From a bacterium (GTDB lineage: Bacteria > Zhuqueibacterota > QNDG01 > JAGLOF01): DNA of 64,000 bases. This document shows, piece after piece, positions 1 through 64,000 of the stretch. Position 1 is the stretch's first letter. The number at the start of each line of letters is the position of its first letter. Where the stretch lies: assembly GCA_016934955.1 (NCBI GenBank), contig JAFGRY010000008.1:62001-126000 (forward strand). The letters run 5' to 3'. Under the pieces are notes generated by a model. It ran no database searches, was not told the DNA's origin, and was given only the letters and a program-made list of their open reading frames with translations. The translations under genes were made by a program, and so were the position numbers.

Positions 1-462
1 TTTCAGTTCCCGGTAGAAGCCCGAGAGTCCGATGATGTTGCCCCGCAGCGAGTTGCCCATGAGCATGCCGCCGATGACCAGGAAATATTTCGCGGAAAAG
101 AGTTCCTGGAGATTGAGCACCGCGATATTGAAATAGGTGATCATCCCGGTAACGGAGAGGAGCAGGGACGCGAAGACGGGCAGAAGGAAGAGCTTTCGGT
201 TCAGATCGCTGTTTTTGATGACCGTAAATGCGGCGGCTGTTACCATGACGAGCATCCAGGCGATGTTGACCAGGGGATTGTCGAGCTGAAAGAGCCAGGT
301 GAGGTAGATGCCCATGAGAAACAGCTGCACTCCCATGCGTGTCACCGAGAGCAGAATCGAACGGGCGATTCCGAGACGCAGATAGCGGCTGAGCCCCAGC
401 GGTATCGCCAGCAGCAGCAGGCACAGTCCCAGGGAAAGGAGCGAGATGTCCTGAGGGCCCAT
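1..462 (-). CDS. FetB/YbbM (UPF0014)-family ABC transporter permease, truncated by window edge
   Basis: Reverse-strand translation reads MGPQDISLLSLGLCLLLLAIPLGLSRYLRLGIARSILLSVTRMGVQLFLMGIYLTWLFQLDNPLVNIAWMLVMV... and later GGMLMGNSLRGNIIGLSGFYREL; overlaps the adjacent ATPase gene. Confidence 0.75.
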   Translation of the reverse strand, partial: MGPQDISLLSLGLCLLLLAIPLGLSRYLRLGIARSILLSVTRMGVQLFLMGIYLTWLFQLDNPLVNIAWMLVMVTAAAFTVIKNSDLNRKLFLLPVFASLLLSVTGMITYFNIAVLNLQELFSAKYFLVIGGMLMGNSLRGNIIGLSGFYRELK

Positions 463-1238
463 CAGCGTTTCTCCATGGTGATGTGCCGGACCGCTCCGTG
501 CCGGCGCCAGGCCGGATCATGGGACACGGCCAGTACGGTCCAGTCGGGATTGGACATGAACATATCCACGACCTTCTCTTTCAGCTGTTCGTCCAGGGCC
601 GAGGTGGCTTCATCGAGCAGGAAGACGCCGCGCTTCAGCAGCAGGCCGGCGAGAACGGCGATCCGCTGTTTTTCCCCTCCCGAGAGGGATTCATACTGCT
701 CTTTCAGGACAGAGGGATCGAGTTCCAGGAACGTGAGGAGTGAGTCCGTCTCTTCCCGGCGAACGTGCAGATGGGCGTTCGCCCTGAACGAGAACAGCCG
801 GGAGAGAATCTCATCCACGGGACCGCTGCCCAGGTCAAGGCCCTGGGCCACGTAGGCGACACGGCGACGAATATCCCAGACGGTACGGCGGGTGACGGGA
901 TGCGGCCCGAACCGTACCAGCCCGCTGTCGGGCTGAACGAATCCCAGCAGCAGGCGCAGCAGGGTGGTTTTCCCCGATCCCGATTTTCCGCTGATCAGCA
1001 CCTTGCCGCCGGCAGGCACTTCCAGGGAGAAGTCCCTGATCACCTGTTTTCCTTCGAAGGTGACGGAGACCGATTCATAGCCGCATACAGCGGTACGCCC
1101 CGTTCCGGCGGGACCGTCGGTGTGCGGACCGGCCCTACTCAATGATCGATATCCTTCCAAGTTCGGTAAGCGCGGTATGCCTGATGCCGTCCGCCTCTTC
1201 CCGCAGGTGCTGCACCCGTTTTTCAACCTTCCGTTCAA
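462..1238 (-). CDS. ABC transporter ATP-binding protein (FetA-like); true start probably internal, near 1130
   Basis: Walker A GKSGSGKTT, signature LSGGEKQR, Walker B VFLLDEATSALD; next to a FetB-like permease. The N-terminal ~35 aa overlap the upstream gene. Confidence 0.85.
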   Translation of the reverse strand: MNGRLKNGCSTCGKRRTASGIPRLPNLEGYRSLSRAGPHTDGPAGTGRTAVCGYESVSVTFEGKQVIRDFSLEVPAGGKVLISGKSGSGKTTLLRLLLGFVQPDSGLVRFGPHPVTRRTVWDIRRRVAYVAQGLDLGSGPVDEILSRLFSFRANAHLHVRREETDSLLTFLELDPSVLKEQYESLSGGEKQRIAVLAGLLLKRGVFLLDEATSALDEQLKEKVVDMFMSNPDWTVLAVSHDPAWRRHGAVRHITMEKR

Positions 1239-2184
1239 CCTTCATTTCAAGGGCGCGGTCGGCGTATCTGAAGGAGGCTTCGAACCGCCCGGTTTCGAGA
1301 CAGCATTTGGCGAGTTTCACCAGACAGGTAACCTCGTTGAACCCGTTGTTCAGTGATTCACCGCGCACCGATGCGAGAATTTCACGGTACACCGGCAGCG
1401 CCTGTTCCCAGGCTTCCGCCTTGAAACGGGTGTCCGCGATCCCCCAGAGAAAGAACCGGCTGCCGGGGAAGCGTTCCAGCCCCTGCTGAAAAAGAGCGAG
1501 CGCTTCCTCGAAATTGCCGCGGTCCCATTCGATCCAGGCGAGACTGTTCAGCCCCACCCAGCGGGTGAAGGTACCCCGCTGCCACGCGATACGCACCTGT
1601 TCGATACCCTGTTCACGTTCATCGGCGATCCAGGGGAGCCATTTCAGGTGCCGGTAGTATTTTCCCGCCCAGTAGCGGTAGCTCCCCAGGCCCAGGAGGG
1701 CATCGTAGAGGGTCGTGTCCAGTTCCACCGCTTTCGCGAGACTGCCGAGGCCGCTTTTCGCCAGGATGAATCCGCTGATGAGACGGCCCGATTTCGCGTC
1801 GTAGAGCCCCCGGTAGCTGCGGGCGCTGCCGAGGTAGAAGTGCAGCCAGGGGTCGTCTTCACTGATCCGCAGCAGCGAGTCCGCGGTGCTGACCGCCCGA
1901 TCGATACAGCGGCTGAACCGTTCTTCCCATTTGTCGGTCTCGTAATCCATCATCATCGACTGGAGCGCGGCGGCTTCGTGTAAATATCCGGCGGGATGAC
2001 CGGGCATGAGCTCGCGAACGCGGTGAAACGTGGCCAGACAGGAGTCGAACTCCAGGGAGAGCGTCTGTTCGATCCCCTGCAGGATCAGCCGCTTCGCTTC
2101 AGGAGGAAAGGAGGTCTGGGCGGAGGCGGAACCGGCGAGCACCAGCAAACAGAGCCCCGCGGCTGTCCCCGGCCGGTTAATCAT
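1135..2184 (-). CDS. secreted tetratricopeptide-repeat protein
   Basis: Signal peptide MINRPGTAAGLCLLVLAGSASA followed by TPR-like helices (EEALALFQQGLERFPGSRFF). Confidence 0.7.
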   Translation of the reverse strand: MINRPGTAAGLCLLVLAGSASAQTSFPPEAKRLILQGIEQTLSLEFDSCLATFHRVRELMPGHPAGYLHEAAALQSMMMDYETDKWEERFSRCIDRAVSTADSLLRISEDDPWLHFYLGSARSYRGLYDAKSGRLISGFILAKSGLGSLAKAVELDTTLYDALLGLGSYRYWAGKYYRHLKWLPWIADEREQGIEQVRIAWQRGTFTRWVGLNSLAWIEWDRGNFEEALALFQQGLERFPGSRFFLWGIADTRFKAEAWEQALPVYREILASVRGESLNNGFNEVTCLVKLAKCCLETGRFEASFRYADRALEMKVERKVEKRVQHLREEADGIRHTALTELGRISIIE

Positions 2185-3595
2185 GGCGCTCCTGCTCCAT
2201 CAGGCGCGACACGGTGACCAGGGTGATATCGCGATCCTGCAGCCCCCTGATCATCTCTCCGAGCTTTTTATGGGGAAAATCCGAGGTGCGATTGGTGCCG
2301 AGATGCATGAGCACGATGACGCCGTTGGCTCCTTCTTCGCTGCCGTTTCCGTAATTGACCACTTTTCCCACGATCTGGTCGGCCGAGTGGTAGAGTGAGG
2401 AGGCGGTGTCGGCCACCCAGTCCAGGGTATCCATGGAGTTGTCCCAGCCCCGGCCGACGGTCCAGCCCGTGTGCCGGTACCCCAGGGAGGCGGCCCAGCG
2501 TAAAATTTCATCGTTGTACTCACCGTAGGGCGCCCTCCAGAGGGGCGCCATGTTCGTGCCGGTTATCTCGCGGTAGAGGCGGGCGGTTTTCTCCAGCTCA
2601 TCCCTGAGCAGGGCTTTGCTGACACCGGGAAGCGTGGTCTGCCTGCGGTTTTCGGCGTAGGAGGTGAGGTGGGGATGGCTCCAGGTGTGGTTTCCCGCTT
2701 CGTGACCCTCTGCCGCGATTCTTTTGACCGTCTCGGGAAAGCTGCGAATGAACTGCCCGGTGAGGAAAAAAGTGGAGTGGATGCCCGCCTCTTTAAGCGC
2801 GTCGAGAATGTCATCGGCGGCGTTGTTGTCCGCACCGCCGTCGAAGGTGAGCGCCGCCTGCCTGCGCTCACGACTGCCCCGCCTGAAATCGGCGGCCGTG
2901 ACCGGCCCGGGAAGAGCAGGCGCTGTCGGCGCCGATACCGCCGTTTCGGCAGGGGGCGGCTCCGCTGCGTAGGTGAGCGTGATCGTCTGCAGTGACGTCA
3001 CTCCGTTGTCAGGGTGAACGGCCCGCACCTCCAGCCGGTTGTCACCCCGGTCCAGTTCTATGTCCCTGAACGTGAACCTGCCCTCTTCGGGCAGCACGGC
3101 ACTGATCACCGAGCCGTCGATCATCAGGGTAATGATCCGGTTCTCCTCCGCCTCTCCCTCGATCGTTACCGTGCTTTTGTGCACGGTTCCGCCCGCCGGC
3201 TGCGTGATGAGGGGGGCCTCCACGAACGGTCTTTCCGGCTGTGTCTCCGCCGCCGCGGTTTTCAATTCGGTAAGCCTGACATTCAGCCGCCAGATGGAAA
3301 TCAGGCAGATGAGAAGGCCGCTTCCCAGCACCACCGACACGCCGGTCCGGGGAGGCGATTCGGCGAGATACCGGAACGGGGAGAGCAGTGTTCTCACCAG
3401 GAGAACCAGCAGCAGGAAGATTCCTTTGAAGAGGTTCCTGCCCAGAAACGCCGCGGCACAGGTGATGCCGCAGAACGATTTTCCGAACAGATCGACGGTG
3501 CAGTTGTAGCAGATGTTTTTCGCACATTCGCTGCACTGGCCCGACGAGACCACGTCGTCATGGGTGTCGCAGTAAATGATTTTTTTCTTTGCCAT
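2177..3595 (-). CDS. B-box-type zinc finger / Ig-like / polysaccharide deacetylase (NodB) fusion
   Basis: N-term CDTHDDVVSSGQCSECAKNICYNC; TM segment; Ig-like repeat; NodB motifs LTFDGGAD, HTWSHPHLT, RAPYGEYND. Confidence 0.85.
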   Translation of the reverse strand: MAKKKIIYCDTHDDVVSSGQCSECAKNICYNCTVDLFGKSFCGITCAAAFLGRNLFKGIFLLLVLLVRTLLSPFRYLAESPPRTGVSVVLGSGLLICLISIWRLNVRLTELKTAAAETQPERPFVEAPLITQPAGGTVHKSTVTIEGEAEENRIITLMIDGSVISAVLPEEGRFTFRDIELDRGDNRLEVRAVHPDNGVTSLQTITLTYAAEPPPAETAVSAPTAPALPGPVTAADFRRGSRERRQAALTFDGGADNNAADDILDALKEAGIHSTFFLTGQFIRSFPETVKRIAAEGHEAGNHTWSHPHLTSYAENRRQTTLPGVSKALLRDELEKTARLYREITGTNMAPLWRAPYGEYNDEILRWAASLGYRHTGWTVGRGWDNSMDTLDWVADTASSLYHSADQIVGKVVNYGNGSEEGANGVIVLMHLGTNRTSDFPHKKLGEMIRGLQDRDITLVTVSRLMEQERHD

Positions 3596-3779
3596 ATACC
3601 TGATGCCCCGGGGATGGGTTTACGGTACATCAAGGTAATCCCCAATCCGTTCAATGTCAAGAGAGAATGTCCGCAAACTCGTTCCGGGCCCGCAGCGGAT
3701 ACCCCCGGACGGGGGACAGGCATGGCATATATACGCGGGAACCCGGCGGAACGGTCGTGCGTATAAAAATTCCAGACTC

Positions 3780-3808
3780 TTGACATGTCCCAAGGAATGT
3801 ATTATATT
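3780..3808 (+). promoter_or_regulatory. sigma70-type promoter (TTGACA-N17-TATATT)
   Basis: TTGACA 3780-3785, 17-nt spacer, TATATT 3803-3808; about 70 nt upstream of the Gld-like operon. Confidence 0.7.
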
Positions 3809-3877
3809 AACTGCTGCTTTGAATATTCTTAAAAAAATATCTATTTCTTCGATTCAGAAATAACATGAGGACCTGTT

Positions 3878-4822
3878 ATGATTGAACTGAACAATGTCTG
3901 CAAGGATTACGGAGACACGAAGGCGCTGAAAAACGTCTCCTTCTCCGTAAAAAAAGGCGAAATCATCGGATTCGTCGGGCCCAACGGCGCGGGCAAGACC
4001 ACTACGATGAAGATCATCACCACCTACACGGCCCAGACCTCGGGAACCGCTTCCGTGGGGGGGTATGATGTGCTGGAAGACCCGCTGAATGTGCGGCGCA
4101 TCATCGGGTATCTTCCGGAAAAAGTACCGCTCTATGACGACATGCTCGTCTCTGAGTATCTCACGTTCATCGGAGAGGCACGACATCTGAACGGCCGCTT
4201 CCGGGAGCGGTATGACTGGGTGATCGAGGCCTGCGGCCTCGAGAGCGCCCTTGCCAAGAAGATCGGCGTTCTCTCCAAGGGATTCCGTCAGCGCACCTGT
4301 CTGGCGCAGGCCCTGATCCATGATCCTGAAGTGCTCATCCTCGACGAACCGACGTCGGGCCTGGATCCGATCCAGATCATCGGCATCCGCAATCTGATCA
4401 GAGATCTCGCCCATGAAAAGACGATCATCCTCAGCACGCACATTCTTCCCGAAGTAGCCAATGTCGCGGACAGAATACTGGTGATCAACGACGGTGAGAT
4501 CGTCGGAAACGGCTCATTCGACGAACTCATCAGTAAAGTGACCAGTAAAGGGTCGGTGTACATCGCCGTCAGATCGGCAAAAAAGGATTTCGAGACAGCG
4601 GTGAAAGATCTGCCGGGCATCAGCGATCTTTCCTATGACAGCACGACACCCAGAGGGGTCGTCGGCTGCCACCTGTATCATAATCCGAAAGACGATATCG
4701 TCGCGGCCCTGAACCGCATCATCAGAGACCGGAAATGGGATGTGCTGGAGTTTCACCGGGAAAGACTCTCCCTCGAGGAGTCGTTCATCCGCTTAACCCG
4801 TTCTCAAGGGGGTGTCTCATGA
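3878..4822 (+). CDS. ABC transporter ATP-binding protein, GldA-like
   Basis: GPNGAGKTTT, LSKGFRQR, LILDEPTSGLDP; followed by GldF/GldG-like genes. Confidence 0.9.
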   Translation: MIELNNVCKDYGDTKALKNVSFSVKKGEIIGFVGPNGAGKTTTMKIITTYTAQTSGTASVGGYDVLEDPLNVRRIIGYLPEKVPLYDDMLVSEYLTFIGEARHLNGRFRERYDWVIEACGLESALAKKIGVLSKGFRQRTCLAQALIHDPEVLILDEPTSGLDPIQIIGIRNLIRDLAHEKTIILSTHILPEVANVADRILVINDGEIVGNGSFDELISKVTSKGSVYIAVRSAKKDFETAVKDLPGISDLSYDSTTPRGVVGCHLYHNPKDDIVAALNRIIRDRKWDVLEFHRERLSLEESFIRLTRSQGGVS

Positions 4823-5547
4823 ATGATACAGGCGTTATTTTCAGGCGTGAATTCCGCGCTTACTTCTACTCTCCCATAGCGTATGTGTTCAGCGTCATTT
4901 TTATCGTGCTGAACAGCAGCCTCTACATGTTTCACTTTTTCTTTATGGGCAACGCGGACATGCGTTCCTTTTTCTCGACGCTGCCGCTGGTGCTGGGACT
5001 GGTGTTCATTCCCGCCATTTCCATGCGGCTCTGGTCGGAAGAAAACAAGCTCGGCACCGTGGAGCTGCTGCTGACCCTGCCCATCAAGACGGAGCACATC
5101 GTCCTCGGCAAGTACCTGGCCAGCCTGGCGTTCTATCTTGTCGCTCTCGCCGGCACACTCACGATCCCGGTGCTGCTGCTGATTCTCGGCCGGCCCGATT
5201 TCGGTCCCATTCTCGGCGGCTATTTCGGATCGGTGCTTCTGGGCGGATTTTTTCTCGCGATCGGCATTTTCATCTCCAGTTTTTTCTCGGATCAGATCGT
5301 CTCCCTGATCATCACCAGTCTTGTCTGCGGATTTCTGACCCTGATCGGGTGGCAGTACGTGCCCATGGTCATCGACGGCTGGATTCCCGGACTGGGTGAA
5401 TTCATGTACAACTATATCGGAGTGACCCGCCATTTCAACGATATTGAACGGGGAGTCATCGATATCAGAAGTGTCATCTACTTTCTTTCCTTTACCGCTC
5501 TTTTCCTCTATCTCAACGCCAAAGCCCTGGAAAGGAGGAAATTCTAA
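4819..5547 (+). CDS. ABC transporter permease, GldF-like
   Basis: MNDTGVIFRREFRAYFYSPIAYVFSVIFIVLNSS...; multi-TM; 4-nt overlap with the ATPase gene. Confidence 0.85.
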   Translation: MNDTGVIFRREFRAYFYSPIAYVFSVIFIVLNSSLYMFHFFFMGNADMRSFFSTLPLVLGLVFIPAISMRLWSEENKLGTVELLLTLPIKTEHIVLGKYLASLAFYLVALAGTLTIPVLLLILGRPDFGPILGGYFGSVLLGGFFLAIGIFISSFFSDQIVSLIITSLVCGFLTLIGWQYVPMVIDGWIPGLGEFMYNYIGVTRHFNDIERGVIDIRSVIYFLSFTALFLYLNAKALERRKF

Positions 5548-7358
5548 TGGCCCAGAATCTAAAACAACAGTTTTTAACGACGTTCATCGCCGGGGCCGTG
5601 CTCCTGTTTGGAATCGCGGTTGTCATCAATATGATCGCCGACAATGCCCATATCGGCCGTTTCGATCTCACGGCCGACCAGGTGTACAAACTCTCTCCCT
5701 CGGTAAAGAAGATCCTCGCCGATCTGGAAGCGCCGATCGAGCTGACCTATTATGTCTCCTCTTCGGAGAAAATGCCCACCCAGTGGAAAAACCTGGAACG
5801 GGATGTCATCGATAAGCTCGAGGAGCTGAAACTGGCGTCCGCGGGCAAACTCACCTACAAGGTGTTCGACCCCTCGGCCGAGGAAGAAAAGGAAGCGATG
5901 CAGCAGCCCGCGGAAGGTGAACCCGCTCCGGATCTTGTCCGCAATACGGACCGGCCGAACACCGATCGGAAAAAGATCGCCCAGCGGCTCTACGAGAAGG
6001 GCGTAATCCCGTTCGGGGTGCAGAGCACCAGCCAGGATGAATTCGCGATAAAGCGGGTCTATTCATCCATCGTGCTTTCCTACCTGGACCGTAAAGAAGA
6101 TGTCATTCAGGAAGTGCGGCCGGAATCCTTCGGGAACCTGGAGTATGAGATCATGTCGAGAATTTATAAACTGATCTCCAACCGGCGGCCGAGGATAGGA
6201 TTCTATCCGGCCCAGCCCGAGATTCCGCCTCAGTACCGCCAATACTACCGTCAGGGACCGCCGCCGGATATGTACGAGTACACGGTAGAGCTGCTCAGGG
6301 AAGCCGGATACGACGTTCAGCGGACCAATATCACCGCCGATGACCCGGTGCCTGAAGACATTCAGACCATGGTGCTGATGGTCGATCAGCAGCTCAGCCA
6401 GCGGCAGCTGTTCGAGATCAGCCGTCTGGCGCATCAAGGCGTGCGCATCGTGCTCGCCGCCCAGCAGAATAACTATCAGATCTCCGCCGGCGGGGAACCG
6501 GGCTCGTTTATGCTTCGCGGCATGCCCGCCCGCCTCAATATCAACAGTATCACCGGCGACTGGGGATTCGAGTTCGATCCCGCTATGTTCATGGACAAAA
6601 GCAGCGCCTATATTCAGATCCCCGTGTACCAGACACGGGACATGGGGCTCTTTTCGGTACGGCAGCAGCGGATGGAACCGGTGACCAAACCGGTGATCAT
6701 CAAGGTGAATCCGGAAAATATCAACACGGATCTCTCCATCTCCAACAAGATCAGCGAGCTGTTTTATCTCTACGGCGGCAGAATCATCCTGAATCGGGAT
6801 GCGGCGAGCGCGGACAGCATTGCGCTGCGCACACTTTTCACCTCAAGCAATTACAGCTGGACCACCCAGGGCAGTCCGTACGGACCCATCAACGAGAACC
6901 CGCCCCCCGACAGCGAGATTCTCAGGCACCAGATCTTCGGCCTCATCGCTGAAGGGACGTTTCCCTCCTCTTTTGCCGGTCAGGTGATCCCGCAGTGGCC
7001 TCCTGATCCCGAAAGCGGGGAGCAGCCGGCCCAGGCGGACTCCAGCGTCTGGAACCCGGGCAGCCCGGTCGAGAACAAGATGCTTGCGTTCGGGTGTACC
7101 AATATGTTTAAAAGCGATGTGCTTCAGTCGGTCACCAGCCACAAGGCGCTGCTGCTCAACGCCGTTGACGCCCTCACGCTCGGTGACGAGCTGATCAACA
7201 TCAGATCGAAGAATATTCATGCCCGCAGGATACGGGAGATCAGCAGCTTCGGCAAGGCCCTTTCAAAGGGATTCGTGGTCTGGCTTATGCCGGCGGTATT
7301 TGTCGTGCTCGGCATATTTTTCACTATCCGCAGAAGGATGGGGCATCACAACCGCTAA
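5547..7358 (+). CDS. GldG-like ABC-type transport auxiliary protein
   Basis: N- and C-terminal TM helices, FDLTADQVYKLSPSVKKIL motif typical of the GldG family. Confidence 0.85.
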   Translation: MAQNLKQQFLTTFIAGAVLLFGIAVVINMIADNAHIGRFDLTADQVYKLSPSVKKILADLEAPIELTYYVSSSEKMPTQWKNLERDVIDKLEELKLASAGKLTYKVFDPSAEEEKEAMQQPAEGEPAPDLVRNTDRPNTDRKKIAQRLYEKGVIPFGVQSTSQDEFAIKRVYSSIVLSYLDRKEDVIQEVRPESFGNLEYEIMSRIYKLISNRRPRIGFYPAQPEIPPQYRQYYRQGPPPDMYEYTVELLREAGYDVQRTNITADDPVPEDIQTMVLMVDQQLSQRQLFEISRLAHQGVRIVLAAQQNNYQISAGGEPGSFMLRGMPARLNINSITGDWGFEFDPAMFMDKSSAYIQIPVYQTRDMGLFSVRQQRMEPVTKPVIIKVNPENINTDLSISNKISELFYLYGGRIILNRDAASADSIALRTLFTSSNYSWTTQGSPYGPINENPPPDSEILRHQIFGLIAEGTFPSSFAGQVIPQWPPDPESGEQPAQADSSVWNPGSPVENKMLAFGCTNMFKSDVLQSVTSHKALLLNAVDALTLGDELINIRSKNIHARRIREISSFGKALSKGFVVWLMPAVFVVLGIFFTIRRRMGHHNR

Positions 7359-7382
7359 CCAAAAAGAAGAAGGAATGGCCGA

Positions 7383-8441
7383 ATGAAAGTACAACATCTC
7401 AAGATATTCGCCGGTGTTTTTGTGTTTTTGTTAGCGATCTATTTTATCACCAGGCCCCGGCATCAAAGCGTCAATCTGGATGAGCTGGTGCAGAATATCG
7501 TGTTCGGCGTGGCCGAGGACGATGTTAGGGCCATCGAGATATATAAGAACACCGGCGGAGAAGCGCAGGCGACGCTGCAGTTCGCAAAGCAGGATGAACA
7601 GTGGCGCATCCCGTCCTATTTCAACGCCAAGGCCCAGAACGGCCGGGTCGAATCGCTGATCAGCGATCTGATCACGATGACGGGAAAGGTCCGCTCGGAT
7701 TCGCCGGAGCACCTCGCCGCTTTCGGGATCACCGATAACCAGGGGGTCCATATCCTGCTCAAGGATGAAACCGGCAAGACCCTGACCAATCTTATTCTCG
7801 GACGGCGTCCGGAAGACAGCGGCAGCAGCTTTGTACGTTTCGCGGGCAACGAAAAGGTCTATTTCGCCGACAAGAGCATCCATTCCCGGCTTTCTCTCAG
7901 CGGATCGACCGATACGCTGACAACCTTCAATGCGAAGAGTTTCGTCGACCTGCAGGCCGTGCAGCAGCAGGAGGACGATCTTGAAATGGCGGCGCTCGTC
8001 GTGAATGGCAGGGAGATGATCCTCAAGAAAGTGGAACGGGAGGTCGACGTGACGAAGCCCGATTCAACCGCTGCCACCGAAACGCGGCAGCAGTGGGTGC
8101 TGATGCGGGGCGAACGGGAAGTGGATCTCGATCAGGAAAAGGTGACATCATTTTTCCGTGATATCTCCACCATTCGTGCGTTGGAAGTCGTGGACCGGAT
8201 CGGCAATTCGCTGGCCGATATCAACAAGTCCCGTCAGTACGGCACCGCCCGCCCCGCGACCTATCTGGTCTTCAAGAAGCCGGACCGGAATCAGGAAAAC
8301 GTCCTTTTCGGCAGTGAATATGAGAAGGACAAGGGCTATTACATGCAGGTGCAGTACGACGGTCTGGTGTACAAAGTCAGCACGTCGGTATATGATAAAA
8401 TCGTAAAGTGGATCAATGAACTGCCTTCTATGACCGGATAA
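7383..8441 (+). CDS. DUF4340 domain-containing protein
   Basis: N-terminal TM helix, paired repeats typical of DUF4340; directly downstream of the GldG-like gene. Confidence 0.75.
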   Translation: MKVQHLKIFAGVFVFLLAIYFITRPRHQSVNLDELVQNIVFGVAEDDVRAIEIYKNTGGEAQATLQFAKQDEQWRIPSYFNAKAQNGRVESLISDLITMTGKVRSDSPEHLAAFGITDNQGVHILLKDETGKTLTNLILGRRPEDSGSSFVRFAGNEKVYFADKSIHSRLSLSGSTDTLTTFNAKSFVDLQAVQQQEDDLEMAALVVNGREMILKKVEREVDVTKPDSTAATETRQQWVLMRGEREVDLDQEKVTSFFRDISTIRALEVVDRIGNSLADINKSRQYGTARPATYLVFKKPDRNQENVLFGSEYEKDKGYYMQVQYDGLVYKVSTSVYDKIVKWINELPSMTG

Positions 8442-8467
8442 CCGGAAAAGTGTACAGGTTTCCGGAC

Positions 8468-8500
8468 AACAGGGGGGACAGTTTTGTCCCCCCTGTTTTA
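8468..8500 (+). terminator. rho-independent terminator
   Basis: Perfect 13-bp inverted repeat AACAGGGGGGACA-GTTT-TGTCCCCCCTGTT followed by TTT. Confidence 0.8.
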
Positions 8501-8527
8501 TAATATGGCTTAAATTGAAAGAAATCA

Positions 8528-8556
8528 TTGACTTTTTACCCTGGAATCGGTAGATT
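8528..8556 (+). promoter_or_regulatory. putative promoter TTGACT-N17-TAGATT
   Basis: -35/-10-like hexamers with 17-nt spacer, upstream of CDS 8608. Confidence 0.5.
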
Positions 8557-8607
8557 TGCCTTAATTCGTCTTGGGGGTATTTTTGCAGGACTGGAGGACG
8601 TTCCGGT

Positions 8608-10713
8608 ATGAAGTCTCTTGTAAAAATAGCTGTATTATTTTTTTCTCTTATAGGTTCCGCCTGTTTTGCGCAAACCGACTGGGCCTGGCAGAATCCGCTG
8701 CCGCAGGGCAATTCACTCCTCGGTCTTTCCGTTCTTTCTTCCTCGTCGGCGGTGGCTGTCGGCCGGTCCGCGGCAATTCTGAAAATTGACGCGGGCAGTC
8801 CCCGCTGGTATCTCTCCGCACGAGTCGACGGCGTGACGGAAGTGCTCAACAGTGTCGATTTCATCAGCAGCGCCAGGGGATGGGCCGTGGGCGAAGGGGG
8901 GAGGATCCTGGCCACCGCTGACGGCGGACAGACCTGGTCGCTTCAGAACAGCGGTACCATGGCCGATCTGCGCGATATCTGCTTTGTCGATTCTCTCCAC
9001 GGCTGGGCCGCCGGAACCTCGGGCACACTCTGCCGCACTCTCAACAGCGGCAGCTCCTGGCAGGTGCTCACCTCCCACAGTCTCAATTCCCTGGAGGCGG
9101 TGTACTTTGTCGATCCCGATACGGGCTGGGCCGCCGGCAGCGATGGCGCCATCTACTATTCGACAGACGGAGGCGGGACCTGGAGCGAACAGGAAAGCAA
9201 TACGAAAAAACTCATTTATGATATCTATTTTCTCGATGCGGAGCGGGGCTGGGCCGCAGGCAGCAACGGCGCCTGTATGCATACGGTTGACGGCGGCACC
9301 ACCTGGATCCCGGATTCCACCGGCACCGGCAATGCCATCGAGTCTGTCTTCTTTGTCAACGAGCGTCTCGGCTGGGCCGCGGGTGATGCGGGATTGATCA
9401 TGAAAACCGGCGACGGCGGCACCACCTGGACCTTCCAGCCGACTGCAACCAGCGAACGGTTTTATGCCATCGAATTCGCCGACACGCTCACCGGCTGGGC
9501 CGTCGGAGGCGCCAGCACCATCTATTACACATCGGACGGCGGGGAAAACTGGGATCTGCAGCGGGAAGGCGCCTCAATCTGGCTGAAAGACGTGACCTTT
9601 GCCGATGCCAATACCGGATGGGTTGCCGGCAGAGACGGGGTTATTTACAAAACTGAAAACGGGGGCAAGGACTGGCTGGTGCTCGACAGCGGCGAATGGG
9701 CAAGTCTCGAGGCAATCAGTTTTCTCGATGATCAGACCGGCATTGCCGTCGGCTGGTATGGTACCATGACCCGAACCATCAACGGGGGCGATGACTGGAG
9801 CCATATCTATCTCGGCCGGTATTACGATCTCTACGATGTGCAGTATCTCTCGGAAGATACGATCATCACGGTAGGGGGCGACGGAGTGATCATGCGGTCC
9901 CAGAACAAGGGCATTACTTTCAGAACCGTCTATCTCGATCAGAGCACTCAGCTGCTGGCGGTCCACTGTATCAACACGACGACCGGCTGGGTGGCGGGCA
10001 GCCGCGGAACGATCATGAAAACCGGGGACGGCGGTAATACCTGGCAACGGCTCGAAAGCGGTACGGACAATACACTTATGGATATCCGGTTCACCGACGC
10101 ACTGTTCGGGTGGGCCGTGGGCTGGTATGGGACGATTGTCCATACAAGCGACGGAGGAGAAACCTGGGAGACGCAGGAGAGTCACGTTTCCGATCATCTC
10201 ACCGGAGTGTTCTTCGTCGACCGGCAGAACGGCTGGGCGGTGGGCGTCAACGGCGCGATTCTGCACACGGCAAACGGCGGTGCCAGCTGGGAGAGGCAGT
10301 ACAGCGGCACCTCGGAGTGGATCTACGGTGTCTGGTTCGTGAATCAATCGACAGGATGGGTAACAGGGACGGCGGGATCGATTCTCAAGACAACCAATGG
10401 CGGCGGGTATCTGACCTGCTGCGAAGAGGGTGACAGCAACGGCCTGCCGGAGCGGTTCTCCCTCGCGCAGAATTATCCCAACCCGTTCAACAGCACCACA
10501 TCGATCCGCTTTACCGTAGCGAGGGAATCCCGCGTGTCCATCACTGTCCATGATCTGCTCGGCCGTGCCGTCGCCTCGCTCACGGACAGTTACTACCGTC
10601 CGGGAACCTATGAGATGCGGTGGGATGGAGCCGGTCTGCCCAGCGGGCTCTACATCTGCCGGCTGAAAGCGGGCAGCACCATACTGGCCCGGAAAATGCT
10701 CTATCAGAAGTAG
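8608..10713 (+). CDS. secreted YCF48/BNR-like beta-propeller protein with type-A C-terminal sorting domain
   Basis: Signal peptide; about 13-14 GWAxG...T.DGG.TW repeats; C-term LAQNYPNPFNSTTSIRFTV...GLPSGLYICRLKAG. Confidence 0.88.
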   Translation: MKSLVKIAVLFFSLIGSACFAQTDWAWQNPLPQGNSLLGLSVLSSSSAVAVGRSAAILKIDAGSPRWYLSARVDGVTEVLNSVDFISSARGWAVGEGGRILATADGGQTWSLQNSGTMADLRDICFVDSLHGWAAGTSGTLCRTLNSGSSWQVLTSHSLNSLEAVYFVDPDTGWAAGSDGAIYYSTDGGGTWSEQESNTKKLIYDIYFLDAERGWAAGSNGACMHTVDGGTTWIPDSTGTGNAIESVFFVNERLGWAAGDAGLIMKTGDGGTTWTFQPTATSERFYAIEFADTLTGWAVGGASTIYYTSDGGENWDLQREGASIWLKDVTFADANTGWVAGRDGVIYKTENGGKDWLVLDSGEWASLEAISFLDDQTGIAVGWYGTMTRTINGGDDWSHIYLGRYYDLYDVQYLSEDTIITVGGDGVIMRSQNKGITFRTVYLDQSTQLLAVHCINTTTGWVAGSRGTIMKTGDGGNTWQRLESGTDNTLMDIRFTDALFGWAVGWYGTIVHTSDGGETWETQESHVSDHLTGVFFVDRQNGWAVGVNGAILHTANGGASWERQYSGTSEWIYGVWFVNQSTGWVTGTAGSILKTTNGGGYLTCCEEGDSNGLPERFSLAQNYPNPFNSTTSIRFTVARESRVSITVHDLLGRAVASLTDSYYRPGTYEMRWDGAGLPSGLYICRLKAGSTILARKMLYQK

Positions 10714-10743
10714 ATCTCAGTACCGCTTACCGCAGCAATTCCG

Positions 10744-10766
10744 GGGGACAGGAACCGCCTGTCCCC
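10744..10766 (+). terminator. hairpin between the two sorting-domain genes
   Basis: GGGGACAGG-AACCG-CCTGTCCCC perfect stem; only a weak T-rich tail (TTCGTATTGTC). Confidence 0.5.
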
Positions 10767-10877
10767 TTCGTATTGTCAGGACCATCTCCGCCGGTATCGC
10801 TGCGACCGCATGTTTTTCTCTAACCCGCCGTCCAATCATGTGAACATACTGATCAGATACCGGGAGGAAGCGATTCC

Positions 10878-12431
10878 ATGAAACCATCTGTCATAACGGT
10901 ACGTGTTGCATGCTGCTGTTCCCTGGCAGTCTGTCGTCCTGCGGCAGCCCAGACCTACCCGATTGTGGACACCGCGCAGGAACTGTTTTTCAACAACAGC
11001 ACCGCCATCCCCGCGCCGGATCCCGGCGGGGCGTTTTCCGGCCAGGATGCCGGTTATACCGGAAATGCGCCCGCGTACCGGGATAACGGTGACGGAACGG
11101 TTACCGACCTGGTAACCGGCCTCATGTGGCAGAAGAGTCCCGACCGTACCGGCGAGGGGCTGATTACGGCAGCAGACAAGGTCAGTTTCTCAGAGGCGAT
11201 GGCCGAAGCAGATGATGTCACTCTCGCCGGCTATGACGACTGGCGGCTTCCCTCGATCAAGGAGCTGTATTCACTGATAGTGTTCAGCGGTCTCGATCCC
11301 AGCGGCTGGAACAGCACAAACACGGACAATCTCGTCCCGTTCATCGATACGCGCTGGTTTGATTTTGGGTACGGGGATGTCACTGCCGGGGAGCGGATCA
11401 TCGATGCCCAGTTCGCCTCTTCAACACAGTACGTCTCGACCACCATGAACGGTGACGAAACGATGTTCGGGGTCAATTTCGCCGACGGCCGCATCAAGGG
11501 GTATCCAACCGGGCCCATGCCCGGTTCGGGCGAGAGCAAACGGTTCTATGTGCTCTACGTACGGGGTAATCCATCCTACGGCGTCAATGATTTTCATGAT
11601 AACGGCGACGGCACGGTATCCGATGTGGCCACCGGGCTCATGTGGCAGAAGAGCGACAGTGAAACCGGCATGAACTGGCAGGAGGCGCTGGCCTGGGTCG
11701 AAGAGAAGAACAGCGGGCATTACCGCGGGTACAGCGACTGGCGGTTGCCGAATGTCAAGGAACTGCAGAGCATCGTTGACTACACCCGTTCACCAGCGAC
11801 GAGCGGAAGTGCGGCTATAGATCCGATTTTTACCTGCAGCCGGATTACTGATGAGGGCGGTAACTTCAACTATCCCTTTTACTGGAGCGGCACCACCCAT
11901 GAGTCGATGGCTGGCGGCAGCAGTGCGGCCTACGTCGCCTTCGGCGAGGCCCTGGGCTGGATGGAGATGCCTCCCTATTCGGGTAATTATATGCTTATGG
12001 ACGTACATGGCGCGGGAGCACAGCGTAGTGATCCCAAATCGGGAGATCCCGCATCCTATCCGTACGGACACGGTCCCCAGGGTGATGTGATCCGCATCTA
12101 TAATTATGTGCGATGTGTGAGAGATATCGCCGCTGCGGAAACCGCGGTGATCGAACAGCGGAGGCCCGGCACGGCAGAGCTGGCCCGGAACTACCCCAAT
12201 CCCTTCAATCCGCTGACGACGATACCGTTTACCCTTTCTGAATCAGGGAGGGCCAGGCTTTCCCTCTATGACATCCAGGGGCGCATCCGCAGGGTCATTC
12301 TCGACGAGTACCTGGATGCCGGCGGGCACCGGGCCGTGCTTTCCGCCGATGGCCTGAGCAGCGGTTCCTACATCTACCGGCTTGTTTTTCAGGATCGCGT
12401 CCTGACGGGCTCCTGCACGCTGCTCAGATAG
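10878..12431 (+). CDS. secreted protein with two Lcl_C/DUF1566 domains and type-A C-terminal sorting domain
   Basis: Repeated DNGDGTVTDLVTGLMWQKS / DNGDGTVSDVATGLMWQKS and YDDWRLPSIKEL / YSDWRLPNVKEL; C-term LARNYPNPFNPLTTIPFTL. Confidence 0.85.
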   Translation: MKPSVITVRVACCCSLAVCRPAAAQTYPIVDTAQELFFNNSTAIPAPDPGGAFSGQDAGYTGNAPAYRDNGDGTVTDLVTGLMWQKSPDRTGEGLITAADKVSFSEAMAEADDVTLAGYDDWRLPSIKELYSLIVFSGLDPSGWNSTNTDNLVPFIDTRWFDFGYGDVTAGERIIDAQFASSTQYVSTTMNGDETMFGVNFADGRIKGYPTGPMPGSGESKRFYVLYVRGNPSYGVNDFHDNGDGTVSDVATGLMWQKSDSETGMNWQEALAWVEEKNSGHYRGYSDWRLPNVKELQSIVDYTRSPATSGSAAIDPIFTCSRITDEGGNFNYPFYWSGTTHESMAGGSSAAYVAFGEALGWMEMPPYSGNYMLMDVHGAGAQRSDPKSGDPASYPYGHGPQGDVIRIYNYVRCVRDIAAAETAVIEQRRPGTAELARNYPNPFNPLTTIPFTLSESGRARLSLYDIQGRIRRVILDEYLDAGGHRAVLSADGLSSGSYIYRLVFQDRVLTGSCTLLR

Positions 12432-12472
12432 GCGGCACGCGGGCGGCCTCACCCGCACCTCATGCGCTGCCG

Positions 12473-13135
12473 TCAGATGAACAGCAGATAGTAGAACAGA
12501 CCGGCGGCAAGGGGAACCGAGAGGTTGTCATATCCGCCGGGGGTCGCTCCTTCAGCAGCAGCCGCGACCAGAGCAACCGCGCCGGAACGCAGCAGTGCCG
12601 TCTGCACCGTCACATCGGCGAGCGGGAGCAGCACTGCCAGGCAGGCGGCACATGAAAAGAGGAACATGCTCAGCGATCCCTCCCAGGTTTTTTTGTTTTT
12701 CCCCACGTGAAAGGAGTGCCTGCCCGCTGCCCGTCCGATGATGGTCGCGAAGCCGTCCCCCAGCCCCATGACCATTGACGCCAGTACGGCAATGATCTTC
12801 AGATCGGTGTTCCAGAACAGCAGAATCATGATACAGATCGAGAGCGGGTAGTAGACGGTTCCCAGATTGCCTTCGTCATCACTTTCCATGGCCGGAATAA
12901 GTTTCCAGCGGTGGGAAGCGAGATTGATGAGCACGAAAGAGAGAGGCGGAATCATCACCAGCCAGCGTGAGGTGATGGACCAGGCGAAATACCCCCAGAA
13001 GCCGACGCCGATGTGGATGCATTTTCGCGTGAATTCCGGAGACCGCTTCAGCAGCCGGCGCATCGCTTCACCGGCCAGCACGACAGCAAAGAGAAACAGA
13101 TAGGTGATGACAAGACCGTGCAGATCAGCATTCAT
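12473..13135 (-). CDS. dolichol/phytol kinase-like or phosphatidate cytidylyltransferase-like integral membrane protein
   Basis: Multi-TM with RKCIHIGVGFWGYF, GLGDGFATIIGRAAGRHSF and KTWEGSLSMF motifs of the SEC59/VTE5/DGK1-like family. Confidence 0.8.
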   Translation of the reverse strand: MNADLHGLVITYLFLFAVVLAGEAMRRLLKRSPEFTRKCIHIGVGFWGYFAWSITSRWLVMIPPLSFVLINLASHRWKLIPAMESDDEGNLGTVYYPLSICIMILLFWNTDLKIIAVLASMVMGLGDGFATIIGRAAGRHSFHVGKNKKTWEGSLSMFLFSCAACLAVLLPLADVTVQTALLRSGAVALVAAAAEGATPGGYDNLSVPLAAGLFYYLLFI

Positions 13136-13402
13136 GGCTACCTCCTTACCGACATGGGATACGGGATGATCGTCCCGTCTACCGTATGGTAGTCGTGCCG
13201 GCCGATTTATGCAAGGGAAATTCTTCCGGTCCGCATATTTCCCTGCCGCAGAACGGCCGCGGGCGCTTTCCCGCCGGCCTGAAGGGGCGGCCGATTTTTA
13301 CTATGTAACATTTTCGCTTTATGTATCGTATGTAGATGAGGCTGTTTGTCAGCCGGTTCAGCGGATTCGTACACAGCAAAAGGCACTAACCAGGAGCAGA
13401 TC

Positions 13403-14503
13403 ATGAAGAAGAAATCGGGGAAGCGGGTTGTCTGGATCATTCTTGCCGCGGTGCTCGTCATTGTCGTGATAATCATCGCCGTAAATTCCGGCCGGAGCTC
13501 CGATGCGTCACGGGTGACGGTTACCGTCGAGAAAAAGACCATCATCGACAAGGCGCTGGCGGTCGGATCCATCGAACCGGTCAACGAGATCGCGGTGAAG
13601 TCGAAGATATCGGGTGTGGTGGGACAGCTGTTTGTGAATGTGGGCGACTATGTGGAAAAGGGTCAGCCGCTGCTCGAAGTAAAACCGGATCCGACGCCCC
13701 AGGAGCTGGTGCAGGCGAAACGCAACGTCGAAATGAGAAAGATTGCGGTGGAGACGCTGAATAAAGAGCTCAACCGCAACAAGGAGCTTCGGGACAAGAA
13801 TCTCATTTCCGACTACGATTATGAAGTTCTGGAGAGGGAATACGAAGAAAGCGCCCTCAACCTCAAGATCGCGGCGGAGCAGCTGGAACTGCTGGAAAAG
13901 GGGAAGGTAACCATCGCCGACAAGAACATCGAGAGTGTGATCAATTCGCCCATAACCGGATTCATCCTTGAAAAAGCGGTGAATGTCGGTGATCCGGTGG
14001 TACCGCTCACTTCCTACCAGGCCGGCACCGAGATGCTGAAAATGGCCGATATGGAAAAGCTGATTTTCAAGGGCACCGTTGACGAGATCGATGTCGGCAA
14101 GATCCGGGAGGGCATGCCCGTCGAGCTACAGGTCGGGGCATTGCCCAATGCTGATGTCAGGGGCAGGGTGTCTCTCATCTCTTTGAAAGCGCGGCGTGAT
14201 CAGAATACAACCGTATTTCCGGTGGAAATCACCATCGACCATTTGGACGGCAAAGTGCTGCGTGCGGGATTTTCCGCCAACGCCAGTATCATCATCGCCC
14301 GCAAGGACAGTGTGCCGTCCATTCCCGAGCGCGTCGTTTATTTCAGGAACGATTCCGCATTTGTGCGCGTGCCTGTGGGTGAAGCCGGATCCCGGGAACA
14401 GTATATCGAGACAGGGCTCAGCGATGCGATTCAGATCGAGGTGCTCAGCGGTCTGGAAGAGGGTCAGGAAGTCCTGGAAAAAGAGATCACTCAGATACGG
14501 TAG
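13403..14503 (+). CDS. efflux transporter periplasmic adaptor subunit (MacA/HlyD-like)
   Basis: N-term TM anchor; VKSKISGVVGQLFVNVGDYVEKGQPLLEV lipoyl-like region, coiled coil, beta-barrel. Confidence 0.88.
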   Translation: MKKKSGKRVVWIILAAVLVIVVIIIAVNSGRSSDASRVTVTVEKKTIIDKALAVGSIEPVNEIAVKSKISGVVGQLFVNVGDYVEKGQPLLEVKPDPTPQELVQAKRNVEMRKIAVETLNKELNRNKELRDKNLISDYDYEVLEREYEESALNLKIAAEQLELLEKGKVTIADKNIESVINSPITGFILEKAVNVGDPVVPLTSYQAGTEMLKMADMEKLIFKGTVDEIDVGKIREGMPVELQVGALPNADVRGRVSLISLKARRDQNTTVFPVEITIDHLDGKVLRAGFSANASIIIARKDSVPSIPERVVYFRNDSAFVRVPVGEAGSREQYIETGLSDAIQIEVLSGLEEGQEVLEKEITQIR

Positions 14504-14507
14504 GCCT

Positions 14508-15740
14508 ATGCGGTTCTTTACAACTATCATCGGGTTTCTCAGGGACATGGCAGCCCAGAAACTGCGAACCACCCTCACCATTTTCGGCATAGTCTGGGGC
14601 ACGGTTTCGATTATCGTCCTGCTCGCGTTCGGATCTGGATTCCAGGATCAGACCATGAATGCGATGTACGGCATCGGCGAGGCGGTCATCCTGCTTTTTC
14701 CCGGACGCACCGCCAAAGTGTTTGAAGGGTACGGCCGTCACCGTCTCATCCAGTTCACGGAAGAGGATGCCTCTCTCCTGGATCGCGAGATCAGGGGCAT
14801 CGAATTTATCAGTCCGGAATACTCAACCTGGGACGCCCCCCTGCGCTACGGGACCCAGCTGAGAAATCCGAACGTAACCGGTGTCATTCCCGAATTCGGC
14901 GTGATGCGTCAGGTAGAGCCGCGTCCGGGAAGCAGGTTCATCAATGAGCTCGACATTAAAGAACGCAGGCGGGTGGTATTTCTCGGCAATGATCTGGCAG
15001 CCTACCTCTTTGGTGACGAAGATCCGGTGGGGAAATATGTTTCAGTCGGCAGCACCCCCTTTCGCATTATCGGCGTGATGAAGGCAAAGGAACAGGACTC
15101 CTCCTACAATTCCCGGGATGAGGACCGGGCCTTCATTCCGGCCAGTACCTTCAAGACGCTTTTCGGACACCGCTATGTGAACAATATCGTACTCAAACCG
15201 AAGGATCCCCGGGATTCGAACATGATCCAGAACCGCATCTACGAAGTGCTGGGGAAGAAATACAAATTCGACCCCGCCGACAAAGAGGCGCTTTCTATCT
15301 GGGATACAACCGAGTTCCAGCAGATGGTGCTGTACATATTCATCGGGTTCAACGTGTTCATGAGCATCATTGGATTCGCAACTCTCACCGTGGGCGGCAT
15401 AGGCGTGGCCAATATCATGTACGTGGTGGTGCAGGAGCGCACCCGGGAGATCGGCATCAAACGGGCCGTGGGCGCCAGGTCCCGTCATATTATGACCCAG
15501 TTTTTTATGGAGACGCTCTTTATCGTGTTTATCGGGGCCGCCATCGGCTATGTGATCTCAGCCGGTCTGATCACTCTCATCGCCATGCTGCCCATCGACG
15601 AGTTTGTGGGGACTCCCCATATCGCCTGGTGGGTGAGTGTCGTCGCTTTTTCCATTCTCGCGGTGATCGGGCTCTTCGCCGGCTATTTCCCCGCAAAAAA
15701 GGCGGCGTCCCTGAACGTCGTTGATTGCCTGCACTATTAA
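14508..15740 (+). CDS. MacB/FtsX-like ABC transporter permease
   Basis: MRFFTTIIGFLRDMAAQKLRTTLTIFGIVWGTVSIIVLLAFGSG...; C-term GGIGVANIMYVVVQERTREIGIKRAVGAR. Confidence 0.9.
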   Translation: MRFFTTIIGFLRDMAAQKLRTTLTIFGIVWGTVSIIVLLAFGSGFQDQTMNAMYGIGEAVILLFPGRTAKVFEGYGRHRLIQFTEEDASLLDREIRGIEFISPEYSTWDAPLRYGTQLRNPNVTGVIPEFGVMRQVEPRPGSRFINELDIKERRRVVFLGNDLAAYLFGDEDPVGKYVSVGSTPFRIIGVMKAKEQDSSYNSRDEDRAFIPASTFKTLFGHRYVNNIVLKPKDPRDSNMIQNRIYEVLGKKYKFDPADKEALSIWDTTEFQQMVLYIFIGFNVFMSIIGFATLTVGGIGVANIMYVVVQERTREIGIKRAVGARSRHIMTQFFMETLFIVFIGAAIGYVISAGLITLIAMLPIDEFVGTPHIAWWVSVVAFSILAVIGLFAGYFPAKKAASLNVVDCLHY

Positions 15741-15790
15741 TTGAACCGATGGCCGCTGCAGGCCACCGTTTCCTTTGGATGGAGTCGTGT

Positions 15791-17038
15791 ATGCCTTTCT
15801 GGATGCTTATCAGTGATTTTCTCCATGATATAAAGGCCAATAAAACCCGCGTGTTCCTCACCACCTTCGCGGTCATCTGGGGCACCCAGGCGATCGTGCT
15901 CATGATGGCCTTCGGACGGGGCTTCAGGGAACGTATCACCACGGCGATGATGAACGGCGGGAACAATATCATTCGTATCTACGGCGGCCAGACCGGTGTC
16001 AAGTACCAGGGGCTGCCCATCGGCCGCTTCATCAGGTTCACTGAAAAAGACGCGGACCTGCTGCGGGCCAGTATTCCCCAGATTCAGGAGTCGGTTCCCA
16101 GTTACGGCAGAGGCGGCGTTCAGCTGCGTAACGGAGAAAACACGGCAACCACCTACCTGGAAGCGGTCTATCCGCAGTTCGAGTTTCTTCGGAACATGTA
16201 TCCCAAAGCGGGAGGCAGATTCCTCAACGAAACCGATCTGGAACAGAAGCGGCGGGTGCTCTATCTGGGAGCCGAAATCACCGAGGAACTGTTCGGCAGC
16301 GAGGACGCGGTGGGGAAAACCGTCGAGATGGACGGTATTCCGTTTACGATCATCGGCGTGATGCAGTCCAAGCTGCAGATGGGCATGAGCGAGGGACCGG
16401 ACACCCGGCGGGCGATCATCCCTTTCACCACGTTCGAGTCGCTCTATTATCACCGCTATCTGCGCATGATTACGGTGCGTCCCAATACATTTTCCAACAT
16501 TCAATTTGTACGGGACGAAATCAGGCGGGTGCTGGGCAGAACGCTCCGCTTCGATCCGGAAGATGACGAGGCGGTCCATATGTGGGATTTCGTCACCAAC
16601 ATCAAGGAAATGTCACAGGTGTTCACCGGAATTGAGATTTTTCTCGGGATCATGGGCGGACTCACTCTGCTCATCGCCGGGGTCGGGATCGCGAACATCA
16701 TGTATGTAGTCGTGAAGGAACGGACCCGGGAAATCGGCATAAAGCTGGCCATAGGGGCCCGTACGAAACATATCATCGCTCAGTTTTTATTTGAGTCACT
16801 CCTGATCACGGGCACGGGCGGACTCATAGGGATCCTCTACTCGTGGGGCGTTGTTACTCTGGTGAGCATGATCCCCGTTGAGAATGAGGGGCTGGCATAT
16901 CTCGGCACACCTGAAATTTCTTCATCTGTCGTGCTCATTACGGTCAGTGTGCTGACGAGCATCGGACTGGTTTCCGGGGTCTTTCCGGCCCGCAAGGCAG
17001 CGGGGCTCGATCCGGTGGAGAGCCTGCGGTATGAATAG
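15791..17038 (+). CDS. MacB/FtsX-like ABC transporter permease (paralogue of preceding gene)
   Basis: GVGIANIMYVVVKERTREIGIKLAIGAR; same layout as upstream gene. ATG at 15791. Confidence 0.9.
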   Translation: MPFWMLISDFLHDIKANKTRVFLTTFAVIWGTQAIVLMMAFGRGFRERITTAMMNGGNNIIRIYGGQTGVKYQGLPIGRFIRFTEKDADLLRASIPQIQESVPSYGRGGVQLRNGENTATTYLEAVYPQFEFLRNMYPKAGGRFLNETDLEQKRRVLYLGAEITEELFGSEDAVGKTVEMDGIPFTIIGVMQSKLQMGMSEGPDTRRAIIPFTTFESLYYHRYLRMITVRPNTFSNIQFVRDEIRRVLGRTLRFDPEDDEAVHMWDFVTNIKEMSQVFTGIEIFLGIMGGLTLLIAGVGIANIMYVVVKERTREIGIKLAIGARTKHIIAQFLFESLLITGTGGLIGILYSWGVVTLVSMIPVENEGLAYLGTPEISSSVVLITVSVLTSIGLVSGVFPARKAAGLDPVESLRYE

Positions 17039-17936
17039 AATGATCCGGTCAGGCACATTGATCGCGCTGCTTCCGATTGCGGCCTGCCTGCTGATCTCCT
17101 GCAGCCGGGGCGGAAAAACTCCCGTCCTGAAGGCCTCCGATCTGCCCGTAACCGCGGGGCCCTACCGGCTGGAGCGAATCTACGAGAACACCTGGGCCAT
17201 CACCGAAACATCGCCTCTGGAGACCGTTACCTGCTATCTGCTGGCCGGCGAAAAGAGAGCGCTGCTCTTCGACACCGGCCTGGGCACCGGGGATATCAGG
17301 GCGGCCGCGGCACAGCTGACCGCTCTGCCGGTTATCGTCCTCAACTCCCACTCCCATTATGACCACATCGGCGGCAATTACCTGTTTGCCGAAATTCTGG
17401 GACCGGATCTGCCGGAAACGGTCCGGAGCGCCCGCGGTCTCGGCCACGAGGCATTCGTCTCGTTTTACCGGGACGCCTACATGATGGATCCGGATTCCAC
17501 GGCGTCTTCGTTCGTGATCAGGCCCTATCGAATAACCCGCCGCATCCATGACGGGGACCGGATCGACCTGGGGGGCAGAAGCCTCGAGATCATCTTTACG
17601 CCCGGGCACTCCGCCGATGACCTCTGCCTGCTGGACCGGGAGAACGGGGTGGTTTTTTCGGGGGATATTTTTTACGAAGGGGCGCTGTTCGCCCATCTCG
17701 CGGAATCTGATCCGGAAGCATACCGGAAAACGGCGCTGATCCTGGAACGGCTGGCCGGCGAATTCCGCTATGTCTGTCCCGCCCATTCCCGGCCCATGGC
17801 CCCTGCTTCCCGGCTCGCTGAGGTGAGGCGGCTCTTTAATCGGATCGATGCGGGGACGGCTGCCGTGCGCGATATCGGGAACCGTCTGCTCTATTCGTCC
17901 GATTCGTTGAAAATCGTCCTGAATAAATCCCGCTGA
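17031..17936 (+). CDS. metallo-beta-lactamase-fold lipoprotein/hydrolase
   Basis: Lipobox-like LLISCS; HSHYDHIGG, FTPGHSADDLCL, GDIFY motifs. Confidence 0.85.
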   Translation: MNRMIRSGTLIALLPIAACLLISCSRGGKTPVLKASDLPVTAGPYRLERIYENTWAITETSPLETVTCYLLAGEKRALLFDTGLGTGDIRAAAAQLTALPVIVLNSHSHYDHIGGNYLFAEILGPDLPETVRSARGLGHEAFVSFYRDAYMMDPDSTASSFVIRPYRITRRIHDGDRIDLGGRSLEIIFTPGHSADDLCLLDRENGVVFSGDIFYEGALFAHLAESDPEAYRKTALILERLAGEFRYVCPAHSRPMAPASRLAEVRRLFNRIDAGTAAVRDIGNRLLYSSDSLKIVLNKSR

Positions 17937-17962
17937 TCCTGCCGGGTATTGGGGAAATAGGA

Positions 17963-17986
17963 AGCCCCAAGGCATGCCTTGGGGCT
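17963..17986. repeat. 24-bp perfect palindrome between convergent genes
   Basis: AGCCCCAAGGCATGCCTTGGGGCT equals its own reverse complement. Confidence 0.85.
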
Positions 17987-18017
17987 AACGGGTGTATCCC
18001 GACAATGCAGCAGCCTT

Positions 18018-19517
18018 CTAGGATACCGTTCGCAGCCGTTTCTTCGCGGTCAGCATGATGTAGAGACCGCCTGTTCCGATGACGAACATGATTCCCGACT
18101 GGATCGCGGTTTTGACCGGGAGCATTCCCTGGCTGGACGTGACCAGGTAGAGGATGGCGAAAGCGGCGACGACGATCAGTCCGTACACGAACACCATGAC
18201 CCGGTGGGCCCGGGCGCGGGTGGTTTCATTGTCCTCGCCGAACAGTTTGTTGTATATCCCGAGACCTCCCATGGTGGCGATACCGAGAATGGCGAAGACG
18301 AGCCAGAACATGCGCACGGTGCCCTCATTGCCGGCCTGATCCCGCAGCGGCACCATGATGGCGTTGTAGAGCTCTCCGCCGACGTTCGAGCCCACCAGCG
18401 ATCCGATGACGCCGTAAAGGAACGCGTACCCCATATAGGTCGCCTTGCTCTCCTGGGGGGCGACGGTACCGATATAACTGTAGTATTTGGGGTGCGTGGT
18501 CATTTCGCCGATGGAAAAGACGATGATGCCGGCAATGAACGGCCATACGCTCTGGGAAAGGGAAAGGCAGAGAAATCCCAGCGAGCCGATGAGAATGCCG
18601 CCCATCATGGTCGGGACCGCCTTGAGATTCTTGACGATCCTGCTGACCACGATCTGCAGCAGGACGATGGTGCCCCCGTTCATGACCGTTACGTGCTGGG
18701 GGCCGAGGTGAAAGGAGATGCCGATACTGGCAAAGGCGTTGTTCACCGGCGCGGGATCGATGAAATCACGCAGATACCAGAGCACGGTGCCGAAATTCTG
18801 GAAGTACAAAATCCAGAAACAGGAATAAACGAAAATGAGCAGCATGAAACGGGCGTCCGAAAGCACGAGGGCCGCATCGGAGAGCACCTGTTTGAGTTTC
18901 TTCGTACTTTCGGGTTTGGGCGGATCCCGGTAGAGAAAGATCGTGGGCAGCAGCATCAGCGCGCAGTAGAGGGAGCTGGCGATAAAGACATAGCGCCAGG
19001 AGAAACCCCGCAGGTGGCCGGCGATGAGCGGCGCGATGAGGGCCCCGATGTTGATCATCCAGTAGTAGACCCCGAATCCGAATCCCGATGTTTTTTCATC
19101 CGTGGTTCTTGCCACCGTACCGGTGATGATCGGTTTGAACAGCCCCGACCCGGTTGCCATGATCAGCAGTGAGGAGAAGATCACCCAGTAGCTGGTGACG
19201 TGTCCCGAAATAAAATACCCCGCGGAAAGCAGCGAGAAGGCCACGAGCAGCAGTCTGCGGTACCCGTACCTGTCGGCAAGCGCGCCGCCGAGTATGGGGA
19301 CGACATAGGTGACCGCATACACGACCCCCTGAAGCAGTCCGATTGAGTCCTCACCGAAGCCGAGGCCTCCGTTGGCCACCTTGTCACTGAGGTAGATCGC
19401 CAGAAGAGCGTTCAGCCCGTAATAGGCGCCGCGCTCGAAAAGCTCCATAATATTGGCGATCCAGAAAGTCCGGGGCAGTGATGAGAGTATTCCGCTTTTT
19501 TTTGGCTTGTCGTTCAT
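18018..19517 (-). CDS. POT-family (proton-dependent oligopeptide) MFS transporter
   Basis: FWIANIMELFERGAYYGLNALLAIYLSDKV..., GGALADRYGYRRLLL; 12+ TM. Confidence 0.88.
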   Translation of the reverse strand: MNDKPKKSGILSSLPRTFWIANIMELFERGAYYGLNALLAIYLSDKVANGGLGFGEDSIGLLQGVVYAVTYVVPILGGALADRYGYRRLLLVAFSLLSAGYFISGHVTSYWVIFSSLLIMATGSGLFKPIITGTVARTTDEKTSGFGFGVYYWMINIGALIAPLIAGHLRGFSWRYVFIASSLYCALMLLPTIFLYRDPPKPESTKKLKQVLSDAALVLSDARFMLLIFVYSCFWILYFQNFGTVLWYLRDFIDPAPVNNAFASIGISFHLGPQHVTVMNGGTIVLLQIVVSRIVKNLKAVPTMMGGILIGSLGFLCLSLSQSVWPFIAGIIVFSIGEMTTHPKYYSYIGTVAPQESKATYMGYAFLYGVIGSLVGSNVGGELYNAIMVPLRDQAGNEGTVRMFWLVFAILGIATMGGLGIYNKLFGEDNETTRARAHRVMVFVYGLIVVAAFAILYLVTSSQGMLPVKTAIQSGIMFVIGTGGLYIMLTAKKRLRTVS

Positions 19518-19743
19518 GCGTTTCTCTCCATATTATGATTCCGGTGTGAAATACACAGTCGGCGTTGTTTACTGATTGTTCAAGATACTACATCGTCGGG
19601 GAAATTGCCACCACAAATTTTTATTTTTATCCGGCGGCGGGTCCCTGATTTTTTTCTTGCATTATTGCCGGGGGGCGCTGTATCTTAGACGGCTGTGCAG
19701 TTTGGACAATACGGGTAACGTTTGCCAGAGAAGGGGAGGGATA

Positions 19744-20793
19744 ATGAGCAAGAGAACAGGTGCTGCGGTTCTGCTGCTGGGCATGATTTGGATGTCCTGC
19801 GGGTCGACCGGCAGCGTGAACATCAGGGTTCAGAAAGCGGCCGCGGTGGACATGCCGGGCGTGCATACCATCGCCATCGTTGATTTCAAGGGCCCCGAGG
19901 GATCGGGCAGCCAGATCGCGACCATGGTGCAGTCGAAGCTGATGGAAACCGGCCATTTCAACATTATGGAGCGGGAAAAGATCAGCGCCCTGCTCTCGGA
20001 ACAGAATCTGGGCATGACGGGTATTGTCGATCCCTCGACGGCCGCCGAGATCGGCGCCATGCTGGGGGTGGACGCCATGATTTTCGGGGAGGTGACCGCC
20101 TACAAGATCGAGCCTGATAAGCAGGTCTCGAAAAAGGTGAAGGAAAAGCAGTTCACCGGCAAGTACAAGACGGTGACGAAGAAGGATAAGAACGGGAAGC
20201 AAAAGACCGTCAAGGAAAAAATCTACGAGGATGTCTGGGTGACGAAATCCTACTGGGTGCGTCAGGGAAACGTGGATGTCAATTTCCGGGTCGTGAATGT
20301 GAAGACCGGCGCCCTGCTGGCCGCTCACAGTGATTCTGAAAGTTATGACAGCCAGGAGGGGAAGTCTGAATACTCGCTGCTCAACAGCACCCAGTCCAAT
20401 CTGGAGCCCCCCGGAAAGATCCTTTCGGATCTCGCCGAGAAAGTGTGCCGCCGGTTCGTGTTCATGATCTCGCCGCACGTCGTCAGTGAGCAGCGGGTGA
20501 TTGAATCGGGCAAGGAAGGGATCGCGAGGGGGAAGAAGCTGGCCGAGGCCGGCCTGTGGCCGGAGGCCATGGAAGCGTGGCGCAAGTCCGCGAAAAATTT
20601 TCCCAAGGAACCGGCATCATTCTATAATCTGGGGCTCGCCTATGAAGTCCAGGGTGATCTCGACCAGGCGGAGGAGCTGTACAAGGAGGCACTGTCGCTC
20701 AAGAGCAAGGATCTGTACATGCAGGCACTGGCCCGCATCAGAAAGTCAAAGGCGGATCGCGCGCGTCTCGAGCAGCAGCTGGAGAACCGTTAG
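19744..20793 (+). CDS. CsgG-family lipoprotein with C-terminal TPR
   Basis: Lipobox MIWMSCGS; AIVDFKGPEGSGSQIATMVQSKLMETGHFNIMEREKISALLSEQNLGMTGIVD; C-term TPR FYNLGLAYEVQGDLDQAEELYKEAL. ATG at 19744. Confidence 0.82.
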   Translation: MSKRTGAAVLLLGMIWMSCGSTGSVNIRVQKAAAVDMPGVHTIAIVDFKGPEGSGSQIATMVQSKLMETGHFNIMEREKISALLSEQNLGMTGIVDPSTAAEIGAMLGVDAMIFGEVTAYKIEPDKQVSKKVKEKQFTGKYKTVTKKDKNGKQKTVKEKIYEDVWVTKSYWVRQGNVDVNFRVVNVKTGALLAAHSDSESYDSQEGKSEYSLLNSTQSNLEPPGKILSDLAEKVCRRFVFMISPHVVSEQRVIESGKEGIARGKKLAEAGLWPEAMEAWRKSAKNFPKEPASFYNLGLAYEVQGDLDQAEELYKEALSLKSKDLYMQALARIRKSKADRARLEQQLENR

Positions 20794-20824
20794 CAGCAGT
20801 GTTCATAGCGTGTCGGTCATCGAG

Positions 20825-20854
20825 CCCCCGGAACTGTTCCGGGGGTTTTTTTTT
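20825..20854 (+). terminator. rho-independent terminator
   Basis: CCCCCGGAAC-T-GTTCCGGGGG followed by T-run. Confidence 0.9.
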
Positions 20855-20927
20855 ATCTTCCGGAGGCGCACCGCCTTCGGGTACAAAAAAAGGTGCGACA
20901 CCGGGCACCTCGGTGACAAGAAAATAC

Positions 20928-20956
20928 TTGACAATCCGTTTTGCGTGTATTAAATT
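20928..20956 (+). promoter_or_regulatory. promoter TTGACA-N17-TAAATT of the dual-MerR operon
   Basis: Consensus -35, 17-nt spacer, TAAATT; GTGTA/TACAC/GTGTA motifs overlap and follow it. Confidence 0.65.
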
Positions 20957-21015
20957 ATACGTGAACGTACACTTTTATTTTGATTATTAGTGTAAATATA
21001 CGAAAGGGATTGTTT

Positions 21016-21777
21016 ATGGGTGGTCATATTTATATCCGCGACGAGTTTCTCGAACGGATCGGTGTCGATTCGGGTACGCTGGAAACCTGGGAGCAGCTCA
21101 AGCTTGTCATCCCCTCGGGCTACACCGACGACAATATTCCCTGCTACAGCGAAGATTCGATTGAACGGGTGCTGCACATTCAAAAGCTGCAGGAACTGGG
21201 CTATGAGCCCGAGGAGATCAATAAAATCGTCCGCAAGGTCGGTCTGCCCGGGCGCGCGGACGGGAAAGACGAAGATAAAAAGGCCGGTCAGTATCTTACC
21301 GTCGGCAATCTGGCCGAGCAGGTCGGCGTCAGCCCGCGGACGATAAAGCACTGGGAAGACAAGGGCATTATCGAGGCCAATATGCGGAGCGCCGGCGGGT
21401 TCAGGCTCTACTCCGAAGTATACGTCTACCTCTGCAAATTGCTGCTCGACCTGCAGCTCTTCGGCTACAGTCTGGATGAAATAAAGACGGTTTCCGACTA
21501 TTTCAGGGAATTTCTCGATATTCAGAAGCAGCATCCCGTGATGAATCCCGATGTGACGATGGCCAGGCTGGACGCCTTTCTGGAGCAGATCGCCCAGCTG
21601 TCTGAGAAAATCAGCAAGTTCAAAGACGGTATTCAGCGGTGGGATGAGCTGTTGAAGAAACGGAAAAAAGAGATCGCCGGCATCAGAAATCAGATTGAAA
21701 AGAGAGAAAGAGAGAAGGAAAAAGAGAAGGAAAAAGCCAGGGAAAAGGCCAAAGCGAAGAAAAGGGGTGAGAAGTAA
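21016..21777 (+). CDS. MerR-family regulator with two tandem HTH domains and a long Lys/Glu-rich C-terminal tail
   Basis: Second HTH LTVGNLAEQVGVSPRTIKHWEDKGIIEANMRSAGGFRLYSE is canonical MerR; N-term IYIRDEFLERIGVDSGTLETWEQLKLV...YSEDSIERVLHIQKLQELGYEPEEI is a second MerR-like unit; C-term EKREREKEKEKEKAREKAKAKKRGEK. Confidence 0.85.
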   Translation: MGGHIYIRDEFLERIGVDSGTLETWEQLKLVIPSGYTDDNIPCYSEDSIERVLHIQKLQELGYEPEEINKIVRKVGLPGRADGKDEDKKAGQYLTVGNLAEQVGVSPRTIKHWEDKGIIEANMRSAGGFRLYSEVYVYLCKLLLDLQLFGYSLDEIKTVSDYFREFLDIQKQHPVMNPDVTMARLDAFLEQIAQLSEKISKFKDGIQRWDELLKKRKKEIAGIRNQIEKREREKEKEKEKAREKAKAKKRGEK

Positions 21778-21778
21778 T

Positions 21779-22933
21779 ATGAACGCATACGAGATGGTTG
21801 CCGCCGATTTTCAATCCCGCAACCTGGTCGAATGTGCCGACAGCGAGACGCTGCCCGGCAGGGACCGCTCTTCCCGGGCGCTGCTCTCCCACTATCTCAA
21901 TACGACCGCCGCCGGAACGCTGGCCCGCAATCTCCTGCGGGTGAGTGACAGCGAGATCGATGAAAATATCAGGTTTACCTATCCTGTGCTCCATCCCAAG
22001 GGAACGTCAAGGAGCGGCTCGGTCATCATCTTGTTTCACGGGCTGAACGAGAAGCGGTGGGACAAGTACCTGCCCTGGGCTCAGGCGCTTGCGGGAATGA
22101 CGGGCAAATCAGTGCTGCTGTTTCCCCTGGCGTTTCACATGAACAGAGCACCTGCGGAATGGGCCGATCCCCGGCTGATGCAGCGGATCGTCAGGGAGCG
22201 GAAAGAACTGTTCCCCGGTGTGCTGCACTCCAGCTTCGCCAATGCAGCGCTCAGTCACCGAATCCAGTTCGCGCCCGAACGGTTTCTCCGGTCGGGGGTG
22301 CAGTCCTATCTGGATGCGGTGCAGCTGGTGCGGGAAATACGCTCGGGAAGCCATCCGGAGGTGCGTGAAGACGCATCGGTCGATCTTTTCGGGTACTCCA
22401 TCGGCGCGTTTCTCGCTGAAATGCTGGTGATGGCGGATCCCGGGGGGCTGTTCACCCCTTCCCGGCTGGTGATGTTCTGCGGCGGATCGGTGCTGAACCG
22501 CGCGCAGCCCGTTTCCCGGGCGATTATCGACAGTGAGGCGGCCCATGCCATGCAGCGCTATCTGGAAGCCCTTCCGGCCGCGGAGGGACCCGGGAGCGGC
22601 CTCGGCATTATCGCCGCTGACTTCACCCCCAGGGAGCAGGCGATTTTTCTGTCGATGATCCATGCCGACAAATACCGGTCGGTCCGCCGGCGCTGCCTTT
22701 CGGCGCTCACCGGCAGAATCAAGGCCATCACCCTGGCCGGCGACCGGGTGTTTCCCCCGGATGCCGTCGCCGGGACACTGCGGGAGCACGGCATCGATAC
22801 AAAAGTATTTGACTTTCCGTTTCGCTATTCGCATGAGAACCCCTTTCCCGCGGCAGGCGGCCCGGTCCCCGGTCCGGTGCGGGAGAGTATGATGCAGGTG
22901 TGCGAAGAAACCGCCGCAATGTACCGTAATTGA
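21779..22933 (+). CDS. alpha/beta-hydrolase-fold protein (DUF6051-like)
   Basis: SVIILFHGLNEKRWDKYLPWAQ oxyanion region; nucleophile elbow DLFGYSIGAFLAEML; possible catalytic D in LAGDRVFPP and H in YSHENPFP. Confidence 0.75.
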   Translation: MNAYEMVAADFQSRNLVECADSETLPGRDRSSRALLSHYLNTTAAGTLARNLLRVSDSEIDENIRFTYPVLHPKGTSRSGSVIILFHGLNEKRWDKYLPWAQALAGMTGKSVLLFPLAFHMNRAPAEWADPRLMQRIVRERKELFPGVLHSSFANAALSHRIQFAPERFLRSGVQSYLDAVQLVREIRSGSHPEVREDASVDLFGYSIGAFLAEMLVMADPGGLFTPSRLVMFCGGSVLNRAQPVSRAIIDSEAAHAMQRYLEALPAAEGPGSGLGIIAADFTPREQAIFLSMIHADKYRSVRRRCLSALTGRIKAITLAGDRVFPPDAVAGTLREHGIDTKVFDFPFRYSHENPFPAAGGPVPGPVRESMMQVCEETAAMYRN

Positions 22934-22943
22934 GGATGTGATC

Positions 22944-24377
22944 ATGAAAAAAATGGTATTTATCGAACCGAAGGCGCCCAATCTGCACATATTTTCCCGT
23001 TTCACGCTGCCCCGGCTGGGATGCTTCATTCTGGCGACGCTGATGCAGAAGCGGGGCTGGCAGGCGGATGTTATTGTAGAGGAGAACGAAGAGATCGATT
23101 TCAGCCGTATTCAGGATGCCGATCTGGTGGGCATATCCACCATCACCTCCACCGCTCCCCGGGCCTATGCCATCGCCGACATTCTCCGGAGCAAGGGGAT
23201 ACCGGTGATCATGGGCGGACCCCACGTCACCTTTCTGCCCGGGGAAGCTCTTGAGCATTGTGATTTCGTTGTCCGGGGTGAAGGGGAGCAGGCCCTTACG
23301 GCCTTCGTCGACCAATGGGAGGGGAAGCGCGCCTGGGAAGCGGTACCCAATCTTTCCTTCAGGAAGGACGGGAACCCCATACACACCCAATCCCTGCCTC
23401 TCATTCAGGATCTTGACGCGGTGGCGGTTCCCGATGCCGGTCTGCTTCAGAAATCCTCGAAATCGATTGCCGGAAAACGGGTGATCCCTGTCCAGACCTC
23501 CCGGGGATGCCCGTTCAACTGCACCTTTTGTTCGGTAACCGGCATGTTCGGGAAAAAATTCCGCTACCGTTCCAAAGAGAACATCCTGGCCGAACTGAGA
23601 CACTACGACTCATCGAAAAACGAGATATTTTTCTACGACGACAATTTCACGGCCAACCGGTCCCGGGCCAAGGCCCTGCTGCGGGCCATGATCCGGGAAG
23701 GGTTCCGGTTCACCTGGTCGACGCAGGTGCGGGCCGATATCGCCAAAGACAGGGAACTGGTGGAGCTGATGTACCGGGCCGGCTGCCGTATCGTCTACAT
23801 CGGATTCGAGTCGGTAAATCCCGAGAGTCTCGAGGCGATGCATAAATCCCAGACCGTCGCCGAGATGCGGGAAGCGGTGAAGGTGCTGCGAAAGCAGAAA
23901 ATCAATATTCACGGCATGTTCGTGTACGGATTCGATACGGATTCCTGGAAGACCGTGAAGGCGACCGTGCGGTTCGCGAAGCGGATGAGACTGATGTCGA
24001 CCCAGTTTCTCATTCTCACGCCGCTGCCCGGTTCCGGATTCTACCGGCAGCTGGAGCGGGAAGGCAGGATCGTGCTGAATGACTGGAACCTCTATGACGC
24101 GCACCACGCGGTCTTCAGGCCGTCCGGATTCACCATGGCGGAACTGCAGCGGGCCCAGATCTACAGTCACACCCGTTTTTATTCGTTCTGGGAATCGGTG
24201 AAAAAACTCATCCAGTGGCGCTGGGCCGACCTGATCATCGCGATCTACGCCCGGGGGCTCAACCGGGGCTGGATAAAGAAGAACAGGACGTTTCTCAAAG
24301 TGATCGATCTCATGACCCCGCGCAAGGGGGCGAGGATTTCTGTTGATTACCACGAGGAAGTTTTTGTAAATTACTAA
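22944..24377 (+). CDS. B12-binding-domain radical SAM protein
   Basis: N-term B12-binding-like domain (FILATLMQKRGWQADVIVEEN...MGGPHVTFLPGEAL); CxxxCxxC in TSRGCPFNCTFCSV. Confidence 0.9.
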   Translation: MKKMVFIEPKAPNLHIFSRFTLPRLGCFILATLMQKRGWQADVIVEENEEIDFSRIQDADLVGISTITSTAPRAYAIADILRSKGIPVIMGGPHVTFLPGEALEHCDFVVRGEGEQALTAFVDQWEGKRAWEAVPNLSFRKDGNPIHTQSLPLIQDLDAVAVPDAGLLQKSSKSIAGKRVIPVQTSRGCPFNCTFCSVTGMFGKKFRYRSKENILAELRHYDSSKNEIFFYDDNFTANRSRAKALLRAMIREGFRFTWSTQVRADIAKDRELVELMYRAGCRIVYIGFESVNPESLEAMHKSQTVAEMREAVKVLRKQKINIHGMFVYGFDTDSWKTVKATVRFAKRMRLMSTQFLILTPLPGSGFYRQLEREGRIVLNDWNLYDAHHAVFRPSGFTMAELQRAQIYSHTRFYSFWESVKKLIQWRWADLIIAIYARGLNRGWIKKNRTFLKVIDLMTPRKGARISVDYHEEVFVNY

Positions 24378-24409
24378 GACATCCCCTAATCAGCCAGACA
24401 GGAGATCCG

Positions 24410-25381
24410 ATGCTCCCACAACTGACCGATGTGCAGCAGGCGCATCAGCGGATCAGATCCTCTATTCACGAAACGCCGGTATTCACCAGCGCGACCCTTG
24501 ACGCCCGGACGGGCGGACAGGTGTTTTTCAAATGTGAAAATTTCCAGAAGATCGGCGCCTTCAAGATCCGGGGCGGCTGCAACACCGTGTTTTCGCTCGG
24601 GGAGGAGGAAGCGGCCAGGGGAGTCGTCACCCACTCCTCGGGCAACCACGCGGCGGCGGTGGCCCTGGCAGCGAAATTGCGGAACATCCCCGCCCGGATC
24701 GTCATGCCCGAAAATTCCACCGAGGTCAAGATCGCGGCGGTGCGGGGCTACGGCGGCGAGATCACCTTTTGCGCCTCTCATCCCGCGGCCCGGGAGGAAA
24801 CGGCCCTTCGCATCGTGGAAGAGACCGGGGCGGTGCTGATCCCCTCTTATAATGACCCGCGGGTGATCTGCGGCCAGGGCACGGCGGCCCTGGAGCTCAT
24901 GGAGCAGATCGGTGACCTCGACATCATCATGACTCCCCTGGGGGGAGGCGGCCTGCTTTCCGGGACGGCCATCGCGGCGAAGGGGCTGGATCCCGGCATC
25001 TGCGTCATCGGCGTTGAACCGGAACAGGTGGACGACGCCTACCAGTCCCTCAAGACCGGGATGATCGTCACCATCGACAAACCGGTCTCCATCGCCGAGG
25101 GGCTGCTCATGCCCCTGCGGGAGCATACGTTCCCCGTGATCCGGAAATTCGTCAGCGAGATCCTGCTCGTGTCAGAAGAAGAGATCGTGGAGGCGATGCG
25201 GTTCGTCTACGAACGCATGAAGATGATCATCGAACCCTCCTCGGCCGTGGTGCCGGCGGCCATCCTGTCCGGGAAAATCGATATCAAAGGGAAACGCGTG
25301 GGCGCGATCATCTCGGGCGGGAACGTGGATATGGGGGTGTTTTTCCAGTGGATGCATGATAAAGGAAACAGGATACCCTAG
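24410..25381 (+). CDS. PLP-dependent threonine/serine dehydratase-like (serine racemase family) enzyme
   Basis: FFKCENFQKIGAFKIRGG Lys motif, SSGNHAAAVALAAK, GGGGLLSGTA glycine loop. Confidence 0.88.
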   Translation: MLPQLTDVQQAHQRIRSSIHETPVFTSATLDARTGGQVFFKCENFQKIGAFKIRGGCNTVFSLGEEEAARGVVTHSSGNHAAAVALAAKLRNIPARIVMPENSTEVKIAAVRGYGGEITFCASHPAAREETALRIVEETGAVLIPSYNDPRVICGQGTAALELMEQIGDLDIIMTPLGGGGLLSGTAIAAKGLDPGICVIGVEPEQVDDAYQSLKTGMIVTIDKPVSIAEGLLMPLREHTFPVIRKFVSEILLVSEEEIVEAMRFVYERMKMIIEPSSAVVPAAILSGKIDIKGKRVGAIISGGNVDMGVFFQWMHDKGNRIP

Positions 25382-25508
25382 GGGCGCACGGCTGTGCGCC
25401 TGGAGACTATGCGGGTTTCGGTATCGGTATCGCAAATCGGTATTCGAAGGTGAAAAGACAGAGCGAGAGAGCGAAAAAATGGTTCATGAGGTGATGGCGT
25501 AAATAAAC

Positions 25509-25547
25509 AATAATCAATATCCAACATTCAATTACCAATATCCAATG
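25509..25547. repeat. AT-rich direct repeat (CAATATCCAA x2, 21 nt apart)
   Basis: CAATATCCAA at 25516-25525 and 25537-25546 within ATAATCAATATCCAACATTCAATTACCAATATCCAAT. Confidence 0.75.
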
Positions 25548-25565
25548 ACCGGGTGCCCGTGTCCC

Positions 25566-25658
25566 GGCCTGACCTTGTGACAAGTCTTTCTGTATGATCT
25601 GGTTAAACACTCCTCTTCCCGGCAGACAGTGACGATGGACTTGTCACAAGGTCAGGCC
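25566..25658. repeat. dispersed palindromic element, copy A
   Basis: Perfect 21-bp inverted repeat GGCCTGACCTTGTGACAAGTC (25566-25586) / GACTTGTCACAAGGTCAGGCC (25638-25658); 51-nt loop. Confidence 0.9.
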
Positions 25659-25855
25659 TCTTTTCGTTGGAAACGTGGGGTAGGGCGGATGGGCCGGCCA
25701 CCTGCCTCCGGTCTCCTGCCTCCGGCCTTCCGGGTAAGACGCACGGCCGTGTCCCTCTACCGTATCCTTTACCCTTGTTTTAAAAACAATTCTTCCCGAT
25801 TCTGCGTGTTTTTTAATTGCTTGTTACCTCTTTTTTCCCTATACTTAACTCTAAT

Positions 25856-28708
25856 ATGGATATTCGTCCATCCCTTCTCGACGAACTGACGCTGACCTCG
25901 TTCGCGGCGTTCGATTTTGAAACCACCGGTCTCGATCCCACCGAGCATGAGATCCTGGAGGCGGGCATCGTCCGGTTCGGCGGGGGAGCGGTGGCGAACC
26001 GCTACAGCCGCCTCTTCAAGCCATCCGAACCCGTGCCCCGGGTCATCACCCAGATCACCGGCATACGCCAGGAAGACGTGGAAAACGAAGATCCCGTGCG
26101 CGACCATATGGACGATATCGCCGCCATGCTGGAGGACACCTGGCTGGTGGCCCATAACGCCCCCTTCGACATGGGCTTTCTCATGAACACCTGCCGGCCC
26201 CTGGGGCTGGGAGAGGGCATCGACTACCGGCGGGTGATCGACACCCTCGATCTCTCCGCTCTCCTGCTTCCCGAACTTCCCAATCACAAACTGATAACGG
26301 TTGCCGAACATCTCGGAGTTCCCATCGAGCCCGATCACCGCGCCGCAACCGACGCGGAGACCGCGGGCCTGGTGTTCCTCGAGCTGATCAAGCACGCGGT
26401 CACCCTGGACAGCGAAACCGTGCGCACCATACTCACGGTGCTGGCCGGATCCTCCGACGGGCTGCGGCCCTTTTTCGAGCGGGTCGCCGCCTTCATTCAG
26501 GATGCCGGCGGACACGCGGCCCGCGTACGGCGCAGGGATCCCGACAACATCCTCGTGAACCCGGGCGCTCCCCCGGAATACGACGATACGCTCCGGGTCG
26601 ATCAGCAGCGCATCGACGCCTATTTCGAGCAGAATGGGCTGCTGGCGGGGGAACTCGGCGGCTATGAGTTCCGCAGGCCCCAGCTGGAGATGGCCCGGGC
26701 GGTGAACCGGGCTCTGAATGAGCGGGCGTTTCTCCTGGCGGAAGCCGGCACCGGCGTGGGCAAATCCATGGCCTATCTCTACCCGGCGGCCCTGCGGGCC
26801 GCGGCCGGCGGAGGCAGGGTCGTCCTTTCCACCCACACGAAAGCCCTGCAGGACCAGCTGTTCAGCAAGGAGATTCCCCTGATGATGCGGTTGCTCGACA
26901 CTCCCTTTGCGGCCGTGCTCCTGAAGGGGAGGAACAACTACCTCTGCCTGGACCGCTGGACCCAGCTGCTGAGCGGCGCCGGGTCCTCGCTGCCGCCTTC
27001 CAGGCGGCGACGGCTCCTGCCCATTGTACTCTGGGCAGCCCGGACCGGCACCGGCGACATCGAGGAGAATTCCGGATTCAACCGGGAACGCAATTCCGAT
27101 ATCTGGGCCCTGATCCAGTCGGACGGCGTGCACTGCCGGGGCGGCAAGTGCCGGTTTCAGAAGGACTGTTTTTATCAGCGGATTCGAAAATATTCAAAAA
27201 CCGCGGGAGTGGTGCTTGTCAATCACGCTCTGCTCTTCAGCGACGCGGCCGCCGGCCATTCGGTGCTGGGGGAGTATGACACGCTCATCGTGGATGAGGC
27301 GCACGCCGTCGAGAAGATCGCTTCCGAGAGCCTCAGCCTGCGGCTGAGCCACTGGCTGTTCATGGATTTCTGCGGCGGGCTCTACCAGGAAACCCAGGCC
27401 GGAACGGGACTGCTTGCCGATCTTTTCGCCGCCGTCTCCGGGGCCAGAGAGAAGGACCGGATGCCCGCGCTGCTGGATCGGCTGACGCGGATGAGCGTGG
27501 AGGTGCGGGAGACGAGCAGACGGTTCTTCGCCGCCGCAGGCGCGGTGATCGGCGATCCGCCGGCCCAGCGGGGCTTTTCGGCGCGAAAGCGGTTCCGCGC
27601 GTCCCGGGAGCTTTTCGGCGGTATCGAGGAGGAGCTGCAGTCGCTGCGTCACCTGCTCGAAGACATGGCCGCTGATCTTTCGGCGTTTACAGCGCTTTTC
27701 AGCAAGCACCTCGATGACGGCTCCGAGGTCTTTGACATCCAGAGCCGGGAGCTTGAACGGGTGCAGGAAACCCTGCAGCAGCTGCTTTTGGCGCTGGCCC
27801 ATTTCAGCAAGGACGACTACTCCCGGGACATTGTCTGGGGCGAGCATGTGCGGGCCGTTCCGGAGACGCGGGTCACCCTCTACTCGGTGCCCCTGGATAT
27901 TGCCGGGAAATTGAACGAGATGGTCTATCCGGGGCTGGAGCGGTGCGTGCTCACATCGGCGACCCTTTCAATCGCCGATTCATTTTCGTATATTATGGAG
28001 CGGCTGGGGCTGGACCGGCTCGACCGGGACAGAGTATCCACCGCGCTCTTCGGCTCACCCTTCAACTATGATGAACAGACACTGCTGCTGGCGCCGGGAT
28101 TTCTGCCCACACCGAAGGAGCGGGGATTCGAAGACGCGGTGGCCGATCTTCTGGTCAGCATGCTGGAGGTGCGGCCGGTGGGGACCATGGTGCTCTTCAC
28201 CTCCCACAGCATGCTGCAGCAGGTGCACGGGCTCCTGCTGCCCCGTCTGGAAACGCTGGGGATCAGACTGCTGGGCCAGGGGATCGACGGCCCCCGGTCG
28301 CTGCTCCTGAAGCATTTTCAGGAGGACCGGCAGTCCGTGCTTCTCGGTACAAGCAGCTTCTGGGAGGGAGTGGATGTCCCCGGTGAGGCCCTGGAGCTGC
28401 TGGTCATCACCAAGATCCCCTTCGACGTTCCCACCGATCCCATCGTCGAAGCCCGCACCGAGGCGGTACAGGCCCGCAGCGGCAACGGGTTCATCAATTT
28501 TTCCGTTCCGGAAGCCGTGGTGCGTTTCAGGCAGGGATTCGGCCGGCTCATCCGGTCCGGGAGTGACCGGGGCGCCGTGCTTTTAGCCGATACCCGTATC
28601 ATCAAAAGCCGCTACGGCCGTCTCTTTCTTGACTCGCTGCCGTTGCAGGCGGACGTTGCCGACAATCCCGAGCACCTGCTTGCCGTATTCAGTAAATGGT
28701 TCAATTAG
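25856..28708 (+). CDS. dinG: DnaQ-like exonuclease/DinG-type helicase fusion
   Basis: N-term [26 protein letters not shown] exonuclease; [17 protein letters not shown] Walker [47 protein letters not shown]. Confidence 0.9.
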
Positions 28709-28722
28709 GAGTGAAAGGATAG

Positions 28723-30183
<1,461 letters not shown>

Positions 30184-30186
<3 letters not shown>

Positions 30187-30229
30187 AAAAAACCGGGTTC
30201 CGCCGCTTTTCGCTGCCTGAGAACCCGGT
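30184..30229 (-). terminator. rho-independent terminator for rpsT
   Basis: On minus strand ACCGGGTTC-loop-GAACCCGGT followed by T-run (plus-strand A-run 30185-30192). Confidence 0.85.
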
Positions 30230-30274
30230 ACGACCGGAAGAAATACGGCGCTTTTCCGGGCGCCGCACCATCGT

Positions 30275-30529
30275 TTACTGTTTGGCGGTGACGCTCCTGG
30301 TTAACCTGGACTTGAGGTTGGCCGCTTTGTTGCGGTGAATGATCCCTTTGTTGGCCATTTTATCCAGGGTGGAAACAGCGTTTTTGAGCTCGACAGCGGC
30401 TGTTTCTTTGTCAGGAGCATTTCTTACTTTTTTGATGGCGGTTTTCATCGCCGATCTTTTCTGAACATTGCGCAAACGTCTCGTCTCACTCTGCCGGACA
30501 CGTTTTTTCGATGATTTATGCTGTGGCAT
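30275..30529 (-). CDS. rpsT: 30S ribosomal protein S20
   Basis: MPQHKSSKKRVRQSETRRLRNVQKRSAMKTAIKKVR...GIIHRNKAANLKSRLTR. Confidence 0.96.
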   Translation of the reverse strand: MPQHKSSKKRVRQSETRRLRNVQKRSAMKTAIKKVRNAPDKETAAVELKNAVSTLDKMANKGIIHRNKAANLKSRLTRSVTAKQ

Positions 30530-30563
30530 GTATACCTCATGTTCTCTTTCTTACAGGACATTA

Positions 30564-30592
30564 AATATACAAAATGAGTCAGGTATTGTCAA
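30564..30592 (-). promoter_or_regulatory. rpsT promoter TTGACA-N17-TATATT (minus strand)
   Basis: Minus-strand TTGACA (30592-30587), 17-nt spacer, TATATT (30569-30564). Confidence 0.8.
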
Positions 30593-30625
30593 GTTGTTAA
30601 TTGCATTTCATCATACAGAGAGATT

Positions 30626-31204
30626 ATGCTCCCGGCCTCGCTCGTCATAGGTGTGCTGCTGACCGGTGTCGTTTTGGTACTGACCCTTCCGGCCGTGCTG
30701 GAGCTCGCACTGAGATGGCGGGATGCATCTGTTCGAATTCAGGTGAGTCTTTTACTATTCGGGCGGCGCCGCTGGCGGCTTTTCCCCGTTAAACGGCATG
30801 CAAACGGCGGCGGAAGACCACGATCCCGGCGAAATGCACGCGGCGTATTCGTCAAGCGGGTGCTTCGGAATGCAGCGGAAAGCGGTCATCTGCTGCTTTC
30901 ACTGCTGCGGCGTCTGGCGATGCATATTCAGATCAGTAATGTCTCCATAGCCGGGAGTTACAGTCTTTGCGATCCCGCCTGGACGGGCTGGATGGCGGGG
31001 GCGATAGCGGCGGCGGGAGCCGCGGCCGGCCCCGGTACGGTTGATCACCTGCGGCCGGACTTCAGAGGTGACCGTACCGACATCTCGGTGTCAGTGGAGC
31101 TGCATGTCAGGCCGATACGTATCATTCTTGTCAGCGCTGTCTATCTGGTGCGATTCCTGCAACAGCACGGTACAGGTGAAAAGAGGAGGAAGAGGCGATG
31201 GTAA
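30626..31204 (+). CDS. DUF2953-like membrane-associated protein
   Basis: N-term TM then basic region; overlaps a GerW/YtfJ gene, the same order as ytfI-ytfJ in Bacillus. Confidence 0.6.
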   Translation: MLPASLVIGVLLTGVVLVLTLPAVLELALRWRDASVRIQVSLLLFGRRRWRLFPVKRHANGGGRPRSRRNARGVFVKRVLRNAAESGHLLLSLLRRLAMHIQISNVSIAGSYSLCDPAWTGWMAGAIAAAGAAAGPGTVDHLRPDFRGDRTDISVSVELHVRPIRIILVSAVYLVRFLQQHGTGEKRRKRRW

Positions 31205-31554
31205 TCGAGGATCTGATAAAGACCGTTCTCGATGAGCTGCGGAAGATGACCAGAACGGAGAATGTGGTCGGGGATCCGCTGAAACTGGATACCGCCACGA
31301 TCATTCCCGTTTCACGCATTTCCGTCGGATTCGGAGCGGGAGGCGGCGCCGGGACCGGGGATACAGGCCGGGGGGAGGCAACCGGTGGCGGCGCCTCCAT
31401 CGAACCGGTCGCGTTTATCGTGATCAGGGATGACAAGGTTGAACTGATCAGCGTCAAGGAAGAGAAGATGTCCCTGGGCAAGGTCATCGATCTCGTCCCG
31501 GGACTCATCGACAAGGTAAAAGAGGCCGGGAAAAAACAAAAGGATGAGACATGA
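31198..31554 (+). CDS. GerW/YtfJ-family protein
   Basis: IEDLIKTVLDELRKMTRTENVVGDPLKLDTATIIPVSRISVGFGAGGGAG... Confidence 0.9.
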   Translation: MVIEDLIKTVLDELRKMTRTENVVGDPLKLDTATIIPVSRISVGFGAGGGAGTGDTGRGEATGGGASIEPVAFIVIRDDKVELISVKEEKMSLGKVIDLVPGLIDKVKEAGKKQKDET

Positions 31555-31745
31555 GCCGTCGAACCAGTTCCCTGCAGGGGGATCTCTTTATATCGCCGGA
31601 CGAACAGAATCCGGCGCTGAGAGTGAAAGAACTCGACAAACTGATCGCCGCCGCCCTGAAAAAGGGGAAGTATGATCTGGCCAGAGAGCTGACCGCCGAG
31701 CAGGAGCATCTCATCCAGCATCTGGTGAGCGGCAGTGACGAATAG
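31551..31745 (+). CDS. small conserved-looking protein of unknown function (64 aa)
   Basis: ATGA overlap with upstream gene; MSRRTSSLQGDLFISPDEQNPALRVKELDKLIAAALKKGKYDLARELTAEQEHLIQHLVSGSDE. Confidence 0.6.
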   Translation: MSRRTSSLQGDLFISPDEQNPALRVKELDKLIAAALKKGKYDLARELTAEQEHLIQHLVSGSDE

Positions 31746-31748
31746 GAA

Positions 31749-31770
31749 GCAGCCGGCCGCGGCCGGCTGC
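31749..31770. repeat. 22-bp perfect GC palindrome
   Basis: GCAGCCGGCCGCGGCCGGCTGC; 3 nt after the small ORF stop and upstream of dut. Confidence 0.85.
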
Positions 31771-31794
31771 GACAAGGCAAAGGATAGACACTGT

Positions 31795-32247
31795 ATGCAT
31801 GAGATTACGGTCAATGTTACCCGGGTCCCCGGCAGCGAGGATCTCCCGCTTCCCGCCTATCAGTCCGACGGCGCGGCCGGCCTCGATCTGACGGCCGCAG
31901 TGACGGGGGATACGGTCATCGAGCCGGGTGCGACGATGCTCATCCCGACGGGGCTGAAAATCGCCATACCGTCAGGGTATGAGGGACAGGTGCGGCCCCG
32001 GAGCGGTCTGGCCCTCAGGCACGGACTGGGTGTGCTCAACGCGCCCGGTACCATCGATTCCGATTACCGGGGCGAAGTGGGGGTCATTGTCTTCAATGTC
32101 GGTGCTGAACCGTTCACGGTGAGGCGGGGCGACCGTATCGCCCAGCTGGTGGTCACCCGGTATGAACGGGTAACGCTGCGCCTCACCGACACGCTCGACG
32201 AGAGCGGACGGGGCGAAGGCGGCTTCGGGTCCACGGGAAGAACCTAG
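31795..32247 (+). CDS. dut: dUTP diphosphatase
   Basis: AAGLDLTAAV, RPRSGLALRHGLGVLNAPGTIDSDYRGEVGV, RGDRIAQLVV, GEGGFGSTGR. Confidence 0.95.
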   Translation: MHEITVNVTRVPGSEDLPLPAYQSDGAAGLDLTAAVTGDTVIEPGATMLIPTGLKIAIPSGYEGQVRPRSGLALRHGLGVLNAPGTIDSDYRGEVGVIVFNVGAEPFTVRRGDRIAQLVVTRYERVTLRLTDTLDESGRGEGGFGSTGRT

Positions 32248-32358
32248 ACCGGGCAGGTCGTCTTTATTTTTACCGGTCGCCGCGACAATTTCATGGCTTT
32301 TAATGTTCAAATGTCATACATTCAACGGGATAATCAGGCATAGCGGAGATACTGCGGG

Positions 32359-32886
32359 ATGTCAATACCAGAAACCGACGATCGGATCCTCTCGATTCGC
32401 ATACGGGAATCCGACCAGTCCGCCTTCAAGGAACTCTACCTCAGGTATTATGAGGCCATCAGCCGGTATGTCTGGTACCGGCTGCGCAGCCGGGAACAGG
32501 TTGAAGATCTCGTTCAGGAAGTCTTTACCCGGCTCTGGAGCCACCGGTCACGTCTGCGGCCGGACAAATCGGTCAAAGCCTATCTGTACCGGACGGCCTC
32601 CAATCTCATCGTCGACCGCTACCGGAAGAGGGGGTCTGAAACCGCCTTTCTCTCGGAAGTGAAAAGCCCGGTAACCGATGACAGTGAGGAAACCGATATC
32701 AGACTCTCCATGGAAGCGGCCATCGCCTGTCTGCCTCCCAAGGAGAAGACAGTGGTCATGCTGAGCAGGTACGAAGGGCTGAAATACCAGGAAATCGCCG
32801 ACATCTGTCATATTTCCGTGAAAACGGTTGAAAGCCGTATGACCAAAGCGTTCAGGCGGCTTCGCGAAGAGCTTGACGATCAGTAA
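32359..32886 (+). CDS. ECF RNA polymerase sigma factor (FecI-like)
   Basis: ESDQSAFKELYLRYYEAISRYVWYRLRSREQVEDLVQEVFTRLW; region 4 HISVKTVESRMTKAFRRLREEL. Confidence 0.92.
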   Translation: MSIPETDDRILSIRIRESDQSAFKELYLRYYEAISRYVWYRLRSREQVEDLVQEVFTRLWSHRSRLRPDKSVKAYLYRTASNLIVDRYRKRGSETAFLSEVKSPVTDDSEETDIRLSMEAAIACLPPKEKTVVMLSRYEGLKYQEIADICHISVKTVESRMTKAFRRLREELDDQ

Positions 32887-32951
32887 AAAAATGAGCATTG
32901 TGCATAGGGATAATTGGAAACCGGACGTACTAGTGTACGAGAGGCAACAGA

Positions 32952-33995
32952 ATGGAGCGTCAATTGATCAGTTCGAAGTTTGAAAAATTATGTGTGAAAG
33001 CTGCCGCCGAGCAGCTTACCGAAAAAGAGAGAGCCCTGCTCGATGTCTGGATGAGCGGTTCTGAAGAGAACGCCGCCTATTATTCGCAGATCCAGTCCGT
33101 ATGGCAGGCGGCCCGGCCGCCCGAATTTGTTCCTGAAAAAAGCGCGGAAGCGGCGTGGCTCCGCATGGAGGCTGTTTTGAACAGGCCCCGGACATCCCGA
33201 AAAAGCGGCCTACAGGCCCTGCTGGAACGGATGGCCGCTTTCTTCGCGGCCGGCATGCGTCCCGGATTGCGGCCCGTGATGATCGGCGCTCTTCTGGTGA
33301 TCGTGGCAGTGGGCAGCTGGCGGATTGTCGCGTTTAACGCCGGACCCGGCTCGGATTCGGTGATCAGCACGAAAAACAGGCAGAAGACCGAGATGACCCT
33401 TGTGGACGGATCGGTGGTCACCCTCAATTTCGGCAGCACTCTGAAATACGCCGATAATTTCGGCCGCGACAGCAGGGAAGTCCATCTGGATGGGGAAGCA
33501 TATTTTTCCATCGTGCATAACGGCCTTCCCTTTACCGTCATCACCAGGAATGCCCGCACCACGGTCCTGGGCACGGAGTTCAGCGTCAAGTCCAGGGGCA
33601 GTTCCACCCGGGTCATTGTCAGGGAAGGGCGTGTCCGGCTCGAGGCCGCGGACACGCGTACAGCCGCTGCCGACAATGTCATCCTCACCGCTGATCAGAT
33701 GAGCGAGATCGTGGGCGCGGCGGCGCCCGAAGAGCCGGTTCAGGTCGACGCTGAAGAGATGCTCGGCTGGCTGGACGGCCGCCTCGTCTTTCTGCAGACA
33801 CCCCTCCCCGAGGTCCTGGAGGATCTGGAGCATGCGTATGACGTGCGATTCGTTCTTGCCGACACCACCCTGGAAAACCGGACGCTGACCGCGGTTTTTG
33901 AGCAGACATCGTTCGAGACCGTGCTGTCCGCAATCTGTCTCACCATGGGTGTGCAGTACGACAGTCATGAAAACGTGTACGAGATACGCGAGTAA
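32952..33995 (+). CDS. FecR-family anti-sigma factor with DUF4974-like C-terminus
   Basis: Central TM, FecR motifs (KTEMTLVDGSVVTLNFGSTLKYADNFGRDSREVHLDGEAYFSI), C-term GWLDGRLVFLQTPLPEVLEDLEHAYDVRF. Confidence 0.9.
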   Translation: MERQLISSKFEKLCVKAAAEQLTEKERALLDVWMSGSEENAAYYSQIQSVWQAARPPEFVPEKSAEAAWLRMEAVLNRPRTSRKSGLQALLERMAAFFAAGMRPGLRPVMIGALLVIVAVGSWRIVAFNAGPGSDSVISTKNRQKTEMTLVDGSVVTLNFGSTLKYADNFGRDSREVHLDGEAYFSIVHNGLPFTVITRNARTTVLGTEFSVKSRGSSTRVIVREGRVRLEAADTRTAAADNVILTADQMSEIVGAAAPEEPVQVDAEEMLGWLDGRLVFLQTPLPEVLEDLEHAYDVRFVLADTTLENRTLTAVFEQTSFETVLSAICLTMGVQYDSHENVYEIRE

Positions 33996-34010
33996 CGGGA
34001 AGCGAATGCT

Positions 34011-35105
34011 ATGGTGAACATAAAAACGACATCACGTGTTCTGGGCGTCATTTTTTCAGCCATAGCCGTTCTCCCCGGGTTTTCCCAGGATATCCCCGCT
34101 GAAAAATCCGTAACCCTTCACCTCACCGATGTCCCCCTGCGGCAGGCACTGCAATCAATCGCCGATCAGGCGGATGTGAAATTCGTTTTTTCCGACGATC
34201 ATGTAAACAGCCGGCGCATTACCTGCATGATGAATGCCGTCGCTCTGCAGGAGGCCCTGAACATTATTTCTTTGCGTACCGGGCTGGCTTTTGCGATGAT
34301 GCCGGCCCGCACCGTTGTCATCTACCGTGAGGCTTCGACCAGCTCCGAGACGGCAGACGAGGCTCCCTTCAGTGCCAACCCCATGCGTCCGCCGGTGCTC
34401 AAAGACGTGATCGAACCATATTACCCGCCGCTTGCCAAAAACGAGGGACTGGAAGGACGGGTTGGCATCGAAATGCTCGTGTCGAGCGCGGGCCGGGTGA
34501 GCGATGTCCGTATCTCCTCATCCTCGGGATATAGAATTCTCGACCGGGCGGCGATGGAATTCGCCCGTCAGCTGACATTCGAACCGGCGATGCAGGGCAG
34601 CCGGCCTGTGGAGACCTGGATTTCGCGGATATTCACCTACAATCTGGAAGAGAGGACCCTGCTCCCCGAGCGGTACGCCGCCCAGATCGGGGAATTGCGG
34701 GCGCAGCTGAAAGGCGCCGACAGCGCCTCCCGGCACAGTGTCTACTGGAGCCTGCTGCAAACCCACGCGCAGTACTGCCGGCTGCTGATTGAACAGGGCA
34801 GTGTGCTCGACAACGATCTGCTCCTTCCTATCGTCAGTGAGGAGACCCGCCGCTCCTGGCAGCAGTGGTGGCAATCCGAACCGCTTTTTTTCATTGTCTT
34901 TCACGATTACCTTCGCCGCAATCCCGATTCGCCATATCGTGACGACGCGGTGGCGAAAATGAGATATTTTGCAGGTATTCTCGTCAATAGAATTCTGGAC
35001 CGGCCCAGCGCCGATCCTGAAATACAAGCCAGACAGAATCGTTTCATTGATGACGTGCGCACGTTTTTGAAAAACGATTATTCCGGAACCCCAACCGAAT
35101 CCTGA
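34011..35105 (+). CDS. STN (secretin/TonB N-terminal) domain plus TonB C-terminal-like protein
   Basis: STN-like VTLHLTDVPLRQALQSIADQADVKFVFSDDHV; TonB_C-like YYPPLAKNEGLEGRVGIEMLVSSAGRVSDVRISSSSGYRILDRAAMEFARQLTFEPA. Confidence 0.8.
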   Translation: MVNIKTTSRVLGVIFSAIAVLPGFSQDIPAEKSVTLHLTDVPLRQALQSIADQADVKFVFSDDHVNSRRITCMMNAVALQEALNIISLRTGLAFAMMPARTVVIYREASTSSETADEAPFSANPMRPPVLKDVIEPYYPPLAKNEGLEGRVGIEMLVSSAGRVSDVRISSSSGYRILDRAAMEFARQLTFEPAMQGSRPVETWISRIFTYNLEERTLLPERYAAQIGELRAQLKGADSASRHSVYWSLLQTHAQYCRLLIEQGSVLDNDLLLPIVSEETRRSWQQWWQSEPLFFIVFHDYLRRNPDSPYRDDAVAKMRYFAGILVNRILDRPSADPEIQARQNRFIDDVRTFLKNDYSGTPTES

Positions 35106-35226
35106 CAAGGAGGTGAATTACAGGAAGAGAGGTTGCCAATACCATCATCACGATCATCGTCCCCGTTCCGGGGTATGCGTGCGGATGTACGCACGAAGAT
35201 ACGTACTGTTATCAATGGAGGTTACC

Positions 35227-35850
35227 ATGAAGTCCTATATGTCGTTTTTTACGGCCTGCGGTCTTCTCGTTCTGGCCGGATGCGCCACCACGAGGATGAC
35301 GGCAAGCAACACGAAAATGTCCTTCGAATATGAGGGAGACAGTTACACCATTCAGAGTCACAATCCCGATACCCAGGTCGGGTACAATATTCTCGTATCG
35401 ATGCAGGATGAAAAGACCGTTTTCAAGGCGCTGGATGAACAACAGGACGGGGTTATCGATAAAGTGGTCGTCGGCGACATTCCCATGTGGAAAGCGCAGA
35501 CCATATATGATGCGGGCATCAAGTCGGGCAGAGAAAAGGGCGCGGTGAAAAAGCGCTACGTGGAACGCACCTACACCTGTTCCGATGCCAATTACTACTA
35601 TGTCCTGCAGACATTCGAACTCGCAGTCGGAGATGTGTACAACAAACTGGTGATTCAGGATAGATCCACTTCCTTTTTCCAGACGATTGTCACCGATATC
35701 GATGCCGACGGCAGTCTCAACAGGATCGATAAAGACGGCAAATTGAGTATGGATGCCTATCAGGATTTCTACAAGACGGTGATCGCCCGGGGTATGTCCG
35801 AGGGAAAGATTCAGAAATCGGACAACAAATATCTCGTTGCCATGCGCTGA
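35227..35850 (+). CDS. lipoprotein of unknown function
   Basis: Signal peptide with lipobox LVLAGCA; no recognised domain. Confidence 0.6.
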   Translation: MKSYMSFFTACGLLVLAGCATTRMTASNTKMSFEYEGDSYTIQSHNPDTQVGYNILVSMQDEKTVFKALDEQQDGVIDKVVVGDIPMWKAQTIYDAGIKSGREKGAVKKRYVERTYTCSDANYYYVLQTFELAVGDVYNKLVIQDRSTSFFQTIVTDIDADGSLNRIDKDGKLSMDAYQDFYKTVIARGMSEGKIQKSDNKYLVAMR

Positions 35851-35874
35851 TGGCCGTCGGCTACAGGTCGTTGT

Positions 35875-35917
35875 AAACGCCTGCTGAAGGAGTCCTTCAG
35901 CAGGCGTTTTTTTATTG
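35875..35917 (+). terminator. rho-independent terminator
   Basis: AAACGCCTGCTGAAGGA-G-TCCTTCAGCAGGCGTTT followed by T-run. Confidence 0.9.
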
Positions 35918-36026
35918 GACGCGGGCCTTCTGTAAGAATTTGCTGGATTAAATGCGAATGTTTTCGCATACTCTGGTGTCACATGTATATACGGCAATCA
36001 GTGCATCTGACATGTAAGGAGAACCA

Positions 36027-36959
36027 ATGAAGATGAAACAACGGTATCCGGGCCTTGTGCCCGCCATTCTGCTTGTCCTGTTCGTGACCGTTCCTTCCCT
36101 GCTTGCGCAGGACGGCGGCAAGAGCACGGCCTCGGCGCTCTTTCAGGCGTTTACCCTGCCCAAGCTGTGGATCAGCTGGGCCTTCGGGCTCGCGGGACTG
36201 GTGCTGCTGGTGCGTTCCCTGGTGACGAAGAAGGTGCGGGCCGCGGCCCAGGCACTGGCCCTGATCACCTTCGGCGTTCTCGCCTCGCTGCCCCTGGGAC
36301 CGTTCGTGCAGCAGCTGGGTCTGCACCCGAGTCCCATGTGCATGATCGAAAAACCCTTTATTTTCGTGTCCATGGGCCGGGCGATCCCCATGTTCTTTTT
36401 CAGCATGATCCTGGCCGTGACGGTGCTCAACCTCGTCGGCAACAAGCTCTTCTGCGGCTGGGTCTGTCCCCTGGGCGCCTTTCAGGAGCTGCTGAACATG
36501 CTGGCCCCGGCAAAAAAGATCAAGGTGCCGTTCACCATCAGCAATACCGTCCGGATTCTTCTGTTCGCGGCCTTCCTGATCGTGCTCTTTGCCGCGGGGA
36601 CCAGCATCTATCCCTTTGTCAACGGGTTCGAGTTCTTCCATTTCGGCTGGGAGCTGATCGGGATCATCATCATCGCCCTGATCGCGGCCGCGGCGCTCTT
36701 TATCTACCGGCCGTTCTGCTATTTTATCTGTCCCATGGGGCTGTTCAGCTGGCTCACCGAGCACATCGCCCTTTTCCGCGTGTATAAAAACGAGAAGCCG
36801 GACTGCGGCAAGTGCCGGATCTGTGTTGAGAAGAGCCCCTGCCCGGCGGTTCAGTCGATCGTGGACGGGAAGTGGTCGCGGCCGGACTGCCACGCCTGCG
36901 GGGCGTGTATCGATGTCTGTCCGAATCACAAGCTGACGTTCAGTATCAGAAAAAAATAA
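36027..36959 (+). CDS. NapH-like membrane 4Fe-4S binding protein
   Basis: CGWVCPLG, CYFICPMG, CGKCRICVEKSPCP, CHACGACIDVCP cysteine motifs plus TM helices. Confidence 0.85.
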   Translation: MKMKQRYPGLVPAILLVLFVTVPSLLAQDGGKSTASALFQAFTLPKLWISWAFGLAGLVLLVRSLVTKKVRAAAQALALITFGVLASLPLGPFVQQLGLHPSPMCMIEKPFIFVSMGRAIPMFFFSMILAVTVLNLVGNKLFCGWVCPLGAFQELLNMLAPAKKIKVPFTISNTVRILLFAAFLIVLFAAGTSIYPFVNGFEFFHFGWELIGIIIIALIAAAALFIYRPFCYFICPMGLFSWLTEHIALFRVYKNEKPDCGKCRICVEKSPCPAVQSIVDGKWSRPDCHACGACIDVCPNHKLTFSIRKK

Positions 36960-36969
36960 CGGGTTTCTC

Positions 36970-37506
36970 ATGAAGCGGAAAAACAATCCCCTGATGGCTC
37001 TGCTGCGGGAGCGGCAGAGCATCAGGTCCTATACGGACAAACCGGTTGATCCTGGAACGATCGATCTGCTGAAGGAGGCGCTGCTGCTCTCCCCCAGCTC
37101 CCGGGGAATCAGGCCCTGGCGGTTCGTGTTCGTGGATGACCGCGATCTTCTGGGAGAATTGTCCCGGGTGAAGCCCCACGGCGGGGCGTTCCTGGCGAAG
37201 GCGCCGCTGGGGGTGGTGGTCTGCGGCAGCAGTGACGAGTCCGACGTCTGGATCGAGGACTGCTCCATCGCCTCGACCATTCTTCATCTTACGGCCCACT
37301 CCCTGGGCCTGGGCAGCTGCTGGATCCAGATACGGCAGCGCAAGCACGAGAGCGGGGTGTCCGCGGAGAGCGTGGTCAGGGACCTGCTGGACCTGCCGGA
37401 GTCGCTGCACGTGCTTGCGATCATCGCCGTCGGGTATCCCGCCGGGCCCCTGGAGCGGGCGAAACCGCCTGAGATGGAGTTCGGGAAGATCGTTCACACG
37501 CGTTGA
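36970..37506 (+). CDS. nitroreductase-family protein
   Basis: LLRERQSIRSYTDKPVDPGTIDLLKEALLLSPSSRGIRPWRFVFV...GLGSCWIQIRQRK. Confidence 0.9.
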   Translation: MKRKNNPLMALLRERQSIRSYTDKPVDPGTIDLLKEALLLSPSSRGIRPWRFVFVDDRDLLGELSRVKPHGGAFLAKAPLGVVVCGSSDESDVWIEDCSIASTILHLTAHSLGLGSCWIQIRQRKHESGVSAESVVRDLLDLPESLHVLAIIAVGYPAGPLERAKPPEMEFGKIVHTR

Positions 37507-37511
37507 TTATT

Positions 37512-37547
37512 TTGTGACAAGTCAATTTTTGGGATGACTTGTCACAA
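37512..37547. repeat. dispersed palindromic element, compact copy B
   Basis: TTGTGACAAGTCA (37512-37524) / TGACTTGTCACAA (37535-37547), 10-nt loop. Confidence 0.85.
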
Positions 37548-37575
37548 GGTATGCAGGCAGGCGGTCACTCTACAC

Positions 37576-37611
37576 CGCCGGCGCCCCTCATCATCAGGCC
37601 CGGCGTTTTTT
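37576..37611 (+). terminator. putative terminator
   Basis: CGCCGG (37576-37581) / CCGGCG (37600-37605) followed by TTTTTT. Confidence 0.55.
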
Positions 37612-37612
37612 C

Positions 37613-37641
37613 TTGACTGCGGCGTATGAATTATGTATATT
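37613..37641 (+). promoter_or_regulatory. promoter TTGACT-N17-TATATT of the toxin-antitoxin module
   Basis: TTGACT 37613-37618, TATATT 37636-37641; CGTATGA repeats at 37623, 37642, 37661. Confidence 0.75.
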
Positions 37642-37685
37642 CGTATGATAGTTGCTGTTCCGTATGAAAATTTGAGGATTTTCCC

Positions 37686-37919
37686 ATGAGTGTGGCAACC
37701 GTGGGCGCCCGTTTTCAGGTGGTTATCCCCCTGAAAGAGCGGCGCAGGGCGGGCCTGAAACCGGGCCAGAAGGTCAATGTGGTTCTCGAAGAGGGCCGCA
37801 TCGTGCTCGAACCGGTGGGAACACAGCAGCTGCGGGGACTGCTGCGTGAAACGGACGATCCCTATGACGCAGTCGATTATATTAATAAACTGCGCCGGGA
37901 GTGGGAAGAGCGCTCATGA
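37686..37919 (+). CDS. AbrB/MazE-like antitoxin
   Basis: SVATVGARFQVVIPLKERRRAGLKPGQKVNVVLEEGRIVLEPV SpoVT-AbrB fold; 4-nt overlap with PIN toxin. Confidence 0.88.
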   Translation: MSVATVGARFQVVIPLKERRRAGLKPGQKVNVVLEEGRIVLEPVGTQQLRGLLRETDDPYDAVDYINKLRREWEERS

Positions 37920-38359
37920 CCCTGCCGGAGACACTGCGCCGCAGGGAAGGGGTCGTGATCGATACAAATATCTGGATCTATCTGCTGCAGGATCATCCCC
38001 GCTTCGGCTCGACCGCCGATTTCATCATCACCCGGGCTCAGGAGGGGGAGTTCACCGCGGTGATCACGCCGATCACCGTCGCGGAACTGCTGACCGGGCC
38101 GCTGCGGGACGGCCGGATGGACCTGGCCGACCGCATCCGCAGCGGCCTGAGGGGACTGGCGGGGGTGAGACCGGTCGACCTGCCGTTCGAGGCCGGGGAG
38201 GTGGCCGGCGCCCTGCGCGCGAAGTACGGCCTGCCCCTGCCCGACATGATGCAGGCGGCCGTGGCCATGCGCTCGGCACGACCGGCGATCATCACCAACG
38301 ACCGGCAGCTGCAAAGAGTGGAGGAGGTGGAGGTGTTTTTACCGGAGGCGTTCGCGTGA
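37916..38359 (+). CDS. PIN-domain toxin (VapC-like)
   Basis: VVIDTNIWIYLLQDHP, ITVAELLTG, GLPLPDMMQAAVA, PAIITNDRQLQRV. Confidence 0.9.
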   Translation: MTLPETLRRREGVVIDTNIWIYLLQDHPRFGSTADFIITRAQEGEFTAVITPITVAELLTGPLRDGRMDLADRIRSGLRGLAGVRPVDLPFEAGEVAGALRAKYGLPLPDMMQAAVAMRSARPAIITNDRQLQRVEEVEVFLPEAFA

Positions 38360-38410
38360 CAGATCCTCTTCTCGGAGGCGCCGGAAGACCTTTCACGATA
38401 CTGCGGCATG

Positions 38411-38423
38411 ACATGTCACAAGG
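38411..38423. repeat. dispersed palindromic element, half-site C
   Basis: ACATGTCACAAGG, one mismatch to ACTTGTCACAAGG, followed by CAGGCAGGCGG as in copy B. Confidence 0.6.
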
Positions 38424-38470
38424 CAGGCAGGCGGAATTGGCCGGTCGAGTGATGACGGAAAGGAAACGGG

Positions 38471-39229
38471 ATGGACGAGCAGCGTTTTTATAATCTTCTT
38501 CTCATCGCCTGGTGTGCTCTGGCGGCGGTAGTCTTCATCGTCCTCTTTTTTGTTCCCGCTCCCTACGGGCGCTACGCGTCCCGGGCAAAGGGGGCCGCCC
38601 TGCCGGGCAGGTGGGGCTGGCTCATCATGGAATCGCCGTCGGTGTTCATTCCCGTGGTCCTTTTCATCACCGGCAGGCATCACCATCTCACGGCCGTCAT
38701 CTTTCTCCTGCTCTGGCTTTCCCACTACCTGCAGCGGGCCTACATGTTTCCCTTCCTCATCAGGGACCGGGAAAAAACGATGCCCGTCTGGATCATGTGT
38801 ATGGCCCTGTTTTTCAATACGGTCAACGGCTATCTCAACGGCCGCTGGCTCTTCTTTTTCGCGAACGGCTACAGCCGTGAATGGCTGGCCGATCCGCGAT
38901 TCCTGGCAGGGACACTGCTGTTCGTTTCGGGGTATATCGTCAACCGCCGGGCCGACTGGCAGCTGCGCCGGCTCCGGAACAGTGGTGACTGCGAATACAA
39001 AACACCCCGCGGCGGGCTTTTCCGGCTGGTCTCCTGCCCCAACTATCTGGGCGAGATCATTATCTGGTGCGGCTGGGCCCTGGCCGTCTGGTCCTGGGCG
39101 GGACTCTCCTTTGCGGTCTGGACTATCGCCAATCTGGCTCCCCGGGCCCGGACCCATCACACCTGGTACAGGAAACATCTGCCGGATTATCCCGATCGGA
39201 GAAAAGCGCTCATCCCCGGCATCTGGTGA
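38471..39229 (+). CDS. steroid 5-alpha-reductase family integral membrane protein
   Basis: YKTPRGGLFRLVSCPNYLGEIIIWCGWAL...ANLAPRARTHHTWYRKHLPDYPDRRKALIPGIW. Confidence 0.9.
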   Translation: MDEQRFYNLLLIAWCALAAVVFIVLFFVPAPYGRYASRAKGAALPGRWGWLIMESPSVFIPVVLFITGRHHHLTAVIFLLLWLSHYLQRAYMFPFLIRDREKTMPVWIMCMALFFNTVNGYLNGRWLFFFANGYSREWLADPRFLAGTLLFVSGYIVNRRADWQLRRLRNSGDCEYKTPRGGLFRLVSCPNYLGEIIIWCGWALAVWSWAGLSFAVWTIANLAPRARTHHTWYRKHLPDYPDRRKALIPGIW

Positions 39230-39394
39230 GAGCCGGCCGCGCGGCGAACTTCTCCCTTTATTTTTCCGCGGTGGTACGATCTTCATCAATGAAAAAGCAC
39301 TTCCCGGCTCCATTTCACGCATCCTTCGTGATGCCTCCCGCCGCTGAGCATTCCAGTGAAACAGGGCTCCCGTGAAAAAAAATGAATTTTCCCC

Positions 39395-39423
39395 TTGACA
39401 TTAATGTTCAATAGTTATATACT
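39395..39423 (+). promoter_or_regulatory. promoter TTGACA-N17-TATACT
   Basis: Consensus hexamers, 17-nt spacer; TTCATTT/AAATGAA dyad overlaps its downstream end. Confidence 0.7.
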
Positions 39424-39488
39424 TCATTTGAATTAAAGTATTAAATGAATGAAGCATCGTTCTTTGAGGCAGGGAGGCAGTGTTACGG

Positions 39489-39573
39489 TTACCTTGTGAC
39501 AAGTCTGTCCTGAGTATATCGGTAAAACCTCATCAGACACCGGTACGGTACAGAACGACTTGTCACAAGGTAA
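39489..39573. repeat. dispersed palindromic element, copy D
   Basis: Perfect 17-bp inverted repeat TTACCTTGTGACAAGTC (39489-39505) / GACTTGTCACAAGGTAA (39557-39573); 51-nt loop. Confidence 0.9.
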
Positions 39574-39739
39574 TGGGCATGACTGTTTTTCGGGTCTTTT
39601 GTGATTTTCGTTGGAAATTTTTGGGTGGGAGGCGGGGCTGAACGAGGTGTGTCGATGATTCAGCACTTCCGGCCTCCGGTGAGCGTTCGATAGCGATACC
39701 GGGAGCGATGAGCGATCAGCGAACAACAGGAAAGACGAG

Positions 39740-40564
39740 GTGACATACATGAAAGGAAACCCCATGAACCCTGAACACGCAGCATTCGAAAGCAAACTGA
39801 AACCGGTGAATCCGCACATGGTCTGGTACGGGATTCTCTGGGGCGCCGCGGCGCTGGCGTTTTTTATTTTCATCTGGGCCTGCTACGGAGAGTCGACGGT
39901 CGATACAGCAGCCGGCACGCTCATGGGCCTGGGAGCGCTGGTGGCCCTGATCACCTTTATCCGCACCCGGAACGCCGGGTTCCTCGTGTTCCTGCTCTGG
40001 CAGGGGCTGATGTCGGCGCGGCTGCTCTTCCAGTGGACCGATCCGGTGCTCGTCACGGGGTACCGGATCGTCATCCTGCCCGTTGTCGCGCTTTATTTCT
40101 ACCTGATCTTCGCGAAAAAGACGGGCTGGAAATACCGGAACGTGCTCGAACTGGCCGCCCGGCCGGTGACCGGCGTACAGGACGGATTCACCGGCAGACC
40201 GCGGCCCGCCGGCAACGCTCGATTCACGCCGGAAGCGATCCGCGGATTCGGGAACTATCTGGCAAAGCACCTGATCGCGTTTCCCTACCGGACCGACACG
40301 GGCACCGCCCTGGTGCTCTCCCGCAGCGAGCTCATGGACATGATGTTCCTGCGCAGGAACTTCGACCGCGATTCCTATGTTTTTTTTGCTGATGACGGTT
40401 CCGTCAGCGTTCACATCGCCAAACCGGAATATGAAAAGTACCGGGAAGAGTACACCTTCAGCGAGCTCTGTGATTCCCTGGCCGCCCTCTTTCTGCGCTT
40501 TCTCGATCTTTACGTAGACGGCCGGCAGCAGGAGATCGTCCGTATCGTCAATCATAAGGAATGA
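39740..40564 (+). CDS. uncharacterised membrane protein
   Basis: About 4 predicted TM helices in the N-terminal half, soluble C-terminal domain; no family recognised. Confidence 0.6.
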   Translation: MTYMKGNPMNPEHAAFESKLKPVNPHMVWYGILWGAAALAFFIFIWACYGESTVDTAAGTLMGLGALVALITFIRTRNAGFLVFLLWQGLMSARLLFQWTDPVLVTGYRIVILPVVALYFYLIFAKKTGWKYRNVLELAARPVTGVQDGFTGRPRPAGNARFTPEAIRGFGNYLAKHLIAFPYRTDTGTALVLSRSELMDMMFLRRNFDRDSYVFFADDGSVSVHIAKPEYEKYREEYTFSELCDSLAALFLRFLDLYVDGRQQEIVRIVNHKE

Positions 40565-41163
40565 CCATGGATTTCCCGACAGTGACAAAGTTCGCGGGGC
40601 TGCTTTCCAGAAGCTATGCCGAAGATTTCCTGCGGCTGCTGCTGCGCTACCGGGACATCTCGGCTTCGGAAGCCGCCTCCCGGCTCGATCAGCACATAAA
40701 GACCGCTCAGGATTTTCTCGAGGGGCTGGCCGCCCTCGACATCGTGGAGAAGAAGGAGGTCTCGGAAGGGAAACGGCCCTATTTCCGCTACTGCCTGAAA
40801 AAGACCAGGCTCACCCTTGATCTCGACCTCGCCGTGCTTCACGACCCGGCCCGGGACGAGGCGCTGCTGAAGCGGCGGATACGGGAAAGGAAAAACAGCG
40901 GCGCCGTCTTCTCCGCCGGCGGCAGCAATCCCTGGATCAGCTCCGTCGTGCATTTCAGCGGCGATGGGCGCAGTAAAAAAGAGCACCGGATCACCCTCAC
41001 CCGGGCCCAGGGGCTGTTTCTCTATCACCTGCCCTTTCCCGGCACCGATTACCTCGCCGTGCGCGAGATCATCGCCGCCTCCGGCATTAAGGCGGAGAGC
41101 ATTCCGGAAGCGCTGGATCTGGTGGAGATGCTGGAAAAGGCGGGGGTGGTGGAATACGAATAA
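40561..41163 (+). CDS. uncharacterised protein with probable winged-helix domain
   Basis: LLLRYRDISASEAASRLDQHIKTAQDFLEGLAALDIVEKKEVSEGKRPYFRYCL looks like a wHTH; ATGA overlap with upstream membrane protein gene. Confidence 0.6.
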   Translation: MTMDFPTVTKFAGLLSRSYAEDFLRLLLRYRDISASEAASRLDQHIKTAQDFLEGLAALDIVEKKEVSEGKRPYFRYCLKKTRLTLDLDLAVLHDPARDEALLKRRIRERKNSGAVFSAGGSNPWISSVVHFSGDGRSKKEHRITLTRAQGLFLYHLPFPGTDYLAVREIIAASGIKAESIPEALDLVEMLEKAGVVEYE

Positions 41164-41296
41164 GGCAGACAGGAGACAGGAGGCAGGAGACAGAACCCCG
41201 CCCGCCCGAAATATCCGCCGCGAATTAAAATGCGGGATCGCGCGTCTCCAGTAACCACACAATGTTCCCGCCTTCCACGTGAATTCCATTTTTCCA

Positions 41297-41324
41297 TTGC
41301 TTTTCTCCCCATTTTCGCTATAAT
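41297..41324 (+). promoter_or_regulatory. promoter TTGCTT-N16-TATAAT upstream of V-ATPase operon
   Basis: Consensus -10 TATAAT at 41319-41324, -35-like TTGCTT at 41297-41302. Confidence 0.6.
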
Positions 41325-41470
41325 AAAGGAACTGCACGATACCCGCCTTTTTAAAAAAATCGGATACAATGCAGTTCCCGGGAGTATAATAAAGAAATGC
41401 GCCGGGGAATCGGACCGGGTGCACCGCCGCAGGTACCGGGATCCGCGAACTCGCTTACAGGGCTGCCATT

Positions 41471-41782
41471 ATGAAAGAAATCATCGATACAATTCTGGAA
41501 GAGGAAGAAGAGGCGAAAAAACGGGTGGAAGAGGCGCGGGAGCAGGCAAAACGAATCCGGATAGAAGGAGAAGAGACCGCGCAGAAAACCGAAGCCGAAG
41601 CGCGGGAGGCCGCGCAAAAGGAGGCGCAGCAGCTGCTGCGGGAATCGGAGGAGAAGGCCCAGGAACAAAGAGCGGACATGCTGCGTGCCTCCGGCGGTGA
41701 GTATGAGATCGGGAAGAAACCCGGTAAACGGTACGACAGCCTGATCGACCGGCTGTTCAATGATTTCCTCAAGGGAGTGTAA
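41471..41782 (+). CDS. V-type ATPase peripheral-stalk subunit (H/G-like coiled coil)
   Basis: Highly charged coiled coil EEEEEAKKRVEEAREQAKRIRIEGEETAQKTEAEAREA at the head of a V-ATPase operon. Confidence 0.75.
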   Translation: MKEIIDTILEEEEEAKKRVEEAREQAKRIRIEGEETAQKTEAEAREAAQKEAQQLLRESEEKAQEQRADMLRASGGEYEIGKKPGKRYDSLIDRLFNDFLKGV

Positions 41783-41789
41783 TGTCCGG

Positions 41790-42821
41790 ATGGGGGCGGT
41801 CGGCACATACGGATTCCTTAACGCCAGGGTGCGGGCGCTGCGTTCCGAGCTGCTCTCCCGGGATGTCTACCGTTCGCTCCTCTCCGCGGAACACCTGCGG
41901 GATTTCCTCGAGGCGCTTTCGCACACCCATCTGGCGCCGCTGGTGGAACGCTTTGGACTCCATTCGCCGGAAGCGCTGGAACGGGAATTGTTCTATGAAG
42001 AAGTCCGCAGACTCAGAAATATAGAACGATATGCCGAAGGGCCGCCCGGCCGGCTTCTTGCGGTCCTGCTCGAGCGGTACGAGATCGAAAAATTGAAGCA
42101 GCTCCTGCGGCTCTGGATGCAGCCGCAGGAGTCCGGAGAGGAGGCCATCCGCGAGAAGGTGATCCACGAGTACTCGCCGGATGCTATTCTGCAGGCGGAG
42201 AGTATCGGGGATATCGTGCAGGTCCTGAAGGGAACGCCCTACGCGGATCTGCTGGAACGATCGATTCCGGATTTCAGGGCCAGGAAGTCCGTTTTTCCCC
42301 TGGAACTGTCGCTGGAGAAGTATGTGTTCGGGCGGCTGCAGGAGATCGGAACGTCGCTCCCCAAAACAGATGGTGCCATTTTCCGCAGGCTGGCGGGACT
42401 GGAAATCGACCTGAAGAATCTTGACTGGATACACCGGTTTAAAACCTATTACGAGCTGAGCGCGGCGGAAATAGACACGATGCTCCTTTCCGGGGGATAC
42501 CGCCTGGCCGCAAAGGACATCCGCAATTATCTGGCCGGCGAACATCTGGCCGAGATCATCGTGAAACTCAGCCGGGGCCGTTCCGTGCGGTTCCCCGGAA
42601 ATCTGGAAGGCGACATCCCGTTCGAATCGCTTGAATTTTTCTACGAGTTGCTGCTCTTCGAAGAAGCGAGGCGGGCCTTTATGGCGTTTCCTTTTAGCAT
42701 CGGCGCGGTTCTGGGATATTTTTACCTGGTCCGGTTCGAGATGCGGAATCTGCGGATTCTGCTGGAAGGGAAACAATACAGGCTCCCCCCGGAAGAGATT
42801 GAATCAATGCTGATCTGGTAG
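41790..42821 (+). CDS. V-type ATPase subunit C
   Basis: YGFLNARVRALRSELLSRDVYRSLLSAEHLRDFLEAL; C/AC39-like fold and operon position. Confidence 0.85.
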   Translation: MGAVGTYGFLNARVRALRSELLSRDVYRSLLSAEHLRDFLEALSHTHLAPLVERFGLHSPEALERELFYEEVRRLRNIERYAEGPPGRLLAVLLERYEIEKLKQLLRLWMQPQESGEEAIREKVIHEYSPDAILQAESIGDIVQVLKGTPYADLLERSIPDFRARKSVFPLELSLEKYVFGRLQEIGTSLPKTDGAIFRRLAGLEIDLKNLDWIHRFKTYYELSAAEIDTMLLSGGYRLAAKDIRNYLAGEHLAEIIVKLSRGRSVRFPGNLEGDIPFESLEFFYELLLFEEARRAFMAFPFSIGAVLGYFYLVRFEMRNLRILLEGKQYRLPPEEIESMLIW

Positions 42822-42823
42822 GC

Positions 42824-44812
42824 ATGCGCATGTTTACACCGGAAAAAATGGAACAGATCTATGTGCTGTTTTCCCGCCGTGACGTCACCGCGGTAGCGGA
42901 TGCCGTGGTGGGGCAGGGGAAACTGCAGATCGTCGATGCCGCCGAACTGGAGCAGTGGGCCGGCCATCTCGAAAAAGGCACCGCGGACGAGACGTCCCGG
43001 GCGCTGCAGGAGAGACAGGATCAGGTGCTGCAGCTCTTCCGGGGACTCCGGATCGATGAGGGACTCGCGGATGTACAGCCGGCTGAAGGCGGCCTGCCCG
43101 ATCTGGAATCACGGCTGCAGCGGATCCAGTCCCGCCTCGAGCATCTGCTGAAAGAGGAGGATGAGGCCGCCAGAGAGCTGGGAGAAGCCAGGGAGCTGCT
43201 GGCGCGCACCGGTGACCTCTCCGGGCTCGATGTCACCCTGGCGCGGGAAGGCGGATATGAGTATCTCGCGGTGGAGACCGGGCGGATCGCCGAAGAAAAC
43301 CTCGAGATCCTGCGCACCCGTCTGCAGCCCTTTCTTCATATTCTGGCACCGCTGGGAACATCGGGAGGACAGGTAACGCTGATGGTCATCGCCCTGAAGC
43401 GCGATCAGGGCAAACTCGCCAAGGCCCTCAGAGATTCCGGTTTTTCCCGGCTTGACCTGGGGAAAGCGCCTGCCGTCCTTTCGCCGCAGTGGCTCGACAC
43501 CCTCAGAAAAAGAGAAACCGAGGCCCGGCAGAAACTAGATGACCTGCTGGAGACAAAAAAGCGGCTGCGGGCCGATGAATCGCAATTTCTCAAGTCGTTA
43601 CTCTACCGGATACGGCGTGACCGGATGAAGAGCCAGATTCTCACCTATTTCCGCAGGACCGAATCCACGTTCCTGCTTTCGGGATGGATTCCCTCCCGCG
43701 ACAAGGCCTCGTTCGTCACCGCGGTGAAACGGGCCACCAAAAACCGCTGCATTATCGAAGAACACGCGGCGGACACGCTCGCGGCGGTACGGAACGGCAG
43801 CGTCGAAGTGCCGGTGCAGATGCGAAACCCGCTGCTGCTCAGGCCCTTTGAACTGCTCACCACCGCCTACGGCATCCCCTCGTACCGCACCATCGACCCC
43901 ACACCGGTCATGGCGGTCAGCTTTCTCTTCATGTTCGGCATGATGTTCGGAGACGCGGGCCACGGACTGGTGCTGGCCCTCGCCGGTCTGCTGCTGGCCG
44001 GCCGCAGGCGGGCCGGTCAGACCATGCGGCAGGCCGGTCTGCTGCTTCTCTACGCCGGACTCTCCAGTATCCTCTTCGGTCTGCTGTTCGGCAGTGTTTT
44101 CGGAGTGGAGACATGGCTGCGTCCGCTCTGGGTGAGGCCGATGGATTCCATTACCTACCTTTTCAGGATAGTGATCTATTTCGGGATGGGAATGATCTTT
44201 CTCTCGATCGGGATCAATATCATCAACGGTATCCGCACCCGCGATATCGCCGGCTGCATATTCGACAAAGCAGGACTCCTGGCCGGCGTTCTCTACTGGT
44301 GCGGCATCGTGCTTGTCACCCGGCTGCTGGCGGGCAGGGCCGAGGCGGCGGGTGAGGTGCCGGCGCTCCCGGTTGTCCTCATGATCGGCTCCCTGGTGCT
44401 TCTCTTTCTTCGTGAACCCATTATGCAGCTGTTCAAAGGGAAAAAAGAACTGTTTCCCGAGGGTGCTGCCAGCGGTATCATGGGTGGGCTGGTGGAGCTG
44501 CTGGAGATATCGCTGGGATTCCTTTCCAACACCGTGTCGTTCATCCGTGTGGCCGCGTTCGGACTGGCCCATGCCGGCCTCTTCATGGCCATTTTCGCTC
44601 TTTCGGATTCGGCTAAAACGGTGGCCGGGGGTGTCGCGTCAGGGGTCATATTGATTTTCGGGAACATCCTGATTATTCTTCTCGAGGGACTGGTTGTTTC
44701 CATTCAGGCGGTGAGGCTTGAATTTTACGAATTTTTCAGCCGTTTCTTTTCCCCGGGAGGATCGGCCTACAGGCCGCTGAACCAGGAACTTGTGAGCGGT
44801 CCTCGTCATTAG
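42824..44812 (+). CDS. V-type ATPase subunit I (a-subunit)
   Basis: N-term coiled coil, TM domain with SFLFMFGMMFGDAGHGLVLALAGLLL and FLSNTVSFIRVAAFGLAHAGL. Confidence 0.95.
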   Translation: MRMFTPEKMEQIYVLFSRRDVTAVADAVVGQGKLQIVDAAELEQWAGHLEKGTADETSRALQERQDQVLQLFRGLRIDEGLADVQPAEGGLPDLESRLQRIQSRLEHLLKEEDEAARELGEARELLARTGDLSGLDVTLAREGGYEYLAVETGRIAEENLEILRTRLQPFLHILAPLGTSGGQVTLMVIALKRDQGKLAKALRDSGFSRLDLGKAPAVLSPQWLDTLRKRETEARQKLDDLLETKKRLRADESQFLKSLLYRIRRDRMKSQILTYFRRTESTFLLSGWIPSRDKASFVTAVKRATKNRCIIEEHAADTLAAVRNGSVEVPVQMRNPLLLRPFELLTTAYGIPSYRTIDPTPVMAVSFLFMFGMMFGDAGHGLVLALAGLLLAGRRRAGQTMRQAGLLLLYAGLSSILFGLLFGSVFGVETWLRPLWVRPMDSITYLFRIVIYFGMGMIFLSIGINIINGIRTRDIAGCIFDKAGLLAGVLYWCGIVLVTRLLAGRAEAAGEVPALPVVLMIGSLVLLFLREPIMQLFKGKKELFPEGAASGIMGGLVELLEISLGFLSNTVSFIRVAAFGLAHAGLFMAIFALSDSAKTVAGGVASGVILIFGNILIILLEGLVVSIQAVRLEFYEFFSRFFSPGGSAYRPLNQELVSGPRH

Positions 44813-44864
44813 TCAGAGCAGTGAAAACAGCACAGATCAGTACAGTCAGGGAGGATGCATCGAT

Positions 44865-45239
44865 ATGAACAATGCACAGACGTCGTTTCGAAAAACACTC
44901 ATCCGTTCCGGGATGATCATGGCAGTGATCGTATTCGTCGTGTTCGGTCTTACCGCCATCAGCAGTTACGCCCAGATGCAGGACCCCGGCAGCAGCCAGG
45001 CCGACAAGACGCTGCTTGATCCGGCCGTGGCAAAGTACGGGTTTCTCGCGGCCGCCATCGCTGTCAGTATCGGTTCGGTCGGCGGGGGAATCGCCGTCGG
45101 CTATGTCGGCGCCGCTGCCATGGGTGCCATCGGCGAAAAACCGGAACTGTCGGGGCGGGCGCTTATTTTCGTGGGCCTGGCCGAAGGAATCGCGATCTAC
45201 GGGCTGATCATCGCCATTATGATCCTGAACCGGCTCTAA
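44865..45239 (+). CDS. V-type ATPase subunit K (membrane ring)
   Basis: AAAIAVSIGSVGGGIAVGYVGAAAMGAIGEKPELSGRALIFVGLAEGIAIYGLIIAIMIL; N-term signal-like segment. Confidence 0.92.
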   Translation: MNNAQTSFRKTLIRSGMIMAVIVFVVFGLTAISSYAQMQDPGSSQADKTLLDPAVAKYGFLAAAIAVSIGSVGGGIAVGYVGAAAMGAIGEKPELSGRALIFVGLAEGIAIYGLIIAIMILNRL

Positions 45240-45253
45240 CATCGGAGATTCCG

Positions 45254-45559
45254 GTGAAATTTTATATTATAGGCGATGAGGATACGGTGCTGGGGTTCAG
45301 ACTGGCCGGAATAGAGGGCAGGCATGTTGACACACCCGAAGAAGCACGGGAAGCCCTGGACGCGGCCTTTCACCTGGAAGATATCGGTATCATCGTCATC
45401 ACGGAACGCACCGCGCAATCAATACGCGAACAGGTGGACAGGTATACCTACACCACCACCTTTCCCCTGATCATCGAGATTCCCGACCGTCTCGGTCCCC
45501 TGGAGGGCCGGGGTTCGATCAGGGAAATGATCCGCGCCGCGGTCGGTGTGCATCTATAA
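45254..45559 (+). CDS. V-type ATPase subunit F
   Basis: FYIIGDEDTVLGFRLAGIEGRHV...IGIIVITERTAQSI...PLIIEIPDR. Confidence 0.92.
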   Translation: MKFYIIGDEDTVLGFRLAGIEGRHVDTPEEAREALDAAFHLEDIGIIVITERTAQSIREQVDRYTYTTTFPLIIEIPDRLGPLEGRGSIREMIRAAVGVHL

Positions 45560-45571
45560 TGAGGACAGGAT

Positions 45572-46210
45572 ATGGAACCCGACGCTCCTCCTGCTGAAAA
45601 ATTGTGCGATGAGATACGCGATCAGTCTCAAAAAGACGCCGACGCTGTTCTGGAACAGGCGCGAAAAGAGAGCGCGCGCCTGATCGAAGAGGCCCGGAAG
45701 CGGGCCGGTGCGGCGCGGGCGGAGGTTCTGGAAAAAGCCGCCGCCCAGGCCGAGGCCGCCCGAAAACGGATTTTGTCGGGAGTGCATCTGGAAATCAAAA
45801 AGCGGCGCATGGCCGCGCAGGAGACTGTGATTACCGATACGGTGGAACATCTCCGGAAGAAACTGCTCGATTTCCGGAAGAGTGACGAATACGGCGATTT
45901 TCTCGATGGAATGATCGCCGAGGGCGCGGCTTCCCTGAACGGAGGCCGGCTGCTCATCACGGCGGGGGACCGGGAACGGACGCTGCTGAGCGGACAACGC
46001 CTGAAGCGAATCACCGCCGGCCTGAAAAAACAGTATGCGGACATTGAGCTGTCTCTCGCGGACGATGCGCTCACGGAAGCCGGCGTTGTCATGGTGACCG
46101 CAGACGGGCGCATGCGGTTCGACAATCGTTTTTCAACCCGCCTGCAGCGTATGGATCACTCTATCCGTCTGCAGGTGTCCAGGTTTCTCGAAGAAGCTGC
46201 CGGCAGGTAA
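45572..46210 (+). CDS. V-type ATPase subunit E
   Basis: Coiled-coil N-term and conserved C-term (DIELSLADDALTEAGVVMVTADGRMRFDNRFSTRLQRM). Confidence 0.85.
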   Translation: MEPDAPPAEKLCDEIRDQSQKDADAVLEQARKESARLIEEARKRAGAARAEVLEKAAAQAEAARKRILSGVHLEIKKRRMAAQETVITDTVEHLRKKLLDFRKSDEYGDFLDGMIAEGAASLNGGRLLITAGDRERTLLSGQRLKRITAGLKKQYADIELSLADDALTEAGVVMVTADGRMRFDNRFSTRLQRMDHSIRLQVSRFLEEAAGR

Positions 46211-46252
46211 AAACAGTGAGCGGCAGGATTCGGAACCTGAAAGCTGAAGGAG

Positions 46253-48037
46253 TTGCAGTTGTTTGAGGAAATAGGAAAGGTACACCGGGTGCTGGGGCCG
46301 GTGGTGCAGGCCCGCGGCGTTACCAGAGCGCACATGCTCGAGCTGGTGGAGGTGGGCGAAGACCGGCTCATCGGTGAGATCGTCCGTCTCGAAGGAGACC
46401 GGCTCACGATTCAGGTGTACGAAGATACCACGGGACTTGCTCCCGGCTCGGCCGTTTACGGGTCCGGCATGCCGCTTTCCGTCGAGCTGGGGCCGGGACT
46501 CATCGGCTCCATCTATGACGGTGTTCAGCGCCCTCTGGAAGAGATCAAGAAGGTTTCGGGGGAATTTATTCAGCGGGGCGTCAGGGTGCCGCCGCTGAAC
46601 AGAGAGAAAAAGTGGCATTTTGTGCCCCAGGTGTCCGGAGGCGATTCCGTGCAGGCGGGCCAGGCCCTCGGCATCGTGCAGGAAACGGAACATATTGTAC
46701 ACCGCCTGCAGGTTCCCCCCGGAATTTCGGGAACGGTGCGAGAGATCGCCGGGGAAGGGGATTATACGGTTGAGGAGACGATCTGTGAGCTGAAGACGGA
46801 GAAGGGGAGCGAAACGCTGTCGATGATCCAGCGCTGGCCGGTCCGGCAGGGGCGGCCCTTCCGGGAGAGACTGGCCTCCACCGCTCCGCTCATTACGGGT
46901 CAGCGGGTGATCGACACCCTGTTTCCCATAGCCAGGGGCGGTACGGTAGCGGTCCCCGGCGGATTCGGCACCGGCAAGACCATGGTGGAACACCAGCTGG
47001 CGAAGTGGTCCAACGCCGATCTGGTGGTGTACATCGGCTGCGGAGAGCGGGGCAACGAGATGACCGACGTCCTGAAGGAATTTCCCCGGCTTGTCGATCC
47101 GCGAACCGGGCGTCCCCTCATGGAGCGTACCGTACTCATCGCCAACACTTCAAACATGCCGGTCGCGGCCCGGGAGGCGTCCATTTATACCGGCATCACC
47201 ATGGCCGAGTATTACCGTGATCAGGGCTACCATGTAGCGGTGATGGCGGACTCCACGTCTCGCTGGGCGGAAGCGCTGCGGGAACTTTCCGGACGCATGG
47301 AAGAGATGCCGGCCGAGGAAGGGTTCCCGGCCTACCTGCCGACGCGGCTGGCCGAGTTTTATGAACGGGCCGGCCTGGTGAGCACACTGGACGAGAGCGA
47401 GGGGTCCGTGACCATCGTGGGCGCGGTGTCGCCTCCGGGCGGTGATTTTTCAGAGCCGGTGACCCAGCACACGAAACGGTTCATCAGGGCCTTCTGGGCC
47501 CTGGACCGTGACCTGGCCAATGCCAGGCACTATCCCGCCATATCCTGGCTGGATTCCTATTCCGAATATGTGGATGAGGTCGCATCATGGTGGGAGGAGC
47601 AGGGTGATCCGGAATGGAGCACCCTGCGCCATGAAATTCTTGATCTGCTGCAGCAGGAGTCCCGTCTGCAGCAGGTGGTAAAGCTGGTGGGGGCGGACGT
47701 GCTGCCGGACAGGCAGCGGTTCATTCTCGAGGTCTGCCGTATATTCAAGAATACCTTCCTGCAGCAGTCGGCGTTTGACAAAGTCGACACCTACTCCACC
47801 GTCGACAAGCAGGTAAAAATGCTGCGTATCATCGTCATGTATTACCGTCTGGGTAAAGAGGCCATTGAAAAAGGGGCCACCCTGATGAAAATCCGGCGCA
47901 TGAAGGTGACCGGAGAAATCACCCGTATGAAGTTCAGCATTCCCAATGAGGAGAGCGACAAACTTGACAGTCTCGGGGAGAGGCTGGAACGGGAAATGAG
48001 ACAGCTGGGAAAGATCTATGAGCAATTCGAAACGTGA
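46253..48037 (+). CDS. V-type ATPase subunit A (catalytic)
   Basis: [24 protein letters not shown] Walker [16 protein letters not shown] start in ORF track. Confidence 0.97.
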
Positions 48038-49421
48038 TCTCTTTAAAAATCGTGAGTATCAGGGCATCGACCGTATTACGGGGCCGCTCATTTTCATAGA
48101 TCATATTCACGATGTGGGGTACAACGAACTGGTGGAGATACGGACCGGTGACGGTGAAATGCGCCTCGGCATGGTGCTGGAAGCGGCGGAAGGGGCGGCG
48201 GTGGTCCAGGTGTTCGAAGGGACGTCCGGTCTCTCCCTGCAGGAGACCCGGGTGCAGTTCCGGGGCGAACCTCTCAGACTGCCGGTTTCCGCCGGGATGC
48301 TGGGACGCGTGTTCGACGGATTGGGGCGGCCCATTGACGGCGGGTCGCTGCCGGTGGCCGAGGAGTACTGGAACGTCAACGGCGTACCCATCAATCCCAC
48401 TTCCCGCACCTATCCGACAAAGTGCATTCAAACCGGCATCTCAGCCATCGACGGCATGAACACCCTGGTGCGGGGACAGAAGCTCCCCGTGTTCAGCGGG
48501 TCCGGGCTGCCCCACAACCGGGTCGCGGCCCAGATCGCGCGCCAGGCGGCCATTATCGGCGAGGACGTCTCTTTCGCCATCGTATTCGCCGCCATGGGCG
48601 TGAAGCATGATGTCGCCCGTTTCTTCATTCGAAATTTTGAAGAGACCGGAGTGCTGGAAAACGTGGCCCTGTTTCTCTCGCTTGCCGACTCACCCTCGGT
48701 GGAACGGCTGATGACGCCGCGCACCGCCCTGACAATGGCCGAGTTCCTCGCGTTCAGGCAGGACATGCATGTGCTCGTCATCATGACCGATATGACCAAC
48801 TACTGCGAGGCCCTGCGGGAAATTTCCACAATCCGGGGTGAGATCCCCTCGCGCAAGAGCTATCCCGGATATCTTTATTCAGACCTCGCTTCCCTCTATG
48901 AGCGGGCCGGGATGGTGGAGTCTTCCCGGGGATCCATCACCCAGGTGCCCATACTGACCATGCCCAACGACGATATCTCGCATCCGGTCCCGGACCTGAC
49001 CGGCTACATTACGGAAGGGCAGATCGTGCTGGAGCGGGAACTGTTTCAGAAAGGCGTCTATCCTCCCATAGCGGGGCTTCCTTCCCTGTCCCGTCTCATG
49101 AAAGACGGCATCGGGGAGGGCATGACCCGGGAAGACCACGCCCATATTGCCAGCCAGCTGTTTGCCGCCTATGCCAAGGTGAAGGATGTGCGGGCCCTGG
49201 CTTCGGTCATCGGAGAGGAAGAGCTGACGCCCCTCGATCACACCTACCTGGAATTCGGTGATACCTTCGAGCGGCACTTCCTCTCACAGCGGGAGGATGA
49301 AAACCGCACCATGGAACAGACCCTTGACCTGGGCTGGAAAATGATCTCGATGCTGCCGAAGGAAGAACTGAACCGAATTACGGATGAGGAGCTGTCAAAA
49401 TATTATGTGCACGCTTCCTGA
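48018..49421 (+). CDS. V-type ATPase subunit B
   Basis: [48 protein letters not shown]. Confidence 0.97.
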
Positions 49422-49468
49422 TCAGGCGGCCGTTTTTCGGCGCTGCCTGAACCATACGAAGGATTGAG

Positions 49469-50098
49469 ATGGCACGTTACCGGGTCGTACCGACGAAAAG
49501 TACCCTCATGCGCCTCAGAAGGGACCTGGGATTCGCCCGGGAGGGGTATGATCTGCTGGAACAGAAACGGCAGATCCTGGTGGTGGAACTTATGGGGCTG
49601 ATGGACAAGACAAGTGACGCCCAGGAAAAACTGGAGAAGGAGCTGCAGGAGGCGTTCCTGGCGCTGCGGAAAGCGGTGGTGCGCATGGGCCGGCGGCATG
49701 TGTCCGATGTGGCGCCGGCCGTCGGCATCGAATCCGATCTGACCATACAGATGCGCCGGGTTATGGGGGTCAATCTGCCGCAGGTAACCGTGAATATCGA
49801 AGACAACGCGCCGTACTTCAGTCCGGGGGAAACCTCTTTCTGGGTGGATGAGGCCATCTCCCGGTTCAAAGGGCTGCTGCAGGATCTGGCCACACTGGCG
49901 GAGCTGCGGATCTCCCTGAAGCGGCTGGCGGTGGAGGTCAAGAAAACCATGCGGAGGGTGAACGCTCTCGACAAGATTGCGATTCCTGATTATGAAGAAT
50001 CGATAAAATACATCGAGGACACGCTGGAAGAGAGTGAGAGGGAGACATTTGCGACGCTGAAAATAATCAAAGAAAGACTTGAGAAAAAGAAAGGGTGA
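49469..50098 (+). CDS. V-type ATPase subunit D
   Basis: YRVVPTKSTLMRLRRDLGFAREGYDLLEQKRQILVVELM; C-term VNALDKIAIPDYEESIKYIEDTLEESERETFATLKIIKERLEKK. Confidence 0.95.
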   Translation: MARYRVVPTKSTLMRLRRDLGFAREGYDLLEQKRQILVVELMGLMDKTSDAQEKLEKELQEAFLALRKAVVRMGRRHVSDVAPAVGIESDLTIQMRRVMGVNLPQVTVNIEDNAPYFSPGETSFWVDEAISRFKGLLQDLATLAELRISLKRLAVEVKKTMRRVNALDKIAIPDYEESIKYIEDTLEESERETFATLKIIKERLEKKKG

Positions 50099-50101
50099 AC
50101 C

Positions 50102-50593
50102 ATGACAGCCAATGGTCCGATGAAACGAATCCTCCTGTATGTGGACGGCTCGGAACAGTGTATTACAGCGGCTCAGTATGGAATCGCCTTGGCACACCAT
50201 ACCGGAGCGGAGTTGTTCGCCGTGTATGTGATCAATGCCAGTGTCCTTGACGAGCTGGTAAGGGCGCGCATTTTCATCAAAATGGAAGAGATGGATTATC
50301 TGCAGGATCTTGAGCAGGACGGCAAACGCTATTTGCATTACATTGCGGGACTGGCCCGGGAGAAGCAGGTGCAGGTGTCCACAGAGCTCGTCAAGGGAGT
50401 GGTCAACAAAGAGGTGATTAAAAAAGTGGAAGAACTGGAGGTCGATCTGCTCATTATGGGTGAGCTCGAACCGGTGCTTTCACGTTCCGACACGTTCCAT
50501 GATGAAGCTGAATTGATTTTCAGAAAAGCGACATGTTCGGTGCTTGTGGTGAAAGACGCGAATCATGTGGAATCGTTGTTTGCAACGCTGTAA
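50102..50593 (+). CDS. universal stress protein family
   Basis: KRILLYVDGSEQCITAAQYGIALAHHTGAELFAVYVIN...DLLIMGELEP...SVLVVKD. Confidence 0.85.
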   Translation: MTANGPMKRILLYVDGSEQCITAAQYGIALAHHTGAELFAVYVINASVLDELVRARIFIKMEEMDYLQDLEQDGKRYLHYIAGLAREKQVQVSTELVKGVVNKEVIKKVEELEVDLLIMGELEPVLSRSDTFHDEAELIFRKATCSVLVVKDANHVESLFATL

Positions 50594-50632
50594 CACCGTC
50601 ATCAGTGTACGAATTGCGAGGAGGACTGCTCA

Positions 50633-51085
50633 ATGAGACTCTCAGATTTTCTCTCTGAAGAGACAATTACCACTAATGTGCAGAGTGCCGATAAAGAAAC
50701 GATCATCGATCAGCTGCTTGACCTGTGCGTGCATACCGGCGCGGTGCTGGACCGGGAAACGGTGCGGCGGGATGTGCTCAAACGCGAGGAGCTCATGAGT
50801 ACGGGACTCGAGGGAGGTGTGGCTGTGCCGCATGCCAAAACCGGTGCGGTCGGCAGCCTGACCATGGCCCTGGGGATTGCCCGGGACGGGATAGACTTCG
50901 ACTCGGCGGACGGCAAGCCCTCCACGGTTTTCTTTTTTATCCTGGCCCCGGAATCAGAGGCCGGAAAAAACGTGCAGCTGCTGGCCCAGATCGCACGGCT
51001 GACCAGAAACAGTGCATTATGCAGCAGACTGGTGCACGCTTCCACGCCCCGGGAGGCACTGAAGGTGATCCGGGATGCGGAATGA
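50633..51085 (+). CDS. PTS EIIA (fructose/nitrogen-type) domain protein
   Basis: LMSTGLEGGVAVPHAKTGAVGSLTMALGIARDGIDFDSADGKPSTVFFFILAP. Confidence 0.9.
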   Translation: MRLSDFLSEETITTNVQSADKETIIDQLLDLCVHTGAVLDRETVRRDVLKREELMSTGLEGGVAVPHAKTGAVGSLTMALGIARDGIDFDSADGKPSTVFFFILAPESEAGKNVQLLAQIARLTRNSALCSRLVHASTPREALKVIRDAE

Positions 51086-51471
51086 AACGGAGGGATGCAC
51101 TGTCGTGATCTGTTATGGCTGTGGGTGGGGAATAGCCATCCGGATGCTGTAAGTCGCCAACGGAGGATACGAAATACACGAAAAAGAGAAATAAAAGAAA
51201 GAAGCATGGCGGAACAGAAGAAAAGTTGCGATGAGATGGGAAAAATACCGACAAGCTAATTCGTACCCCTCTGCATTGTTTTCGTGTTTTCTCCAGCAGC
51301 GATCCTGCCTGCCTGATTCGATGGTATCAGTATCGATCAAGGACTCTGCATGTATTTCTTTTTCATTATGATGAACATTTTTTGCTTTGTTTCGTATTTT
51401 TTTTGTGTCCTTCGCTGGAGGTTTAAAGGGTGGCAGAGATGGGGGCCGGGTATCTTTTTTTCTTGGAATTC

Positions 51472-51500
51472 TTGACAATTTATAATACATTTAATATTAA
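51472..51500 (+). promoter_or_regulatory. putative promoter TTGACA-N17-TATTAA
   Basis: TTGACA 51472-51477, TATTAA 51495-51500; 28 nt upstream of the annotated TPR ORF start. Confidence 0.55.
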
Positions 51501-51527
51501 CGTTTTACCAGAATTCCGGAGTATCTT

Positions 51528-53228
51528 TTGCGAAATCGACGCTCATATTCTGCTTTCATTTTCATCGTGATCCTGCTGATTACGGGCTGCGCCGGAAACC
51601 GGCTTCTGCAGCGTCCCGCCGGGCCGGACAGGCCGCCGCTTCGTGCGGTGACCAATTTCATCACCGGCGTGTTTTATGATCTCAATGACAATCCCGCCGC
51701 GGCGCTGCTGGCCTATCAGGAGGCGCTGCTCTACGATTCCACCTCGGCGGATATTCATCTGGCCATCGGCATGGATTATCTCAGGCTCGGCCGGGAGGAT
51801 GCGGGTATCAGGGCCGTCAAGCAGGCGCTGCGGCACAACCCCGCCGAACACCGGGCGCTGGAGGTGATGGCCGAATATTATCTGGGAAAAAACAGAATGG
51901 CGGCCGCGGACAGCATATTCAGGCAGATGCTGCACTATGACAGCACCAGGACCGACGCCTGGTTCGGGCTCGCCATGATCGCTCAGCAGAAAAGGGAGCT
52001 GGAAAAGGCGAAGACCTACTACCTCAAATGCCTCGAGCTCGACCCCTCCTACGACCCCCGGGTCTATGATTTTCTCGGTACGATCTATCTGGGTGAAGGG
52101 GAGCTTGAAAAAGGCGAAGATATGTACCTGAAGTCCCTGGAGGTGTATAAGGACAACGGTCTTGCCTATAACCGCCTCGGCATGATCGGAGAAGCGCGGG
52201 GAGACACGGCAGCGGCCATTCGCAATTACCGGCGGGCGATTCAGGAAGCCCCCGGATTCAAGGAACCGGTCGAACGGTTGAGCAGAATATACACGATCCG
52301 GGGGGAATGGAAAAACGCGGCCGCACTGCTGCACGGGACGATCGCAGCTGATTCCTCCGATATCGAGAGCTGGCTTTCCCTGGGAGGTCTCTATGTGACC
52401 ACGGGTGAGATCGATTCGGCGAAGGCGCTCTACCGGCAGGTGCAGGAACGGTTCCCCCGGGACGGGCGGGCCGATCTCATTCTGGGCAGAATCCATCTCG
52501 ATGAAGAAGCCTATATCGAGGCTTTTGAAGCCTTCAAACAGGTCGCCGCGAAATTTCCCGACAGTCCCGAAGGCTGGATCGAGTGCGGACGGGCCCTGCT
52601 GCTTGCCGACAGTCTCGAAGCCTCGGTCGACTACCTGCGCAGGGGACTGGCCATCGACAGCGATAATTTTCTCGGCAACTTTCTCGCGGGCAACGCCCTT
52701 CTGCAGCTGGGAGACAATCTCGACGCGGTACCCTACCTGGAAAAATCCCTCGAGAGCATTCACGATCCGGAACAGCAGCTGCCGATCATCGGGGGCCTTG
52801 CCAACGCCTACGACGCAATCGGCAGACATGAGGTGGCGGACAGCCTGTTCCAGCGGGCGCTGGATATCGGCCCCGATGACAGCACGATTCTCAATAATTA
52901 CAGCTACAGTCTTGCCTTGCGGAAGACAAAGCTCGATACCGCCCTGGCTATGGCCCTGCGGGCCCTGGAACAGGAACCCGATAACGGGTCGTTTCTCGAT
53001 ACGGTCGGCTGGATCTATTATCTGCGGGAGGAGTACGAAACCGCCCGTACCTATCTCGAGAGGGCATGGCAGGCACGGAAAACCAGCGCCGAAGTGGCCG
53101 ATCATCTCGGCGATGTCTACTGGAAACTCGAAGAAGCGGAAAAGGCGGTGGAGGCGTGGAAAAAGGCGCTGGAACTCGATCCCGGCAACAGCACCGTCAG
53201 GGACAAACTGCAACAGCGAAGCAGGTAA
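51528..53228 (+). CDS. TPR-repeat lipoprotein
   Basis: Lipobox LLITGCAG; more than 10 TPR-like repeats. Confidence 0.85.
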   Translation: MRNRRSYSAFIFIVILLITGCAGNRLLQRPAGPDRPPLRAVTNFITGVFYDLNDNPAAALLAYQEALLYDSTSADIHLAIGMDYLRLGREDAGIRAVKQALRHNPAEHRALEVMAEYYLGKNRMAAADSIFRQMLHYDSTRTDAWFGLAMIAQQKRELEKAKTYYLKCLELDPSYDPRVYDFLGTIYLGEGELEKGEDMYLKSLEVYKDNGLAYNRLGMIGEARGDTAAAIRNYRRAIQEAPGFKEPVERLSRIYTIRGEWKNAAALLHGTIAADSSDIESWLSLGGLYVTTGEIDSAKALYRQVQERFPRDGRADLILGRIHLDEEAYIEAFEAFKQVAAKFPDSPEGWIECGRALLLADSLEASVDYLRRGLAIDSDNFLGNFLAGNALLQLGDNLDAVPYLEKSLESIHDPEQQLPIIGGLANAYDAIGRHEVADSLFQRALDIGPDDSTILNNYSYSLALRKTKLDTALAMALRALEQEPDNGSFLDTVGWIYYLREEYETARTYLERAWQARKTSAEVADHLGDVYWKLEEAEKAVEAWKKALELDPGNSTVRDKLQQRSR

Positions 53229-53244
53229 GCGGCCGGGTGTTGCC

Positions 53245-54015
53245 ATGAGACGAACCGCCGCGACGCTGCTCCTGCTGCTTCTGGCATCCGCCGGCTGCAG
53301 CAGCCTCATCACCGCCCGAAAACCGCTGGATCCGAACGCGGACCCGGCCGATGTCATCGGGAGCGTTGCGGCGAATCTGCGGCGGGTGCAGACGTTTTCA
53401 GGCGGGGGCTTGCTGACCCTCAGCTCGGCGGAGGGGTCTCAGCGCGCGATGCTGAGCGTGCAGCTGAAACGCCCCGATTCACTTCATTTCAAGATAGAAG
53501 GACCGCTCGGTCTCGATCTGCTGGCCGGAAGTATCGGCGGAGACAGCATGCATGTCGTCTCGAGCAGCGACAATATGCTCTACCGGGGACGTCCGGAGCA
53601 GCTGGGCGATATCATCGTGCTCCCGGGAGATCCGGAACTGTCCGACCTGATTTCTCTGTTCATGGGACTGCAGGCGGTGCACGCCGACGCGGCGAGGATC
53701 CAGTCCTTCTGGATTGACGGAGACGCCTTTCGCGCGGAGTATCCGTCCGGAGAGACGGTGTACATCGATCCGGCGGTCAGGGCGGTGACCGGCCGCGAGA
53801 TCCCCGATGGCCTGGGCCGTCCGGCGGTGAAGCTGGAAATGAGCCAGTTCAGGAAAAGAAAGGGTGTTTTCATGCCGCACCTCATCAGGCTGACCGGATT
53901 TCAGCCCCTGCAGCGCCTCACCGTCTACTACGAACGGATGAGGCCGAATGTGAAACTGGACCGTACCTGGTTTGACCTCAGCATACCGAAAGGAGTGACC
54001 ATTGTCGACCTCTGA
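53245..54015 (+). CDS. DUF4292/LolB-like lipoprotein
   Basis: Lipobox LLLASAGCSS; VAANLRRVQTFSGGGLLTLSSAEGSQRAMLSVQLKRPDSLHFKIEGPLGLDLLAG. ATG at 53245. Confidence 0.75.
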   Translation: MRRTAATLLLLLLASAGCSSLITARKPLDPNADPADVIGSVAANLRRVQTFSGGGLLTLSSAEGSQRAMLSVQLKRPDSLHFKIEGPLGLDLLAGSIGGDSMHVVSSSDNMLYRGRPEQLGDIIVLPGDPELSDLISLFMGLQAVHADAARIQSFWIDGDAFRAEYPSGETVYIDPAVRAVTGREIPDGLGRPAVKLEMSQFRKRKGVFMPHLIRLTGFQPLQRLTVYYERMRPNVKLDRTWFDLSIPKGVTIVDL

Positions 54016-54958
54016 TCCCGACGCGCCGGTTGCGCTTTCCGTTGTCATTCCCCTTTACAATGAGGAGGAGTCTCTCCCTCATCTGCAGCAGGAGATCGCG
54101 AACGTCTGCGCCGAGCACGGCATCACCTGGGAAGTCATCTATGTCGATGACGGATCCAGCGACAGCTCGTTTTCCGTACTCGAAAAGATGCATCAACGGG
54201 ACAGCCGGATCAAGGTGCTCCAGTTCCGCAGCAATTGCGGCAAATCGGATGCGCTTTCCGCCGGGTTCAAGGAAGCGGCAGGCAGGTACGTGATCACCAT
54301 GGATGCCGATCTTCAGGATGATCCCCATGAGATTCCGCGACTCATCGCCAGGCTGGAAGAGGGATTCGATCTGGTGTCGGGCTGGAAGAAGAAACGGCGG
54401 GACCCCGTGTCCAAGCGCTGGCCGTCGAAATTTTTCAACCGGGTGACCGGTCTGCTCTCGGGAGTGAGGCTCCACGATTTCAACTGCGGACTGAAAATTT
54501 ACAGAAACGAAGTGGTGAAAACGGTCCATGTGTACGGTGAGCTGCATCGGTACATTCCGGTGCTCGCCGCACTGGAGGGGTTTCGGGTGGGAGAACTGGT
54601 GGTGAACCACCGGCCGAGACAATTCGGCAGAACGAAATTCGGCGCCGCGCGGTTTTTCCGGGGACCGCTGGATCTGATCACCGTTCTCTTCCTCAGTAAA
54701 TATATGCGGCGCCCGCTGCATCTGTTCGGCGGTCTCGGTTTTGTCGTCTCACTGGCCGGCCTGGGCATTACCGCGTACCTGGTCGTCATGCGGGTCGTGA
54801 AACAGTCCTATCTCAGCAACCGGCCGATCCTCTTTATCGGCGTGCTGCTGACCATCGTGGGGATCCAGTTCATTTCCCTGGGGCTTCTGGGCGAGATGCT
54901 GACAAAGATGAATGCGTCCCGCCATATCTATTCAATACGGAAAAAACTGGGAGACTGA
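54002..54958 (+). CDS. glycosyltransferase family 2 (polyprenyl-type, C-terminal TM)
   Basis: ALSVVIPLYNEEESLPHLQQEI, VDDGSSDSSF, MDADLQDDPHEIP; C-terminal TM pair. Confidence 0.92.
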   Translation: MSTSDPDAPVALSVVIPLYNEEESLPHLQQEIANVCAEHGITWEVIYVDDGSSDSSFSVLEKMHQRDSRIKVLQFRSNCGKSDALSAGFKEAAGRYVITMDADLQDDPHEIPRLIARLEEGFDLVSGWKKKRRDPVSKRWPSKFFNRVTGLLSGVRLHDFNCGLKIYRNEVVKTVHVYGELHRYIPVLAALEGFRVGELVVNHRPRQFGRTKFGAARFFRGPLDLITVLFLSKYMRRPLHLFGGLGFVVSLAGLGITAYLVVMRVVKQSYLSNRPILFIGVLLTIVGIQFISLGLLGEMLTKMNASRHIYSIRKKLGD

Positions 54959-54959
54959 T

Positions 54960-56096
54960 GTGCGGATTGTCGTGATCGGATCGGCGTATCCCCTGCGCGG
55001 CGGTATTGCCCACTACACGGCGCTGCTGTACCGGATATTGAAAAAACGCGGTCATGTTGTTCGCGTTTTCTCGTTTAAGCGCCAGTATCCGAAGCTGTTC
55101 TTCCCCGGAAAGACACAGATGGACGAGGGCGAAGAGCTGATCCCGATCGAATCGGATCCGGTGCTCGATACGGTCAATCCCGTCACCTGGATCCGGGCGG
55201 TGGTCCGGCTGAGACGTATCAGGCCGGATCTGCTTGTCTTCAAATACTGGATGCCCTTTTTCGCGCCCTGCTATACAACGGTCTCACGCCTCGCGAAACT
55301 GTTTCTGGGATGCCCGGCGATTTTCATTACCCATAACGTCATTCCCCATGAGCGCAGACCCGGCGACCGCCTGCTCACCCGGATCGCTCTGGCCGGAGCC
55401 GACGCGTTTATCGTCCATTCGCAGGCGGTCGGTGATGATCTGCACCGCCTCAAGCCCCGGGCGGACTGCCGGCGGGTGCCTCATCCCGTCTATACGATTT
55501 TTCCGCCGGCGCTTCCGAAAAAGAAGGCGCGGGAGCTGCTCGGCATTGATGATGAACGGGTGATCCTCTTTTTCGGTTTCATCAGAAGATACAAGGGGCT
55601 GCGCTACCTGCTGGAAGCGATGCCGCGCATCTGGGCGGAGCTGCCGGTCAGGCTGGTGATCGCCGGTGAATTCTACGAGGATGAAGATGAGTCAAAGGCG
55701 CTGATCTCGGCGGTGGACGGGGAAGGGCTGATCACGCTCCACGATACCTTTATATCCAATGAACACGTGGCCCGTTTCTTCTGCGCGGCCGATGCCGTGG
55801 TGCTCCCCTATGTGACGGCCACGCAGAGCGGCATTGTCCAGATCGCCTACAACTATAATGTTCCCGTGATCGTGACGAAAGTCGGGGGACTGCACGAAGT
55901 GGTGCTGGACGGTCTCACCGGCTTTACCGTGCCTCCGGAAGATGGAGAAGCGGTCGCCGGGGCGGTGCTGCGGTTTTACCGGGAAAAGAGGGAACCGGCG
56001 TTTGCCCGGCGTATCGAGGCCGAGAAGGAGAACTACTCCTGGGACCGCCTCGCGGAGACTGTCGAGGACATGGGCCGGCGGCTGTCCGCTGAATAG
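54960..56096 (+). CDS. glycosyltransferase (GT4/GT-B)
   Basis: GTG start; MRIVVIGSAYPLRGGIAHYTALL; FGFIRRYKGLRYLLEAMP; PYVTATQSGIVQIAYNYNVPVIVTKVGGLHEVV. Confidence 0.9.
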   Translation: MRIVVIGSAYPLRGGIAHYTALLYRILKKRGHVVRVFSFKRQYPKLFFPGKTQMDEGEELIPIESDPVLDTVNPVTWIRAVVRLRRIRPDLLVFKYWMPFFAPCYTTVSRLAKLFLGCPAIFITHNVIPHERRPGDRLLTRIALAGADAFIVHSQAVGDDLHRLKPRADCRRVPHPVYTIFPPALPKKKARELLGIDDERVILFFGFIRRYKGLRYLLEAMPRIWAELPVRLVIAGEFYEDEDESKALISAVDGEGLITLHDTFISNEHVARFFCAADAVVLPYVTATQSGIVQIAYNYNVPVIVTKVGGLHEVVLDGLTGFTVPPEDGEAVAGAVLRFYREKREPAFARRIEAEKENYSWDRLAETVEDMGRRLSAE

Positions 56097-56143
56097 GAGT
56101 CACCACTGTCCATGAGGCACGAAAACAAGGGAGGCGCGGCCGG

Positions 56144-57493
56144 GTGAAGGCGGTCGATTCAGGAAAAACGGTACTGGTCATTGCCTACTATTTCCCTCCT
56201 TCGGGCGGGGCCGGTGTTCAGCGCGTGCTCAAATATGTGCGCTACCTGACCGGGGAGGGCTGGCGGCCGATCGTGCTCACCGTCACCGAGACCGCCGGTT
56301 TTCCGGCCAGGGACGAAACGCTTCTCGCGGAAGTGCCGAAAACCGTGCGCGTGGTCCGGACACCGATTTTCGAACCCTATGCCCTCTATCGCCGTTTTAC
56401 CGGCAGATCCGCCGGCGCGGCAACCGATATCGCCAGCCTTGCCCACGCGGGCCCCGCCAGCATTCCCGAGCGCCTGTCGGAATGGATCAGGGCTGCCTTC
56501 TTTATCCCGGATGCCCGCTGTTTCTGGCGTCTGCCGGCGGTGCGGGCCGGCCTGAACCTCATCGCCGGGGAGAAGGTGGATGTCATTCTCAGTTCGGCCC
56601 CGCCCTATACCTGTCACCTTATCGGCAGAAGCCTGCACCGGCGCACCGGCATCCCCTGGATCGCCGAGTTCCGCGATTCCTGGGTGGGATGGCTCTCCAC
56701 CCCCGCCCGATCGGGGATAGCGGCAGCCATCGACCGCCGGATGGAGCGGTCGGTGCTGCGGGAATCGGATATGGTGATTACGGCAACCGCGGGGGTGCGG
56801 GACGACCTGCGTTCCCGAAGCCCCGGGCTCGCCGGGAAGAGGTTCCGTGTCATCAGTAACGGCTATGACGGCGCGGACTTCCAGGGGGTCACAGGTGCGC
56901 CTCCCCGGGACAGGTTTACACTCACCTATACCGGATCGCTCTACGGCAAGCGCAGCCCCGAGGTTCTGCTGAACGCAACGGCGCGGCTGCTGGAGCGCGA
57001 CCCCTCGCTGCAGTCGCAGCTGCGGCTGCGGTTTGTGGGACGGGCGGATCCCGCGTTTCTCAGAAGCTTCGAGCGGTTCCCCGGGATAGTCGAGTACATA
57101 CCCTACGTTCCCCATGCAGAGAGTATCGCGTTTCTGCTCAACTCCAGCGCCCTGCTGCTGATCATCGACGACGCGCCTGTGAACCGGGGCATTCTCACCG
57201 GCAAGCTCTATGAATACCTGGGCGCGCGCCGCCCGGTTCTGGCGCTGGCGCCGGAAGGGGAAGCCGCCGATCTCATACGGGAGCTGGGCGCGGGTACGGT
57301 GGCCGGTCCCGGCGACTCCGCCGAAGTCGAAAAACAGCTCGCCGCCATGATCACCGCCTGGCGGCAGGGGACGCTGACCTGGAACGCCGACGAGACCCGT
57401 ATTGCGGCGCTCGACCGCAGGGTACTGACCGGCCGGCTTGCCGCCCTGCTCGATGAGGTCACGGTAAAACCCGACGGAGGAGAGCCCCGGTGA
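56144..57493 (+). CDS. glycosyltransferase family 4-like (GT-B)
   Basis: VIAYYFPPSGGAGVQRVLKYVRYL; LTYTGSLYGKRSPEVLLNA; GILTGKLYEYLGARRPVLAL. Confidence 0.88.
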   Translation: MKAVDSGKTVLVIAYYFPPSGGAGVQRVLKYVRYLTGEGWRPIVLTVTETAGFPARDETLLAEVPKTVRVVRTPIFEPYALYRRFTGRSAGAATDIASLAHAGPASIPERLSEWIRAAFFIPDARCFWRLPAVRAGLNLIAGEKVDVILSSAPPYTCHLIGRSLHRRTGIPWIAEFRDSWVGWLSTPARSGIAAAIDRRMERSVLRESDMVITATAGVRDDLRSRSPGLAGKRFRVISNGYDGADFQGVTGAPPRDRFTLTYTGSLYGKRSPEVLLNATARLLERDPSLQSQLRLRFVGRADPAFLRSFERFPGIVEYIPYVPHAESIAFLLNSSALLLIIDDAPVNRGILTGKLYEYLGARRPVLALAPEGEAADLIRELGAGTVAGPGDSAEVEKQLAAMITAWRQGTLTWNADETRIAALDRRVLTGRLAALLDEVTVKPDGGEPR

Positions 57494-58620
57494 AAAAGAT
57501 CTGTTTCATCGTCGGGGCCAGGCCCCAGTTCATCAAATACATGCCCGTGGAGCGGTCGCTGCGGGAGCAGAGCGTTCTGCAGCCCCTGCTCATCCACACG
57601 GGCCAGCACTACGATTACAATATGTCCCGGATATTCTTCGAAGAGATGGGGATCCCCGAGCCCGATTATCACCTGGGTGTCGGGTCGGGATCCCACGCGT
57701 ATCAGACCGCCGAGGGGCTGATCAGGATCGAAGAGGTGCTGCTGAAAGAGCGTCCGGACGCCGTGGTCGTGTTCGGAGACACCAACGCCACGCTTTCCGG
57801 CAGCATGGCCGCGGTGAAACTGCATCTGCCGGTGGTGCATGTCGAAGCCGGACTGCGCAGCTTCAACAGGGATATGCCGGAAGAGATAAACCGGATTCTC
57901 ACCGACCACGCCTCCACCGTGCTGTTCTGTCCCTGCAAACGGGCGGCGGCCCGGCTCGGCAGCGAGGGCCTCCCCCCGGCGGTGCGAAACGGTGATCTCG
58001 TCACCGCCGATGATCTTTCCGGCCTGCCGGCCCGGGCCCGGTTCGAAGACCGGATCGTGATCAATACCGGTGACGTCATGTATGATGTGATGAAGCATTC
58101 CCTGGCCCTGGCTGAACAGCGATCCGCCGTTCTGGAACGGATGCAGCTGATCCCCGGATCCTACGGGCTGCTCACCATGCACCGGGCGGAGAATACCGGT
58201 GATCCGGAACGGCTTACCGCGATGGCGGCGTTCATCAACCGCGCCACGGCCGGCGGGACCGTGGTGTTCCCCATGCATCCCCGCACGAAAAACAGCGCGG
58301 ACGGGGGCCGGTTCGGGCTGCACGCCGGTGTCAGGATCATCGAACCGCAGGGGTACTTCGACCTGCTTATGCTTCTGCACCACAGCCGCTTCCTCCTGAC
58401 CGACAGCGGCGGCATGCAGAAAGAGGCCTACTGGGCGGGCGTGCCCTGTGTAACGCTGCGAAAGGAAACAGAGTGGACGGAGACGGTGGAAAGCGGCTGG
58501 AACAGGCTCTTTCGCGATTTTGACGGCACATTCCCGGAGGGTGAGAACGAACGGGATGCCTATGGCCGGGGAACCGCGGCGCACGGCATCACCGCCGTTC
58601 TCTCGGCCCTGCTGGGGTGA
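57490..58620 (+). CDS. wecB: UDP-N-acetylglucosamine 2-epimerase (non-hydrolysing type)
   Basis: ICFIVGARPQFIKYMPVER, HTGQHYDYNMSRIFFEEM, VVHVEAGLRSFNRDMPEEINRILTDH, LLTDSGGMQKEAYWAGVPCVTLR. Confidence 0.92.
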   Translation: MKKICFIVGARPQFIKYMPVERSLREQSVLQPLLIHTGQHYDYNMSRIFFEEMGIPEPDYHLGVGSGSHAYQTAEGLIRIEEVLLKERPDAVVVFGDTNATLSGSMAAVKLHLPVVHVEAGLRSFNRDMPEEINRILTDHASTVLFCPCKRAAARLGSEGLPPAVRNGDLVTADDLSGLPARARFEDRIVINTGDVMYDVMKHSLALAEQRSAVLERMQLIPGSYGLLTMHRAENTGDPERLTAMAAFINRATAGGTVVFPMHPRTKNSADGGRFGLHAGVRIIEPQGYFDLLMLLHHSRFLLTDSGGMQKEAYWAGVPCVTLRKETEWTETVESGWNRLFRDFDGTFPEGENERDAYGRGTAAHGITAVLSALLG

Positions 58621-60137
58621 GGAGATATGACAGCAGTATGGTGAAGTCGAAGATACATACCGGCGCTGCCGGGGACGGTGTGCAAAGCGGCTCGGGTACC
58701 GCGGAGATAAAGCAGCTCTTCAATCGTTTTCTGGAACTCGAGGAGCCGTTCTTTCAGCGTGACATCGGCGGATTCCGCTACTGGCACTACATCCGTTTTC
58801 ACGTCTTCACCGACATGCTTTTTCAGCTGAAATGGATCACCTATACCGATGTCAGAAAACACACCCCGGTGTTCAAGCTCATCGGGCTGGCCCTGTCGCT
58901 GCTGAAAAACAGCATGCTGCACAGTGTCATGAGCGACCGGACGCGGTCACCCCTGCTTTTTCTGCAGACATCCCATTCGGTAGTGCACCGGGGACAGCGG
59001 ATCAATCCCTTCACGACCCTGCTCAGGCAGTCGCTGACAGGGAAGGCGACGGTCTGGGAGACCCCGATGCGCTGGTCCCACGCGCCGCTCTCGGACCGGG
59101 AAAATCTCTATTTTCTCGATGCGCTGCATCTGTGGTCGTTTGTGCGGGAGCTGCTGCAGCCTTCGCCGGGAGCGCTGATCAGGGAAGAGATCCGTTTTCT
59201 CAACGGACTGTTTCAGGATCTCGGAATCCGGCTGCCGGAGCAGCGGCTGCGGTTTCTCATCCGCCGGGTCATCAGGCTGAAGAAGAGCTTCAGCGGGCCG
59301 GTGCGGCGCATGCTGAAACGGAAAGGGGTGAAGGTCATCATCCTGGTGAACCACTACGATCCGGTGAAAATGGTGGTCACCGAGGTTGCCCGGACCATGG
59401 GGATCCATGTGGTGGGGCTGCAGCACGGGTCCATGGGGCGGTACAATATCGGGTATAATTTCGCCGACGTCGGGCCGCTGCCGACGCTTCCCGATGAGAT
59501 CTGGACGTTCGGGCCGTTCTGGACCACAACCGCGAGGATCGGGCAGACGGGGCTCAGGCTCCTGGCCATGGGCAGTCCCTATGTGGAGGAACGGGTGAAG
59601 GATACGGTACGGACCGCGGATACGCCGAAAACAACGGTGCTGATCATCAGTCAGTGGACGCTGGCCTCTGATTTCGAGCGGACCGCCCTGGATCTGGCCC
59701 GGGATCTGGACAGGGACCGGTACCGGATCGTGTACAAACTGCATCCGGGCGAATGGCAGATCTGGCGGGCCACCTATTCCGAAGCGTTCCTCACCGCAGG
59801 AATAACGGTCGTGGAGGACGGCGATCTCTATCAGCTGTTCAGCGAGGCGGATGTGATCATCGGCGTGTACTCGACAGCGCTCATCGAGAGCCTCCATTTC
59901 GGGAAACAGCTCATCCTGCTCAACCGGTACGGGATCCACTTTTTTGAAGAGCTCATTCAGTCGGGGCGGGTGATGCCCGCGGAAAACGGCCGCGATATCG
60001 TCGAGTTCATCAGGAATACGGACCTGTCAGAGCGGCGCGTCTATGAAACGGACACATTCTGGACCTCGGGGAGTCTCGCACTCATGACATCACGTCTCGA
60101 TCTTCTGCTCGGGACCGCAGAGGAGAAGCAGGTATGA
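58617..60137 (+). CDS. uncharacterised surface-polysaccharide protein, possible GT-B-like transferase (start possibly 58638)
   Basis: HYDPVKMVVTEVARTMGIHVVGLQHGSMGRYNIGY...YKLHPGEWQIW...DVIIGVYSTALIESLHFGKQLILLNRYG resembles capsule/CDP-glycerol-type transferases. Confidence 0.65.
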   Translation: MRRYDSSMVKSKIHTGAAGDGVQSGSGTAEIKQLFNRFLELEEPFFQRDIGGFRYWHYIRFHVFTDMLFQLKWITYTDVRKHTPVFKLIGLALSLLKNSMLHSVMSDRTRSPLLFLQTSHSVVHRGQRINPFTTLLRQSLTGKATVWETPMRWSHAPLSDRENLYFLDALHLWSFVRELLQPSPGALIREEIRFLNGLFQDLGIRLPEQRLRFLIRRVIRLKKSFSGPVRRMLKRKGVKVIILVNHYDPVKMVVTEVARTMGIHVVGLQHGSMGRYNIGYNFADVGPLPTLPDEIWTFGPFWTTTARIGQTGLRLLAMGSPYVEERVKDTVRTADTPKTTVLIISQWTLASDFERTALDLARDLDRDRYRIVYKLHPGEWQIWRATYSEAFLTAGITVVEDGDLYQLFSEADVIIGVYSTALIESLHFGKQLILLNRYGIHFFEELIQSGRVMPAENGRDIVEFIRNTDLSERRVYETDTFWTSGSLALMTSRLDLLLGTAEEKQV

Positions 60138-61186
60138 AACAGATACGCATTGCCGGCCGGACCATCGGCCCGGATACCCCCTGCTTTATTATCGCTGAAG
60201 CCGGTGTCAATCACAACGGCCGGCTCGACCTGGCCCTGCGGCTGGTCGATGAAGCGGCGGCCGCCGGAGCCGACGCGGTTAAATTCCAGACATACCGGAC
60301 TGAGGAACTGATCCTCGCCGACATCGAGAAAGCCCCCTATCAGCAGCGGACCACGGACCGGAGGGAAAAACAGGAGGAGATGCTCAGAATCCTGGAAATC
60401 GATGAAGCGTTTCACCGGGAGCTGATCCGGCACTGTGAGAAGAAAGAGATCATGTTTCTCTCCACGCCCTATGACACGGCCAGTCTCGAGCTGCTGGTGC
60501 GGCTAAATGTGCCGGCGATCAAGATCGCTTCCACCGATACCACGAATCTGCTTTTTCTGGAGGAGGTCGCCGCGGCCGGGAAGCCGGTAATCCTGTCGAC
60601 CGGCATGTCGACCCTGGAAGAGATCGATCAGGCCGTGCGCTGTCTGCGGCAGGGCGGCTGCCGCGAACTGGCGCTCCTGAAATGCACCTCCGATTATCCC
60701 ACACGGCCCGAAGAGGTGAACCTGGCGGCCATGGACCGGCTCGAGGAGCTGTTCGATGCGGTGACGGGGTTTTCGGACCACACCGCCGGTATCGGCGCCT
60801 CTCCCTACGCGGCCGCCCGCGGCGCCCGCATTATCGAAAAGCACTTTACCCTTGACAAACAGCTGCCCGGACCGGATCATCAGGCATCCCTCTCTCCCGA
60901 AGAGCTGCGGGAACTGGTGCGCCGTGTGCGTGAGGTGGAACTGTTTCTCGGCAGCAGGGATATAGGCCCCACCGCGGCGGAAAAGGTGAACAGGCTGTCG
61001 CTGCAGAAGCATCTGGTGGCAGCTGTTTCGCTGACACCGGGGACCGAACTGACACGCTCGCATCTCAAGGCGAAACGGACCGGCGGCGCCGGAGTTCCGG
61101 CGGGCGACCTTTACCGGGTGCTGGGGAAACGGGTGACCGCCGGCATCGAGGCGGACAGGCCCATTGACTGGGACAATCTGGAGTGA
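60134..61186 (+). CDS. neuB: N-acetylneuraminate/legionaminate synthase family
   Basis: CFIIAEAGVNHNGRLDLALRLVDEAAAAGADAVKFQTY; C-term SAF/antifreeze-like domain. Confidence 0.95.
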   Translation: MKQIRIAGRTIGPDTPCFIIAEAGVNHNGRLDLALRLVDEAAAAGADAVKFQTYRTEELILADIEKAPYQQRTTDRREKQEEMLRILEIDEAFHRELIRHCEKKEIMFLSTPYDTASLELLVRLNVPAIKIASTDTTNLLFLEEVAAAGKPVILSTGMSTLEEIDQAVRCLRQGGCRELALLKCTSDYPTRPEEVNLAAMDRLEELFDAVTGFSDHTAGIGASPYAAARGARIIEKHFTLDKQLPGPDHQASLSPEELRELVRRVREVELFLGSRDIGPTAAEKVNRLSLQKHLVAAVSLTPGTELTRSHLKAKRTGGAGVPAGDLYRVLGKRVTAGIEADRPIDWDNLE

Positions 61187-61191
61187 GCGGT

Positions 61192-61824
61192 ATGAAACAG
61201 GCGGAGCGGGAGCTGACCATTATCGGCACGGGTGGCCATGCCCGGGTCGTCATCGACGCGGCTGAACTGACCGGGTACCGCGTCAGGGGGCTCGTGGATC
61301 TGGCGTACACAGGCGCGGACGAGCAGATACTCGGACACCCTGTGCTCGGCGGTCCCGGCCTGCTGGAGAAGGGCGGGATCACCGGGGCGGTGTGTATCGC
61401 GGTGGGTGACAACCGCGTGCGCCGCACCTGGTTTGAACGGGCGGTGAAACAGGGAATGCGGCTGCCGGCCATCGTCCATCCCGCGGCGGTGGTGTCAGAA
61501 CACGCGGCTATAGGCGCCGGCGTGTTTGTCAACGCGGGAGTCATCGTCAATGCCGGCGCCGTTATCGGCGATAATGTGATCCTCAACAGCGGAGCGGTTG
61601 TCGATCATGAAACGGTTATCGGCGATCACTGTCATATCGCACCGGGGGCACGAATCGCGGGCAGGGTGAGGGTGGGGGCATTGAGCTTTATCGGGATCGG
61701 CGCCTCGGTGATCGACGGGATCACCATTGGCGAAGCGGTCACCGCGGGAGCCGGCAGTGTGGTCATCAGGGACGTCCCCGGCAACACGACGGTTGCGGGT
61801 GTGCCGGCCGGGACGATACGATGA
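61192..61824 (+). CDS. NeuD/PglB-family sugar O/N-acetyltransferase
   Basis: LTIIGTGGHARVVIDAAELTGYRVRGLVD; left-handed beta-helix hexapeptides; [24 protein letters not shown]. Confidence 0.92.
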   Translation: MKQAERELTIIGTGGHARVVIDAAELTGYRVRGLVDLAYTGADEQILGHPVLGGPGLLEKGGITGAVCIAVGDNRVRRTWFERAVKQGMRLPAIVHPAAVVSEHAAIGAGVFVNAGVIVNAGAVIGDNVILNSGAVVDHETVIGDHCHIAPGARIAGRVRVGALSFIGIGASVIDGITIGEAVTAGAGSVVIRDVPGNTTVAGVPAGTIR

Positions 61825-62669
61825 TCTTCGTCTCTTCTACCTGTATCAGGACCAGCAGGATCGGCGATGCCGTCAAGACACTGGCAGGGGCCGGATTCCG
61901 GGAGATCGAACTCTCGGGAGGCACACGGTGGTACAGCGGCTGGGAAGAGGAGCTGCTGGCCCTGAAGCGTGAATTCGGCCTGACCTACCTCGTGCACAAC
62001 TATTTTCCACCGGCAAAGGAAGACATCCTCCTGAATCTGGCGTCGGGCCGTAAACAGCTGTTTGAGAAAAGCCTCGATTTTTACCTGCGGGCGCTTGAGA
62101 CCTGTCACCGCCTCGGTTCCCCCCGGTACGGGCTGCACGCGGGTATGCGCTTCGATCCCTCACCCCGGGAGCTCGGCGGCAGGCTGTCCCGTTCGCCCCT
62201 GCGTCCGCCGGAGGAGGCCCGGGACCGGTTTTTCACGGGGCTGCAGCGGCTTGAGGCCGCGGCCGGCAGCATACAGCTGTATGTGGAAAATCATGTGCTT
62301 TCCCCGGAGAACCTGAGGGTGTTTGAAGGGGCCAATCCCCTCATGCTGACCACGTCCGCCGACTACCGGGATCTGCGCCGTCGGGGGTCGTTTACGATCC
62401 TGCTCGACCTGGCGCATCTCGCTGTCTCCTGCACCGCTCTTGATCTGAATTTCGGCGACGAGGCGGCGGCACTCATCGGTGAAACCGATTACATTCATCT
62501 CAGCGGCACCGACGGGCGATATGACGGTAATGATCCCCTGCTGCCGGACAGCCCGGTACTGAGGCCGCTGGCGGGTATAGATCTGACATCATACACGGTC
62601 ACGCTGGAAGTGTACGGAGGGGTCGACGCGCTGGCGCGCTCCCGGGATGCACTGCCGCGCCTGACCTAG
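61821..62669 (+). CDS. sugar phosphate isomerase/epimerase-like TIM barrel
   Basis: [59 protein letters not shown]. Confidence 0.78.
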
Positions 62670-62685
62670 CATGCGGAGTCCAATA

Positions 62686-63720
62686 ATGAAGACAGCAATG
62701 ATCACCGGTATTACCGGACAGGACGGATCCTATCTGGCCGACCTGCTGCTGCGAAAAGGCTACGAAGTGCATGGACTGAGAAGGCGGAGCAGCTCATACA
62801 ATCTGGAAAACATTGAACACCTTCGCCTCGATCCCCATATCCATGACAACCGGTTTCATCTCCACTTCAGCGATATGACCGATTCAAGCAGCCTCAACCG
62901 TCTGATCGAAAAGATCAATCCCGATGAAATTTACAACCTGGCGGCCCAATCACATGTACATGTTTCGTTTCAGGTGCCGGAATACACAGCGGAAGTGGAC
63001 GCCATCGGAACCCTCAGGCTTCTCGACGCCATCAAGATGACGGAGGTCGAGACCCGTTTTTACCAGGCCAGCACCAGTGAACTCTACGGGAATGTCCGCG
63101 AAAAGCCCCAGAACGAAAAGACGCCGTTCAATCCCCAGTCGCCTTACGCCATCGCGAAACTGTACGCCTACTATATTACAAAGAACTACCGCGATGCCTA
63201 CGGCCTCTTCGCCTGCAACGGCATTCTTTTCAATCATGAAAGCCCCCGCAGGGGGTCGTCATTCGTGACGCGGAAGATCACCGAGGCCGCGGCGAAAATC
63301 AGGCGCGGCCGGCTCGACCGTCTCTTCCTGGGAAATCTCAATGCCAGGAGGGACTGGGGACACGCGGCCGATTATGTCGAAGCGATGTATCTGATGATGC
63401 AGCACGAAACAGCCGATGATTTTGTCATCGCCAGCGGCGAGCACCATTCGGTGCGGGAGTTCGTCGAGATCGCCTTCGGGCATACCGGTGTGACCATCGT
63501 CTGGAAGGGGAAGGGGGTCGAAGAGAAGGGGTACGACGCAGCCGACGGACGGCTGCTGATCGAGATCGATCCCTATTATTTCCGCCCCACGGAAGTCGAT
63601 GAGCTGCTGGGCGACGCCTCAAAAGCACGGGACGTGCTGAAATGGGAACCGAAAATCGGCTTTCAGGAACTGGTAAGGATGATGGTGGAAGCCGATCTTG
63701 AAAGGATTGTCAATGCATGA
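62686..63720 (+). CDS. gmd: GDP-mannose 4,6-dehydratase
   Basis: [84 protein letters not shown]. Confidence 0.95.
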
Positions 63721-64000
63721 ATGGATCCCGGTCTCTCGACCGGTACTGAACGAAAACTGCCGACGCTACGTGCTGGACTGTGTCGATACCGCCTGGATCT
63801 CTTCCGCGGGCGCCTACATCAAACGGTTCGAGAAAATGAACGCGGATTATTACGGTACGGGGTACGGTGTTGCAGTGGCAAACGGCACCGTGGCCCTGCA
63901 CCTGGCGCTTGCGGCGCTGGACATCGGCAGCGGCGACGAGGTGATCGTTCCGGATCTTACATTCGCCGCCACGGCAAACGCAGTTGTCTACACCGGCGCC
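63713..64000 (+). CDS. DegT/DnrJ/EryC1/StrS aminotransferase, truncated by window end
   Basis: [96 protein letters not shown]. Confidence 0.92.

Follow-up and report, generated by a model that had tools for sequence, protein, structure and literature searches.

In this work, we are presenting an analysis of a dispersed palindrome, one copy of which (copy A) lies at positions 25566-25658 of the window, that is, of the whole 64,000-nucleotide (64-kb) stretch of DNA analysed. With good probability this palindrome is a non-autonomous mobile element of REP/REPIN type, having as its likely cognate enzyme a RAYT transposase encoded elsewhere in the same genome (C2 RAYT). The first-pass annotation had left the choice between a MITE, a REP/RAYT-dependent palindrome and a conserved structured RNA; the REP/RAYT option is supported by a Y1 gene flanked by the repeat, by about 30 copies in the genome, by an in-frame insertion in a gene and by the same design at relatives of the transposase.

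Copy A is composed of a 21-nt left arm (25566..25586, plus strand), a 51-nt spacer (25587..25637) that shares homology with those of other long copies, and an inverted 21-nt right arm (25638..25658, minus strand); the arms are 100% complementary, exactly as the perfect 21-bp inverted repeat had been annotated. The left arm contains the outer arm GGCCTGAC and the core CTTGTGACAAGTC (25574-25586). Copy A has as neighbours the gene of a PALP-family enzyme on one side and, on the other, a gene whose product combines exonuclease and helicase domains. The core does recur at 37512, 38411 and 39489 as reported, but only the last position belongs to a second full long-form copy (39489..39573, intergenic, with 17-bp arms TTACCTTGTGACAAGTC and a 51-nt spacer). 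The position at 37512 falls in a degenerate pair with a 12-nt loop (37510..37549), which starts 3 nt past the stop codon of the nitroreductase gene (36970-37506) and whose left arm opens with TT in place of CC, and the one at 38411 is a lone intergenic arm, a remnant with one mismatch and no partner (38410..38423, minus strand). The other copies in the window are likewise intergenic, around the genes of this nitroreductase, of a PIN-domain protein and of a protein resembling steroid dehydrogenases. With up to two mismatches allowed, CCTTGTGACAAGTC is present at 8 sites in the window against 0.28 by chance, a number which none of the window shuffles attained. A tRNA/tmRNA search of the window gave none. 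Two of the window copies flank an AbrB-like/PIN-domain gene pair (37686-38359) which is probably a toxin-antitoxin system of VapBC type. At 35875-35909 there is a perfect 17-bp inverted repeat (AAACGCCTGCTGAAGGA, loop of 1 nt), unrelated to the family studied here and possibly a terminator or another repeat.

Genome-wide, the 4.4-Mb assembly contains 52 exact arms (58 if at most one mismatch is tolerated), together with 23 exact inverted pairs; the reversed pair pattern occurs 0 times in it. In total there are about 30 dispersed elements, so that of the tens to hundreds of intergenic copies proposed as a check, tens are present but not hundreds, and one of them lies in a gene. As in REPINs, the dispersed unit is an inverted doublet with a set-length spacer, while the copy number stays below that of REPINs, commonly over 100 in extragenic space. 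The loop length is fixed less strictly than supposed: two of the three window pairs have 51 nt but the third has 12 nt, and the genome-wide spacing is bimodal, with a long class of 51/52 nt and a compact class in which the 13-nt arm cores are mostly separated by 2-5 nt (by 3 nt if an extra C-G pair lengthens the arms), spacings of 12 and 18 nt being rare cases. The core CTTGTGACAAGTC is common to both classes. Near the RAYT gene the compact copies have mostly ..TA-CTTG and the long copies mostly ..AC-CTTG, and therefore both classes often start with TTAC. The GT[AG]G tetranucleotide is not found at the 5' foot, where the sequences TTAC, TGAC, GGCT and others are read. As part of the same explanation, and with the same good probability, the unit is built of two inverted REP-like modules, located either about 51 nt apart or nearly back to back. 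In each module, the mini-palindrome CTTG-TGA-CAAG would stand between a variable foot about 6 nt long (often ..TTAC) and the tail TC; the compact form would join two such modules by a loop of usually 3 nt, and the long form, as copy A, would keep them about 51 nt apart.

The genome has three Y1-type transposase genes. One of them, outside the window (G000:C2:4901-5479), encodes a 192-aa RAYT-type Y1/HUH transposase and is directly flanked by compact palindromes at C2:4809-4839 and C2:5488-5518, which is the arrangement of a transposase between copies of its repeat known from REP/RAYT systems (REPtron). The co-occurring Y1/RAYT transposase, named as a sign of mobility, is therefore present with the same palindrome on both sides. 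The densest palindrome cluster of the genome surrounds this gene, with seven elements (six compact and the long C2:2083) within 4.2 kb, from C2:2083 to 6311; when 30 elements were placed at random, at least 5 fell within 4.3 kb in 0 of 100000 trials. The protein scores 26.6 bits against Pfam Y1_Tnp, above the cut-off of 23, and it has the HUH motif (H60-F61-H62) and the single tyrosine Y120 in YIHLNP, of the Y...NP type. Against NCBIfam REP_Tyr_transpos (NF047646) it reaches 63.9 bits (E 1.4e-17), below the curated cut-off of 80, and the match to E. coli TnpAREP 4er8 is weak (E 0.003, residues 47-146 aligned). In the E. coli enzyme, W94-Q95 lie in the GTAG-reading stretch (PMC6006769); the residues MQ aligned to them would fit a foot other than GTAG, as far as a single weak alignment can indicate. 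The gene is present in one copy. We consider the C2 Y1 enzyme (HUH, single tyrosine) the most likely cognate enzyme of the palindrome, with CTTGTGACAAG as the candidate arm/hairpin in this pairing. Between compact palindromes beside the RAYT gene there is also a PemK/MazF-like toxin gene with a small upstream partner (L031:5525-6155, G000:C2). A second Y1 gene (L067:2340-3460, G000:C30:101839-102959), with EHIH and YIHRNP motifs, is flanked by GTAG-type repeats GTAGGGTGGGTC..GACCCACC, separate from the palindrome under study, and looks like an ordinary REPtron of canonical type.

Relatives of the C2 RAYT occur in 34 of the 82 genomes of the phylum. The named genomes provided 105 candidate stretches encoding such a relative; their RAYTs are at most 43% identical, and at their loci the studied palindrome was not found in quantity. 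The flanks of 103 non-redundant RAYT loci were surveyed for hairpins with arms of at least 12 bp within about 200 bp of the gene. Hairpins were present upstream at 34 loci, downstream at 35 and on both sides at 25, and in 11 of 1076 control windows taken 0.6-2.4 kb from RAYT loci; many distant RAYT relatives of the same survey have no such flanking hairpins. Flanking by a hairpin pair is frequent for RAYT relatives of the phylum and is also seen for some outside it. The loop is exactly 3 nt in 63 of 76 hairpins, and the arms hold a nested palindrome in 45 of 73, compared with 15% of shuffled arms. The arm cores CCTTGCGAAGG and AAGGTAACCTT each mark one RAYT clade with strong support; among GTGC-type arms, the three from the phylum group together and the fourth, from another genome set, falls apart. 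Each RAYT has its own repeat family, in that arm cores follow RAYT clades and the C30 RAYT goes with its separate GTAG-type repeat. The CCTTGCGAAGG element, whose 3-nt loops vary widely in sequence, is scattered through 20 of the 82 genomes in up to 12 copies each, and a minority of its pairs have long spacers. Since hairpin flanks recur and the arms track RAYT clades, the association of hairpins with RAYTs is both repeated and specific, and chance at a single locus does not account for it.

Further support for mobility comes from the copies which are associated with a coding sequence. An aminotransferase gene contains a compact copy at C2:3070, which is read through in frame; at this place nine homologues of the same phylum are shorter by exactly 14 residues, and the same gap is seen in the two solved homologues that match best. 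The 42-bp insert is nearly equal to the 43-bp palindrome including its outer arms, which suggests that the outer 6 nt are part of the element. A second copy, at C2:3327, provides the stop codon of the same gene. The intergenic position described for the palindrome consequently holds for the window copies, but not for every copy in the genome. Among the compared genomes, which include no close strain, no clean empty site was found at DNA level, and target-site duplications are not apparent by eye in the flanks of the copies inspected.

The loop of the long form had been described as variable in sequence, and the spacers are indeed diverged, but they are not random: eight non-redundant 51-nt spacers from two genera share 34.6 bits of information versus 20.7 (sd 1.3) in shuffles, which marks the spacer as an old homologous segment keeping its length. 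The sister genus G016, of the same family, has 6 exact pairs, five of them with 51-nt spacers, and the other 80 genomes of the phylum have 0. None of the RAYT relatives of G016 adjoins the palindrome, for which both loss of the RAYT gene and an assembly gap are possible, the assembly being about 87% complete. Past the palindrome, the flanks of copy A and of the copies at C42:9596, C44:26959 and C44:39646 are 78-87% identical and form part of a mosaic intergenic repeat (window 25480-25660 and three other places) made of an A-rich 'cgaaagaaacgaaaaag' part and a 'ttggacattggatattgg' part, both also found alone, without the palindrome, at many places. These four copies are related by descent and are not countable as separate insertions. 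It could be argued from this that the long copies, copy A among them, are passengers of a larger repeat spread by recombination or duplication and not by transposition of their own. We regard this as unlikely for the family, because the long copies at window 39489, C29, C34, C2:2083 and in G016 have other flanks and C2:2083 belongs to the RAYT cluster; passenger spread can be true of some long copies without displacing the main explanation, and duplication of the larger repeat may be part of their dispersal. C45:52591, considered as an empty site inside the larger repeat, was rejected since its ends are not clean. Matches to the A-rich flank at G000:C17:11284, 11422 and 11560, spaced by exactly 138 bp, suggest a tandem array.

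The palindromes could also serve as RNA or DNA structures with a function (stabilising mRNA 3' ends, as attenuators or terminators, or as sites of protein binding) and be kept by structural selection, the RAYT link being a by-product. The hairpins are very stable (single-strand z-scores from -4.6 to -11.8), copies are mostly intergenic and the one at 37510 starts directly after a stop codon. As to the compensatory arm changes suggested as a mark of RNA function, 16 to 29 of 35 elements retain pairing at outer arm positions 1-6, where the column make-up predicts 9 to 16, and two to four pair types occur there; the independent pairing changes are fewer than apparent because subfamilies are mixed in the 35 elements. 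The same palindrome is present on both strands, so pairing is unable to separate RNA from single-stranded DNA, and TnpAREP enzymes also require a folded hairpin, as single-stranded DNA (PMC8266576); kept pairing alone does not, therefore, mean RNA function, and the REP/RAYT reading does not need it. An Rfam search of the window gave 0 matches at gathering thresholds, one copy lies within an aminotransferase reading frame, seven are clustered at one transposase gene, and relatives have the same RAYT association with different arm sequences, all of which makes selection for structure quite improbable as the explanation. Descent as an old MITE from a common DDE insertion sequence with such terminal repeats would account for the inverted repeats at the ends and the fixed internal length of the long form, but target-site duplications are not apparent by eye in the flanks inspected, the compact form has nearly no interior and the transposase of the cluster is Y1, not DDE, which leaves this origin extremely unlikely. 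Two other identities were rejected. Integron attC sites have ends reading RYYYAAC...GTTRRRY, and those of the C2 cluster do not; CRP-like TGTGA/TCACA sites have a different half-site spacing, and one of the sites is a coding insertion.

For the REP/REPIN-type element, we infer movement by the C2 RAYT through a single-stranded intermediate. The element would fold into its module hairpins when single-stranded, e.g. at the replication fork, and the RAYT would bind a hairpin, cut near the foot or the tail and join the cut strand at a new site, with some preference for nearby DNA; presumably the enzyme is active today. Counted against the REP/RAYT reading are the missing GT[AG]G foot, the NCBIfam score below its cut-off and the position of the G016 RAYT relatives away from the palindrome. 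As the palindrome works like a REP/REPIN-RAYT system but has neither the GT[AG]G foot nor a high copy number, we file it as a variant and not as an ordinary member. More tentatively, and with less than even chances, it may represent a separate REP branch, common in the phylum and present beyond it, whose mobile unit would be a compact 'mirror' of two self-palindromic modules, lacking a GTAG guide and having a loop of 3 nt in which the sequence is free. If so, the combination of fixed arms, a fixed loop length and free letters in the loop would imply either an enzyme that reads two hairpins at set spacing or a second arm which, in transposition or repair, is copied across the loop from the first one. 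REP systems are known mainly via the GTAG foot, which automatic searches demand (PMC6006769), and a foot-independent rule can now be offered: matching hairpins on either side of a Y1 gene, with a 3-nt loop and self-palindromic arms. Several cognate arm/RAYT pairs of differing sequence allow hairpin reading and cut choice to be tested without GTAG, and, to judge from the aminotransferase insertion, a conserved enzyme can gain residues from such elements.

In the openly accessible literature searched, no name was found for the studied repeat. It resembles the IS200/IS605 family (IS608) in the Y1 HUH transposase and in subterminal hairpins read as single-stranded DNA, the target of IS608 being TTAC; unlike in that family, here the hairpin element is repeated and the transposase gene is single-copy in the genome. 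In the REPINs of Pseudomonas fluorescens, two inverted REPs with a set-length spacer form the unit, single arms look like remnants and each family has a Y1 gene (PMC3116915). All three features are found here, but the GTAG foot is absent, there are about 30 copies and not hundreds, and beside the long form there is a compact one, in which the loop is 3 nt. The nearest published forms found are the double-palindromic TIRs of TIRYTs (PMC3733652) and the 'double foot' REPs (PMC6006769). In TIRYTs, as in our case, a RAYT-like gene stands between inverted repeats that are self-complementary and have no relation to GTAG REPs, and some of these repeats are dispersed; the GGGGWSAS common to many of those TIRs is absent here, and the 3-nt free-sequence loops which are the rule here do not seem to be described there as one (PMC3733652). 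'Double foot' REPs (TnpAREP subclass 2.4), known in Bacteroidetes and various phyla and explained as a collapsed inverted REP pair, share with our element the long hairpin with a foot and its complement and the in-frame gene insertions, but their ends are GT[AG]G..C[TC]AC, whereas here the outer ends vary and TTAC..GTAA is common (PMC6006769).
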